Shown: one piece after another, positions 1-64,000 of the stretch
How positions within the stretch are numbered: position 1 is the stretch's first letter
Layout of the letters: the number at the start of each line of letters is the position of its first letter
DNA from: Sanghuangporus weigelae
Lineage: Eukaryota; Basidiomycota; Agaricomycetes; Hymenochaetales; Hymenochaetaceae
DNA length: 64,000 nt
Direction: 5' to 3'
Assembly: GCA_033182465.1 (NCBI GenBank)
Contig: CP137321.1
Coordinates: 2,294,001-2,358,000 of the forward strand
Made by a program: the position numbers and the translations under genes
The notes under the pieces: generated by a model
Told to the model about the DNA's origin: nothing
Databases searched by the model: none
The model's input: the letters and a program-made list of their open reading frames with translations, nothing else

Positions 1-3000
1 AATTACACGTGCAGAGGGGCGTTCATTCAGTCCAGATCGTTGATTCGGCTTTCGCATGCCTTCGTCGACTTTTTAGTTAATCGCGGTCTTCCAATTCTAA
101 TGTAACTCTTTTTTGGTATTGGGGACGTGACGTTATGTGACGGAAAGGTCACACGCCCATCTCACTTGAGCCATGAATTCAACCACAACGGAATCATTTA
201 TTTCTGTCTACAAATCTGGCATGAGACAACACTTCCTCTCAATCATCATTCGCTATCGCCTGGTATACGGCTCATTAATTAAAGACCCCAGAATCTTCAG
301 AACATTCACAGCTTGTTTCTCCCGTTACTATTTGCTCATCCCACCAACAGGCGCCTGCTTTTGTTGGACTCGGAAAATATATCGAGCCAATCGAATCCCG
401 CATGTCGTCGCGAACATACACAGGAGCCAGTCATAGAGTTCTTCATTCAATCAGAGACCGCAGTTCATTTTACGTATAATCTGCCCGTCAAATGTGATAT
501 GATCCAATCATTGCGCTCATCACCATTGACGGTCTTCAGGCGACTGGCACTGAACCTAGTGATCTGCCTGTGGAATATTGGATCGAGTCGATGTGCCGGA
601 TCTGCTGAAATTTAGTGCCGCACTCATCGCGGTGCTCAAAATCGACTCGTAAAAACTCGTCAAGCAACGGCGAACTCGGTCAACGTCGAACCGGCTGTGC
701 ATGGCATTCCTATTTCCTTCGCTCGGATTCTCAGGCGCTCGGCTTCGATTTGTCAAGCGATTTACGGCCATCCAGACGCCCCGCTTGACGCAGTCCTCTG
801 CCCAAAAACGTGGGATTTCATCCGGTATTATCAACCGGGTGTCTTCGTAGTAACGTATCGTATGCTTCCGTATAGGCTGGAAGGGGTGAACTGATGATTA
901 TCGACATCGACAAGCACTAATAGCCGTGAGTAAGGTTCGCATTTATACACAAGAAGTTCTCATTTCTGGATCGCATTTGGCAGCACATCGTGGCAGCTAG
1001 CCAATCACAATACAACGCAAGCCAAGTAAGTACAATTACGAGTACAAGTCATGTACGTGCCCGCTCTACGTTCTCCTGAGACCCTCCTGAGAACCAACGC
1101 AACTTGGCTCTCCGCCGTCTCCGTCCTGTTCCCTAATTGGCCACTCCGACGATCCTTATAATGCTTCGCGATCGAAGAAGAACGCCGTGCAATCTGACCG
1201 GGTTTGAACGCGCCTGTATTGAATTCAAAGCACAAGTCTGGCCATGATGTTGGCGAATTGACGAATGAGGATGCGATAAAGCGCTCGCTTAGTGACCCGA
1301 CTGGGAATCCAATTGCACTGATCCAGCGCGATAACGATATCCCCCGATCCTCCGTTTTGTCCCCTAATATTGAGCCCCTTCGCCGCCGGATTCACCCAAG
1401 GGAAGATCGCAGATCGCTGCTCAATGCTCATTTGGTGTCCTGGGCTTTTAGTGCGTGGACTTGATGGTGGATAATGGAACTCAATCTGAGTTTGAAAACT
1501 CGTCCAATGCCGAGTGTTACCTCTTCAAGTCTCTGAACCACAATCTCGACCACATATGTAATTCAGTTGTTCATCTAACCTATCATGACTTGCTCCGGGA
1601 CACGGAATACCAGAGTACCCTTCCTCCGAGTGGACACTGTTCCAACAGGCCCGGTGGATTGGCGGAAGCGGTCGTATTGATTGCAATGCGATTGGCAACA
1701 TAAAGCAGGCCTATGGAAGCACACTCAAAAGGTTCGTCATTTATCAACACTTGAGCCTCGCCTCGCCTCAGGCCTCAATAGAAATGCCGCCGCCGATTCC
1801 GATGCCGATTCCGACATCCAGCGCTTCTCTTCTCATACGCCACGATCATTGGTTTAAATTAAGGCGGTATCGGACTCAAATCCCTATGTTTCATTCGTTT
1901 TTCTTCAGGATCTATAACCCTGTGTTTGTCATTGGGGAAATTCGACTTATGAGCATGACGAATCAGAATTGGTATTTTTGGAGATATTAAAGTGAGTATC
2001 TTGTCACAATCAAACTCCGAACATATTAAAGTTCTCGAACGTCCCCGTAGAATTCGCTAAATGTAAAGAACCCTCAGGCTGGTGTCGTCCTTACGCCTCT
2101 TGTATTTTCACTGTCTTCGTTTCTCCCGTCGTACTCACGTCTGCAGCTCCTTTCAGGCCGACTCTGGCTGGCGGCACTGTGAATGAACCGGTTTGAAGCC
2201 GTCACATAGTCGACTGTGTCCATAACCCGTCGCTTCATCAACCCAGGTGCCTGACAGGCGACTAGTGTACGTCTTGGTGAGGTGTCAGCTCGCCAACAGA
2301 ACGGCGGCCATCTCAGATGACGGTTGATACTTTACATTCAATACAGGGGCTTCTTTGTGTACACGAGGAAGTGAACTTCTCAACACCATTCGCCCTGGCT
2401 CCTTGTTCTCACCTTAACACGTATATTTGCGCCTATCAGGGCACAATACTCCACCCCAATACATCGGCGCGATGCATTAGCACGTTGATTGTCATTCATA
2501 CTTATGCTCAAACGTCATGCCCTTCTCAACCTTCGCTGTGAGGTTTAACCAATATGATAACCGTTAGGGGACTCGTCCTTGCTTCTGCGACTGTCGTTGG
2601 TTATTCGCTAAACATAGGAAACCAATCTGGAGGCTCGCAGATATGTCGTCTCGCTCATCGACCTTGCTGGTATCCTACCCTACCTAATTTCATGAAGCTC
2701 CTAGTGTTCCAAGTTTTTCCGCAATCTGAGCTTACTCTTTTCATTGCACTCGCTTCTTGGAATAAAAGGAAAGAAATCCGCTCGTGCCCACCCTTGTTTC
2801 ACAAACCTGCTTCCATCGACAGTAATAATTACTCTCATGGCCTCAGCCGATCTGCTATATGCGATAAGCCTTAGGGAGTTCGACAATAATTGCCTCTTAA
2901 CGATTAGCCTGCATTCTCGTATTAATTCTGGCAACAGGCTGAACTTTGAGCTCCAATAGAATTTGAAAGCGTATTGAGGAAGACTTGGCTAGAGCTACGA

Positions 3001-3287
3001 CACACCACGATGTCGCGCCATGATTCCATTGGACCATATGTTCTTACAGAGCCCGGGCGACACCAGGACGAACTTATTGCACTGCCAGCGTATGTCAACG
3101 TGCCAAGTTCATTTCCAGGACCGTTTATCCCTCGATCCACTTATTTGAGTTCTGAGATCCAACATAGTCAAATGAATGCGGCATTAACTCCGCCATTGGA
3201 CGATTCCAGATAGGAATCGGGATTTTTTCTGAATAAGTTAGAGAAAAAAAGACATGCGACAAAGGAGAAGAATGATTGGTATTTGTT
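1..3287. other. Gene-empty stretch
   Basis: I see only short, overlapping open frames on both strands in these 3.3 kb. None has a recognisable domain, and none extends into a spliced gene that I could reconstruct. No terminal repeats, tRNA boxes or long simple repeats were found. It may be ordinary intergenic DNA, decayed sequence, or the flank of a gene outside the window. Confidence 0.5.
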
Positions 3288-5187
3288 TCAAATAGCACTA
3301 AACCGCCTATTGAGTCTTCTTGTACCGGCCGGTGAACTTGAGGATTCCGGACTAATGACGTTCTGTGTCGTCTGCGATTGTTCAAATATTCCCATTTGAT
3401 GAGAAGAGACGGGCCCTATCGATGAGCTTGCTTCCGGTTGGGTGGCAGAGACGGACCTTACAGCCTGTAGGGCTGATGACGATGATCCCTCAAGAGCCAA
3501 TGCCGCTAGGTGATGGCCTCGCGTATCTGCTTCAGCCACTCGTTGTGAGGCATCGTGTGCAGGCGTAATGTACGCGCGAGGTCGCGGGCCACTTTCCGCG
3601 TATGCGGAGACGATTTGCACGTACGTGCTACTGAGGATGTCCTCGGTCGAAGGATGAAAGCCGGCTGGGTCAGGCGGGCAAATGTCAACAAAATACTGCG
3701 GGGAAATAGACGTTAAGTAAGTGGCGTTGAAATGAGCCTGGTGTTCTTCTACGTGTTAAAGACAAATACATACCTCCAATCTGAACTCCCCGAAGTTGAA
3801 AGTCGGGACGCAAGATACTGGGACACTCAACTCCCCGATAAGAGTAACTTCATTCGCGCTACGTTCAATAGGCGCCCAAATTGCCCTTGAAAGCAGCTGA
3901 TCATCAGGGAAAGTCGCGAGATCAGCCCTCTCTGCCGGCGTTATTACCATCCGTGTGATGAGTTTGCGGCGAAACGTTATTCGCGGTGCCGAGGGAGTTG
4001 ATATAAGGTCAAGCGCTTGTTTATCGGACGATCTGATGGTAAGATGGCAAGGAATCACAGTTCCACGAGTATATGCGAGCTTTACGGAATCCGGTTTGAA
4101 ATAGCACGAAGGTTAGAAACAGCCTAGGGAAGAAGGCGCATGCACATACAGGTGTAGCCAGCGCAAGCTTCATAACATCCTATCAATGGCGGAGTCTGGC
4201 AGCTCAATAAACAAATAAGTCTCACAGTATATGTGGCAGATATTTCCCGTTGCTTGAATAGCGTTCCGTCCACTCTGGTATCCCTTAATACTCGCCAACC
4301 TCTTGGGTCGATTGATGGGCCAGGAATAAGTGTCTTTTCCATATATGCTCGACGACGAGCACTAGAGAAAGGACCAGGCCGAGTTATTGGTGTATATCCT
4401 ATACGAGTAGAAATTCTGTAACGAATTAGATTTGTTCGATTCGACTGTCATACGAGGCACTCACATACTATCCGGTTTGAGAAGGCCACGTTTTTTGATA
4501 TTGACGATGAGGCGATAATTAATCACCGAGTTCAAGCCCAAGTTATCTAAGCTTGGAGGAAGGAGTTCAGAGCGATTAAGCCTGAGTTCCCTAAGCAGCT
4601 TTGCGTCGGGGGTTATCTCACGAGGAAGTACGATCGAAAATGGCCATGAGTACGATCCTTCCAGCTTTCCCTTAAATTTCATGCCACTGTGCTGATTCGG
4701 AGATCTGGGATCCCCGAACGAGCTATCCCACAGGGTCTCTGAAACACGAAAAAAGTTTGTTTCTCTATGGAGGGCGCGCACGAATCCCATGATCTGACGA
4801 GTTGAATTGCACAGAATCGTCATAAGCACTGCCGGCGGCACACTTGAGGGCATGTATTATGCTCACCGAGACTTCTACTCTCTTGATACTTTCGGGGTGT
4901 CGCAGATCCAGGACAACGTGACCAGAAACGTCCTGCTCCTCAAGGAAAACAGGTAGACTCTTGGTAGACGGCGCCCAGCTGTAAAGCTGCACAGCGGCCC
5001 ATATACGCTTGTCTGAGTCCTCCAAGGAGAATTCATGCAGCTGACGTTCACGAGAAATATGCCTACGTAAATTAGATGGTCCAGCGACGCCATAAGAGGG
5101 CAGTTCATCTCGAAGATTAGGCAAGACCCTATAATCATTGCCCGACGACTCGTGGATCGGAACGGGGAAATCGTTTAGGTGAAACAT
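3288..5187 (-). CDS. Alpha-arrestin-like protein (arrestin N-terminal fold)
   Basis: Five exons, read by eye at about 5187-4867, 4793-4465, 4415-4226, 4079-3774 and 3695-3288. The start ATG at 5187 gives an N-terminus with the segment DELPSYG, an LPxY-type short motif of the kind Rsp5/Nedd4 WW domains bind. The next part (SLPVFLEEQDVSGHVVLDL, then the TLWDSSFGDPRSP and GSYSWPFSIVLPRE segments) is the beta-sandwich pattern I know from the large Agaricomycete arrestin-like family. Exon 4 has the YTRGTVIPCHLT strand that opens the second arrestin lobe, and exon 5 carries IVSAYAESGPRPRAY and a low-complexity tail. By family knowledge such proteins link plasma-membrane cargo to ubiquitination and endocytosis; the cargo cannot be told. 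The start of exon 4 is the least certain join because its acceptor has a weak pyrimidine tract. No stop interrupts the chosen exons. Confidence 0.82.
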
Positions 5188-6084
5188 GTCTGGACAGATG
5201 GTACGAAACTAGGAAAGTAGAGATATAGCAGCTAGTCTTATAGGCTCATCGACGGCTTGTCTTCAATTGTTCAACCTCGCGTGGACGGAGAAAGGCGCGT
5301 TGTTGTGTTCTATCTTGAATATCAGGTCGGACACATGCCCTTTCCTTGCTATTTGAGCCTATACTTACGCGTAAGCCTTACCTTGCCTCCGAAGCATTCA
5401 GGGGCCGAAAGGAATGTAGACAATAAACATGATGTGGATAACAATAAGGACGACACCAGCAAAACATTTGATACCGGGAAAGGCGGTTGGTATGGAAACA
5501 ACTGGTCTAACGTAGACAACACGCACCTAAAAGAGTAGTATCGAGCTCGCCGGGGCGCAAAGGCGATGTAGTTAAAAGCAAGAACGGAGAACACAGCGTC
5601 GATCCTTCATATTCCGTGCCGTGAATGAACCTACGCGGAGAATGAAAACGCAGTGCATAAAGCGCACTCAGGCAAATTTGTCGCTTTTTTATCATCAAAG
5701 GCGTACAGCTGTAATGATGCGTGATCGGAAAGCAATGGATTTCTGCATCTGAGTCATCACAACGACCGAGAACACGAGAGGAAAAGAAGCCATCATCGCA
5801 CCTTGATGTTTATCAGAAACCATGAGTGCGGAAGCAACACAGTCGGAAACAATTTAGTACAACTTACACGACTTCCTCTTTCCATAAGAAATTCTGAACA
5901 AGCGAGCCCACACGAGGCTATTACAATTGACCTGCCACAGGGCCAAGTTTGTCATTTCTGTGAGGAAGCAAATGCTTTATTATCCAGGGGCGAGTAGCAA
6001 AGTTACGCGAGATAGGATCGTGAACTTTGATAGAGGCACTTCACGGAAGGATAGCATACCTAACAAGGACTGGATGATGTGCTG
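5188..6084. other. Intergenic stretch
   Basis: Upstream region of the arrestin-like gene up to the MITE. Only short open frames without recognisable domains occur here. No other feature was seen. Confidence 0.5.
6077..6084. repeat. Target-site duplication, left copy (8 bp)
   Basis: ATGTGCTG, identical to 6494-6501 on the other side of the 409-bp MITE. It marks the exact insertion site. A perfect duplication suggests that the insertion is not very old. Confidence 0.85.
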
Positions 6085-6493
6085 TAGTGTAGGAGGGACA
6101 ACTCAAATGAATGAATGCCACAAGTTGACAACTCGAGTTGACAACTTGGGTTGAAAACACTGTTGTCAACTCATGGGCCAGGAAGTGGCATGTGGTAAAC
6201 CAAAGGCTATTCGATTTGTAATATAGTTATTTGTAAGCATTCAACACATTAAAAAGTTTCTTTTTATCATGCTACCACGTCTAATTGCTCCCACACACCA
6301 TCTGCTGGCTTTGTGCAAGATTGGAGGGCCTTCGAGGCCTATTGGTCATGGTTTTCTGACAAATTTCCAAATACAGTAAAACATTCGCAGGTGTTGACAA
6401 CTCGCTGCTAACTGTTGACAACTTGGTCTTACGGTCAACCACTGTGGTAAACCCTGTTGTCAACTTGGTCAAGGAGTTTCCCCTCCTACACTA
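6085..6493. mobile_element. hAT-type MITE with intact 8-bp target duplication
   Basis: A 409-bp element bounded by terminal inverted repeats. The left end reads TAGTGTAGGAGGGACAACTC, and the reverse complement of the right end matches it at 18 of 20 positions, the first 13 identical. The identical octamer ATGTGCTG lies directly outside both ends (6077-6084 and 6494-6501). An 8-bp duplication plus a TAGTG-type terminus is the signature of the hAT superfamily. The interior has no coding potential but carries several copies of GTTGACAACT/AGTTGTCAAC, as expected for subterminal transposase-binding repeats. It is a non-autonomous DNA transposon lying about 145 bp upstream of the deoxyhypusine synthase start codon, so it may sit in that gene's promoter. 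The autonomous partner is not in the window. Confidence 0.85.
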
Positions 6494-6501
6494 ATGTGCT
6501 G
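6494..6501. repeat. Target-site duplication, right copy (8 bp)
   Basis: ATGTGCTG, the partner of 6077-6084, immediately outside the right inverted repeat of the MITE. Confidence 0.85.
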
Positions 6502-6638
6502 AATATTTTTGTTTGTTCAAGTTGAACGTCGTTCATTATTATCAAGTGGTCAGTCACGTGATCGATCATTTCAAAAAAACTTCAAAAACTTGATCTCGTG
6601 CATCCGAGTCTAGCTTCGTACTTCGTAGATTCTCAGAC

Positions 6639-8003
6639 ATGAGCTCAAAAAATGTACCGTCAGGAGCTTCAGCAGCTGTACTTCAGCATTCAGAACCAGT
6701 TCCCGAAACCGCAATCTCTGTGGAAGGTCCGAATTTCGAAGGGGCTCTAAATTTACAGGATCTTCTTTCAAGTTATGAGCGCATCGGATTCCAGGCAACA
6801 AGCTTAGGACGAGCGATTCAGATAGTGAACAAAATGGTTCGTCAAGGCTCGTTTACTACTGCACCACAGCTCGGCTAAATAAATGCAGCGTATGTGGCGA
6901 CTCTCCGATGAACTCCTCGTAGAGGACGAGACGGATGAGTATCGGGATCCCGAGGTTCGCAGACAGACTCGATGTCGTGTCTTTCTCGGGTATACTTCAA
7001 ATCTTATATCTTCCGGGCTACGTGAAATCATCCTTTATTTGGTGAAGCATCGACACGTGTCTGCGATTGTGACCACCGCGGGCGGGATCGAGGAGGATTT
7101 CATCAAATGCCTTGGCAAGACTTACCTTGCCGATTGGAACCTTGACGGAGCAGCCCTCCGTAGACGGGGCATGAACCGGATTGGAAATCTTATTGTACCG
7201 AATGATAACTATTGCTACTTCGAGGATTGGCTGATGCCTATTCTTGATACCTTGGTAGCAGAGCAAAAGGCGACTGGTGAAGTGTGGGCCCCGAGTTCTA
7301 TCATCCGTCGTCTTGGCAAAGAAATTAATAATGAAGAATCGGTGTACTACTGGGCGTATAAAGTACGCCATTCTACTGTACATGTATCGCTACCTACGCT
7401 GAACTAGGATTCGCTAGAATGATATTCCCGTTTTCTGCCCCGCGTTGACGGATGGTTCGCTGGGGGACATGCTGTACTTCCATTCGTTTCGCTCTCCAGG
7501 TCTCGTTATCGATATCGTTAAGGACATAAGAAACCTGAATGAACTCTCACGAACAGCAAAGAAGGCAGGGATGATTATTCTTGGCGGCGGAGTCTGCAAA
7601 CACCAGATTGCCAATGCCATGCTCATTGTAAGTTCGGCTTCCAATCCTGAGGATGCGTAACGAAAGAAGGCTTCTCAAATTTCCAGCGCAATGGAGCCGA
7701 CTATTCCGTGTACATCGTTAAGTGATATATCACCGTCTATGTGCACTGTCCAATCTGATACTTTGTTCACAGAACACTGGCCAAGAATTTGACGGCTCAG
7801 ACTCTGGCGCAAGGCCAGACGAAGCGGTCTCCTGGGGAAAGATCCGTGCAGAAGCAGAATCTGTGAAGGTTGGGCGCTGATTTACATCGCTTCAGGGCAA
7901 TATGTCAATTAAGATCATCCCGCAGGTTTTTGCAGACGCAACGCTTGTATTCCCCTTAATCGTTGCAGCGACCTTTGCAAAAGATGAAAAAGTGGTATCG
8001 TGA
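6639..8003 (+). CDS. DYS1: Deoxyhypusine synthase
   Basis: Catalyses the first step of hypusine formation: the NAD-dependent transfer of the aminobutyl group of spermidine to one lysine of eIF5A in the cytosol. Six exons can be joined in frame. The protein shows [15 protein letters not shown] near the N-terminus, the block [66 protein letters not shown], then [10 protein letters not shown], and [17 protein letters not shown]. The lysine of GGGVCKH corresponds to the enzyme-intermediate lysine (human Lys329). It ends with [24 protein letters not shown] and a short tail. Two donors are weak: GTTAAG after VYI and GTTGGG after ESVK. The ATG at 6639 gives the full family N-terminus. A hAT MITE lies just upstream, and the next gene (TRAPPC2L) is convergent. 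Confidence 0.96.
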
Positions 8004-8264
8004 TCCGAGGAATGCGGTAATACAAATTGTATGTTATGAATAGCTGGAACGCTTGTAGTAGATGTAGGCCCCGTATCTGTCCCAATACCGGTTCTCTTTA
8101 GAGTAATGGGTCAATAGAAAGGCCGTTCTATCTCGGTTCATCCCCCTACGGGAGGAGCGTCGACTAAAGCGAACAAAGTTGTAGACTTGCCGGAGCTCAG
8201 CTTTGTGCCTCGGAAGAACCGATCGTTACGAGAGACAGCACTCTATTTTGCGTTGTAGAGATGC

Positions 8265-8876
8265 TCAGATATTATCGTCATCGAAAGGCATATTCGCGCC
8301 AACGGCACGGCCCACATCATCGACTCGCCTTCTGAAACCTTTCCAGCGCTTCCCTCCCTGAAGAAGTTCGGTGTGATCAACGGCGACATCAAACGGCGTG
8401 TTCAGGCGTAAAAAGGGATTTGCAAGAGACTGAAAGTAAGCCATATGCATAGCACGAAAAATCTAACAGAAATAGAAATGTGAGTAAGATTTGCTCGTCA
8501 GACAAAACCAATGCACACCATAGTAATGTCTGCGTCGCGTACAACAGAATCGGTGAGACCAAGCGAAAGGACAATCTTCACTTTGAGTGGCGTAATGTAT
8601 CCGTAAACTGCTACATCCTCCATAGTGTAGAGTAGTCCTAAATAGCACTCGTTTGACTTGCTGTTCGGGCCAGCTTAAGAAATCCGATTATAGATATGAA
8701 CAGGGGTTTCCAGACCGGTGCGACTCACTTCGTTCTTCGAAGACATCCAAACTGATGTGCGCTATGTAATGGTATTTCAGGTCGTCCTGCTTCCGACGGA
8801 AGAACGAACGAATCAAGATTGGATGGTTTTGAGGTGAAATGAAAGCGACGGCTTGCAATTGCAGTTGGGGCGCCAT
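8265..8876 (-). CDS. TRAPP complex subunit TRAPPC2L (Tca17-like)
   Basis: A small subunit of the TRAPP complex, the GEF and tether at the Golgi; in yeast Tca17 helps assemble TRAPPII. Three exons. Exon 1 from ATG 8876 encodes MAPQLQLQAVAFISPQNHPI and the strand HYIAHISLDVFEER. After an intron with donor GTGAGT, exon 2 reads SNECYLGLLYTMEDVAVYGY and TPLKVKIVLSLGLTD. Exon 3 gives MAYFQSLANPFLRL, GGKRWKGFRRRVDDVGRAVG and stops at 8265. This is the full longin-like fold of about 140 residues typical of the family. An in-frame ATG at 8912 would add 12 residues; I prefer 8876 because it matches the usual MAP start. The gene converges with deoxyhypusine synthase with about 260 bp between stops. Confidence 0.92.
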
Positions 8877-10258
8877 GATAGCAAGATTGATCTTACCATC
8901 TTCATTTTCCATGCTTCTAACCGTGGGATCATTTGCTTTCGTAAGCTTTTGCGGTGACCTCTCCTCTCATTTACCGGTCCTTTGGGAACACCCAATACAG
9001 ATGCACTCGCCCAGCTCACCACACAGAAGATTTATAACTTTCAAGTACATATTCTGATAGCCCTTGACAAGGGCAACATTTACTAATTTTTTCAAGCTGT
9101 GTATTGTACAGGAAAAATTATTATCGGTGAAAGAAAAAAGATGCAAGAATGTCACAAAAACCACTCCTTTGAACACCGTGTGACATTAGAATTTGCCGTC
9201 ACGGCGCTAGTTCTCGGTACGGCAAAATACAACCGCCGACCTTAATGTAAAATAATGTAAAGATCCCTCCCATCTGTCACACTTTCTGTTTGTTTCCCCT
9301 GCATTATTTCGTAGAGTAACTGTTTTCTCTTCAAACTTCGCACAGACGCACCCATGGCGATACTTTAGTGATATGTACAGCTTTCTTCTATGTAAATGGG
9401 CCAGAACAAGCTCAAGAGCAATTGTTGCAAGTTAAACTCAACCAAATACAACCAAATTAGCCAGTGCATAATTTCTCTACACTGAACGCCTCGCTCAAAT
9501 CTTCTGAAAATTGGAATTATAATTGGTACATATTCTCTGCATCTGTGTGATTTTTTTTGTGACAAAGGAAGAAGACTTGAGGGAGAAAATTCGAGTGTTC
9601 AAAGGAACGATACTGTTTAAAGGACCGGTAAATGACTGTATTATTCCCAGACTATTAGCTGCACTTCGAAGGCATCTGGACAGAATAATGTGAATTTGTT
9701 CGGAAGGTGAAGCAGAAAAATTGGATGGTTCGTTTTCATAGTTATTGAAGGCTATTCAGTCGATGCTGTAAACGCCTAGTACTGCGATTCGCCACGTGGT
9801 GGTATTTTGTGTCAGCGACGGGAGAAAGGACTTTCGTCGAGTAAAAGAACGATTCATGATTCAACCTCATTTTTATAGAAGGGAGGATAGGAGGATTCGA
9901 CAGAATGTCTATCCAGACCATTCACAATCTTTGGAATCTCTATGGAAATACTATGGTCTCTTTGCACGTAGTCTATCGATCGCTCGCGGGTAATCCCGCC
10001 CATCTCACCCATCTCGACTTGGAGGATCGCTAGTTCCTCACGCTCTGAAGCCATGTGCAATTTAATGGTTCTCTCTTTTGCTTTAAAAATGAAAAAAAAA
10101 TAAGGCAATGGATTTGTCAAAGGATTTACCAAAGCAAAGATCACATTCGTGAGAAATGGGAGCCATATTTGAACTGCAATATGAGAAACCAATATTTGTG
10201 GTGATCGTCAGTGTCCACGACGACCAGAGCCGACAGTATTATTCACTCGACGGCAGCG
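8877..10258. other. Intergenic stretch between TRAPPC2L and SEC7
   Basis: About 1.4 kb shared as the upstream region of two divergent genes. A minus-strand open frame at 9854-10192 (112 codons) has no domain I recognise and lies in the SEC7 promoter region; I do not call it a gene. No repeats or RNA genes were seen. Confidence 0.5.
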
Positions 10259-13200
10259 ATGCAGGACAACGGCAGTGCAGAAACCGGGACTCAGTCTGCC
10301 TCTTTGGACACGCGGGAGCGCTCAGAGGAAGACGCAACATCGGACACGCTGGAGCAAGGACACGAACACGAGGAACGCGTGGAAGACAAGTATACAAAGC
10401 TAACATCCGACTTGCCGAAAAACTTTTCAACCGTTGAGGATCATGTCTCTGTTGAAAACATCCCTCGAGTGTCCGAAGAGCTAAATGAGAAGGATCTGTC
10501 TTCGTCTGTTTCGGAGGAGCATGAGCCGCAGTACGAAGATAGCCATGCAGACGATGGTGAAGGAACGCGGGTTTCACGCTCGGACGAAGATACTACTGAT
10601 TTCTCAGAGAGTCAGGAAGGTGCGCAGACTCTATCTGCAATAGAGCCGCCGACCCCGCCTGCCAAGGTGGAAGAAGAGGTTGTCGAACCAGCTCAAGAAG
10701 CTGACGCCAATGCGCCCCTTCAAGAAGTAGTCCTGGATGCTCCTCCTACTCCGATTCGCAAATCACCACCAGCTGCACGGCCACCTGAAAGCCAGAGGAA
10801 CAGCATTGAGCAGTCGCACTCTCAACGGCCAAGTACACCATTTACGGCTCGCCTCTTCGGAAGAAAGAGTACTTCAGAATCAGTACACAGTCCCACATCC
10901 TCTTTTGGCCACAATCGCAGCTTAACCATGTCGCAAGGGAACACCGTCTCTGTTGTGCTCATTTCTACTGCTCTGGAAACAATCGCTGCATCCCGAGAAG
11001 CGAAACGTTCAGCTCCATTAAGGGAAGCTGTCGACAAAGCTCTCCGCATGATCAAGGCGGGTCAGGGAGGCGACAAACCACGCGAGATCTTCGAGCCATT
11101 ACGCCTGGCGTGTGAGACAGGGAATGAAAAGTTGCAGATCGCAAGCTTAGACTGTATTTCCAAGCTCATTTCTTACTCTTTCTTCTTGGAGGCCGACGGA
11201 CCGGTTGATAGTCAGCAGTTGGCTTCACCGCCAGCGTCTCCAGCACTTTCCACACAGCGATTTCCGAACGAATCACAGACGAACCTGCGTGCCCCGACGC
11301 TTGTTGATATTGTAACACATACAATCACTGCGTGCCATACCGAAACTACGCCAGATACTGTCTCGTTGCAGATTGTGAAGGCTTTGCTTTCACTTGTCCT
11401 CTCGCCAACTCTTCTGGTCCATCAATCTTCGCTACTTAAGGCTGTTCGGACTGTCTACAACATCTTTCTGCTCAGTCCCGATCCAGTCAATCAGACTGTG
11501 GCGCAAGGTGGTCTCACTCAGATGGTAAACCACGTATTTTCCAGATGCAAGTTGAACGGATCTTGGAATGGATCTGTAGATGGAAGTATCTTGCAGTCGC
11601 CCAAGGCTGAAACCATGAACATTCTTAGTCGACCATCCTCGAAAAGGCCGTCGTTGACACCGTCAACTCCAGATTTTCATCCATTGCCCCCGTTAACGCC
11701 TCCGAATGGTCCAGAAGAGCAGCCTTATTCCCCAAAAGTCGTGGATGGAATTTCGGTAGAAACATCAGTAGCAGATGAATCCGTGATTCAAGAAGCAGAT
11801 ATACAATCACCGCCGACGGGAAAGACCACGCTGTGCGTTCTATCTTCTGCACATCCTTCTCTTCATTCCTTTAACCTGAGCATAGGCATGCATTTGAGAA
11901 CCATAACATCGATGATCAATTGGCTGAAGCCGACTATCATCCGCATGCTATCTCCACGAACGACCTCTTCTTTAAGGACGCGTTCCTTGTTTTCCGCGCA
12001 CTTTGCAAACTTACGATGAAGAACCTTAATAATGAGAGGTGATGTCTTCTGTTCGCTAGTATTACCCTGTTTATCCTCACGATTCTGTCAATAGCGAACG
12101 GGACCTGAAGTCGCACGCAATGCGATCCAAACTTGTTTCTCTTCATCTCGTCCTCACAATTTTAAATTCGCACATGCAAGTATTCACCGACCCTTCTTCC
12201 ATAATCTACTCTTCATCCTCGAATGAAGCAACTTCATTCATCAATGCGACGAAGCAGTATTTGTGCCTGAGCCTGAGCCGAAATGCGCTGAGTCCTGTGC
12301 CTCAGGTCTTCGAGATCAGTGTGGAAATCTTTTGGCGTGTTCTAACCGGGATGAGGACGAAGCTCAAGGTACAACTGTTACCCCTTTTGAATGAAGTAGT
12401 CTTCTGATAGCTTTATTTCTCGAAACAGAAAGAGATCGAGGTCTTCTTCCACGAAATCTTTATCCCCATTCTGGAAATGAAAACTTCTACTCTGAAACAG
12501 AAGTCAGTTATACTTGGTATGCTCCAACGCCTATGTCAGGAGCCCCAAGCTCTGGTCGAGATTTATCTCAACTACGACTGCGACAGAGAAGCGGCAGATA
12601 ACATATATGAGCAGTAAGTTCGATGTACGTTTTAGTAACTCTAGACGCTAATATACCATTTACATTGAAGCCTTATGAATACACTTTCGAAAATATCGTC
12701 GTCTCATTCCAATGCGCCGGCTTCCAAGGTGAATGACCCAGCAAGTCCGGCATTGAATCCTACGACAAGACACCATTCCTCAAATGTCCCTCCCGCTCTC
12801 AACACGGCGGCCTTGGCCGTTCCAGGCAATGCGGACAATCAGAATCTTGGTCTTTCAGAACAACAATTAAAGCGTCAGGGACTAGAATCCCTCGTCGCCG
12901 TTCTCCGATCACTCGTGACTTGGGGAACTGCGACCGGTAAAACTCTCAATGGTTCTGATGTTCAAGATGCTCCCGTTTCTTCGTCGTCCACACGAGGATC
13001 CAATGCCGATGGCATGGTGTCGGACTCGTCACTGGATAAACTATCTGCACCCACGAATGGCGCTGACGTATCAAGAGTGGCTACGCCCGAGATTGCGGAT
13101 GACCCCGGAAAATTCGAGAGTGCGAAGCAGCGGAAGACGATCCTCCAAGACGGGATCAAGCAGTTCAACTACAAGCCAAAGAAAGGTATTGAATTCCTTT

Positions 13201-16200
13201 TGCAGCACGGATTCATTAAGACCCGTGAGCCGGTGGAGATGGCCAAGTTCTTACTACAAACGGACGGCCTGAATAAAACAGTCATCGGAGATTATCTCGG
13301 GGAAGGGTATGTTCTCGTTGCTTTTAGTAGTCCAAATACTGAGAGCTTCGCATGAAGTGATGAGGAGAATATCGCCGTCATGCATGCATTCATAGACGAA
13401 ATGGACTTCACCGGACTACCCTTCGTGGATGCTCTCCGTAAATTTCTTCAAGCTTTCCGGCTTCCGGGAGAGGCACAAAAAATTGACCGATTTATGCTGA
13501 AGTTCGCTGAAAGATATATTGCTGGGAATTCCCAAACTCCATTTGCGAATGCCGGTAAGAACGCCATATTCACTCAAAATTCGAACGCGATCGGACTGAT
13601 TGTTGTTGAAGATACCGCTTATGTCTTGTCTTATTCGACAATCTTGCTCAATACGGATGCGCACAATCCGCAAGTGAAAAAGCGCATGACAAAGGAAGAA
13701 TTCATCAAGAACAATCGAGGTATCAACGATGGGGCTAATCTTCCGGATGAACTTCTGAATGCTATCTATGACGACATCACATCGAACGAGATTCGCATGA
13801 AGGACGAGATTGATGCGTACTTGACTTTGCCGTCCCAAGGACCAGGTATTGCTAGTGCTCTTGCAAGCGTTGGCCGCGACTTGCAGAAAGAAGCATATGT
13901 TATGCAATCTCTTGGGATGGCCAACAAGACCGAGGTGAGATGCGATGTGATCGTAACGCGCTAAACTATATCTTATTACCGCATACTCCATTAGGCGTTG
14001 TTCAAGACCTTGATGCGCTCACAGAGGCGGGGATTGAAAGGAGTTGATCAATTCTTCAGTGCTTCACATTTCATTCACGTAAGGCCCATGTTCGAGGTTG
14101 CCTGGATCCCGTTTCTTGCAGGCGTCTCGGGACCTCTTACAGACACGAACGACTTGGAAGTTGTTGATCTGTGTTTGGAAGGGTTCAAATGTGCCATTCG
14201 GATTGCCTGCTTTTTCGATCTGGAACTTCAGCGCAATGCTTTCGTGACCACACTTGCCAAATTCACGTTCCTTAATAATCTTGGCGAGATGAAGACGAAG
14301 AATATGGAGGCAATAAAGGCGTTATTGGACATTGCAATTTCCGAAGGCAATCATCTTCGCGGGTCGTGGCATGAGGTTCTCTCGTGCGTCAGTCAGCTTG
14401 AGAGGATGCAGCTCATAAGCAGTGGGATAGATCTTCCGGACACCACTCGTAGCAGAGGGTGAGTACTTAACAGTCTCCGAACAACTGCGTGATGCTGAAC
14501 AAAGCTTTAGGAAAGTGAAAAAGATGCCTGCGGAGGAGTTAGCCAACGAAAGCCGGTCCACGCACATCACTGTTGCAGCCGACATGGTTTTTTCTTTTAG
14601 CCATTATTTGTCCGGAGTAAGTGTTCATCCTATCCACTTGCATTCGCTCTTTTTTACGCACTGTTTAGACTGCTATTGTCGAGTTTGTAAGGGCGCTTAG
14701 TGCTGTGTCATGGGAAGAGATACAGTCGTCTGGTCTCTCAGAACATCCGCGATTATTCAGCCTTCAAAAGTTGGTAGAAATCTCATACTATAATATGAGC
14801 CGAATTCGTCTCGAATGGTCAAACCTCTGGGAAATCATTGGCGAGCATTTCAACCAGGTTCGTCAACTGTCAGGTCGGATTGCGTGCTGTGCTTGTTTAT
14901 AGTTTAATTATTTCAGGTATGCTGCCATCACAACCCTCACGTCGGCTTTTTCGCTTTGGACGCCCTACGGCAATTGGCCATGAGGTTCCTTGAGAAGGAA
15001 GAGTTACCGCATTTCAAGTTCCAAAAAGACTTTCTGAAGCCATTTGAGTACACGATGATCCACAATACCAACCCGGATATCCGAGATATGGTCTGTACAT
15101 GCCATTTCCATGTTTGTTGCGGTACCGGTTCTGACGGTTCCATTTGAAGGTGCTTCAATGTCTTCAGCAAATGATCCAAGCACGGGTACACAACTTCGTC
15201 TCTGGTTGGAGAACACTATTCAGTGTATTCTCCGCTGCCTCCAAGGTCCTGACAGGTGAGATATATCTGCTATGACAGTTATTCCTATCTCAATGGATTC
15301 TCTAGAGCGTGTCGTTAATACCGCATTCGAGATTGTCACTCGGCTCAACAAAGAGCACTTTGCGGCGATAGTTCGGAATGGTGCATTTGCAGACCTTACC
15401 GTTTGTATCACCGATTTCTGTAAAGTCAGTAAATTCCAGAAAATCAGCTTATTGGCTATCGCGATGCTGCGAGATGTTATTCCGACCATGATTGCTTGTC
15501 CTGATTGCGCGTTGAGCCCGTCGGCTTCCTCGGAGGGCGGTCAGCCTTCACCACTAGACGATGCAATGATCAAGTATTGGTTTCCCGTTCTGTTTAGCTT
15601 TTACGACATTATAATGAACGCTGAGGATCTGGAAGTCAGACGACTGTGAGTGCTCGCGCTCTTATCTAAGGTCTTCACTGATGCCGTCATCAAGGGCGCT
15701 TGACTCGTTATTTACTACACTCAAAACTTACGGATCTTCCTTCCCTGTGGACTTCTGGGACACCGTGTGCCAAGAGTTGTTGTTCCCTATATTTGCCGTG
15801 TTGAAGAGCTCGTCCGACTTGTCTCGCTGGACCACGCAGGAAGATATGAGTGTATGGCTTTCAACAACGATGATTCAAGCACTCCGAGACTTGATCGATC
15901 TATACACTTTCTACTTCGAGACTTTGGAGCGATTTTTAGATGGACTTCTCGATTTACTATGCGTCTGCATTTGCCAAGGTGATCGAATATGCTTATTTAC
16001 CCCCTGGGATTCACTAACAGTTACTCCAGAAAATGACACTCTGGCGCGAATAGGGACAGCGTGCCTTCAGCAGCTACTCGAAAAGAATGTCAAGAAGCTC
16101 AGCGCTGAACGATGGGAACGGGTCGTGACGACATTCATAAAATTGTTCAGGACAACGACACCTCATCAATTATTCGACGAAAATTTGCGAGGAGAGGTTG

Positions 16201-17103
16201 ACGGAGCTTCTTCCGAAGTTTCAGACACGCAAGAGACCGGCCAAGCGATTATTCCAGCTCTGCTGTCGGTAAATGGCGATAGCAGAAAGAGCGTGCGGAT
16301 ATCGGCAGGGGAGCGAAGACGGATCTTCAAGCAGATCATTGTCAAATGCGTCCTGCAGCTGTTACTCATCGAAACAACGAATGAGCTTCTTCAGAATAAC
16401 GAAGTCTACGACACGATACCTCCCGAGCATCTTCTCCGATTGATGGGCGTGTTAGATCACAGCTATCAGTTCGCACGGATGTTCAATGAGGATAAGGAGT
16501 TGCGGACAGCCTTGTGGAAAGTCGGTCAGTCAAATCTGTTGCTCTCATGCTAATAAATGTTGAGAATCGTTGCTCTCAGGCTTCATGAAGCACCTTCCTA
16601 ACTTGCTCAAGCAAGAGACAAGCAGCGCAGACACGCTTGTTACGGTGCTTTCACGAATGTATTATGATCCTCGACCGCAACATTTGGCGTTAAGACCGCA
16701 AGTGGCTGATAAATTCCTTCCGTGAGTGACTAAACCTCATTCGCTCAGATAACAACTGATGAATGAGATATCGTAGGCTTGGTTTGGGCGTCATCACCGA
16801 CTTCAACAAGCTTCGCATGGACACTTCGGCCAAGAATATCGCAGCGTGGATGCCTGTCATCGCGAAGATCGTTCAAGGCTTCTGCAGTCTAACCGACAAA
16901 GCGGTTCGTATCGTCCCTTCCTCCAATCTGAACATGCCGTTGACAGTCTTCTTAACTCTTTTCAGTTCGGGAGGTTCCTTCCTGCGATCTACCCTGCAAT
17001 GGCAGAGCTCGTTGCACGGGACTTGTCATCAGAAGTACGATCGCATCTTCGTGACTATTTCGTCCGTGTTGGACAATTCCAGGGAATATTAGAGCGCTCG
17101 TGA
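10259..17103 (+). CDS. SEC7: ARF guanine nucleotide exchange factor SEC7/BIG
   Basis: A large multi-exon gene for the late-Golgi ARF-GEF, which loads ARF1 with GTP to drive vesicle budding at the trans-Golgi network. The first ATG is at 10259. The N-terminal 200 residues are acidic, Ser/Pro/Thr-rich and probably disordered. Then come the DCB region (about 10930-12050), the HUS region with the YLNYDCD motif (about 12060-12615) and the SEC7 domain (about 13130-13850). That domain includes [15 protein letters not shown], then [14 protein letters not shown] with the catalytic glutamate finger, [20 protein letters not shown] and [16 protein letters not shown]-terminal HDS-type helical repeats run to the end ([26 protein letters not shown], stop 17101-17103). 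Intron 13555-13611 is 57 nt, free of stops and in frame. More than a dozen short introns are implied; I did not fix every join. Confidence 0.95.
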
Positions 17104-17333
17104 TTTATGTCTGTAACGGAAATTACGCCTCCCGGTACCTATTTCCCATTTTACTTTCTCCGCAAGTCGATTACCATACTCCTTCGTACTTTAGTTTAGT
17201 TAGGGACATATTTATCCGTAGTGGTTTCGCATTTTGTAATCACAATCATCATCACGTTCATATTCGCTTTTCCAAGAAAAATGGTATTGTTTCCTGGATT
17301 GAAAAGGGAAATTATACGCATACGACAATGTAA

Positions 17334-20300
17334 CTAATAAAACGGTCCAGATAATCCGTTTGGAAAGCCTGTCGTCGCTCCTTGCATGCCCCAACCGGTT
17401 GGTTGTGGGCGTAGAGCGTCGTACTTGTCTGTAAGCGTAAAGTAAAAATGTCAGATCACAAAGGAATTACCAGGAATAAGTTGATTCAACTCACTAGAGG
17501 GCTGTGGCGCATTGTCCTGCGCGAATGTTCCAGATTTCATTTGAGCAAAGACATTCGCAGGTGCAGTGCTGTTGGCATTCGCGTTATTGCTTGGTAATGA
17601 AGGAAGAGGTGGGACAGGAGGAACTGGCGGCGGCGGAGAGGTGGCTTGTCCAAAGCTAGGATTGAAGCCAGTGACATCTAAGAACAATTCAGCCACTCAG
17701 CACCTTGGGAGTCAACGCATTGAACTTACTGGGTTGCAGAGGCCCGAACGTCCTCCCACCGGAGAAGGGACCAGATCCGAAAGCACCAGGATAGCTGGTC
17801 GTCTGGCTCATCAAAGGACCCGTGTTCGGTAAGCCAGTTGGCTGCGGCTGCAATTGAGTTCCATATCCTGTTGGTTGCGCGTTCAGAGCACCAGAGTACC
17901 CAGTAGGCTGGACACCAAGGAAGCCAGTTGGCTGCATAGCCAACGTATTGGGCATTCCTGTGGGCTGAGTATTGAGGAAGGACGGCTGCAGTGATGCGGC
18001 ATTGAACATAGGCGGATTGCTAGCCGGACGTGTTGGAACGAAGCTATTGAAGCCCGTCGTAGTCGGGATGAGAGGATTTAAAAAGCCCTGGTTCGCAGGG
18101 ACGGGTGCAAATGGTCCACGAGGTGCAGCCTGCTGTTGTGGTTGTTGCGGCTGCTGCTGCTGCGCTGGGAAGCCAATGACATGAGATTGGAATGTATCCA
18201 TCGGCACAGGCGACGATCCCAAGCCCATGCCGCTTTGGAAGCTCGTCGGTGGAGAGACGATAGGAGGCGACACGGCGGAAACAGGTGCTGAAGCAGCCGC
18301 AGGAGGACTCCTCACCGCCGTGCTTTGAGTCTTCAGAGCGCTCAGGCGCGCGAGTTGCTCAAAGACATTGGATTCAGTCGTACGCGCGAGGCTTGATCCC
18401 GTTGGCGTGGAACTCACGGGCGTTTGTGACGTTGCCGAACGTGCTTGAGTCTCTGGGCCCGCTGGCGGTGGAGGAGCAGGCACAACTGGAGGCTGGGTCT
18501 GAGTAGGAGGAGCAGAGGGAGCCCGTGCATTACCCGTTGGGGGCTGCGTCGAGCTAGGCCTATTGGTCCACGCATCGTCATCAAAGCCACTAACAATCGG
18601 AGCTGCAGAAGCAGCTCTTGGAGGTCCATTTACGCTGCTAGGAGACGTTACACGCACTGTCACCGGACTGTCTAGACGGTTGATTTGCTGAGACGCAGTA
18701 CTTATAGACTGGAGATCAACAGTAGTTGGTGGTGTGCTTTTGCTGGGCTGAGGTCTACCCCTGCGTGTGTTATTCTTCAGTATGCCTCCTGGGCCAGCGA
18801 ACAGGCCTGGAGAGGCTGACTGCCTGCCTGGCGTGTTTCGACTTTCTTCCTCCTGTAACTTCCGTGCAAGCTCTTCATCTTTCTTCATTTGCTCCTCAAG
18901 TACCGAGATGTTTCCGCTTCCCTGTTTGCGCTGGGAGATAGCTTTCGTGACTCTTATGATATCTCCCTCCCGTAAACCGAGCGAACGCATTGTCTGTTCC
19001 GTAATATCAGGTAGAACCGACTCGTCAATCTTATCCCGCTCGAATGAGTTAGCGTATCGTGTGCAGTCATCAAGATCACAACCCGCATTCAAGAAGAATT
19101 CAAACCAATCAATGTTCTTCGTCTTCTTTGGCGGCACAGGCTTCTTGGGCTCAGGTTGTAAGGAGCGCCGCCTCATCGCTAATGGCTCATCATCCGAACT
19201 CCCTGGAGAAAGTGCTCTAGATGAAGATTTACTGCCGCTCTGCGATCGTTCGATATACTTCAAGTCCTCCTGAGACATTTTGACCGTCGGAACTTCGATG
19301 ACGACGCCGTTAGTCTTATGCAAGCGGAGTTTGCCATTGGACAGCCCTAGGAACTCTGCCTCGACTTTGAATTGACCTGTGCGATCGTGCCAAGTACGCA
19401 ATCGATCTGGGTTAGGATGAGAACCTGCAAACGAAACCAAGATAGCATGAGCGAACTTCATATTCTCCATAGGTCGAACAATAAACGTAAAACTCACGAG
19501 GTTTATCACCAGAAGGTCGAGCTTTGTCGCGCGGAGGGGACGAATTGCTTCGATCCTCAGACGGCCTGGGACGACTTCCAGACGCACTTGAACTGTGGCG
19601 CAAACGACCGTTAGAACCACGAGATGCTGCTACAGAACCGACAAAGACACGTACGGGCGATTCTGACGAGCAGAACGTCTTCGTTCTTCCTCCTCCTCTT
19701 TCTCTTGTCTACGTCTTTCTTCCTCTTCCTGCAATTTTCGTTCACGCTCGCGTTCCCTGCGTTTACGCTCCGCATCAGCAGCCTCGGCAGCTAGTTTGGC
19801 CTTGCGCTCTGCTTCTGACCGTTGCCGCTCTGCTTCCTGTCTTTCGCGTTCGCGTTCTTCTTGCTCACGTTGAGCTGCTTCTCTGGCGGCTTCATGTTCA
19901 TTAGCATATCCGTTTGCCGCCTTGGTTGTAGATGCGGACTGATAAAGTAGTCGTTAGCAATTCGAGCATAAAGAAATGAAAAGTTGGTCATTACCGTCTC
20001 ATCAAGCTCAACATAGGATGCAGGAACGACACCCTCGTGCCCCAAAGAATCACGAACTTTCCACCATTCGTCACCATCTTTCTCCAAAACGATCAAGCGA
20101 TCTCCTTCCTGCACTGTTAACTCATCGTCACCATCCGCATTGAAGTCGTACAGGACAATGCACCACTCGTTTCCATCGTCTGCCTTAGTTCTTGGCGCAC
20201 GAGTATCGACGTAAGTTTCTTCAGGCTCACTATCTGGTTCAGGCTCACGAGGGGAGATGATTGACGGAGGACGTTGTGCGAAATGCACGCTAAAACCGTT

Positions 20301-21539
20301 CTTCTTCGGTTTAGGCGATGTTTGTCTGGCTATTGATGGCTCTTCTTCCTTCTGCTGTACTTCAACCGGAGACTCGGCTGAAGTAGCCGACGCCGCTTTA
20401 GCTGCTGCCTTGGATTTATCGAGTTTCTCGATGATCTCCTCCGCATAATCCTTTGCACCGGCATTGAAGTGAAGATGAATGGGCGTCTCTCCACCGATCT
20501 CGATGTGCACATGCTTCGTCTTCTCCATATATGAGCTTTCCACATCCGTCGTTGGCCATTTCTGTACAGGAGTCTGCCAAAGTAATATATTCATTAGTTC
20601 ATTGTTGACCAGGATGTCAAGAAAGAACGCACCTTATCCGCCTCACTGGCGAAGAATATAGCGCCATTGCCGATTCCTAGCGTGCCCTTCTTTTTCTTGC
20701 CCTTCTTGTCGACTTCGGAAACGGACCACGTCTTAATGTGGTCGGTCGGCTGAGCCTTTGTGTGCGACGCTGCGACAAGCTCGGCCGGGTCTACATATGG
20801 CGCAGATGGTCGGGGAGGCTGAGATAATCATAGTAGTGTCGATAGGAGTACTACTAATAGTTAGTGATGAACGCACCGAAGGCGGGACAATGATTGCAGG
20901 AGCAACCGGTGCAGGAGTCTCCTCTTCCTCTTCCTGTTCTGCCTCTGCAGGAGACACTTCAGCATCAGTAGCCTACAAACATACAGGCTCAGAAAGAAAA
21001 TGGCATTCGAATAGAGGAACAGAAGTAATAACCTCGACGTAGTTCTCTGGCACGAATCCGGCTTTCCCGCCATCCTTCTCGGTTTGTACGAGCAGCCAAC
21101 CGTCTTCGGCATCGAATGCTAGGAGGACGTCATCCTCCTTAATGGAGAGCTCGCCGGGAGCGCTCGCGTCGTAGTCATATAACGCCTTCACTAGCGACTT
21201 GTGCGGTGCCTGAAACGAAATGATACGTACCGTCACTCAGAATTCACAAACTCCAAGAGGGATTGTAGACTTACAGGTTCAACATAAGCAGCTGGGATAA
21301 GCCCACCCTCATTCGACTCGTCCCCATCTCGAGGCTTGACCTTCCACCAACTATCAAAGGCAAACAAACATCAAATCTCACATAAGAAGTGTAGGGTACC
21401 TGCTGCAGACATACTCATCATCAGTACGCTCGATGAGGAAGAGGATCTGGTCCTCCTTGACGGAGATCTCCTCTTCCGAGTCTGCACTGTAGTCATATAG
21501 GGCCTTGAGCACGCCGAGATAGAGAGACGCGGAAGCCAT
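17334..21539 (-). CDS. SLA1: Actin cytoskeleton-regulatory endocytic adaptor SLA1
   Basis: An endocytic coat adaptor that binds cargo, clathrin and Las17/WASP at cortical actin patches. Start ATG 21539 (MASASLYLGV...). Two SH3 domains occupy the N-terminus (about 21539-21290, then KSLVKALYDYDASAPGELSI near 21200), and a third reads WCIVLYDFNADGDDEL (about 20160-20000). Next are an ERQ-rich charged helix (about 19900-19650), SHD1 (LRTWHDRTGQFKVEAEFLG, about 19420-19240) and SHD2, a SAM-like fold (WFEFFLNAGCDLDDC, about 19110-18930). The C-terminal third is rich in Gln, Pro and Thr and holds at least six copies of LxxQPTG, the Prk1/Ark1 phosphorylation motif, plus LIPTTTG. The last exon ends at the stop at 17334 (GLSGPFY). 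The domain order matches yeast Sla1. Confidence 0.95.
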
Positions 21540-21929
21540 GGTCGCCGCACACAGTGTTGAGTTGAGATGAAGGAGGAGGACGGCACGGCGGCTCCAACTT
21601 AACCTGACCGTGGGAAGTTAGGCTTTACTTGATCTTACACTCAGCTCAAGCTAGAGCTTTGGTTCAAGTCGTACGTACTCTTGTTTACAACTACACTAGC
21701 AAGAAATCTATGCTTTCTGTAAAGAGCTATCGTGTTCTGCGCTCATCAAGTTTTGCTGTATCTAACCGTATCTAATCCTCTGACGATCTCGGCTTCATGT
21801 CATCATCCTTCCAGATGGTTTCGAGCTGCGGAAGCTGTATACTGGCAGCAACCGGGCCATTCCACTCAAGGAACTTTCAACAAACGAAACTCAGCTTTTC
21901 TACCAAGCCCTTTATATTCCGAAACACAC
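21540..21929. other. Intergenic stretch upstream of SLA1
   Basis: About 390 bp holding the SLA1 promoter and the 3' flank of the next minus-strand gene. No feature was recognised. Confidence 0.5.
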
Positions 21930-23474
21930 CTAGCAATTCTCAATATCCCAGACTCCAATCATTCCACCGCGTTTCTAACATAATACCAAACGATTGTAAA
22001 TCAACAAGAGTTGAGGGACAAACTAGAGAAGGAATGAACTTACCGGTCCTCGATTATCACAAGTCGTCGGATGCTCATAGTATCTACCGTGCCATGTCGC
22101 TGGAGTACTGGAGCACATCTTGTACCAATCGTCCCCCGCGACGAGGTTCCACAGCTCCGCTTCGTATCTCTGAAAAAAGGAATAATCATCAGTCAGGAGC
22201 AGGCTGCAAGGAAAGAAGAGATACCAGACCTTTTTACCAGACGCTTGACAACCCTGTGAGAAACGAGTTCATCAATCAAGATGGCGTGCATGAGAGAGAA
22301 GTGGAGCATACCACATCTCGGAGTGGGCCCCAGTAGGGTTTACAGTCCAATTGGTTGCTTACCACCCACTTTCCGTATACGCCAGAGTTCTTGAGACATT
22401 ATTTATAAGTACTCAAATCTCAAGCAAGGCTGTAAAAATCACGGTTGCTCACTCGAAGCTCACACGAATCTGGCTTCTCAAATTGTTGGTCCTGAATTAC
22501 AATTGGCATATACTGGCATGCTTTGTTCCAGTTATATCCACGAGGGATGTTGAGAAGTCGAGCTTCATATTCACCTGTAGAACAACAGCGGCTTTCAGCA
22601 AACCATGCCTGAAAGTACATGAACTGAAATGTTTGCTCACGCTTGTCGAAAGAATGGCAATGTTCTGCAGACACTGCAGTACTCCAGAACATTCCAGACT
22701 TGCGATACCGTTGGATCTCGTCTTCAATTGTGCAATCACTCGGGTCATATACCGTCCAGTACCCGTGCATATGCAGTCCCTAACATCGTCAGTCGGAATC
22801 TTCTTCAGATCTACAGTCACATATAAACACATACAACTTGTCTGCATTGGTCTGGAGTCTCGAAAATATGTCCGTTTATCTCTATCGGCAAGGATTGGCA
22901 TGCCCTCGTAGGACTGAAATCCCTATCATGAGATACATTCTGCAGCTGAGCAGTGTATCGACCTTTCACAAACAGGAAAGACGAGAACGTAAGCGTGCAT
23001 ATACACGAGCAACCGTCAAATGTTCCTGTGACGACAAACACTCACGGGTGTGATATGAATCAAGGCATTCTAGTTTTCTAGTAAAGTCCCAGTATATCCC
23101 CGAGTTGCGATACCTTTCGCGTTCGTCTGGCGATATCGGTTGTGGGAACGATGGCTGTCGCCCTCCAATACTCATACCGATCATGTAGATAACCTGGATG
23201 AATGCCAGAGCGCATATAACTAGCACGTACTGCTCGACTAGTAGATGTCGAATCATCGGTGTGTCCTCCACTGGATCCAGTGGACGAGGTAGAACCATAT
23301 TGTGGCAGGGAATCTTGCCCTGGCGGACTTCCGAAAGCATAGAGTAGTTTCTACTTAACATCAGAGCACCGTAAATTTAGAAGAATATATTCACAGAAGC
23401 CTCGCATAGCGTTGCTGACGATGCTGATACTCGTAGTACCTAGCGCTCTGCAAGCGCCCGTTACTGGGAGCCAT
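21930..23474 (-). CDS. Membrane protein with three repeated cysteine modules, function unknown
   Basis: I do not recognise a named family; similar Agaricomycete hypothetical proteins exist as far as I recall. The gene has several short introns. Exon 1 (ATG 23474) begins MAPSNGRLQSARYYEYQ; exon 2 continues with a cytosolic LSEVRQGKIPCHNMVLPRPL and one hydrophobic helix (YVLVICALAFIQVIYMIGM), so it is probably a type II membrane protein. The ectodomain repeats a unit of about 40 residues three times: RYTAQLQN...ACQSLPIEINGHIFETPDQC, then EYEARLLN...ACQYMPIVIQDQQFEKPDSC, then RYEAELWN...MCSSTPATWHGRYYEHPTTC. Each unit has the pattern R/E-Y-x-A-x-L...C-x3-P-x9-P-x3-C. Linkers carry further W and C (HGYWTVYDPSDC; terminal GGMIGVWDIENC before the stop at 21930). 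Paired cysteines fit extracellular disulphides; the role is unknown. Confidence 0.75.
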
Positions 23475-24274
23475 GTTTACACTACAGTCAGATCATGTCA
23501 CTTGGGAGGCGCACCTGCCGATAAATGCAGAGATGATTCGCCCTGAAAAGTTGGATGAGTTTCCTACAGCGCTCATGTTAATAGCATTGTATGGAATGAA
23601 GCAGCAGGCGATTAGTGGGGAGTGCCAGTGCTTGAGGGTGGTTGATAGCTTATATCAAGTCCATAAGCGCCCGCTGAGTTTGAATCTATACTTGGGAAAG
23701 ACAGTTTTAGTCCAATAGACGCCCGTTCTGTATCTGCTGTAAAGATACATACACCGAATTAGGGACAGAAGTACGGAGGCAGTCCAGGAAACAAGCAAGA
23801 TGTGGGAGCTTACTTCACAGCAATTGAGCCTTGAGGTGATATGGTTCACTAGAACTAATCAAGAAGTATAGTATGCATGAATTCAAGGCAGTGTACATGA
23901 AGAAGAGGTTCAGCGATCTTCATTTGTCTCAGGGCTGTCTAGACAGAGTAAGGCGGCATGCGTGAGCAACACAGCCCTCACCCAGAAGAGACTCAGATTC
24001 CTCCACTGAGTGCTAAATATTTGAGCTTGTAATGAGATGGTTTCACAGCAGGATCCTTACGCACAGGATCAGAAATAAACGAACGGGAGATTTGTATGTA
24101 GGAATCGTTGTTGGCAGAATCTGTTGTACGAACGTTCGACTCAGATGATTATTACGCGCTTAGAAAGAAAAAATATTTTTGTGTGATTTTTTGGATCCGA
24201 ACACGTGCCGCGCATACACGAAACCCTTGTGCTGCTGTCCGTCTCCCTCTCCCTCATCTTTCTCTTTCTTCATC
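23475..24274. other. Intergenic stretch, divergent promoter region
   Basis: About 800 bp between the divergent membrane-protein and eRF3 genes. It ends in a pyrimidine-rich leader (CT tracts at about 24240-24270) just before the eRF3 ATG, a usual fungal 5' leader composition. No other feature was seen. Confidence 0.5.
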
Positions 24275-26252
24275 ATGAATAAGCTGAACTCGAGCGCAGC
24301 AGAGTTTGTCCCGGGTAAATTCCGTCTTACGCCTCAATTTTCGCAGGCGCAGCCGCCACCTGCGCCCATTGAACGACCGGAACAAGGGGAGGCGCCGAAG
24401 CCGCCGCCGACTATCACACTCAATATCGGCGGAAGCAAGCCTACGCCTCCACCGTCCGCATCGGCACCCGCGCCAGTGTCAGCTCCTGCTCCGGCTGCTC
24501 CTGCTCCAGCACCAGCAGCTGAGCCTGCGCCAACACCTGCCCAACTAACTCCATCCAAAACGTCCGCGCCACCACCTTCAGAAAAAGCCGCATCTGTCAA
24601 ATCTAAAGCGTTCACCACAGAGCGAGCGAAGACAGATGCGACAAGAGTTGTTGAGGAAGTGCATGCTAATGCCGATGACGCGACGTTGAAAGACTTGTAT
24701 GGGGATCGTGAGTAACTTATAGATTTCCTTCAGGCCCAGGTCGTGTGCTCATACACGACCCAGTCAAACAACATCTCAATATCGTGTTCATCGGGCATGT
24801 TGATGCTGGAAAAAGTACCATGGGCGGCAACATCCTCTTCCTCACAGGTATGGTCGACAAGCGGACGATGGAGAAATACGAGAGGGAAGCAAAGGAAGCG
24901 GGCCGGGAGAGCTGGTACATCTCTTGGGCGCTTGACTCTACGCCCTCCGAGCGGGACAAGGGCAAAACTATCGAAGTCGGGCGAGGATACTTCGAGACTG
25001 ACACGCGGCGATATACGATTCTCGATGCACCCGGGCACAAGACGTACGTACCGAGCATGATCTCCGGTGCAGCGCAGGCGGACGTTGCCGTCCTCGTTAT
25101 ATCCGCGCGAAAGGGTGAATTCGAAACTGGATTCGAGAAAGGCGGACAGACGCGCGAACATGTAATGCTCGTGAAGACCGCTGGAGTTTCGAAGCTCATC
25201 GTTGCGATCAACAAAATGGACGATCCCACCGTAGAATGGGACAAGGCTCGCTATGACGAGATTGTCGGCAAGATCACGCCGTTTATCAAGGCATCTGGCT
25301 ACAATCCAAAAACAGACCTGCTCTTCGTACCCGTATCCGCGCAGACGGGTGTGAATCTGAAGGATCGGGTTTCCAAGAGCATTGCTCCTTGGCATGAGTA
25401 AGTGGAATTTCATTCGCTTCAGGCTTGATTTGTGCACTAATTTACTACAGCGGCCCTTCTCTGCTAGAACTGCTCGACAAAACGCCCATGGTGAACCGCA
25501 AGATCACAGGGCCTCTCATGCTTCCCATCGCCGAGAAATACAAAGACATGGGGACAATCGTCGTCGGAAAGATCGAGTCGGGGCGACTTCAACGGAACGA
25601 CGAGCTCTTACTCATGCCAAATCGTACTTTAGTCGAAGTAGCTCAGATCTACAATGAACTCGAGGACGAAGTGCCCAGCGCAATTTGCGGAGACAACACT
25701 CGCGTTCGGTTGAAGGGTGTAGACGACGAAGATATCAGCACAGGGTTCGTCCTCACCTCTCCAACCAACTCCGTACACGCTGTGCGCCAATTTGAAGCGC
25801 AGTTAGCGATATTGGAGCATAAGAATATCATTTGCGCTGGGTACAGCGCTGTGATGCACGTGCACACTCTTGCGGAGGAAGTCACCCTCGCTGCGTTACT
25901 GCATTATTTCGACAAAGCGACAGGCCGCAAGTCGAAGAAACCTCCACAGTTTGCGAAGAAGGGGCAGAAGATCGTTGCACTTATTGAGACTGCGCAGCCA
26001 ATTTGCATTGAACGGTTTGCTGATCACCCGCAGATGGGACGGTTCACTCTACGAGACGAAGGTACGTGTTACTATCCGTTTGGAACTGGTACTCTAAAGT
26101 TTGTCTGTCTCTGACGATATTGAATTTCGATATATCCAGGCAAGACGGTGGCGATTGGGAAAGTCACCAAGCTAATAGAGACACCTATGGATCTCTCAGA
26201 AAACATAGCGAACCTCGCACTGGGTGGGACCTCCACGAACTCCACCGCTTAG
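24275..26252 (+). CDS. SUP35: Translation termination factor eRF3 (SUP35)
   Basis: The GTPase that works with eRF1 at stop codons. Four exons: 24275-24707, 24764-25397, 25451-26061 and 26140-26252, summing to 597 codons. Residues 3-14 (KLNSSAAEFVPG) match a PAM2 motif, the poly(A)-binding-protein ligand, as in animal and fungal eRF3. The next 130 residues are Pro/Ala-rich with no Gln/Asn-rich prion-like block. The GTPase core shows GHVDAGKST (G1), DAPGHK (G3) and NKMD (G4), followed by the two beta-barrel domains, ending RDEGKTVAIGKVTKLIE and a short tail. Intron 1 has three in-frame candidate acceptors (24733, 24739, 24763); the last gives a normal 56-nt intron, while the others would be only 26 or 32 nt. 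It is adjacent to MOB1, convergent, with 467 bp between stops. Confidence 0.96.
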
Positions 26253-26719
26253 ACGTTCTACACATATATCCCCCTCGGTTCACGACGTGCATTATGCAAC
26301 AAGACCACTTACGAGATGCGAAATGAAAGATCTGAAGTAGGGAAGGGAAGCAGACTGACGAGTGTATTGAGTAGGAGGCGTGCCGTGCTGTGTTGTATTA
26401 GAGCGCATTGTATCAAATTGCTGTGACATCGTCGACTGTATGCTCGGTGTGTCAAGCGTTGTGCATTTCTGTTGAATAGCAAAGAGAACTGGAAAGCAGC
26501 AAATAGTTTGGACCGGGTGCTAGTGTGTAGCAGATATCTATCTCATCATGATCTTCTCTATTCAGCTGCGTCGTCTACTTATGAGACTTACAGAGAACGA
26601 TCGCGCCGGTCTGTATTCATGACACACTTCCCCGAGTATCGATTGTTCTCCAGGTTCATAATACAGCCAATGATACAAATTAACAGAAATGAGATGATGA
26701 TATGATGAGGGGCGAATGT
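26253..26719. other. Intergenic stretch between convergent stops
   Basis: 3' flanks of eRF3 and MOB1. No additional feature was recognised. Confidence 0.5.
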
Positions 26720-27913
26720 TCACCGCGTCTTGTCCTCCGCTAAGATGGCTTCGTTGAGTTCGTCGAGTGGTGCCAGTTCCTTCTTATCCACAAGATCAAA
26801 CTGACGATGTGACCACAACATGAGAGATCCGAGGTCTAAGGCAGTTTAGAGACGTAATCTCACCTCATGAATGAACAGGAAGAAATGACGATAACTGGTA
26901 TTTAAGTGTGCTGTGCGAAGGTGTATACGACGAATTAGCTGAGAAGTTGTTGGGTTTCCGGGATTGCAGTCAGACAGACCTTCGATCCCAAGCGCACATA
27001 TCTGATCAAAATGGTTGCTGTACAGGTGTGCATATACGCGGAACAATCGTCGCATGATCGTTCGGACCGTATCGCGGAAGTTCTTAGGGAACGGCACGCC
27101 TGAGATTCACATCAGCACGATACGTCTTGAAGGAAAACGCACGCATAGCAATAAAAGCATGCATATCTCTACTAACCGATCTTGTTTGGAAAGACAGCCT
27201 CGTCATCCAGGAGCGATTGAGCCCAGTTCATTAGCGAGTCGACATAATCCGGTGCGGGCAGCTTAGTCGGCCGCTTGAATCTCGCACCGTCCTCCCAGAG
27301 GTATTCGTATCTAATAAGAATCCCGATCATTATTCTTCTACGATACAAGAATGAAGGTGAGGTATATGCGCACCGTGGCCCTGCAGACATGATCGGACAC
27401 TAATTGCGCATGTAAATGTATGAGTTCGCTTTGAACGGACTTTGATTATTCATTCGTTGCGTACCTCCTGAGGTGTACAGAATTCGGTGACCGTCCCGTA
27501 TAGCATGTTTAAATGATTGAAAAAGTCGACGGCTAAAGCCCATTCAGCACTCTAGGGCACGAGTGATAACTGGATATAACACACTGTGCACAGCGAGCCA
27601 TTCGTTCGTGTCCTCTCCCTCTGGCAGTAACACAGCTTGACGAAGGTTTCCCGATCCCTATACACATCATATCCAGAAGCAATCTCAGATACAACATGGT
27701 CTCATATAGGTTATAACTCATCCGCACCAGCGTTGCCTCGGCATATTTGCGTAACTGATACTGCTTCGTCCCCTCAGGCGCGTCCTTCCGTGGTTTGAAA
27801 GTCCTTGTCTTGCCGCTATGAAACGGAGAACCACACAAGGTATTTGATTAAAAGAGATATTTGATATGGGTGAATTGAATTGAATATACGTACAGTCCAA
27901 AGAATGAAGACAT
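26720..27913 (-). CDS. MOB1: MOB1-type kinase activator
   Basis: Coactivator of NDR/LATS-type kinases (Dbf2 in yeast) in the mitotic exit / septation network. Exon 1 is tiny (MSSFFGL, ATG at 27913). Later exons give KTRTFKPRKDAPEGTKQYQL, RKYAEATL, GSGNLRQAVLLPEGEDTNEW, then CPVMSAGPR, YEYLWEDGARFKRPTKLPAP, PFPKNFRDTVRTIMRRLFRV, YAHLYSNHFDQI, HLNTSYRHFFLFIHE and the last exon FDLVDKKELAPLDELNEAIL. The Cys/His zinc ligands expected of Mob1 (C...C in the CxxxxCPVMSAG area and H...H in YAHLYSNHF) are visible. The length of about 215 residues is normal for the family. At least five introns interrupt the gene, some containing in-frame stops. Confidence 0.95.
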
Positions 27914-28508
27914 AGCGGAGGTTGATTGTTTGAGGGTTGGATAGGAGATGTTGTCAGAAGAGACGCGGCGACTGGCAGACAGAACGTGACCGAAAAGAAA
28001 TCGCACGCGTCGCTCGTGGAGATCATCAGTGATGCGTAACTTGCCTTTTCCAACCAACACCAACCATCATCTCCTTACCTCAACTGCCTGGGTTGACTCA
28101 TCATGCCGTAGTCGTACATACAGCTCTTCATCTCTCTTCATTCTACTCGATGGATATTACGGATCCAAATGGTGGTCTAATAGTAATATGTCACATGCAT
28201 TTTTCTGTTACAGTAATCTGCGGAAGATTTATGCATAGCAAGGTGAAACATCTGTTCGTGCCCATGACTTACCTCAACTGCGAGATTCTCATGGCTGGAG
28301 TCCTCGGTAGCCTAATGAACTGCGTCCACATCAAGAATGACGCGGTATTCAGTGCCCTACGGTGCCTGTTATTGATCCCAGTGCCTCTACTGAGGGGATT
28401 TGCCTAGTCAAATCAAGGGTTGTTTGCACATCTCCGCCAGTCATGGACAATTATACCGGCCGACACTAGCGAACGGGTGAATGTGTGCCCTCGCGGAACT
28501 AATCTTTT

Positions 28509-28571
28509 TGCGATGTGCGCGGTGTGATCCTTTGGAATGTACCATGCCGAGTGGCATTTCTGACGAATCAT
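28509..28571 (+). promoter_or_regulatory. Upstream block shared by the three repeat-peptide genes (copy A)
   Basis: This copy starts TGCGATGTGCGCGGTGTGAT and ends TTTCTGACGAATCAT. Related blocks precede the other two paralogues at 30581-30644 and 31936-31997, in the same orientation and at a similar distance (about 200-330 bp) from the start codon. Conservation by common descent is seen; a regulatory role is inferred. Confidence 0.45.
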
Positions 28572-28723
28572 ACGGTCGTGAGTGACGGCGATCAGTCCTA
28601 GGGTCTCAATCCTCAGTTGCAATTTCATGCATTGCTCCGCTGTGTGCCGCGCTCTGGTCCCCGGCTTTGGTGAAACCCTCCGTATTACTCAAGAGTCGGA
28701 TCCTAGACCCGGCCATCCAAAGC

Positions 28724-28731
28724 CTATATAA
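28724..28731 (+). promoter_or_regulatory. TATA box of the first repeat-peptide gene
   Basis: CTATATAA about 110 bp upstream of the ATG at 28840. The two paralogues have TATTAAAA (30781) and TATAAA (32105) at 85-100 bp, so a TATA-type core promoter is shared. TATA promoters in fungi go with strongly regulated genes. Confidence 0.55.
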
Positions 28732-28839
28732 CCTCATCTTTGGAACGGCTTGAGTCCTTAACTCTTGCCAAACCGAAAGGACTCGTAGCTTGAGATATCT
28801 TTCCTAAAACTCTCCTTCTTTCTTTCAATTACGACAACA

Positions 28840-29391
28840 ATGAAGTTCTCGCTCGCTACTTCTTTCTCGGCTGTCCTGGCTTCGCTATTCGTTGCTCAGC
28901 AGGTTGGTGCAGCGGGCATTGTTTGTGACCACATTTGCTTGCCGGGAGAGACGGGTTGCTGCGTCCCGCCTCCGACCACGACTGCGACTCCGGCCTTGGA
29001 AAGGAGACAGGAGACTACATCGACGCCTGGCCTGGAATGCTTCCACTTCTGCTTCCCGGGCGAGACAGGTTGCTGCGTTCCTCCACCCACCCCGACTCCA
29101 ACCTTGGAGAAGAGGCAAACGACGACGACACCTGCATTGCACTGCCTCCACTTCTGCCTTCCTGGCGAAACTGGCTGCTGCGTCACGTCGTCGACTCCGA
29201 CTCCAACTCCGCTCCTGAAAGAGAGAGCGTGCCAGCACTTCTGCCTTCCCGGCGAGACAGGCTGCTGCATCCCCCCGCCGACTACTACCCCAACTCCGGC
29301 TTTGAAGGAGCGAGCTGAAGACATCTGCCAGATCATTTGCCCGGTGGGAGTGACTACTGGCTGCTGCGTCCCCGCTCAGACCCCTGCTTGA
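28840..29391 (+). CDS. Secreted cysteine-rich repeat protein with dibasic processing sites (copy A, 5 repeats)
   Basis: 183 residues, no intron. Residues 1-24 form a signal peptide (MKFSLATSFSAVLASLFVAQ...) with likely cleavage near VGA-AG. The mature part is five tandem units, each with four cysteines: CDHICLPGETGCC, CFHFCFPGETGCC, CLHFCLPGETGCC, CQHFCLPGETGCC and CQIICPVGVTTGCC, pattern C-x3-C-x6/7-CC. Units are joined by Thr/Pro-rich linkers that end in basic pairs or near-pairs (LERR, LEKR, LKER, LKER). This is the layout of Kex2-processed repeat precursors (KEPs) known in fungi: signal peptide plus repeats bounded by KR/RR. Note that two of the four boundaries here are KER rather than a true pair. 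Function is unknown; candidate outcomes are small two-disulphide peptides or an uncleaved repeat effector. Paralogues follow at 30880 and 32195. Confidence 0.85.
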   Translation: MKFSLATSFSAVLASLFVAQQVGAAGIVCDHICLPGETGCCVPPPTTTATPALERRQETTSTPGLECFHFCFPGETGCCVPPPTPTPTLEKRQTTTTPALHCLHFCLPGETGCCVTSSTPTPTPLLKERACQHFCLPGETGCCIPPPTTTPTPALKERAEDICQIICPVGVTTGCCVPAQTPA

Positions 29392-30475
29392 TTGCAAATA
29401 TCGATTTTGTCGCGTCAATCTCCCATTTTCGCAAGCATTTGTCATGTGAGGATTTGAGCGTTCTTTTGAAACGTTAGCTTGTTCCTGATCTTCATGTTAT
29501 ATTTGCAGGGTAGAGAAAAGGAACTTATATGAGCTTCGTAGGAAGCAAAGAGAAATTTAATTATGGGATTGGATGATAGTTGTTTTGTTGGCTGGACAAC
29601 TCCCGCTGTCTCGAGCATTCTTGGATACGAATGTCTTCTGTATTATAAAATTCTTGGTATAGGTGGAAGCAGGTTGGCGTAGTGTATACTTAATGAGATC
29701 TACAAGTGATAGTGCATTCGAGAGAAATGAATCTCTACCTTTGTTTAGTTTTTTGAGCAAGTTTGATACCGATACCGAAACTGGGAATTGTGGCCGTGGG
29801 AACGGACAACTTCAAGAAGCGTCGTGGCGATGCACATGATAATCGAGCCATCACTAGCCATAAAATTTGTCTACACCAAATGCTACGGTCTTCTCGATCC
29901 TTTATGCAGAGCCTCACGACCATAAATCCTTTCAATAGGCGCCGATGAATAATTCCACACATTCAGAGTGAACCTTTTGCTGAAGGAACCTATATTTGAT
30001 CTCATTGGCTAATTTCAGTAAGCGAATACTCGATTTTCAGCATTACATGCAGACCATCGAATCTTGCTTAATACTCTGAAAAACTTTGTTTAACTTATAC
30101 GTCTTTTTCAGGACTGAGTACATTTATTGTTTCGTCTCATCTCAGAAATGCTCGAACTTAGAAGTTGTTCGCTAGCTAGATCTCTACTGGGGATCATGGA
30201 ATATTTGCTTGCTTGCATACATCCAGTCTGTTCTGCATCTTGAGGTCCAAGTCTATCCACGCGTGAACATATTCTAGAGAAGCTTTTTGGCGACGCAAAA
30301 GTGTAAAAGCTTCTTTTGGACTACCGCCGTCTTATGCAAAAAAAGGACGTATCGCACAGCATGGTTTGTCATCTATCCAGTACCATTCTTTGGAACTTGT
30401 CCACCGCGTCTACTATAGTTTTTGGGCCTCGCTGATCGATTGATAAGTCATGAGGCGGCAGGCACACTTACCGAA

Positions 30476-30501
30476 TTGATGCTGTCGCTACTCTGAGCAT
30501 T
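30476..30501 (+). repeat. Distal promoter duplicate (copy B)
   Basis: TTGATGCTGTCGCTACTCTG followed by AGCATT. The same string with two changes lies at 31796-31821, 404 bp and 399 bp upstream of the start codons of genes B and C respectively. It marks the far edge of a duplicated upstream region of about 400 bp. Confidence 0.7.
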
Positions 30502-30580
30502 CGTGTCGGTTCGGATCTTGTTCGGTGACCTTGATACTTGTTGTGTACGGTTTCTCCATTACGCTCTCACGAACTTCTAA

Positions 30581-30644
30581 CCGCGAAGCGCTCGGCCTGA
30601 TATCTTGCAGGGTATCAAAACGAGCGCCGTTTCTAACGAATCAT
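30581..30644 (+). promoter_or_regulatory. Upstream block shared by the three repeat-peptide genes (copy B)
   Basis: It reads CCGCGAAGCGCTCGGCCTGA at its start and TTTCTAACGAATCAT at its end, matching copy A at 14 of 15 positions in the last segment. It lies about 240-300 bp upstream of the ATG at 30880. The role is inferred from conservation only. Confidence 0.45.
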
Positions 30645-30780
30645 GGGCAGTGGTTCACAGTACTTAACTTTCGTTGATGTTTCAAGTCGGTGCATTGCTT
30701 TCATGCTGCAGAGGGCATTCCATCACACATATTGGAAACCGTTCAAAGAATAGGAATCCCAGGACTAAGGTGCTAGCATT

Positions 30781-30788
30781 TATTAAAA
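30781..30788 (+). promoter_or_regulatory. TATA-like element of repeat-peptide gene B
   Basis: TATTAAAA, about 95 bp before the ATG at 30880, in the position equivalent to the TATA elements of the two paralogues. Confidence 0.4.
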
Positions 30789-30879
30789 ACCCTTTCTCGG
30801 AGCTCCTTACAAGGACAGTCCTATCTAAATACTGCTCATACTCGTTTTTTTTCTAAACCTCTCATTTCATTTCGTCGCA

Positions 30880-31176
30880 ATGAAGCTCTCACTCTCATCG
30901 CCTCTCACTACCATCCTTGCTTCACTACTCGTCGCACAGCACGTCGTCGCAGTTGCGATTAACTGCGAGCATCCGTGCAGAGAAGGCGAGACTGGCTGCT
31001 GCGTGGGACCTGCCCCTGCCCCTCCTCCGGAGAAGAGAGCAGAAGTCTTCTGCCAACATATTTGCGTCGACGGAGAGACCGGGTGCTGCATTCCCGCCAC
31101 ACCGCCGAAGAAGAGGAATTGCCTGGTTGTATGCCTTCCCGGAGAGCCCATTAATGAATGCTGCCCTATCGAGTGA
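30880..31176 (+). CDS. Secreted cysteine-rich repeat protein with dibasic processing sites (copy B, 3 repeats)
   Basis: 98 residues, no intron, paralogue of the gene at 28840. The signal peptide is MKLSLSSPLTTILASLLVAQ..., closely similar to copy A. Three units follow: CEHPCREGETGCC, CQHICVDGETGCC and CLVVCLPGEPINECC. The boundaries are PEKR-AE and PKKR-N, both true Kex2-type Lys-Arg sites. The spacing C-x3-C-x6-CC is kept in the first two units and relaxed to x8 in the last. The residue after KR is Ala-Glu in the second unit, as in copies A and C (ERAEDICQ, EKRAEDICQ), so the boundary itself is conserved. The protein is short and has no other domain. The function is not known. Confidence 0.85.
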   Translation: MKLSLSSPLTTILASLLVAQHVVAVAINCEHPCREGETGCCVGPAPAPPPEKRAEVFCQHICVDGETGCCIPATPPKKRNCLVVCLPGEPINECCPIE

Positions 31177-31795
31177 TGGATCTGTTTCTACCATTCGGTA
31201 TCTATTCCCTTCTCGCGAACATGCATGGTGGGCTTCCTCGAGCATTTCCTTGTTTGTTCAAACAAGCACTTATGGGATATTTTCAGGTTCGAAATTACGT
31301 TGCGTGCTTCCTTTCGGTAATCGAGTGTCGAAGGAGATTTATTGGTCAGGACTTGGAATCCGACTCATAGTATGATATAATGGAACCGTACATAATTAAG
31401 CTATTTGCATAGTATTTCAAAGCAATGATGGTCTGATAATGAAACTCCATTGATTCAGACTATGGGGACACCCTGGTCATCTCAAATGGATTCTTAGCTC
31501 TGTCTTCGTATCATGTTAATTCTTCATTTATTAATAAATTTTGATTGGTGATTCGAGGCGTGGGAACATCCCGAGGCCAGGCATGTGGGGATACATAAAG
31601 ACAATTCCGCACTTCGTAATGAACCACCATCGGGACAAAACAAGGAATAGTTCACAGAAAGTGCCACACTCTCATCGCTTCTCCAGGATTATCACGATCT
31701 ATGCTGCTGACGCCTTGATGCTTTCTGGGGTTTGTATAAGAATGTCTGCTCGCTTTCACTCGCACATTCAGGGTAGAGCCGTTTTACTGACGGGG

Positions 31796-31821
31796 TTGAT
31801 GTTGTCGCTATTCTGAGCATT
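31796..31821 (+). repeat. Distal promoter duplicate (copy C)
   Basis: TTGATGTTGTCGCTATTCTG followed by AGCATT, the partner of 30476-30501. The near-equal distance to the next start codon shows that the whole upstream region was copied together with the gene. Confidence 0.7.
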
Positions 31822-31935
31822 GACATTCTCAGCTTCATTCATTCTAAGCTGGTTACCTGGATATGTTGCAACGACTTTGTTCCGACTGAAATGCGCTGGG
31901 TCTTCATGTTATGCTCATGCTCACGGATATTTGTC

Positions 31936-31997
31936 TGCGATGCGCTCGGTCTGATATTTGCAGGGCAGCACGCTGAGCGCGGTTCCCGACGAATCGC
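31936..31997 (+). promoter_or_regulatory. Upstream block shared by the three repeat-peptide genes (copy C)
   Basis: Begins TGCGATGCGCTCGGTCTGAT and ends CCCGACGAATCGC. It lies about 200-260 bp upstream of the ATG at 32195. The first half matches copy A (TGCGATG) and copy B (GCGCTCGG, CTGATAT). The function is inferred. Confidence 0.45.
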
Positions 31998-32104
31998 GTG
32001 TCCAGTCGCCTAGGTAAATGGTTACTGCTATTGACCTTATGTCAGAAACCTGTAACGCATCATTGGGGATTCTCGGTGTATTACCTTGAGACGTCTCCAA
32101 GAAC

Positions 32105-32110
32105 TATAAA
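32105..32110 (+). promoter_or_regulatory. TATA box of repeat-peptide gene C
   Basis: TATAAA about 90 bp upstream of the ATG at 32195. Confidence 0.5.
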
Positions 32111-32194
32111 CATTGCATCTGAAACAGGTTTTTCCAGCAAGAATCACCAGTTGAACACTCATTCCACACACAATTCAAATCTATTTCCGCGACG

Positions 32195-32581
32195 ATGAGG
32201 CTTTCATTTGCATCCTCATTCCCAACCATCCTCGTATTTCTACTGTCCATCCGACAAGCTCGAGCAGGGGTGGCCAACTGCGATATCATCTGCCCGCCGG
32301 GCGTGACTAGTGGCTGCTGCATCCCGATCCCAAACTTGGACGAACGAAGCGACGGATGCCTACAGCCCTGTATCCCAGGCGAGGACATAGGGTGCTGCAC
32401 CCCCGTGCCGCTGGAGAAGCGAGCTGAAGACATTTGTCAACATGTTTGCGCGGACGGAGAGACTGGGTGTTGTATCCCCATCGCATCACCACTGGAGAAG
32501 GAGAAGAGAGAGGAGGACCTCCCCTGTCCGCACATTTGTCCTCCTGGAGTGACGGGTGAATGCTGCATTCGTGATGCATAG
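32195..32581 (+). CDS. Secreted cysteine-rich repeat protein with dibasic processing sites (copy C, 4 repeats)
   Basis: 128 residues, no intron. The signal peptide is MRLSFASSFPTILVFLLSIR..., ending near ARAG. Four units: CDIICPPGVTSGCC, CLQPCIPGEDIGCC, CQHVCADGETGCC and CPHICPPGVTGECC. Boundaries read NLDER, PLEKR-AEDICQ and EKEKR-EEDL, so two are proper Lys-Arg sites and one is a lone Arg preceded by Glu. The third unit is nearly the same as the second unit of copy B (CQHICVDGETGCC), which suggests that units are exchanged or conserved between paralogues. Linkers are shorter and poorer in Thr than in copy A. Same layout and presumably the same role as copies A and B; that role is not known. 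Confidence 0.85.
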   Translation: MRLSFASSFPTILVFLLSIRQARAGVANCDIICPPGVTSGCCIPIPNLDERSDGCLQPCIPGEDIGCCTPVPLEKRAEDICQHVCADGETGCCIPIASPLEKEKREEDLPCPHICPPGVTGECCIRDA

Positions 32582-34230
32582 CGGCAGTGAGGATGTATGA
32601 TATCATACACATCTTGTGAGTGTCTCTGTTTGACATAGATCCGACCAGTTTACTTACTTACTTATATATGCACTTTGCTGCGGTATGGATGTGGGAATCA
32701 AGTTGGATATATAAAAAGGTCTGCTACATAGAACAAATTTAATCTAATGTTCTGGACAATAATCGAACATGCATGCCGTGCAACTCGCTTATGAGTAGTT
32801 GCCAGAATCACAACGATGTCGTTAATAATAGTATTTCAAGCGCCCAAAATAAGTGCCGATGAGATCCATACATAACCAATGGACTCTCACGTTCCTTCTC
32901 GCCAGGTAATGGCCTTTCTCACCCACTGGCATCTATGAAGCTAATTTCGTTTGTGACTATTTTGAGAGTACTGTACTCAACCGTTCTCACTTCTAAATCA
33001 AATTGATCTGTGCACGGGAGCGAACGATGAGTGGGTGGCTTTACAAGACGACAATGATGTCAGAGGCAATACTAGTTACTAGCTCGCAGTACTGCTAGTG
33101 CTGTCAAGTATCCGGGTACTTGATATAAGTGCTGAGATTATCCAATCCACTATTCACAGTCCCCCCCTGAAATTGGATAAAGAACGTTCTTTACTGACTG
33201 AACGATCTTTGATCATGGACAGATAGCCAGTCGTGGAATGGATTCGTCTCGGGAGAAGCTCAAGGGCCACAGAGGGATCATAATCATAATCAATAATCAT
33301 GATGCACAGGTACAATACAAGAACACAGACGTCCGAACATTAATCCCCGAATCCTAACCTTCCCATCCATCCAGCTTGAAGATCCCCGCATATTGGTAAT
33401 GATAACTCGGGCCTTCTCAAGTTCTTTTGTGAGTTTTCTGATGAAAGAGTCAGAGAACATCGCGAGAATAGATGTTGTTGATGAAGGACAGTAGAGTAGT
33501 AGTTGACGAATAAGGCACTCTCTCCCATGCGCACTGGCTGATTCCCCTGGCTCGGGTACGTACCTTGACTGGGCTTGCCGAAGGATGGGTATCTATCGTC
33601 CAGGAACGAGGGGACAAGGGACCACAGGACTAAAGAGACGAAGCAACGAAGAGCCGAAGGGACCATTAGGGACCAACAAAAGACTGGAAACGAGCGGAGC
33701 GTCGTAATAAAGGTGTTCTGTTCTGTTTGTTCTGGTTTGTTCCCTTTGGTCCACAGGACTGGATTCAGGAACGACACCCGCGTAACTTTGTTATTACGAT
33801 ATTACATCGCATCGTCTTTCTATTGTGAATAATTCGGTTCGATTCGGTTCGCGTGAATGCGAACCATGACATGGCATGGCTTGGAATGAGCTGTAGCCGA
33901 TGCTATGTATGGATATGTTCCTGGCTACGACAATTGATTCTTTTCTTTGGTGGGTGCTAGTGAAGTATGTATGTTCCGGATGAACGGAAATTACTAGTGG
34001 TGTGGAAATCCGTTGAATGATATATCCATGAGAGGAGCAGAGAGGTTGAGTCTAAGGACAGTCGGATGAGTTCCATACAGTGCATGTTGAATTGGCGTGG
34101 GTATGGGCGTTGCGAGTGCAGATGAATGCAAATCAGAGAAGTCTAAGAGATGCAGAAGAAGGATGGAGAGGTTGAGTCTCCCGAGGATAGTCGTTCATGT
34201 TGAGATGTCTTGCGTCGAGTCGAGTGAAAT
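32582..34230. other. Intergenic stretch
   Basis: About 1.65 kb with no supported gene. A minus-strand open frame at 33340-33777 has no recognisable domain and overlaps imperfect short repeats (the string CCACAGGACT occurs at about 33620 and 33750). Around 33105-33185 the sequence is repetitive and includes a C7 run, but I could not define ends or target duplications for an element. Confidence 0.45.
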
Positions 34231-35301
34231 CTAATACTGTCTCGAATAATCATACCTATAGAAAGGACGAACGGAAAAGGGTCTCAGCAAGTGAACAACT
34301 CCCAGCTGAAATGATACAGAACACGCGTACTTGCGGAAGAAGGACTCCGCGTCAATCGGCACCTTCTCGTCACTATCTTTCAGCCGTCGCGCACCACGGA
34401 GTTTCCGATCCCCGTTGCGCTCGAGCTCGCGTCTGTGTTCGCGGTCTTCTTTGAGCCACTGCAGGGCAGTCGCGTGAAGTGTCGAGCCGGAGTTGAGGAC
34501 GGAGGTCCTGTCCTCGGTGAGAAGGGATGCGTCGGGTGGGTAGGTGAGAGGCCAGGTTAGAGGAACGCCGACGATCGAGCCCAGACGCATGTGGATTATG
34601 TGTGTTGGGAAGGTATTGAGGCCGTCGAATATATGCGTCGCGTCTAGACGTAGAGCATCGTAAGTGCATATACTCACAACTCAAAAAACAAAATAAAATA
34701 AAATCCGACACTTACACAGGATGGTCGCACCGCGACCCTCACTCTCCTCCTTCAAGAACTTGAGTAGTTCATCTCGGACGAGGACGTCCAGGTCCACGGT
34801 GACTTCGTCGAGGAGGAGGACGTCCCAGGGGTTCATCAGGCCCATGACCAGCTGCACCCTCCTCCTCTCGCCATCGCTTATCCTATGCATGTGCCAGTCC
34901 AAATCCACGTCCAACAGATCCAACAACCGATCCCGGCGCTCGGAATGTCGGTAGCCGCCGACGCTATCAAGAAAGTGGCTGACGGATATGTCGCCGCGGA
35001 CGACGGGGTTCATAGCCCACTCCGTGCCGAGGAAGGTAATCCGCGCAGACGTGCGTGTGAATACGTCCGCACCGAGGACGTGCACGGAACACGACTTTGG
35101 GAGGAGACGCTTGCCTGCGAGGAGCTGGAGGAGTGTGGACTTTCCTGCGCCGTTCGCGCCGATGAGGAGGGTGCGCGAGCCGCGGGGGAAGGTGAGGGAT
35201 ATGTTCTGGAGTGCTGTGGTGGGGGAGTCGGGAGAGTGGGAGAATGTGAGGTTGGATATCTCGATGGCGAAGCCTGTATTCTGGTTTGGGTTGTTCGCCA
35301 T
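34231..35301 (-). CDS. CAF16: ABC ATPase of the CAF16 type (CCR4-NOT associated)
   Basis: A soluble ABC protein without membrane segments; yeast Caf16 associates with the CCR4-NOT complex, plants and fungi have close relatives, and its biochemical role is poorly defined. Three exons. Exon 1 (ATG 35301) carries the Walker A GANGAGKST, the signature SDGERRRVQL and Walker B VLLLDEVTVDLDV. Exon 2 begins in the stretch ATILYATHIFDGL, which spans the first intron (donor GTAAGT), and contains FPTHIIHMRLG. The last exon is seven codons completing FFRKYDYSRQY, stop at 34231. If the last intron is retained the frame stays open and adds about 30 residues, but the spliced ending is the family form. It is divergent from OPY2 with 322 bp between start codons. 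Confidence 0.92.
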
Positions 35302-35623
35302 GTTGTGTCCTTTGAAGCGAGTGAAGTCGCGTCATAGATATGATCAGCGTATGATCATCGATGATCGGCGACTTTACTCAGTGCGCGCGTGGCGGTAGTT
35401 TACATCATCAGGGTCTGACAGTCTGGACCATCTCTTCATCTCCCTCATCTCCCTTCCTCCGTCCTCCGTCCTCCTCTTTCTCTTCACGCCATCTACACCT
35501 GACTATCATCGCGTAGTTTGTCGTCGTGCTCGTCGTCGCCGTCACGTCGTTCACGGCCATTCACCCTCCCATCAATTTCACTCACACGTTCCTTGTATCT
35601 ATCCATCTTTCTCTCAATATACA
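35302..35623. promoter_or_regulatory. Shared divergent promoter of CAF16 and OPY2
   Basis: 322 bp between two outward start codons. It contains CT-rich tracts (about 35425-35490), as is usual for fungal leaders. Specific sites are not identified. Confidence 0.5.
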
Positions 35624-37885
35624 ATGCATCTCCACGACGACGTCTTCCTTCATCGCCGCTGTGTAGACTGCCCAGATGAGGCTCCTGCATGCAACTGCGG
35701 CGTGGGTTTTCAATGCATCATCACTTCTAGGTTCGGTTTTTCTCAGTGATCAGAATATAAGTTTATTCACTTTTTTAACTACAGAGTCTGTGATGCCTGC
35801 CCATCAGCGTCCTGCGTTTCTGCAGCAGATGCTAACAACTCAGGCAAGTCGGGCGGTGTGAGCGGTGGCGCGATTGCAGGCGCCGTCATCGGCGTTCTTG
35901 TCCTGCTGGCAGCATCCGTCGTTCTGTTGTTCTATTGTCGTCGCCGCCTGCGCGCAGAAAAAGCGCGCGACCGACCCGCAGTTGATCCCAAGCCCGACGT
36001 TCCCGCACGCGCAGAGGCTGTCCTCAGTCGTCCAGACCCAGTCGAGAAACCGCGTTCGCCATCGCCGCACGAGCCTGAATCAGTCCGGATGTACTCCGTG
36101 ATGAGCAATTCGACGATCAACCTCGACCCGCAGGCCGCTGCAGCCGGCGCGCCTTCCCAAAATTCTCGTCCCTCGAACCGTGGGTCTGTCCAGAGCAACC
36201 CATTCAATGACACGCACTCTATCCAGACGACATCGGCGAGTACCCAGTCGACGAACGTTATCCCCATTGCGCTCGTCCCTCACGGCTCTGTTTCATCACC
36301 CCCGCACAGCCCCTCCTCAGACAACCGATCTTCCGGCGCATCATCTTCGGCGCCGGCTCGTCCTGTTCGTTCGCCCGACCTTGGCTTGCACTTTGACCCG
36401 CTCTCGTCTGGCCTCAACCTCGAGCATGTTAATGTTTCGAAGGACTCCTTCCGGCCGCCGAATGCTCATTATGCACAGTCACAGATGTCCGGTTTGTCGG
36501 GCTTCTCATCGCGCGACTCGGTTATGACATCTGGAAGCTTTGCATCTGATGTGCTTTATGAGGCGCCGCAGATCGTCACGAATGCAGGACGTGCCAATGT
36601 TCTCAAGGCTGAAGTAGTCTCTGTTCAGGGTACGGCACCTGGCACGCCGATGTCTTCTTCATCTGGTGGCCAGAGCCTGAAACCAGTCTTAGTGTCGCGA
36701 ATCTCGAAGGGGCTGCCGGCCCGCTCGCCCTTGGCGCAGTCGTCGTTTGGACCGGCTGATGCTGTGAGTGTGAGCGAGAGTGACGTGGAGGGACAGGAGA
36801 TCGAATACCATCCACAACGCAACCCGTTCGGTGATGAGCATTCGTCTCGTCTGCACACTGGCAATACTACGACGACGTTTGGAGGAACAACACCTATTCC
36901 CATCCCGTCCACTGCCTCGCCAGGTGATCAATACCCAAGACACCACGCTGACGAGCAGGACAGTAATGACTCGCCTGCTTCTGGCCGTCCGCTAAGCACG
37001 CTCACGCAGGCGACGTCGATTATCGGTGCGGAGATTGGTGGCGCGACAGTCGTACGGCTCAACTCTACAGGAAGTGCAAATAATCGCTTGACGAGCGCGA
37101 GATTGGTCACGCCCACCTCGGGACCTCTCCGCTCGCAGGATGATCGCGTCTTGCAACAACAGCAGGCACAGGCGCTCGCAGCTGCGCGCGCCAGAGCTGC
37201 TGCGTCCGGCTTACCCATGCCAGGCATGTCTTCGCAGCATTCTATCATTTCTTCAAGCTCGGGGTCTTCGGTCGGAGGAAGCCCGAACCCCGCGTACCTG
37301 CATTCGCGCCGTGTGAGCGAGGCGAGCGTGATGAGTGCGGGTGCGGACTCGTTACTCGAGAGCTTCACGTTCGTCCCGCCGAGCCCGATTGCGAACCGTC
37401 CGCTGCGCTCGCCGTCGTCGCCGCTTGCAATGCAGACTGCTGTAGGAGGCATTGGAGGCGTTCCGCCTGTACCGCCTCTGCCGAAGCAGATGAATCAGAA
37501 TCAGAATCAGGAAAGGGAGAAGGAAGAGCAGACGAAGAGACAGGTCCAGGGGCTGAGTAGCGCGTCGACTGGGATCGAAGGGTATGATTTCCGGATTGAC
37601 GACGGACAGGGAGGGAAAGAGCAGCAGACGCAGGCGTCTGTCCCTTCCTCCACCATCACCAACGCCAATTCGCCGCCAGATTCGAAAGCGAATACACCGC
37701 AGCGGAGTAGGAACGCGAGCGCGAACAAACCACCCCCGAGCGCTGCGTCGAACAATCTGAATGGGGACGGGACGCTGAAGGGGAGGCAGCGGGCGAGTCT
37801 AGATACGCTTGCGCTTACGGCGGACTTGAGCGCCTTCCCGTTGAATTTCGATGAAGGACGAGGGAGCTTTGGAGTGTCGAAGTAA
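35624..37885 (+). CDS. OPY2: Opy2-like membrane anchor of the HOG/pheromone MAPK pathways
   Basis: Opy2 holds the adaptor Ste50 at the plasma membrane for signalling to Ste11. Two exons: 35624-35730 and 35785-37885 (intron donor GTTCGG, weak; acceptor CTACAG). The short extracellular N-terminus has the eight-cysteine Opy2 pattern: RRCVDCPDEAPACNCGVGFQ then CIITSRVCDACPSASCVSA. One membrane helix follows (GGAIAGAVIGVLVLLAASVV, LLFYCRRR), then a cytosolic tail of about 640 residues rich in Ser, Pro and Ala. No separate signal peptide is seen, as is usual for Opy2. The family identity rests on the cysteine pattern directly next to the helix. Ste50-binding motifs in the tail were not identified. 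Confidence 0.85.
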
Positions 37886-39207
37886 AGGCAATAAAAATAA
37901 AATGAAAACTTTGGCGCTTCCTCTGTCTTTCTCTCCGTCTATCGCTCTTTGCAGTTGTTTCCTGCGTCTCGTCCGTGCTCTTCCGTCTCAATTTCGTCTC
38001 CGGGGTTCGAATGGTTTTGTGTTTTTTTTTCTTGGCTTGGACATCTTGATGGTGCTTATACCCCCTCTGACGTACCTTACGTCCCGCTCATCCCTCATAC
38101 TCCTCCTGTTTGCGTTCGGTTTCCTCTGTTCTCTGCGTGTACTACCCTGGCGTACTTCATTCGGATCGGACACTAATACCCTCAAGCTTGACTTCCTCCA
38201 CCGCCTCCGCCCTTTGGAAGAGAACGTATATTTTTCGTTCGTTCGTGTTTCACTAGCCCGCGCTCCATCCTATCCTATCCGATATCCCAAAGGTTTTCTT
38301 GTCGAAGGTTGTTTGTGCGTCGTTGAAATGTTTCGCACGCCGTTTGTCGGTCGTGCTTCCCACTCTCCTTTATCGTTTACCGCCCCTTTTCCCTTATATC
38401 ATCTCTTCTTTTCTCGCTAAGCGACTGCGATTGTGATTGTGTGTCTTTTTGAAATGTCTTTATTGCGTTCCAGTTCTCTTTTCTTTTCTTTTTTTGATGG
38501 AGGAAATTCTTTACGTCGGTGCTGAGTAGACAGAGGGGTTCTTATAGGGAGTCCCGTTCGCCCTTCTCTACTCACTCCCGCCCGACTTCCTCGCGTGTAC
38601 CTTACCTTATCCCTTCCCTTCGCTGACCTGCCTACAGTACGTAGTAGTGCTAGTTCTAGTAAGCTCAGTCCAGCGTCGATTAAAGCCTCCCCCGTCCCCA
38701 TCTTTTTTGTCGGTATTTATTGTCCTTCCCGGGTTCTTGTCATTCGAATTCAAATTGATTGTGTCTTTTTCTTTTTCCTTTTCGACCGTTCTGAATTCCG
38801 ATGAATAGGAATAGGAATAGGAATAGGAATAGGTTTTCGAAGGTATGTTGTTGATGAATGAATGAATACAATACCATATATTATATGGTTCGGTGCCGCT
38901 ATCAATACCACTATCAATACCACCGCCCCATCTACGCCAGCTCATCGTTAGTAAAGTCAGTAACGTATGAGAGGATTTTGCTGCCGTCGGGTTCCCCAAC
39001 GAAAATGAGGAAAATAATATTAAGATGAGAGTGCCCTGGGACACGCACGTTGGCGTTACATTACATCACAAAGACAAGTTAAGTTGAGAAAGATATGTAC
39101 TACTTACTTACAGTCAGTATTGTATTGGCAATATTCTATCCTTTTATATAGTGTGTGTGCCGGAGCAGAGGACAGGCTTTCATTACGGTAGTATCTGCAT
39201 AGATCAT
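37886..39207. other. Pyrimidine-rich intergenic stretch
   Basis: Region downstream of OPY2, strongly C/T-rich on the plus strand from about 37915 to 38780. Open frames here (for example 37851-38420 +) reflect low complexity and are not called. A short hexamer repeat is listed separately. Confidence 0.5.
38803..38832. repeat. (GAATAG)5 minisatellite
   Basis: Five perfect tandem copies of GAATAG. Confidence 0.9.
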
Positions 39208-39363
<156 letters not shown>

Positions 39364-39447
39364 ATACTACTTATGTCAATTTTTTCTGCATCGCATCTAC
39401 GCATCATATATATACACTCGCTAAGGGTTGCGAGCAAAATAAAAAAT

Positions 39448-39550
39448 TGCCCTCAGGCTGGATTGAACAACCGACCTCATCATTCTTTTGATTCAGCATT
39501 ATATCTAACCTTTATACGAGTGGCGCGCTCTACCACTGAGCTATAGAGGT
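39448..39550 (-). tRNA. tRNA-Thr(CGU)-like gene with intron, acceptor stem imperfect
   Basis: Box A TAGCTCAGTGG and a box B-like GTTCAATCC are in order on the minus strand. The D-arm GCTC...GAGC pairs. The anticodon stem CGCCA pairs with TGATG with one mismatch, around the loop CT-CGT-A, giving anticodon CGU (Thr). About 30 nt lie between the anticodon and the 3' side of the loop, as in an intron-containing nuclear tRNA. The T-arm GGTTG/CAGCC pairs with one G-U. The 3' end is followed by a T6 run, a Pol III terminator. The acceptor stem (ACCTCTA with TGAGGGC) has two mismatches, so this may be a decayed copy rather than a working gene. Confidence 0.5.
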
Positions 39551-40041
39551 AGCAAAGACATTATCTGACAAATATACACAATCTATTTTAATAAAAATCC
39601 TGAAATGTCGTTCCTGTAGTCTGTGGTATGAGGGACCTCAGGCCATGATGCTGTGTAGCGGGCATTTGTTTTCAAAGCTGCTTCGGCCTGCATATACATG
39701 TAATAACAGGCTTGATAAAGGGGGGGGGGGGCGTTATGCATAATTCTGACTCTGATGTGGTATTCATCAAGGTGTTTGATTAGGTGGTATTTTGGAGAAG
39801 TCTGCTTTTTGTTTTCTCGGTCCCAGGTTTGAAAAGATGGGATGAGAGGTGGGGTTACATGTACCAGTAGGCTTGAACTCGAGCATTCAAGACTTGATGG
39901 ATGACTTTAGGTATGGCTGGCTGGCTGCCTTATCTTTCGGAAGTTAATACTGTTTTCATGTTGATCAAGAGATGCGTTCATAATCTACTAATATTGCTTC
40001 GCTTCTCCTATCAATAATTGAACAGTTGAGTAGGTTTTAAA
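39551..40041. other. Intergenic stretch with a G12 run
   Basis: About 490 bp between the tRNA-like gene and the carrier gene's stop. A run of 12 G residues lies at 39720-39731. Nothing else was recognised. Confidence 0.5.
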
Positions 40042-41492
40042 TTACGCCTTTGCCGTTGGAGCTGCCACAGTGGTGACCGTCTGTGCCCAGTAGGTTCGTA
40101 GAAGAGAATTGTCGAGCAGACAAAAAGAAGAAGCAACCAATCAGTCAGTCAGTCAGTCAAAAATCACACTGAAAGAGTATCAAACGTTCTATGAGGAAAA
40201 GCGACACACCTGTTTAACGACTTCGTATATCCTCCTCTGACACGCGAACAGAATCGCAGCAGTGAGGACGCTCTGGACGATTTTGCTGCTGATGCCTTTG
40301 TAGAGGCCTTCGATGCCCTCCTCGCGAATGACGGTGAGGATGCCGTCCAGCGAGGATTTATAGCGTGATGCGGCGGCGGAACCGGCTTGGAAACGAGATT
40401 TAATAACACTGGAGAAAACAAGATGAAGCAGATGTGAGCTGGTGGAAGGAGGGAGGAGAGCTCCCTTACATGTATGGGTAAGTTATACTCGTGGCGACTG
40501 GAGAAAACGAGTTCAGTGAACAAAAGGAATGAAGCGCCCAAAGGCTGAAAGCTCCTACCGAGTTTCGAAAGAGCACCAAGGAAGAAAAAGTCTATGTCCG
40601 TAAGCGACGCTACGGCAGTCTTGTTTCCAGCCGCTCTTAACCTCGCAGTCCGGCGTTTAACGAGGAGGTTCTTCAGCTGCTCAAACACCGTGTACTGCAG
40701 CACTGGGTTTACGACCAGCACCAGGGCCGGTCCGATTCCTCTCCAGAATTCTTGAATCCCGCCTTTTCGCAGAATTTGGCTGATTGTCTCTGTGAAGCCG
40801 AGTTTCTTCGTTACTGACCTCTTTCCCTTGCCAGGGGAAGAAGGTTGGTCAGAGGGTGACATTGTCTGGACGGTCTGAGAGGTTTGGATGACCCATATTG
40901 GGTTGCTTATGATGGTCGTTGCGGAACCTTCGTATATGCAGTAAGTACTCGCAGGTTCTCAAAGGCAGAAGGGTTAGTACAATGCATAAACTTACCAGCT
41001 ATAAGACCAATGAGCATAGATTCTGGAGCGCTTAGTGCTTTGCTTCCGGGTCGCGACTTCAAAATGATGTCACGACTCCGCTCGTAGAAGAAGTAGTATA
41101 CTCTGAAACCAACGTTAGATCGAGACGTGAAAAATATAGTCGGACGAGATTACCCATTAGTGACAGCAATACCAAGCAAGCTAGAATTGAGGCCATCGTA
41201 AAGCCCAGTGATGCCTTCACGCTTGATTATGTCAATGACAGCTTGGTACGTTGACTATGGGAGTTGCGTGTCAGCATGAATGTAAGCACTACAATGCAGA
41301 GGAACGTGCTCGCCTTCTGCTCCTTGCTTGTTTCCACAGCTGCTCGTGTCGATAGGAAGATCAACGGGCTGTAATTTCTTTCAGGAAGTCTGTTTGGATT
41401 CTCAGCGACGGAAGGTCTTACTATGTAGCCGTCATCGCGACGATGCCGCCAACAGAGCCGGCTAAGGCGTGAATAAGGGAATCGCTAGACAT
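40042..41492 (-). CDS. Mitochondrial-carrier-family protein, PMP47/ANT1-like (peroxisomal)
   Basis: Six-helix carrier with three repeats, likely an adenine nucleotide / cofactor exchanger of the peroxisomal membrane. Exon 1 (ATG 41492) is MSSDSLIHALAGSVGGIVAM; the first intron lies inside the TYPLIFLSTRAAVET signature, with donor GTAAGA. Further exons give REGITGLYDGLNSSLLGIAV, YYFFYERSRDIIL, then SNPIWVIQTSQT (second P-x-[D/E]-x-x-[K/R]-type site, degenerate as in PMP47), RKGGIQEFWRGIGPALVLVV, NPVLQYTVFEQLKNLL, ATSITYPYIVIKSRFQ and REEGIEGLYKGISSKIVQSV. The last exon (TVTTVAAPTAKA) follows an intron containing GTCA repeats. The replacement of canonical residues by PIWVIQT and PYIVIKSR separates it from ADP/ATP carriers and fits the PMP47 class. 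The substrate is not proven. Confidence 0.85.
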
Positions 41493-41792
41493 GTTGGCTA
41501 TAATCAGAAGGCCCGCTACTGCGTGATGGTGGTGCCAGTAGAGAAGAAAAAATGGTGTCCATATACGCCTGTAACCTGGTAATGTACGATCGGAACGGAG
41601 AGCGAATATCACGTTCATCTAAAACGATCTGATGATTGTTGTTGTTGTTGTTTGTTTGCCGCCGGCGCGCCGATTCTGCTCGCGTGGCATTTACGTACAT
41701 ACTGGCCTGGCCTTCACAGTGACCGTCGACTAGCGCCTCCCTGCTGTGCACCTACCATCATCGTCGAGCACCGTCGATTGTCCTCAACCACG
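41493..41792. promoter_or_regulatory. Shared divergent promoter of the carrier and the UBA-E2 gene
   Basis: 300 bp between outward start codons, with a short GTT repeat at about 41638-41660. Specific sites are not identified. Confidence 0.45.
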
Positions 41793-44700
41793 ATGGAGAA
41801 AGAGGTTGCGCAGATCGTGGAAATGGTTTGTGGACTGATATTGTATTGGGTGTTCGGTGGCTCACTACGGAATATAGGGCGCGACGGCAGCTCAGGCGCG
41901 TGCGGCGTTGAGGAAGTACAAAGATGTCATGCGTGCGGCGGAGCAGATATTTGATGGCGAGTTTGCGGACGTTATGGATGATGACGTACAACTGTCCGAT
42001 ACAGCTGCGAGGCCTTCGGGACGCGCTGAACGTCCCAGGATGATCGTAAGTGTGGAATGGAGGCTATTGTGTCCTAAATTATGAATCTTGTTGGCGTGTA
42101 GACTCCTGGAGAGGACAACTCTGATGCCGAGATAGGCAGCGATATCGATCTGAATGAGGATGATGATGGTAAGCCACTCTGATTTTTTAAATTCGATGAC
42201 CACTCGTTGATAGTACATGAATAGAAGACGAGTATATCGACTACGACTCGGATTATGAGGATCCTAAGCCATTTATCACTGCGTCTGCTGACCCCTACGC
42301 TGGTACGTTCGACCCGTGCCTTGGTATAAATAGCGCTTGACACGTCTATTAGGAATATTTTTCTCGAAGGACCGTAAAGAAGAGGTCATAGAAGTGGAAG
42401 AAGAACCAGAATCCGTCTTCGTCCCTGGTGTAGCTGAGCCGCTCAAGTTGCTAACTCAAGGACAGTGGATGAAAGGCTGTCCTGAAGGCAGCGAACAATC
42501 ATTCTTGTTTGGTATTTATTCTGGTCTAAGCGAGGGTGTATGCACATGTCCAGAGGAATGTGGATACTCGATTCCCAGAACTAAGGCCGACTTTTTCGCT
42601 ATTTATGTATGATCAGCCACAAACTTGAACAGTATCACGACAAATCTGACACTTAGTTTTATAGCCTGAGTTTTCTATGTACATCCAGCATCTCAAGGAA
42701 ATTGTTCGACAGAAATGCCAGAAATGCTCCTCCACTTTCTGCCTTGCTTGTGGAGAACGAGTCACAGCATCGCGAGACCAGAATGGGAAGCTGACGCTTG
42801 ACGAAAACCCGCTATTTCACTGTGCGAATTTGCAAGGAGTGATCCTCGGTGTCGGGCTCCTGATACTTGAGCAGATATTCGCCGAGCAGATTGGAGACAC
42901 CAGTTTCGCAGTTAGTCGAACCGGTAACTCTAAGAAACGCAAGGTGTCTACTCCTTCGACTCCAGTTCCTGACCCAGATGACGATGATGATATCTATTAT
43001 GGGTCACCTCCCTCCAAGGGAAAGAAGCCGAAGGCTGCGGGCATTGGTTACGCTGGTAACGGTCGAGAAGACGTACGTGGTTTCAATCTGTCCCATTGGC
43101 CGGCGACTTACTCTTTATTTCAGAATTCAGGACAGCTTCAGGCTCTTGCCATTCAATCTTCGAAGGACCTTAAAGTCGGGAACCTCCTCAAAGAAGTCCG
43201 AGAATTCTTGCCTAACCTGCATCGAGAAGGCGGAGGAAAAACAAGCGATTTCTTACCTCATCCGACGACATTGGCACATTTGCGTCGTAGATTCAACTAC
43301 GTCAGTAGTACGCTTCTACGCAATGATTCGCTCTCGGACATGTCGGATCGTAATGTTTTGTACTTTGAGTTGTTTGAGTGGCTTGAGGTAAGTACTGGTG
43401 TGTTTGCCAGTTCTTCGCTTACACAAATATTATTAGACCATCTCGAACCACGAGTCTCTTGCCAGCATGATGGCCATGCCAATTATGGTTGTCTCCTCGA
43501 TCAAGGCCGTGAATACAAAGAAAGTCGGAGGGCGTTCTCAAATTCGCGAGAGAACAATCATATATGAGGGCTCTTCTGGTCCGCGTGAGCTTCTTGAAGC
43601 TATCGTCATCCAGGCAACTGCGGCAATGAAGGGTTTGGAAGGCCCCAGAGGCGTGGAGCAGCCGGAAGAGGAAATGACTGAAGAACAGAAACGCTTGACC
43701 GGAACAGCTGCAAACGGAAAGGGCAAGGGTAAAGCCCCTGCAACCAACGGGATAGACCTCGCTGCATCCCACGAGAATAGAAAGCTACTTGAATTCTGCC
43801 TCCGAATTATTGCGACTGCCTCTGCTATCGACAGGAGCCTTCGAGAAACAAAGGGCGACGCATTCCTGCAGCGATTGAAGGCTTCGCTTCCGAAAGTGCC
43901 GACATCTATCAAAGATGCGACTACTTCTATCGGTATTGAGCAGGAGTTGAATGCTGGTATGACGGATGAAGAATTGCAGAAAATTTATATGCAATGGGCG
44001 ACTCGGGTCCGGTTCGAATATTGTGATCTTACCATACCACCGTCCGAAGGCACGAAAATCGATGACGAGTACTCACCATCCTTTAAGCATTATTTCACTC
44101 AGGAAGCCAGGATGCTTACAAATGCGGATATTCCAAAACGAGCGTTAGCTATTGCTAAAGAGGTGATCCAAATTGTGTATATGACTTCGGCGCTCGCTAA
44201 AGGTATTTCTTTACAGCTGGCTGTCCTGACTACGAATTTGCCTGTTGCCTGGGATTCCTCGATCTTCCTTCGGGTAGATGAAGGAAGAGTAGATGTAATC
44301 AAGGCCCTTATCATCGGGCCCGAGGGGACTCCGTAAAGCCCTCCGCTTCTGCTCCCATACTTTTTGCTGACGATCTGAATTCGGTCTAGATATCAGAACG
44401 GATGGTGAGCTGCATGATAATCGTCTGTGTAGCGTAGTAACTAAGTCTCGAGCAGCTTTTTATTCGATATTTTCCTTGGTTCGAGCTATAACCAGTCGGC
44501 TCCAAGCGTCAGATACATGACCGTGCGTAGCACAACTCTATCTCTTCCAAGCTCGCGCTGACTCCACCCCAGACTAACGGCGGAAAATACCGCTTCAATC
44601 CTAACTTGTATGCCGTGAGTTTCCCGGCATTTGTATGCATCCTTCTGCAAGTATCGAACGCACTTAATTGTTCAGGATGGGAAAGTCTGTCTATCTCTGC

Positions 44701-45348
44701 TCGGCACTTGGACTGGTCCTGGCTGGGTTGCCGGGAAATCTACTCTACTACAAGTGCGTGCAACGCTCTTTTAGTTAATGCCTAGCTAACCATGAGTCTT
44801 AGGTTCTCGTCTCGATTCAGTCGATGATCCTTTGTGACGAGCCCTATCTCAATGAGCCTGGATGGTCTGGTATGGCAGGCACTCCTGCGTCGAAAGCTTG
44901 TGAGTTATGCTGACCTTATCCTAACTCATACTAATATCTGTTAACACATTAAATGTAGACTCTGCTAATGTGAGACGAATGGTTGTTAATACCGCGGTGA
45001 GATATCGTCTCTAAGACCCATGATAGTATCTGTTAATAATGGTTCTCTTTCAAGATGCTTGCCAACCTCAAGTACCCTCCCGAACCTTTCGGAGAGGTCA
45101 TTCGTACCCACTTCCGTCTGAAAGCACGGCAAATTACGATGCAGCTAGATAAATGGCTTGCAGAGGATGACGGCAAACAGACAAGTGCGGATGGTGGTGG
45201 GAGTCCGCTTCCTAAGATGCCAGGACAGATGCCAAATGCTAGCGGAAGTGGGAATGCTTTCAAGAGTAACGTAGATGAGATGAAGGCATTGCTTTTCAAG
45301 TTGCAAATGGATAGCGGCGCTTTGGGCTCAACGTCCCGAGCAACATAG
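41793..45348 (+). CDS. Large E2 ubiquitin-conjugating protein with UBA and IBR-like segments
   Basis: A multi-exon gene. Exon 1-2 encode MEKEVAQIVEMGATAAQARA then ALRKYKDVMRAAEQIFDG, a UBA domain (MG loop, C-terminal helix). An acidic linker follows. A cysteine-rich block at about 42460-42840 reads CTCPEECGY...KCQKCSSTFCLACGER...FHC, spacing typical of an IBR zinc module (C-x2-C-x4-C-x2-C then HC). A helical region of about 450 residues with Lys-rich and acidic tracts comes next. The C-terminal E2 fold is TPPQTNGGKYRFNPNLYADG, then KVCLSLLGTW with the active-site Cys, STLLQVLVSIQSMIL, EPYLNEPGW and, after further exons, HFRLKARQITMQLDKWL. The E2 most resembles BIRC6/UBE2O-type giant E2s, but there is no BIR domain here. 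It may act as a combined E2/E3; that is inference. Exon joins in the E2 part were checked in frame. Confidence 0.82.
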
Positions 45349-45593
45349 AAATTAGTTCCTCTTTTATTCCCTCTTTATCTTTCAATCATCACAAGCGAGC
45401 ATTTTGAAACAGATTACGCTTATCATCGTGGTCTTGGTTTCCGGGCTGTCCGTAGAATGCATGTCCTTAATATACGAAAAAGAGAGAGAAACGTTGCTTA
45501 CTTCAAAGCCGGACACTCCTGTGACTGGGAGTGACATCCGCGCCGATCTTGTCACGATTTCGACTCGGGCGTTCTTCCTTTGGTTAAACTATA
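45349..45593. other. Short intergenic gap
   Basis: 245 bp between two same-strand genes, containing the FMC1 promoter. No feature was recognised. Confidence 0.4.
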
Positions 45594-46062
45594 ATGGCAA
45601 CGCAATGTCGAGCAACTTATAGGTCTGTCCTTCGCGAGCTCGCAAAGTCGGTGCGTTCATGGGTCCTTTCAATCGTATCCATTTCTGACGTATGATTCAT
45701 TGGTAGTCCATCGTACCCCGAGCTTCACGAAACCACGAAATAGCACGTACTTTTCGGAGTATATTTGATGAACGATGTTCGTCCTCGTCTTCAAAAGATA
45801 TGGAGAAGCTATTTAGAGATATGAGGAATGCTGTTACTTTCTTGAGAGCTCAGAGAATACACAAGGTGCGTGTCATGTTACTATTTTGTATTTTTGGGAT
45901 CCCATCTTATATTGCTTTATCTTACGTCTTGAACAGGAATTGCTAGATAGATATAATCCTCTGCACAACATGACGCAAGAAGAGCGTGTCAAAGCGACTG
46001 CAAACCGTGTTGGTCTCAATACACCGATAGATGTAAAGAAGCCAGACGAGAACGATAGATGA
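45594..46062 (+). CDS. FMC1: Mitochondrial ATP synthase assembly factor FMC1 (LYR-like)
   Basis: Three exons: 45594-45650, 45707-45865 and 45937-46062, together 114 codons including the stop. The protein begins MATQCRATYRSVLRELAKS, with the LYR-like YRSVLREL of the family, continues HEIARTFRSIFDERC and DMEKLFRDMRNAVTFLRAQR, and ends HNMTQEERVKATANRVGLNT plus a short tail. This agrees with human FMC1 in order (YR/FRxLLREL, long helix, then GLxxP). FMC1 stabilises the Atp12 chaperone for F1 assembly in the matrix. The stop lies 76 bp from the stop of the convergent sirtuin gene, so the two 3' UTRs very probably overlap. Confidence 0.88.
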
Positions 46063-46138
46063 TCAATGCATCATACCTTCATTGTTCATTACATCAATAG
46101 AATACAACTTGAGCTTCGTGTTGAACGCTATATACTCT

Positions 46139-47208
46139 TCAGGCATCATCAATTCCGAAGGCTCTGGGCAGAGTTTCCTCGCACGGACCCAGGAACAAGT
46201 AATCAGCTCTCTTGTCGCCTTTGCTTCGTTCAAGATTGAATACGGCCACTTTTCCGCCATGTAGACGAACTTCCGCCGCATACCCAGCTGCTGGGTAAAC
46301 CTAACGATGTCCATGAATTCTCAAGGCTAGTTATGATGACAATTGAAGCTCGCGTACTTGTGAAGACGTCCCGACGACAAGACACATATCCGCTTTTGCA
46401 ACCAACTCATCGATAGCTCCTAGAAACCACGGCTCTTCGCCGAACCATACGACACCAGGACGAGCTAGTGCACCGCATTTCTTGCAGCGAGGGAGGTCCG
46501 CCTCGGGAATCGTTGGTTCTATGCTATCGGCGTCTACGAGAGTCTCAGTCCCAGCAAGGGCAGGGCAGATTGGCGAAGCGTCGTTCCATTCCACGTGATT
46601 GCAGGTTTCGGACGTACAGCGTACTTCGAAGAGACGGCCGTGCATTTCCAGGAGTAGAGGTTGTTCCTTTGCAGCGGCGTCTACTACTTCTTTTTCAGCC
46701 TCTGGCAGGCGTTTGAGTGCAGCATCAAGAGCACGCGTGCTGAGCCCATCCACATTCTGCGTTATAAGGGTGAACGTTGATTCCGGCACAGCGATCGTGT
46801 TCAGGTAACTAGGTATCGATAGCTGAGCAAGTGCTCTATGTGCGGCGTTTGGAGATGCTGCGCGGGCCCTATGGGCATTAACAAGTTCAGACAACTGGAC
46901 ACAATGCGTATATCATGTGAATTAACACACTTTTCTCGTCTGTAATGATAAAATTGCCAGACTCGTGATGGATCTCGCTTGAAGGCCTCAGGAGTTGCGA
47001 GTCTTGTTGCGTCAAACCTCCTCCAGAGTCCTCCAGCACCTCTGAATGTCGGGATTCCTTGTTATCTGCTTAGATCTGTTTTGATTTTACTAGTGTGATG
47101 TCGAAGAGGATTACCAGACGCTGCAGATAGACCCGCTCCCGCGACAGCAATGATATGTTTTGATGTTTTGAGCTCACGTCGGAAGGCATCCATGTCGTTA
47201 GACCGCAT
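46139..47208 (-). CDS. SIRT5-type NAD-dependent protein deacylase (sirtuin)
   Basis: A class III sirtuin that removes acidic acyl groups (succinyl, malonyl) from lysine, usually mitochondrial. The NAD site is seen in [20 protein letters not shown]. The next part, [18 protein letters not shown]...[10 protein letters not shown], holds the Tyr and Arg (Y-x-x-R in YHYRR) that select acidic acyl groups in human SIRT5. Catalytic His is in [12 protein letters not shown]; the zinc cysteines are C-x4-C and C-x2-C (CTSETC, CKKC), followed by RPGVVWFGE. After an intron starting GTACGC, the last exon reads [20 protein letters not shown]...[14 protein letters not shown], stop at 46139. Start is ATG 47208; an in-frame Met at 47193 is also possible. 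The predicted start has little of a targeting sequence, so an upstream exon cannot be excluded. Confidence 0.92.
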
Positions 47209-47518
47209 CTTAGTACAAGAGATGTGATGGCTGAAGGAATGAAAGAGTAGATTCGGTGACCCTGGAAATACTACTTTTGGAAACCATCACAAAATCGTAG
47301 AGATACATTGTGAGGTCAGAAGAATTTCAAGAAATCCATCTTTAAAGTAACAATACTGAATTGACAGAGTAACGGTAGGGACGAAATTCAAGGACGGAAA
47401 CGAATGTCGAGCGCAGTCGAGAATGATTAGTAGACTGTTACTCTGGTCACCTGTCCATGTAAGATTTAGCAGGTGAACCAAGACTGTGTAGAATTTCACT
47501 TACCGCGGAAGGTGATTC
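47209..47518. other. Intergenic stretch
   Basis: 310 bp upstream of the sirtuin gene and downstream of the next minus-strand gene. No feature was recognised. Confidence 0.45.
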
Positions 47519-48070
47519 CTAGTCTGATGGCTCCTTTGGTTTCGCTGGCATGCCGTGCCGCCTCTTATCTACCGCCTCCAATCCCGCTTTGGACGAGTCA
47601 TCCAGCCCAAACAGCGCCGCCTTCACTCTGCTATGTCTTACAACATTCTTCCTGTCCGCTGATGTCCCCCCAATCCTTCTCGATGCGAGTGGGGTATATC
47701 CCTCGGTCAGAAGGAAAGTCTTTGAGCTCCAGCGCCTCTCGTTAAGGGTATGTTCGAGGTCGTACTTGCTCTCCTCCTCGATGTCCCTGTCCATCCCGCG
47801 GTCAAATTCCCTATCGATGTATTCCGAGATGTTCTCTGGATGCACGAAACGTTCCGCTTGGTGGAATAGCGAGATAAGTTTTCGTTTACGTTCGGAATCT
47901 AGGTAGACTTGAGGTTGTCGAGATGAGGACGGTTTTGAGTCGGGGTCGGATAGTGCATTTCCCTCGCCTGGAGATGTCGAGAAAGACAATTTACGAGGCT
48001 GAGATACTAGACTTCGCCTTAGTGACCGTGAGGCCGTGCGCGAGGCGGCCTGAATTATGCCTGTGAGCAT
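47519..48070 (-). CDS. Predicted mitochondrial protein, function unknown
   Basis: One uninterrupted frame of 183 codons from ATG 48070 (MLTGIIQAASRTASRSLRRS). The first 35 residues are rich in Arg, Ser and Leu without acidic residues and include RKLSFSTSP, a good mitochondrial presequence with a likely cleavage site near Arg-Lys-Leu-Ser/Phe. The rest is charged and probably helical (RKRKLISLFHQAERFVHPEN, EYIDREFDRGMDRDIEEESK), ending in a basic tail with HGMPAKPKEPSD. I recognise no domain. The position of in-frame coding between two well-supported genes and the presequence support a real gene; a mitochondrial ribosomal or assembly role would be a guess. Confidence 0.7.
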   Translation of the reverse strand: MLTGIIQAASRTASRSLRRSLVSQPRKLSFSTSPGEGNALSDPDSKPSSSRQPQVYLDSERKRKLISLFHQAERFVHPENISEYIDREFDRGMDRDIEEESKYDLEHTLNERRWSSKTFLLTEGYTPLASRRIGGTSADRKNVVRHSRVKAALFGLDDSSKAGLEAVDKRRHGMPAKPKEPSD

Positions 48071-48282
48071 TGTCAGTTGCACCGACTACAACGCAAAAGC
48101 AAAACGTGCAAGGCCTAGACTAGACTTATCTTATGTCCCACGATCACTTGATTCCATGCATCGCGTCATGTCGCGTCGCGTGTCAGCGGTCACGCTTCCA
48201 CTGCTTTCTAACCATCATTCGCGAGCACTCTAATATCGCATAGTACAAAGCGAAAGCATAAGATAACACAAAGTAAGTCTAT

Positions 48283-49861
48283 CTACAATATCTGAACAAT
48301 GACCGTCACGTCGTCTAGCCATGGCTGGTCGCTCTGAAGCGAGATCATCTGGGAAACCGCATTGTTGTCCTCCCCGCCCAACGCCTTCTTCAGTATACGA
48401 AGCGCAATGTTATTGTCGATGTGAAAGGATGCTTGCTCGTTTCGAGTTCCAGGTGGTATAACTGCATCGACGTAATATTGTGGATAACCTTGGGGAGGTA
48501 TAGTCTCAAGCAAATCGGGCAAGCCATCAGTGCAGAGAACTAAAAACTGACTAGGAACTCCTATCAATGCGTTTGATCCACGATTCAATCGAAAATGCGC
48601 CACATCTGGATCAGCAGATAGATAAGGCGGAGTCCTGATTCGGTCAATCAACTGCGCCCAAGCTGCACGTGAACTATCCACATTTTCTTTCCCAGCATCT
48701 AGGTTGAAAAGTATTCGACTCGTAAATGCTGCTGGCTGCTTGAAAGGCTGGTCTCCTATGCCTATCTTGGATATTCAGTCTATGAAAGCTTCTCGGGATT
48801 GCGGTACGTACAACGGAAGGGAGCTATTGTTCCCAATATGCGTCCGTTCCTTACGCAATCAGGCTCGTTGGGATGCTCACGCCTCACACGCTCTACCTCG
48901 AGCAGATTCGTGCCGTTGTGTACCTGAGTAAGAAGCTCGCCAACCCACCTCCCCGATGGAGCCCGTGAGGCAAGTACTGACGATGAGTAATCAATTAGAA
49001 TGTCGCAACGGATACTTCTTCGCGAAAGCGACGCACCCGCTTGGCAATCGCCAAGGTTTGCGATCCAAAGGTTCTCCTGAAGGGGATCAACAAGAGCCAA
49101 TAAGGCCGTAGTGCCGTACATGTTCAACTGAACCTTCTTGTAATTTTGCAGTCCATTACTATAGTCGTTGATGACGCTCCTGATATAGTCATCGCTCAGA
49201 CGTTCTAGCGAGGCGATCCCGCCAGGGAACAATTCGAGCACGTCATTTGCGATGTCCCGGTCGAACGAGATGAAGGCACGTTTAAGCGTCGCAGATACGA
49301 CCGCGGGATCTTTGAGGCACGCTGGACCTCTGTTGCTCACTGCCTCTGCCAAAAACTCCTGGACGATCACAGGCAGATGGTGCGCGACGTGCTCGACAGT
49401 CGCCTCTCCGAGATGCCCTTTGACAATCAGGATAGAAAGGGGTAGAAGGCGCTTGTCAGTCTCTCACGTTATACAACGTCAGACAGACATATTCGCAATG
49501 CCCGCTCCGCGCGGACCGAAATCCACGCAGGGGGGAAGGGGACTGTCGGTGTCATCAACTCACCGTCGAAGACTCCTGTAAGGGTCCATAGCTCGTTTCC
49601 AGTGCCGCTCACCACGAATTGCTCAATAATGTACCGATCCTGACACCGAGCGGTCGCGCACGGCTGGAAGCTGAGCCCATCTGCCTTACGGCCACTCTCT
49701 AGATCTAATACCCCTGTATAGGGGTGCGCAAGGTCCACAAGAGCGTCCTCTACCTCAGATGAGTTCAGAAGGGTGTAATCCGCGCTTAGGATCGAGGTTC
49801 CAGAGCTGCTTGCGGAAGGGGGCGGCTCGCCATAATCTTGTGTATTCGAGCGGGATCGCAT
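48283..49861 (-). CDS. PP2C-family protein phosphatase
   Basis: A metal-dependent Ser/Thr phosphatase resembling the fungal mitochondrial pyruvate-dehydrogenase-phosphatase group. Exon 1 (ATG 49861) has a Ser-rich leader then ATARCQDRYIIEQF and ELWTLTGVFDG, where VFDG-HLGEATVEHVAHH spans the first intron (motif DGH-x-G). Then come the helical insert (DRDIANDVLELFPGGIASLE), YGTTALLALVDPLQENLWIA and NLGDCQA (motif GD-x-x-A), and RRREHPNE...RVRNGRILGTIAP-type segments (here RVRREHPNEPDCV and NGRILG). The final exon gives FLVLCTDGLPDLLE (motif DGLxD) and WLDDVTVIVQIL with the last metal Asp. All main metal Asp residues are present. The leader is not a clear presequence, so location is uncertain. 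Confidence 0.9.
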
Positions 49862-50353
49862 CTTAAATACCGAGTGGGGACTCAGGCTGGGTTATGAGCA
49901 ATAAAACGCTACGAAAAAGCAGGAAGATGCGTGCTGGGAAGTTGGGGCTGGATTTTATGTATATAAGTTCTCGATCGGTCCTCTGGAACTAACTCAAGGG
50001 CATTATGCGGCGTGTAAGTCGAGGCACTTGGAGACCCAGCCAGGGAAGTGAAACTGGAACAGACGAAAGAACCTCGAGGCTCTACACGCGGAATAGGCTA
50101 CTTGGAATTACACGCAATGCTTCTTCGCCAGGCAGCTAGTCCACTCAAGGCTATTCTTGAATTGCCTAAATGGGACTTACATCCGAATTTGGAAGGCCAG
50201 TGGACGCACAACTGACAACATGGCAGCCGGTACTAAAGGGGACGAATGGCTGCTTCGATAGCAATTAGCTGCGCGTCTCGTCTTTGACACGTCAAGGATG
50301 CATTACAAAACATAACAGATTTTCCGATAAAATTAGAAGCTAATGAGGTAAAA
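49862..50353. other. Intergenic stretch
   Basis: About 490 bp upstream of the phosphatase gene and downstream of the permease gene. No feature was recognised. Confidence 0.45.
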
Positions 50354-52570
50354 TTACATCTGTATTGGCGACTTAGTGACAAGTACTGGGATATGAAGTT
50401 CGTGCGACTTACCAGCCAACCCCAGAAGCGCTCGAGCCAGTTGCGAGGCGGCGGGTCATCATACGTCATTGCTTCTATTTCTTTCAGGCCCGTGACGAAA
50501 TCCATCTCCATCACCTTCAGCGGTCTTTGCTTATAGTAGAATGATGACGAGATGTACAGGACTGGGAAGAGCATGAAGGGCTGCAGTGGTATGTTAGCAT
50601 CATCCGATCCAATCATAAGCCTCTAATACTTACGAGGTAATTCGTAACGAAGGTGGCTGTGTCCCAGTTGTCCTTAAGGAAGACAGACCAGCCAGAGAAC
50701 TACCAAAATGACCAGTGTTAGAACTCAGACAAGGCGAAACGCGAAGGGAACGCACGAAGCAGATTACGATACACGAGATCGCAGCGTACCAAGCTGCAAA
50801 CGGGTTCATCTTGCTTGCGTATGGAAGTGTTGACCGATCAAAGCCCTGTGCGACAAAGCCTGCGTGGAAGCGGATATACGTGACGCTGATACCGAACCAG
50901 GTCATCAAACCCGCTACCGACGTCATGTTCACAAACCAATTAAAGACTTTCCCAGAACCGGAGCTCACGCTCATGTAAGCAAGGAAAGCAAAGGCTGTAC
51001 AGAACAGGATAGAAAGTAATGGTAGACCGCGAGCCGTTGTCCTCGTGAAGATCTTCGGAGCGTTGCCGGAGAGTGCCAGACCGTACAAGGCACGGGACGA
51101 GGTGTACAAGTCGGATGAAGAGGCAGACCACGCAGACGTAAGGAAGGCCGCGTTTATGACGTGAGGAAGTCCCTTGATGCCTGCCGTTTGAATGGCAATC
51201 ACGAACGGAGATGCTGATGCAGTCCCGGATGCTAGATTAAGGTCCGGGTGGTTGGAGGGCACCAGGAGGCCAATAATGAAAGTGCCTCCGATGTAGAAGA
51301 GAAGAATACGGACGTAGACCCGCTTAATCGCCTTCGGAAGATTCCTGCGAGGATTTTTTGCTTCTCCAGCAGCGATCTAAGCCAAAAGGACGATCAGAAA
51401 GGTTTCTACAAAAAAAAAAAATCGTAGAAATCTACGTACAGCGACAATCTCAGTACCGATGAAGGAAAAGGCCGCTTGTGTCATTACAGCCCACCAGCCC
51501 AAGAACCGACCCTCTGCACCGGCAATTTCATTGTACTGCGTGAAAGGACCTGGATGATCCCAGTATCGGAATCCAATGCGATCGTGATTTGGTCCTCCGC
51601 CAAGATCAAGGACAATGCCAAGAATCTATTTATAACGTATTTCAGTTCACTAGAATGTTTGTGAACTGAAAAGCTTAACATACAATCAATCCAGTGATTG
51701 TAATCACTTTTATTGACGCGAAGATGAACTCGGCCTCGCCATAGGCACCTGACTCAAGAATTTAGCGTAAACGATCAGGACTAATGTCGCAGACTAACCA
51801 GCGCCGAACATATTGATGATAACGACAAAAACCAAGCACATGGTGATCCATACCGCAGGATTTACTTCATCCGGCTACGAGAGCGGGTGACTTAATCAGC
51901 GAGTGCTCCAGTACGGATCAAGAAAGCACATGCTCACCGATTTCCAATACGACATCAAAACCGCAGCTGCTGAGAGCTCCGCGGGGAGAATGATAGTCCA
52001 GTTGTACCAGTAGTTCCAACCCATCGTAAACGACAGGGCCGGGTTGACAAACCGTTCAGCCAATTTGATGTGTCCTCCAGGAATGGGCAGATATGCGACC
52101 ATTTCGCCCAACGAGATCTAGATCCTTCCTGTGAGCGCTGCATGTTTGTCAATAACAGAACCCCGGGCCTACCATAACACTGTAGCAAATTGACCCGACT
52201 ATCAAGTAACCTAACACGAGACCAAGAGGACCACCATTTCTGAGAGAAGTTGCCGTTCCAAGGAAAAGACCGGTTCCGATGACGCCTGTAGAGCAATCAG
52301 TCACGATCTTCCATGAGGAAAAAGAACAGGTGAATTACCTCCAATACTAGAGGATGGTTACACAATGAGCCGATATACAACAGGATCAATCAAGAAGAAA
52401 CCGCACCTAATCATAGCAATGTGCCGGTTTTTCAGTGACCTCTTCAGATCGCTATGTGGGGGCGGCACACCCGACACGCCATGTGCCTCGGAGGAGGCTT
52501 CATGAATTTTCTCGTCAGTCGCATGTCCTTCATGCTTGCCAAAGGCCTTCTCGTCGGGAAACGACGACAT
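50354..52570 (-). CDS. Amino-acid permease (YAT/AAT family)
   Basis: A proton-coupled amino-acid permease with twelve membrane helices, plasma membrane. Start ATG 52570: MSSFPDEKAFGKHEGHATDE, a polar cytosolic N-terminus with LKRSLKNRHIAMI. The family block IGGVIGTGLFLGTA is in exon 2, then SLGEMVAYLPIPGGHIKLAE and SFTMGWNYWYNWTIILPAEL (helix 3), GFRYWDHPGPF in the loop, FSFIGTEIVAIAAGEAKNPR (helix 6 end), PKAIKRVYVRILLFYIGG, and SSDLYTSSRALYGLALSGNA, SVAGLMTWFGISVTYIRFH and ASKMNPFAAWYAAISC. The C-terminus is NWLERFWGWL followed by an intron (GTAAGT...ATACAG) and one last Met codon before the stop at 50354. Retention of that intron would add about 60 other residues. Substrate range is not known. 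Secreted and vacuolar-type peptidase genes follow. Confidence 0.92.
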
Positions 52571-53702
52571 GATAGAAGGAAGCGAAAGAGAACACGCGGA
52601 AGGAGGGCAAAAGGCATATCAAGGGACACATTTAAATACTGTGCTACTGATACAGCGAGTCCTCCACGGCGGAAGGCACCATGGTTTGAAATAAATTGAA
52701 TTCCGTGCATCAAATCTCTCAGTTCCTGCCTGAAATTTTTGATCTCTCACGACGTGATTCAGGGTCACGCTAAACATTCATTCGCCCGGCGTCCCATTCC
52801 CGACTAAAATTAGCGCAAAAGCTCCGCGTGACCAAACTAATACTGGTTACAATTCTCGGGGATGACATTCAATCCGTGCTCGCCGAAGTCATTCAGAACA
52901 TCCCGGTTTGCAAGGCTGTCCATCAAGGTGAGTGGTTCGTTCAGTACATGACAGCCTAAAATATTCAGGAATGCAAAATTGATTTTACAACGGAAGAGCG
53001 ATTCATCGCGCGCCGAGATAAGGCTTTCGGAACCTTATCTCGTCTATGTATCGGCTACATATCATCTTCCTCAATTTATTTATGATAAGTAACCACTTTC
53101 ACTCTTTTCTCGTACCGTACCTCAGGATATCCAGATGCACCACCCTTGGAGCTTTGTGATGTCGCTCGGACCACCCTACTGTTCCAATTCAGTCCCGACA
53201 CCCGACATATTCTTCTTGAATTTAATTATTCAAATTTGAAAATCTCCAAATCATGTGGTTGCCCTCTCAAAACACGGATGAGAGGAAACTCCGCCGCGTC
53301 TGGATGCTCTTGACTGTTGTTCCTTGCCTCTCGGGAGGTGACCATCTGTCCTTTGGATGACTTCAAGTGCCACAGTCAGCTGTAATCTCTCTCCAAATCC
53401 TGTGCCAGATGACCATGTGGAAGATAGTAGAAGTGCATTTTTTTCGGATTCGAAGGGATCGGATGGTAACGTGACTATCTCAGACGGCAACCGGGGTTCC
53501 TTCCAACACATAACCGGTGATAATTTATAAAGATGGGTTTGTACTGTCCTTCAGGAACCTTTGGATGGTGACTACTAGCAAGAAATCTGTCTTTATGCAA
53601 TGATTCCAATTGAACGGGATCTCCGTGATATCGCCACGACCCTTTTCTTCAACCGAAGCGTGCGCACTCTGTCGTGATGTGCGTGTGCTTTTTCTCCTTT
53701 TC
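52571..53702. other. Intergenic stretch
   Basis: About 1.1 kb between the permease start and the M24 peptidase stop. The short frames (for example 53251-53511 -) have no domain I recognise. No repeats or RNA genes were found. Confidence 0.5.
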
Positions 53703-55414
53703 TTATCGCTGTTGTATGATAAACGCAGCATCGGCTCCGTTTTGATGACTCTGGGCGCGATTCGTATCAACGATATGAAACCGTTCTTGGCGACCTCGTA
53801 CGAAGTGCCATCTTTTCGTATCGTTTTTCCAGGACACGTTTTCCTCGAGCATGAATCTCAAGGACTCATTCCGCTCAGGAACGAAGTGTCTTGCAAAGAG
53901 CTCGATGCTGTAGTAGGTCTCTGGTAGGATCGGGAGTTCTCCGTATATCGGCACGAAGTCCGGTAAATTGGTGAAACCTAGGAACGAAGGTATTGGCCTC
54001 AGCTTCTTTGTTCTTCCTGGGGCAGTGCTTCTTCCTTCCGATATCGGAGAAGATTGAGAAGACTGGGGCAAACATTGCACTTACCTATCGTGGCTCCCGG
54101 GCCATGCGCGAAATCATTTATCGGGTGGGAGTAAATCTGGCCTTCGATGTCTTCTTCTTCCAGCCGACGATTACAGGCTGCCAGGACTTCGTTGCCTGTT
54201 CGGCCGACTTGCAATTCCTCAAGAACGATGTCCTGCATTCGGTTGGCTTTCTTCAATCCCGCAAGAAGGCCTTCCGGTACAGTTCTCTCCCCTTGCGATG
54301 CGCGCAGCACGTAGCCGAGGTGCTGCGTATCTGTGTGCATACCCATTGCACTGATGCCGAAGTCAACATGCAGAATGTCACCCTCTTGAACAATCGAGTC
54401 TGAGCCTGACCAGCCGGGAAAGGAGCTGGGGTCGAGGACTTTGACGCGTGGTTGATTCCACGTCGAGACGTTTTGTTCTTGCATTTTTTCTCGGAACCAC
54501 CATTGAAGGTCCTGTGTTCTTCATTAGCCACATGCTGAAGGCAAGTAAAATAGAAGAGAAATGTCCCTTACCTCTGTAGCTGTCTTCCCAGGGACGACAA
54601 CTCGTTCACTAAACGCTTCTTCCAACATAGCCCAGATTGTCTCCTGCATCTTCGCAAAATACACAATCTGTCCTGGTACACGCTTAGAGACAAACTCGAC
54701 TGCAATCATCGGTACATTGACGAATCGACTTGTCCACCGTTCTCCAAGCTCTTCTTTCAAAACATCCATCTCACCAACGTGCAACCCACCCGCAAACGCG
54801 ATGTCTCGGTCTATATTGACCATAATGTGTTCGGGGGCATATGACTCGAGGACCTGGCGTAATTCAGGCCAGACATCCCCTGTGTTGTCTACCCAGAGGA
54901 GCGGGTTGGGTCGACCAGCAAGTGAGGATGAGTTAGTGTGGAAGAGCACGACGGTGCGCCTGTGCGCTGCGAACTCCGTTGCGGACTTGATGGACCACCA
55001 GATAGTGTCTTCTGCATGCTCGCGCTGGCTCACCTGGTCCGATCGCCCCCCGTATTTATACGGAAAGTTTATCCGTCACATATGCGAGTGTATGGCGTAT
55101 CGAGTATGGTGCCATTACAATATCAAATGATATAAAAATACGTGTGTAGATCGCAGATGTGAATCGCGACATAAGAGTAAGATATTTGGTGAACGACGCA
55201 CGAGCCACGCACCCACGCCGTATTTCTTCATCAAATCCGGGAGCGCGTCGAGCCGCTCCTGTCTCCATCCATTCATTATCTCAGCCTGCTCTCGCAGGCT
55301 AGGCAATTGCTGGTATTTAGCAGGTTCGTCCGGATGCAACTGGCCATTGGTTTTCAGGAGGATGAGGGCGAATGCAGTGTACCAAGACAAGAGGATTTTT
55401 AGATGAACGATCAT
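53703..55414 (-). CDS. Secreted M24-family metallopeptidase (Xaa-Pro aminopeptidase/creatinase fold)
   Basis: A two-domain pita-bread enzyme, probably cleaving Xaa-Pro bonds. A signal peptide, MIVHLKILLSWYTAFALILL..., starts at ATG 55414. The N-terminal creatinase-like domain spans about 55340-54600 (SQREHAEDTIWWSIK, MVNIDRDIAFAGGLHVGEMD, GQIVYFAKMQETIWAMLEEA). The catalytic domain contains HVDFGISAMGMHTDTQHLGY with two metal Asp, NDFAHGPGATIG with the metal His, YYSIELFARH with a metal Glu and RFMLEENVSW with a second Glu. Six exons or so. All five ligand positions of M24 are visible. The protein ends FIIQQR, stop at 53703. A Pro-specific or related dipeptidase acting outside the cell or in the vacuole is the natural reading; the exact substrate is not known. 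Confidence 0.88.
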
Positions 55415-56010
55415 CTTGGAATTTCATGAGATAGAGGGATGATACAGCTTTGGACTTCCGATAGCACGTTACATGATGCAGTTTGTCCCACCCAGGAAGA
55501 GCCTTGTGAGAAATGAATGTATCGCGCTATTTGCATTTATTTACGCGTCGTAAACTCTGTTGAGTGTCGATCTTATTGGCGTCCACAACCCTCTCTTGTG
55601 AGGCCCATTTGGCGTTTGCAAGTCTTGGCCTCTACATTTGATGCTCATTTGACCCATTCACACACGATCTCGTCCCTTGCTTAAACCTCGGATTTAAGCA
55701 GATTTAAGCCCATTCCAAGAAACAAAAGACTCCACCCGATTTGATTCCGCCATTCAGCAGTAAATCCGGGACTAAATCGCTTTTAATTAAGGGTAAAGAC
55801 GCATAAGCGTAAGATACCCAGCGCGCACACATACTTGACCAAATCGAAATCGAGTCGAGATAACCGAGGACATTTAGAAGAAACGAAGGGAATGGAACAA
55901 ATGAGTGTATATAAACGAGCGAGAGCGGGTTTAGTAACATACTCGATACACGTAGTCAATAACGAGAAGGAGAAGAAAGGAAAGTCGAGGGAAAAGTAAA
56001 TACAAAGAAA
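55415..56010. other. Intergenic stretch
   Basis: About 600 bp between the two peptidase genes. Nothing recognised; the frame at 55704-55940 (-) has no domain. Confidence 0.5.
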
Positions 56011-59000
56011 TTAGACAGAGATGTCGGAAGCGAGTTTGTCGATGAGCTTCTGTAGACGATCTGCTTCGTATTGCGCGAGTGTTGTATTCTGCTCGATCGT
56101 AAAAGCTTCGGTGAGGGCGGGGAACGTCGTTGCGCCATAGCCTGTAAATATCAGACAGAAATATACATCAATTCGCCATATCGTGAAAATGAAGGAGATC
56201 TTACCTAGCCATTTGCCCGGAGCGACGCCCAAATGTCTATACCACTCTCTATCCTTGATACCTCCCTCAGAGATGAATCCACTTTCGAAAGACGAAAGCT
56301 TTTTATTGACACGCCGCACGCGCTTGACGGCCTCGACGAAGCGCGGGAGGGTGATATCACCGAGGACCTGGTCAGCAGTATGGTCCGGGGGCGGGAGCGG
56401 ATAGGGATGTGATCGGCCATGTCGGTGTCCACGTCTATCGGGCCTCCATCTTTCCTGATCAGCACTAGTCGTCTCTCGACCAACGTACTCCAACCACTCA
56501 TCAAACGTTTTCTTGAAGCTTTCCTCGTTGGACTTGCGTGTCTGGCGCGGCGGAGGCGGGAGGCCTAGCATCTTGGCCATGAAGTGCATGAATCCCTTGG
56601 CGAATCGATTCCGACTAGGCCCGTCTTCGATACCGTTTGCGCTGTTCTTGTGCATCTCCTTGAGAAGCTTGCGAAGCTCCTTTTCTGCTTCGGTCTTTTC
56701 GACGTCGAGTGCAAGACTTGCGTTTTGGAGGTTCTTGATGGAGGTTCTGAGCGATGAGAAGTCGACTGATGTGGACTGTTGGCTTGAAGCGATCTTTACA
56801 ACGCTGAGAGAAAGATGTTGGTTAAAATAGATTATGAGCTACGGATACGCATAGACTTACGCATCTAGATAATCATCGAGCTCCAGAGAATATCGAGTAG
56901 TATTCAACGGCAGCGTAATTGCGTTCGCAGTGCGTAGAGCCAAGAGACCAAGGTTCTTCGCAACAGCAACCTAAAATATTTTGCGTTCGTAAGTTCCGGC
57001 CCCGATCCAGAGAAAGGTCGAGCTTACATGTCTATGGAAACCAGGATCTGCAAACTTCAGCTGCCATCTCTGAGAGTCGTAAATCGAATGATAATGGTAT
57101 GGCGCATCGTACGGAGTACCCCCGAAGCCTTGATCGGAACTTGCGATCTGGAGTCACGAAAAATCAGTGAGTGTCAATGAAGATGTGAAAGCAATGGCAC
57201 GAACACCAATGCGTTGTAAGAACACAGTGAAATCGCTACCGGAACCGAGAGGTTCAACCTTTGACGTTGAAACGGCTTTCGCATTTTGCAATGCTTCATA
57301 CTCTGCTTCGAACGTCGAGTCGAGCGGGCCTTCGAATGGTCCTTGATCGTCAAGGGCGTCCCACAGTGTCTTATCCTTCTCCGTCGGGTGCGGTAAGTCC
57401 TTCGCCGTCTTCTCTATCAAAGACGCAAGTGACGGCGAAGCGGAGACGCCGAATTGAGATCCGGCTGAAGAGACATCAGTATTAAGATACGCCACAACGT
57501 GGTCTTTAATCCAATCCGCGAAATCCTCTCCCCATTCTGTGCTCCCGACGAGACCATATTCTTCTGCGTCCCAGCTTGCGATGACGATCGTGCGCAGGGG
57601 TTTCCACCCCGTACGAAGGAGCGTACCGAAACCGCGAATCATCTCGTGCAGGGATACAGTACCGGACGTAGGATCCGCTGCACCGAGGACCCACGCATCT
57701 CTGTGGTTCCCGACGAGTACGACTTCATCCTTTATGTGTCCGGGGATGACTGCCATGGTGTTCCAAATCGGCATGACCTTCTCGTCGACGTGGTTCACGA
57801 GTTTGGCCTTCCTTGCGCTTGACTTGCCAGTAATGAAACGGTTCTCGGATGGTATCCCGATTTCCTCGAGTAGTCTCTCCGCGTTTTGCCATGAGATAGG
57901 CAAGCTTGGAATTGATGGTCTGTTTGAGGCTTCCGAGCGAGTCGAGTTCTCGTACGCGGGATACCCAGGCTATGTGACTTCAGGTCAGTACTCCTCTTCT
58001 CATTCGTTAGAAGGGCCGCTTACAGTAGTCGGGTCCCCTGGGTACATAGAAATGAATTGTACAGATCCCCTTTGCACAGACGTAGGGTTGCGAGCAGGAC
58101 CTGTCGGGTAAGGCTTGTATCCATTCTCAATAGTGACAGCTCCATCGTCGCGAGGGTCCGAGTAAATAAGAATGCCAACAGCACCTCGCTCTTGTGCGCC
58201 TTTGACCTTGAGTCCACGGAAAATACCACCGTATCGTGTGATAACAATCTTGCCCGTAAGATTCGCACCGGCGGCTTCGAGAGCATCGTAATCCTCTTTA
58301 CGACCGTAGTCAGCGAAGATCAGTTCGCCTTCGACCTCTCCGTCTTTGCTGAAACCGTGGAAGGTCGGAACGGCTGTACGATACTTGGCTGCATCGTGGT
58401 CGAGCGGGTCGCCATCCTCTTCCAAGTCTGCGGACCATGAGACACTGCCGTCTGCATCGAAAATCTCGAGGCTATGGTCCAGGGGTGTGTTCATGATAGG
58501 GTAGTAGATGTCAATCCAAGCCTGTGGTTCCTTGAAATAAGGAATATCCAGAGTAGCCCGTCGCGACTCGGGTGTTCCAGCTGGGAAGATAGGCTCTTCC
58601 TCGGGCACGGAGATTGCGAACTGGGTCTGGAAAAGCTCGAGAATAGCCTTTGCATCCTCGAAATCTTCGGCTGAGCTTGCAAGATGAGGATGGCCGGCAA
58701 ATTTACCAGACGCATGGATTGCACTCTTCGAAGAAGGTATGCTCCTGCAAGAACGTCTCATCAGTACATACTCACAGATCGCATAGGTCTTGACATTCAC
58801 AAGAACAAGTTTTCTGTCTTCTCCAAGTTCGATATTCTGTTTAAGAATGTAAAACCCCGATTCTCATTGCCCGAACCTTCTGAGAAGGATGAATAGGGCT
58901 CATAGTCTTTCCTGTGCCGCTTCCTCCCAGCAAGGCCGACGGAGAAAAGGGTCAGAGCGATCGCAAATGCCGCGACGGTGAGTCTCAGAATTCGCTTCCC

Positions 59001-59141
59001 CCTCCGCGACAAATGCCTGAAGCGTCGCGACTTTGTTAACTCTGGTCCATCCTCGTTATCAGCAGGTAGCTGTACGCGGCCCTCATCGGCAGTGTCGAAT
59101 TCGAGTTTCTCAGATTCTATGGCGTCGAGTACGACTACCAT
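56011..59141 (-). CDS. Glutamate carboxypeptidase II-like M28 peptidase (VPS70/PSMA family)
   Basis: A type II membrane zinc exopeptidase. Start ATG 59141; cytosolic N-terminus (MVVVLDAIESEKLEFDTADE), then the helix LTVAAFAIALTLFSVGLAG followed by basic residues. The luminal part begins IPSSKSAIHASGKFAGHPHL and contains the protease-associated insert (GKIVITRYGGIFRGLKVKGA, GAVGILIYSDPRDDG, GYKPYPTGPARNPTSVQRGS). The catalytic M28 domain shows VLVGNHRDAWVLGAADPTSG (His and Asp ligands), WDAEEYGLVGSTEW (Glu pair), AYLNTDVS (Asp) and YDAPYHYHSIYDSQRW (last His). All zinc ligands are there. The C-terminal part (about 56800-56011) is the dimerisation domain, with GATTFPALTEAFT near the end. Many short introns. 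Divergent from the oxidoreductase gene with 539 bp between. Confidence 0.94.
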
Positions 59142-59680
59142 AGTTCCTGAACGTGTGTGTATGTGCGTAGGTTATGATCAGAGAGAATAATGTGATGTTG
59201 GTCACTCGGTGTGGCAAGTTTCTAAGTAGCGGATTGGGCGAAAAGCTACTGCGGGCGGCCGAGAATGATGCTATTTTGGGTTGGGATTGCTGTATCAACG
59301 AATAGATAGATCGTCGATCCTTTGTTCCTTCTTTTGGACGATCGACTCGACTAGAGCTGTACTTTGTCAACTTGAAATTGATCCAATCAACTTGAGAGGA
59401 TGTCTCTTTTGCTCTTCAAATGAAACCATTATTATTGATAACTTCACAATTTCCCTGAATTTCTTCAAAGGCGCAAAGGACGTTCTACTGTAATAAGAGC
59501 CTGTTGATTGGTGGACTATCGACGATTATCTCTATGAATATCTGTAGCGCGCCCATGTGCTCATTGTGCTGGCTTAAAGTGGCCATCACCCATCATGCTA
59601 CCCGATACTAGTATTAGAACTGATGCTCCTATCTGTCCGCTCTACTCCTCTCGTCTTTGGAAAACCAACGCTGAGTCGCA
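59142..59680. promoter_or_regulatory. Shared divergent promoter region
   Basis: 539 bp between the outward starts of the M28 peptidase and oxidoreductase genes. No specific site was identified. Confidence 0.4.
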
Positions 59681-61517
59681 ATGGACGGCTCCTCCGTAGT
59701 CTACGGTACCGAAGGTGTCGATGCAAAGTCGTCGAGGCCTGTAACTTTGGCAATTATAGGATGCGGCCAACGCGGGAAGGTAAGCTATTCAATTCCGCGC
59801 AGCACCTGTACAGAACTGAGTACTCGACGGGAAGGGTTATGCAGAGTACGCTCTCAAAGCACCTGACAAATGCAAGGTAGTCGCCATCGCGGAACCTCGC
59901 CCAAAGACGCGCGCCGCAATGACCGCGGCACACGCTATAGAACCAAGTCTCGTCTTCCACACATGGGAAGAACTCTATTCTGCATTCTCAGAATCTTTCA
60001 AAAGTACTGGAAAGCGTCTTGCCGATGCAGTAGTCGTAGCCGTGCAAGACCGGATGCATTGCCCCGTCGTACTCGCGTTTGCGGAGCAAGGGTATGATAT
60101 CCTGTGCGAGAAGCCTATGGCGACGAGCGTGAGCGATTGTGTGCGTATGGCCGAAGCTGTCAAAAAAGCTGGGATCATATTTGGTATGGGTCATGGTAAG
60201 CCATCCTAATGATCTTATGCAATGATGTTTGCTGGCTGATTGAAGAGTATTATTATTCTCGTGCAGTGCTCCGATATTCACCATACAGCAAAGCAATGTC
60301 GGAAGTAATCCACTTAGGATCACTCGGAAGACTGATTAACATCCAACACCTCGAACCTATCGGGTACTACCACTTCGCGCATTCCTATGTACGTGGTGCC
60401 TGGTGCAAGGAAGACGACGCCTCGTTCTCGCTCATGACGAAGAGTTGCCAGTAAGTGAGCTAAACTAGACAACCCAGGGCGCATAGAAGCTGACTATATG
60501 CGCGTTGGGGAACATGCATGCAGTGATATCGACATTATCTGCAGCATGCTCGCACCTGCAACCCCAGTTCGCGTCTCTTCCTTCGGTTCGTTGCAGCACT
60601 TCCAGAAGTCGGAGAAGCCCGCTGCTGCTGGCTCTGCGACGCGCTGTCTCGATTGCTCATACGAGAGCGAGTGTCCTTATAGTGCGAAGAGCAGTAAGTC
60701 TTTTCGCTTTAGATCTTATTTTATTTTATTTTATCCATGAATCATCCGGGCATTAACATGTTAACTTTCGATAGTCTACCTTGACCGCGTGAAAGCCGGG
60801 CATAAGAGCTGGCCGTGTAGTGTCATCGTCGATGGTGTCCCGGATATCGAGAACATCACCGAGGCGTTGCAGACGGGCCCGTACGGGAAATGCGTATACG
60901 AAAGCGACAACGACGTCGTCGATAACCAGGTCAGTCATCCCATCACCATCACGGTTCAGTCTCATCTCATTTCGAAGTGTACTGATTTCCCCCCTCTTCC
61001 TTCGGATTTGGTACTTGTACTGATTATACAGGTGGTGAACATCGAGTTCTCCTCAGGCGCAACCGTCTCGTTCACAATGGTCGCATTTACGACGCTCATC
61101 TGTGAACGGCAAACGCGACTACACTTCACACACGGAGAGATTATCGGAGACATGTCTTCCTTCAGTGTCACCGACTTCCGCGTGCGCGCTCCTCCTACTA
61201 CCTCCCCCTCTACAATACCCAACACTGCAGTTCCCAACGGAGACACTTCAAGTTCGCTCCCTGTTCACCCCGGAACGAAAATACACAACCCTCCACTCGA
61301 AGGCGGGGGACACGGAGGTGGGGACTTGGGTCTCATCTCCGCGTTTGTCGAAGCTGTCAGAAAGCAGAGGCAGGATATACTTGGTGTGGACGTTGAGGAT
61401 ATCCTGACGAGCCATCTTGCTGTCTTTGCTGCGGAGAAGAGCCGACGCGAGGGCTGTGTGGTTAACATACCAGAGTTTATTAAGGATGCGAAGGCTCGAT
61501 TTGGTGGAGGTGTATGA
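59681..61517 (+). CDS. Gfo/Idh/MocA-family NAD(P)-dependent oxidoreductase
   Basis: A dehydrogenase of sugar or cyclitol type. Start ATG 59681. The Rossmann part shows LAIIGCGQRGK (Gly-rich loop; an intron follows), YALKAPDKCKVVAIAEPRPK (which spans exon 2's start), VVAVQDRMHCPVVLAFAEQG and the family signature DILCEKPMATS. Later exons give RYSPYSKAMSEVIHLGSLGR, IGYYHFAHSYVRGAW and KSCHDIDIICSML across an intron (KSCQ|HDIDI). A cysteine-rich stretch CLDCSYESECPY and the C-terminal beta-sheet (EFSSGATVSFTMVAFTTLIC) follow. The last exon is Gly-rich before the stop at 61515-61517. Substrate not known; fungal members with this YHFxHSYVRG block are uncharacterised. The CDT1-like gene converges. 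Confidence 0.9.
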
Positions 61518-61761
61518 GTATCGGGTTTTGCAATGGATTCGTTTTGGTGATCAGTAAAGTTGTTTTTTGTGCGATTCGTTGATACGTCGAGTCTTGCTTA
61601 GAACAGTTTGCAAACTGTATGATATTCTTGGTGTAGATCTGAAACATATTGATAAAACTGCAGAAGAAAATACAAGGTATCGCAAGAAAACATGCAAAAT
61701 ATTACGTTCAGAGATCGACAACAGATACGAGTTGCAAAAGATTTTGTCACAAATGAAAGGA
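61518..61761. other. Short intergenic gap between convergent stops
   Basis: 244 bp; 3' flanks of two convergent genes. No feature was recognised. Confidence 0.4.
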
Positions 61762-63664
61762 TCAGTCAGAAGCCTCCAATTCACGCTTTATCCGCTCCCG
61801 AACCTGACGCAACCCACCCACATCTCGCTTTACGCGTTTCGGACTCAGCGACTTGATCTCCTCATCGCTATTATTCGCACCGCCAATTCTGCGACCAGGA
61901 CTCACAGGTGTACTCGGCTGTAGAGTGCCAGAACCAGCAGCGGACGCTGGCATCTCGAGCCACTCTTCCCCACCAACATTCACTTTCTTGAGGAAGAAGG
62001 GACATAAAGAAACGAGTAGGTCGATTGATTCGTGTGCTTCCGCGATAGAGATTGGGACGGGCGAGGATTTGACGACTGCCTGCGCGACTTCCTCGCTAGG
62101 TTGCGAGCGACGCTTTCGAGGCGTTGCAGTTAGAGACGCACTGTTCGTGGGAGCAGAGAAGAACCTAGATGACAAGTATAAATCAAGAATCCAATCGCTA
62201 TACATACATTGGCCAGACGTACATCCAAATGCTTTCTGCTACACCACTGAGTCGACCAAGTAGACAACGTCGGCGCATCTCTTCTTGTCCGAGTTTCAGT
62301 AACTGATCTCTTGTCATTTTACTTGATGATGATGCTATCCGAGCTCTAGAAGGCGTAGCAGGCACTTGAGATTCGGACTTCTTTCGGATGCGGTCATATA
62401 GTGCAGCTCGACGCGATGTCGACGGAGTCTCTGGAGCAGTCGCAGCATTCTTTCCAGTCTGATGAACAGGCGTCACTGGTCTTGAATATTCTGACACGTC
62501 TGATAACGCAGGTGTCCGAGGAGTGCTGGGAGTAACAGGTGCTTTCCCAGAAATCCGGGATATTGAAGGTGTCCGAGGGAATGGTATGTCTGAAGGTTTC
62601 GCTAGTGTTTTCTGTCTCGGCAGAGATTTCGGAGTGATAGGGAAAGGAACGGCAAACTCTCGCGGTGTGCTCTTTCCTGCAATGATACGTGGCTTTGTCG
62701 GAGAAGAACGTGAAGGTGAAGGAGGACACTCTAAGGGAGCGGCTGATCGCGAAGGCGTCGCTGTCTTAGGGGATTTGGGAGAAAGAGAAGCGAGGCGTTG
62801 TGTTAATGCGGATTGCTTAGGTACTGACTGGATAAGCGGGGGGAGGTCTGCAAGAGGAATGTTTGGGACCTTTGCGGCCTTGGCATGTAACTATACCATT
62901 AGGATTCAGCAATTTATCCGCCTGCAATAATGTATTGAACCAACCTCTACCCAGCGATGCACTTTCTTTGTGAGAGCTTTCATTCGCTGATCGCCAGCTG
63001 CAGTCCATCGAGCGACGGCTGCCATGCCCCCCGTCATCTGCTTGTCGATTTCCATCTCGACTTCAATACCGATTCCGTACGCCAGAACACGTTTGCCACC
63101 CGACTTTGGTAAATAAGTAGTCGGAGTGATAACCAGACCATTTCCGCCGCGTTTCCACTGCTTAGATTGCTCCGGCTTTTTCTCTGGTCTATCAAGGAAG
63201 GGGTTGTCGTCATCATCTTCGGAAGGCAGAGTCTTCCCATCCCATTCCCAAAGCCAGCAGAGTCGTTTAATGTCGTCTATGGTGCACGTTCGACTAAGGC
63301 CCAAGGCGGATGTAAGGGTGTGGTTGTTCAAAACATTAGGAACGACTCCTGTGTCGGAGGAAGGGCAGACTGCAGCCGTCGCGAGCGAATGAGAAAGGGC
63401 ATGATGTAGAGAGCTTTGCAAGGACTGAAAACGAGCCAGATGTTCTGGCAGTGGTCTCTTAAAGCTCGAGACAGGCTTTTTCGGCGTGGCAGGAGGAGTC
63501 GGTGCACTAGTTTGCTAGTCAGTCTCTTCATCCACAAGAAACGCGTTTAAGAGTATCACTTACCTGGCGCGCAGCTTCTTGGGAGTTAACACATCTTCAT
63601 CATCGCTATTGTATACGCGCTTCTTGCGTGGAGATACACGAAGCGTGGTGTAAAGATCCGACAT
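61762..63664 (-). CDS. CDT1-like DNA replication licensing factor
   Basis: Cdt1 loads MCM2-7 onto origins with ORC and Cdc6. Start ATG 63664: [20 protein letters not shown], a basic N-terminus with [15 protein letters not shown] central winged-helix-like region reads [20 protein letters not shown], then [18 protein letters not shown] and [21 protein letters not shown] long linker is rich in Ser/Thr-Pro (over a dozen SP/TP sites at 62840-62400), then [20 protein letters not shown], and a C-terminal winged helix [40 protein letters not shown]. The last pattern resembles the Cdt1 C-terminal domain in animals (...LLAELLPDWLxxxxxxxxxYVKL). The identity rests on order and this weak similarity. The many SP/TP sites fit CDK control. 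Confidence 0.6.
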
Positions 63665-64000
63665 AAGTAGCTCTCGCTGCTAGACCGCCGTATATGATAA
63701 CTAAAAAAGGATGGAAGAAAGAAAGAAAGTTTCGTTTGGAGGTTTCGCTGCAGCTCGCTGCTAGGATCGTTATAAAAGTGAGTGAAGGTGGCTACTCTTC
63801 CAAGTCGTAGGGGCCTGAACGAACGACACGAAGCGCCAAAGGACCGGCCCTAAGTCTCCTGATTATATAACGCATCCGTCCCCAAATCGGAGTCTGAGAC
63901 GCGGATTTTATGAAAACTAGAGCAGCCTTCACTTGCGACGCCAAAAATACAACCACATTCTACGTTATTGAGAATAGCCTTTCATTTTTTTCACACAAGT
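63665..64000. other. Upstream region of the CDT1-like gene, window edge
   Basis: 336 bp to the end of the window with the CDT1-like promoter. No gene or repeat was seen. Confidence 0.4.

Follow-up and report, generated by a model that had tools for sequence, protein, structure and literature searches.

Three adjoining genes of Sanghuangporus weigelae encode candidate Kex2-processed precursors of four-cysteine repeat peptides

The closest described systems are the KEX2-processed repeat proteins (KEPs), secreted fungal precursors built of tandem related units (Le Marquer 2019, PMC6339444; Umemura 2020, PMC7329392; Vogt 2022, PMC9769878). Peptides derived from them have been detected by mass spectrometry in other agaricomycetes and, as PMC9769878 describes them, are linear and minimally modified; knockouts of 6 kep genes reported there showed no evident phenotype when grown axenically. 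In Coprinopsis, according to the same paper, KEP peptides were still present in every kex knockout, a result that its authors ascribe to redundancy among three proteases. Ascomycete alpha-pheromone precursors, and KEPs of Basidiomycota described as resembling them, are likewise secreted and multi-copy, some with two conserved cysteines per peptide (PMC6339444). Laccaria MiSSP8 and Ustilago Rep1 and Rsp3 are also basidiomycete repeat precursors, with biotic or surface functions; compared by description only, they have no four-cysteine unit in the passages of PMC7329392 and PMC8528282 that present them. Dikaritins of the ustiloxin/phomopsin type, too, come from secreted repeat precursors bounded by Kex2 sites.

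Sanghuangporus weigelae is a wood-inhabiting mushroom. We analyzed one 64 kb stretch of its genome (the window), in which three genes adjoin one another, each an uninterrupted ATG-to-stop frame on the + strand (Table 1), in line with a preliminary description that had called them intronless. By inspection, their N-termini consist of M-[KR], a hydrophobic stretch and small residues at about 22-24, and look like signal peptides.

Table 1. Features of the locus, in window coordinates.
Feature	Position	Strand	Description
Gene 1	28840..29391	+	183 aa ORF; signal-like N-terminal stretch up to about residue 24; 5 units
Gene 1 units	nt 28924, 29038, 29143, 29230, 29326	+	
Gene 1 boundaries			LERR, LEKR, LKER, LKER
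Gene 1 upstream block	28510..28571	+	about 330 bp before ATG; common to genes 2 and 3
Gene 2	30880..31176	+	98 aa ORF; signal-like stretch; 3 units
Gene 2 units	nt 30964, 31051, 31120	+	
Gene 2 boundaries			PEKR, PKKR
Gene 2 upstream block	30583..30644	+	about 297 bp before ATG
Gene 2 second upstream block	30476..30501	+	26 bp, 92% identical to 31796-31821
Gene 3	32195..32581	+	128 aa ORF; signal-like stretch; 4 units
Gene 3 units	nt 32279, 32357, 32435, 32525	+	
Gene 3 boundaries			LDER, LEKR, KEKR
Gene 3 upstream block	31936..31995	+	about 258 bp before ATG; blastn and alignment
Gene 3 second upstream block	31796..31821	+	counterpart of 30476-30501 of gene 2

The upstream blocks of genes 2 and 3 are 78% identical over 60 bp (blastn, E 3e-8). 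That of gene 1 matches the gene 2 block at 69% (E 0.034) and the gene 3 block at 70% (E 0.040), both weak taken alone. Used as a query against the S. weigelae genome, the gene 2 block matched itself alone and missed even the two copies found by blastn, so that we draw no inference on its distribution. A bacterial promoter scan, a method made for bacteria and inapplicable to a fungus, gave no match.

The three proteins contain 12 units of the form C-x3-C-x6..8-CC (5 + 3 + 4 in genes 1, 2 and 3), and all 48 of their cysteines (20, 12 and 16) lie inside these units. When the residues after residue 24 were shuffled 20,000 times per gene, the observed unit count was reached by none of the shuffles for any gene, and translation of the entire window in six frames showed the pattern 13 times, 12 of them being the units themselves. 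The second loop has 6 residues in seven units, 7 in four and 8 in one; the preliminary description had given 6 or 8, and its units stand with 7 as a further length. The histidine of a CxHxC motif is present in 8/12 units, comprising all seven with a 6-residue loop and one of the five with a longer loop (Fisher P 0.010, although the units are not independent). In the 6-loop units this conserved histidine is written by two codons, CAC and CAT. Within the window, the form LPGETGCC (once FPGETGCC) is confined to four units of gene 1; the preliminary description had given CxHxCLPGETGCC or a close variant as the unit core. The core of the units is conserved at the codon level: among the seven 6-loop cores, GETGCC shows 0 nonsynonymous versus 63 synonymous pairwise differences, and pN/pS over the whole core is 0.24 (21 pairs, not independent).

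Six of the nine internal boundaries end in KR/RR and three in ER, the endings that the preliminary description had listed. Its Pro/Thr linkers fit gene 1, where they are Thr-rich; in genes 2 and 3 the linkers are shorter, rich in Pro and poor in Thr. After residue 24, 19 of 21 Lys/Arg lie within P4-P1 of the boundaries. This figure is partly circular: Arg served to define the boundaries, so that their nine P1 Arg are given. The P4 residue is Leu at six boundaries, Pro at two and Lys at one. According to PMC8528282, Kex2 prefers an aliphatic residue at P4, such as Leu and also Pro, tolerates Glu among other residues at P2 and disfavors Asp at P3, with LxxR as an expanded motif. It is on this broader LxxR view only that the three ER boundaries count as Kex2 sites. 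The gene 3 boundary LDER carries Asp at P3. As with KEPs, a Kex2-like protease is encoded in the same genome: on the contig of the locus (C4), S8 and P-domain exons lie on the - strand near 2214445-2215800, with a hydrophobic segment, seen by eye, after the P-domain in the last open frame. A second P-domain match lies on C3, and S10 carboxypeptidase matches are present in the genome.

Taken as one joint explanation, these features suggest that the three genes are probably tandem paralogues and secreted multi-copy peptide precursors of the Kex2-processed repeat kind; the architecture put forward in the preliminary description, secreted repeats bounded by Kex2-type sites, is to this extent supported in silico. 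The precursors would enter the secretory pathway via their signal peptides, and each four-cysteine unit would oxidize to form two disulfides. A Golgi Kex2-like protease would then cut after KR/RR, and probably after L-x-E-R, and a carboxypeptidase would trim the basic ends, releasing as many as 12 acidic peptides, each about 19-36 residues long and in most cases made of a cysteine core and a tail of Pro or Pro/Thr. Their extracellular role may lie in contacts with other organisms, such as the host tree or competitors, and not in mating or housekeeping; we propose this role tentatively and rate it as somewhat less than probable.

The protein database was searched with gene 1, gene 3 and an alignment, the last being scored against the 8000 candidates sharing most words. 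A Sanghuangporus vaninii protein with 3 units is identical to gene 1 at 113/119 residues, given a single gap of 64 residues, two units long, which reflects either the loss of two units by repeat recombination or an intron error in the gene model. In the two-unit relative P0002, both cores are the same as that of gene 1 unit 1, each with the histidine of CxHxC; a core of 17 residues is shared unchanged with gene 1, and the rest of the precursor differs. Beyond residue 2, P0002 contains neither K nor R and hence no Kex2-type site between its units, so release may not be universal; its predicted structure is of low confidence (mean pLDDT 55), too poor for a fold search, with one helix at 4-18. 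A relative from Rickenella mellea, also of the Hymenochaetales, is a weak database match (E 0.23) with SKR between its two units. With gene 3 as sole query, none of 13 candidates was a relative. Five protein queries against the S. weigelae genome matched nothing beyond genes 1-3, and viral contigs searched with P0002 contained no relative. The single locus found with P0002 in prokaryote genome contigs (L027, Actirhodobacter) was dismissed, its translation having no GETGCC core. The candidate peptide family of the preliminary description is backed by the Sanghuangporus vaninii, P0002 and weak Rickenella mellea relatives, and the four-cysteine units would apparently constitute a little-noticed fungal peptide family.

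To count as a known domain, a Pfam match had to exceed its curated cut-off, and a PDB sequence match had to have E below 0.001. Whole precursors of genes 2 and 3 had no Pfam match; PC-Esterase for gene 1 (E 0.00011) scored 22.7 bits, below the cut-off of 27, over 14 profile positions and was taken as chance. Searched singly, 11 of the 12 units matched no Pfam family, the twelfth being too short. Gene 1 had no match in the PDB sequence search, and the best PDB match of a 12-unit profile, protein Z (E 0.088, 10 residues), was dismissed as chance. Foldseek with a predicted unit model of low confidence (mean pLDDT 66) returned no match, so that these Pfam, PDB and Foldseek searches placed the repeats in no known structural domain. 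The string PGETGCC occurred in no paper of the literature search; the earlier statement that no described family is known to have this four-cysteine pattern holds within the domain and literature searches made, the supplementary tables of the Kex2-repeat surveys apart.

Compared with KEPs, the three precursors share the tandem related units, KR/RR at most boundaries and, judging by their signal-like N-termini, probably the secreted form, but differ in having four conserved cysteines per unit, diverged units and ER at the other boundaries. With 5, 3 and 4 units they have the three or more related repeats per protein asked of KEPs. The pipeline of PMC6339444, as set out there, takes at least four fragments cut at KR/RR, or else KK; each of the three precursors gives 3 KR/RR fragments (signal end set at residue 24), rising to 5, 3 and 4 once ER sites are added, and the three relatives also fall short of the rule. 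By their sequences, genes 1-3 would thus work like KEPs yet escape this operational definition. The filter of PMC9769878 asks for two or more cleavage sites and for a fragment that resembles two more; as to the sites, each precursor has two of the KR/RR type. Neither PMC7329392 nor PMC9769878 has a word beginning cystein or disulf in its main text, and that of PMC9769878 has none beginning alkylat, iodoacet, DTT or carbamidomethyl.

The units may instead act uncut, as tandem disulfide modules carried by an O-glycosylated stalk of Pro and Thr. The protein could then belong to the cell surface or the matrix, for instance, and bind through its repeated modules, with only partial use of the basic sites. 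Such a protein would be consistent with P0002, in which nothing basic separates two identical cores, with the Thr/Pro-rich linkers of gene 1 and with the boundaries that are not dibasic. We consider it unlikely, as the clustering of basic residues at the boundaries (partly circular as it is), the prevalence of Leu at P4, the scarcity of Thr in the linkers of genes 2 and 3 and the lack of a GPI-like tail, as judged by eye, all argue against it.

Because C-x-H-x-C and CC together offer four thiols and one imidazole, the peptides could also be secreted metal scavengers or buffers. The histidine follows the 6-residue loop, is absent from four of the five other units, and recurs in both units of P0002 and in one of the two of the two-unit relative P0003. 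However, 4/12 units do without it, and GETG is kept as strictly as the histidine in the 6-loop units. The secretory pathway, moreover, favors disulfides over free thiols, and no metal-related gene was found among 18 neighboring frames scanned with Pfam, which leaves metal binding quite improbable.

A role as alpha-pheromone-like signaling peptides is suggested by the similar basidiomycete KEPs, by an alpha-pheromone motif printed in PMC6339444, in which His-Leu-Pro-Gly stands between two cysteines, and by a DPPIV_N (Ste13-type) match in the genome; with four cysteines instead of two, another core, no Trp and a Ste13 XA/XP dipeptide after none of the nine boundaries, it is very improbable, and we rejected membership. 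Dikaritin-type RiPP precursors cyclized by UstYa oxidases, an analogy drawn in the preliminary description from the signal-like stretch and the repeats between Kex2 sites, were rejected likewise as the most improbable reading of all, since the three proteins have no Tyr (nor Trp), none of the 13 UstYa (DUF3328) matches in the genome, counted by exon and found on C2, C7 and C8, lies on C4, and the 13 of 18 neighboring frames that match Pfam belong to ordinary cellular families only.

Alpha-conotoxins are short two-disulfide peptides with one vicinal cysteine pair, in the order CC-xn-C-xm-C. This order is reversed in C-x3-C-x6-CC, and we claim no homology. What appears to be new here, on the best reading, is a four-cysteine variant within the known kind of Kex2-repeat precursor. 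We further suggest, as a serious possibility that stops short of being probable, a Hymenochaetales family of acidic, hormone- or effector-sized two-disulfide peptides released in sets from Kex2-type repeat precursors; selection would have fixed their short core, CxHxC-x2-GETGCC, and their cysteine order would be that of conotoxins in reverse. The 17-residue identity between gene 1 and P0002, in otherwise different precursors, points to a specific partner. A survey rule of four KR/RR fragments and peptidomics without reduction could explain why such a family has been overlooked, and the shortfall under that rule, together with the lack of alkylation wording in the main text of PMC9769878, suggests a possible blind spot in which such peptides may escape notice as a whole class. 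Should they prove to be released, the fungal Kex2-repeat peptides would gain a disulfide-stabilized branch.

Genes 1, 2 and 3 (Table) encode a real and selected family of putatively secreted precursors built from four-cysteine units, C-x3-C-x6..8-CC. The 12 units hold every one of the 48 cysteines in the three proteins, and 20,000 residue shuffles per gene yielded no case with as many units as the native sequence; 12 of the 13 occurrences of the pattern in the six frames of the 64 kb window are these units. The preliminary description of three precursors with three to five units each stands, but its second loop of six or eight residues alone does not, as this loop has seven residues in 4 of the 12 units, next to six in 7 and eight in 1. 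A first-loop histidine is present in eight units, comprising all seven with a six-residue second loop and one of the other five (Fisher P 0.010, the units not being independent). Loop length and histidine thus divide the units into two sorts, CxHxC-x2-GETG-CC and one with a longer second loop; the latter occupies the last place in all three genes and three of the four places in gene 3.

Precursor genes and their Pfam-matched neighbours in the window
Feature	Position	Strand	Description
Gene 1	28840-29391	+	ORF; signal-like stretch, then 5 units
Gene 2	30880-31176	+	ORF; signal-like stretch, then 3 units
Gene 3	32195-32581	+	ORF; signal-like stretch, then 4 units
Neighbours, one side			Deoxyhypusine synthase; Sec7/DCB; SLA1-like PH/SH3; translation-factor GTPase (Pfam)
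Neighbours, other side			ABC ATPase; mitochondrial-carrier-type protein; Sir2; PP2C; amino acid permease; M24, M28 peptidases (Pfam)

Across the six GETGCC codons of the seven 6-loop units, 63 synonymous and 0 nonsynonymous differences were counted over 21 non-independent pairs, and pN/pS over the whole core of these units is 0.24. The high synonymous divergence of the core (pS 0.77) indicates that the units are old. After their origin they were gained, lost or shuffled, since best blastn matches cross between genes: unit 1 of gene 3 matches unit 5 of gene 1 (82% over 51 bp) and unit 3 of gene 3 matches unit 2 of gene 2 (81% over 67 bp), each above the other units. Upstream of all three genes, some 258-331 bp before the ATG, starts a common block of about 60 bp; its identity is 78% for genes 2 and 3 compared with each other (E 3e-8), and about 70%, a weak match, for gene 1 compared with the other two (E 0.03-0.04). 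A further 26-bp block is common to genes 2 and 3. These shared blocks fit tandem duplication with a retained regulatory stretch. Among 18 neighbouring open frames scanned, a part of those in the window, 13 have a Pfam match, each to an ordinary cellular family. A microsatellite at 39208-39371, with TAC repeated about 54 times, creates a spurious poly-Tyr open frame.

Protein databases were queried with gene 1, with gene 3 and with genes 1-3 aligned to P0001, the nearest protein, from Sanghuangporus vaninii (Hymenochaetaceae). Gene 1 found P0001, one of 1488 candidates; gene 3 found no relative among 13. Among 8000 candidates scored, the alignment found P0001, P0002 (E 2.6e-8) and the Rickenella mellea protein P0003 (E 0.23). 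None of these searches returned an S. vaninii counterpart of genes 2 or 3. P0001 is identical to gene 1 at 113 of 119 positions once a single gap of 64 residues, the length of two units, is allowed for. The two corresponding places in the window resemble each other over a stretch that has GT and AG dinucleotides close by; an intron error in the S. vaninii gene model is therefore possible besides true unit loss. P0002 (73 aa, two units, encoded on a 770-base ENA contig) carries two copies of CDHICLPGETGCCVPPP, both matching unit 1 of gene 1 exactly. P0003 would not count by its E value alone, but is likely a relative because it has two pattern units, separated by a single SKR and one of them of the CxHxC...GETGCC form, and because Rickenella belongs to the same taxonomic order, Hymenochaetales. 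Five protein queries of the organism's own genome (33,870,148 bases, 13 contigs) reached no place outside genes 1-3, and P0003 reached genes 1 and 2 only; these match counts are lower bounds. In that assembly the window occupies C4:2294001-2358000.

The possibility that the repeats belong to a known structural domain, raised in the preliminary description, was put to Pfam, PDB sequence and fold searches, which name none: no Pfam model scored above cut-off, and no PDB sequence or fold identified the unit. The string PGETGCC was absent from the literature searched, and among the papers listed for Kex2 with cysteine, repeat and basidiomycete no described four-cysteine family appeared. PMC7329392, which surveyed 1461 genomes, mentions Sanghuangporus and Rickenella under a type of wide distribution and reports a five-copy type in Rickenella; the motif may be among its types, whose sequences are in figures and supplements. 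The four-fragment rule that the pipeline of PMC6339444 applies to KEX2-processed repeat proteins (KEPs) excludes the precursors of genes 1-3 as well as P0001, P0002 and P0003.

Six of the nine internal boundaries end in KR or RR and three in ER, with Leu (6/9), Pro (2/9) or Lys (1/9) at P4. According to PMC8528282, Kex2 prefers Leu or another aliphatic residue, Pro included, at P4, tolerates Glu among other residues at P2, has LxxR as an expanded motif and is disfavored by Asp at P3, which is present in the gene 3 boundary LDER. After residue 24, 19 of 21 Lys/Arg occupy one of the positions P4 to P1 at a boundary (hypergeometric P 3e-19, inflated because boundaries were set at Arg). Beyond residue 2, P0002 contains neither K nor R and so lacks a cleavage site, which counts against Kex2-type processing. 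The contig with genes 1-3 also bears a Kex2-like gene, recognised by its S8 and P-domain exons, and S10 carboxypeptidase matches are present in the genome. Kex2 most likely processes the three precursors.

Elsewhere in the genome, two pairs of matches to UstYa, the oxidase of dikaritin-type RiPP pathways, lie about 46 kb apart in opposite orientation on contig C7, at 540257-541707 (L006/L010) and 586680-588114 (L007/L012). A near-identical 203-residue open frame adjoins each, as would be expected if one UstYa locus had given rise to an inverted duplicate. For 8 of the 13 UstYa matches the flanks of 1.5 kb were inspected by eye, and no open frame there with at least four KR/RR resembled a repeat precursor.

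With K/R trimmed from their ends, the predicted peptides have 19-36 residues, a net charge of -1 to -5 (K/R minus D/E) and no Tyr or Trp. The common type of antimicrobial peptide is cationic; the acidic charge and the missing Tyr and Trp speak against it here. The authors of PMC9769878 regard characterised examples (mating, virulence, mutualism) as mostly concerned with biotic interactions, and Coprinopsis knockouts of six kep genes had no apparent phenotype in that work. For both reasons, our best guess is that the putative peptides would act in biotic interactions.
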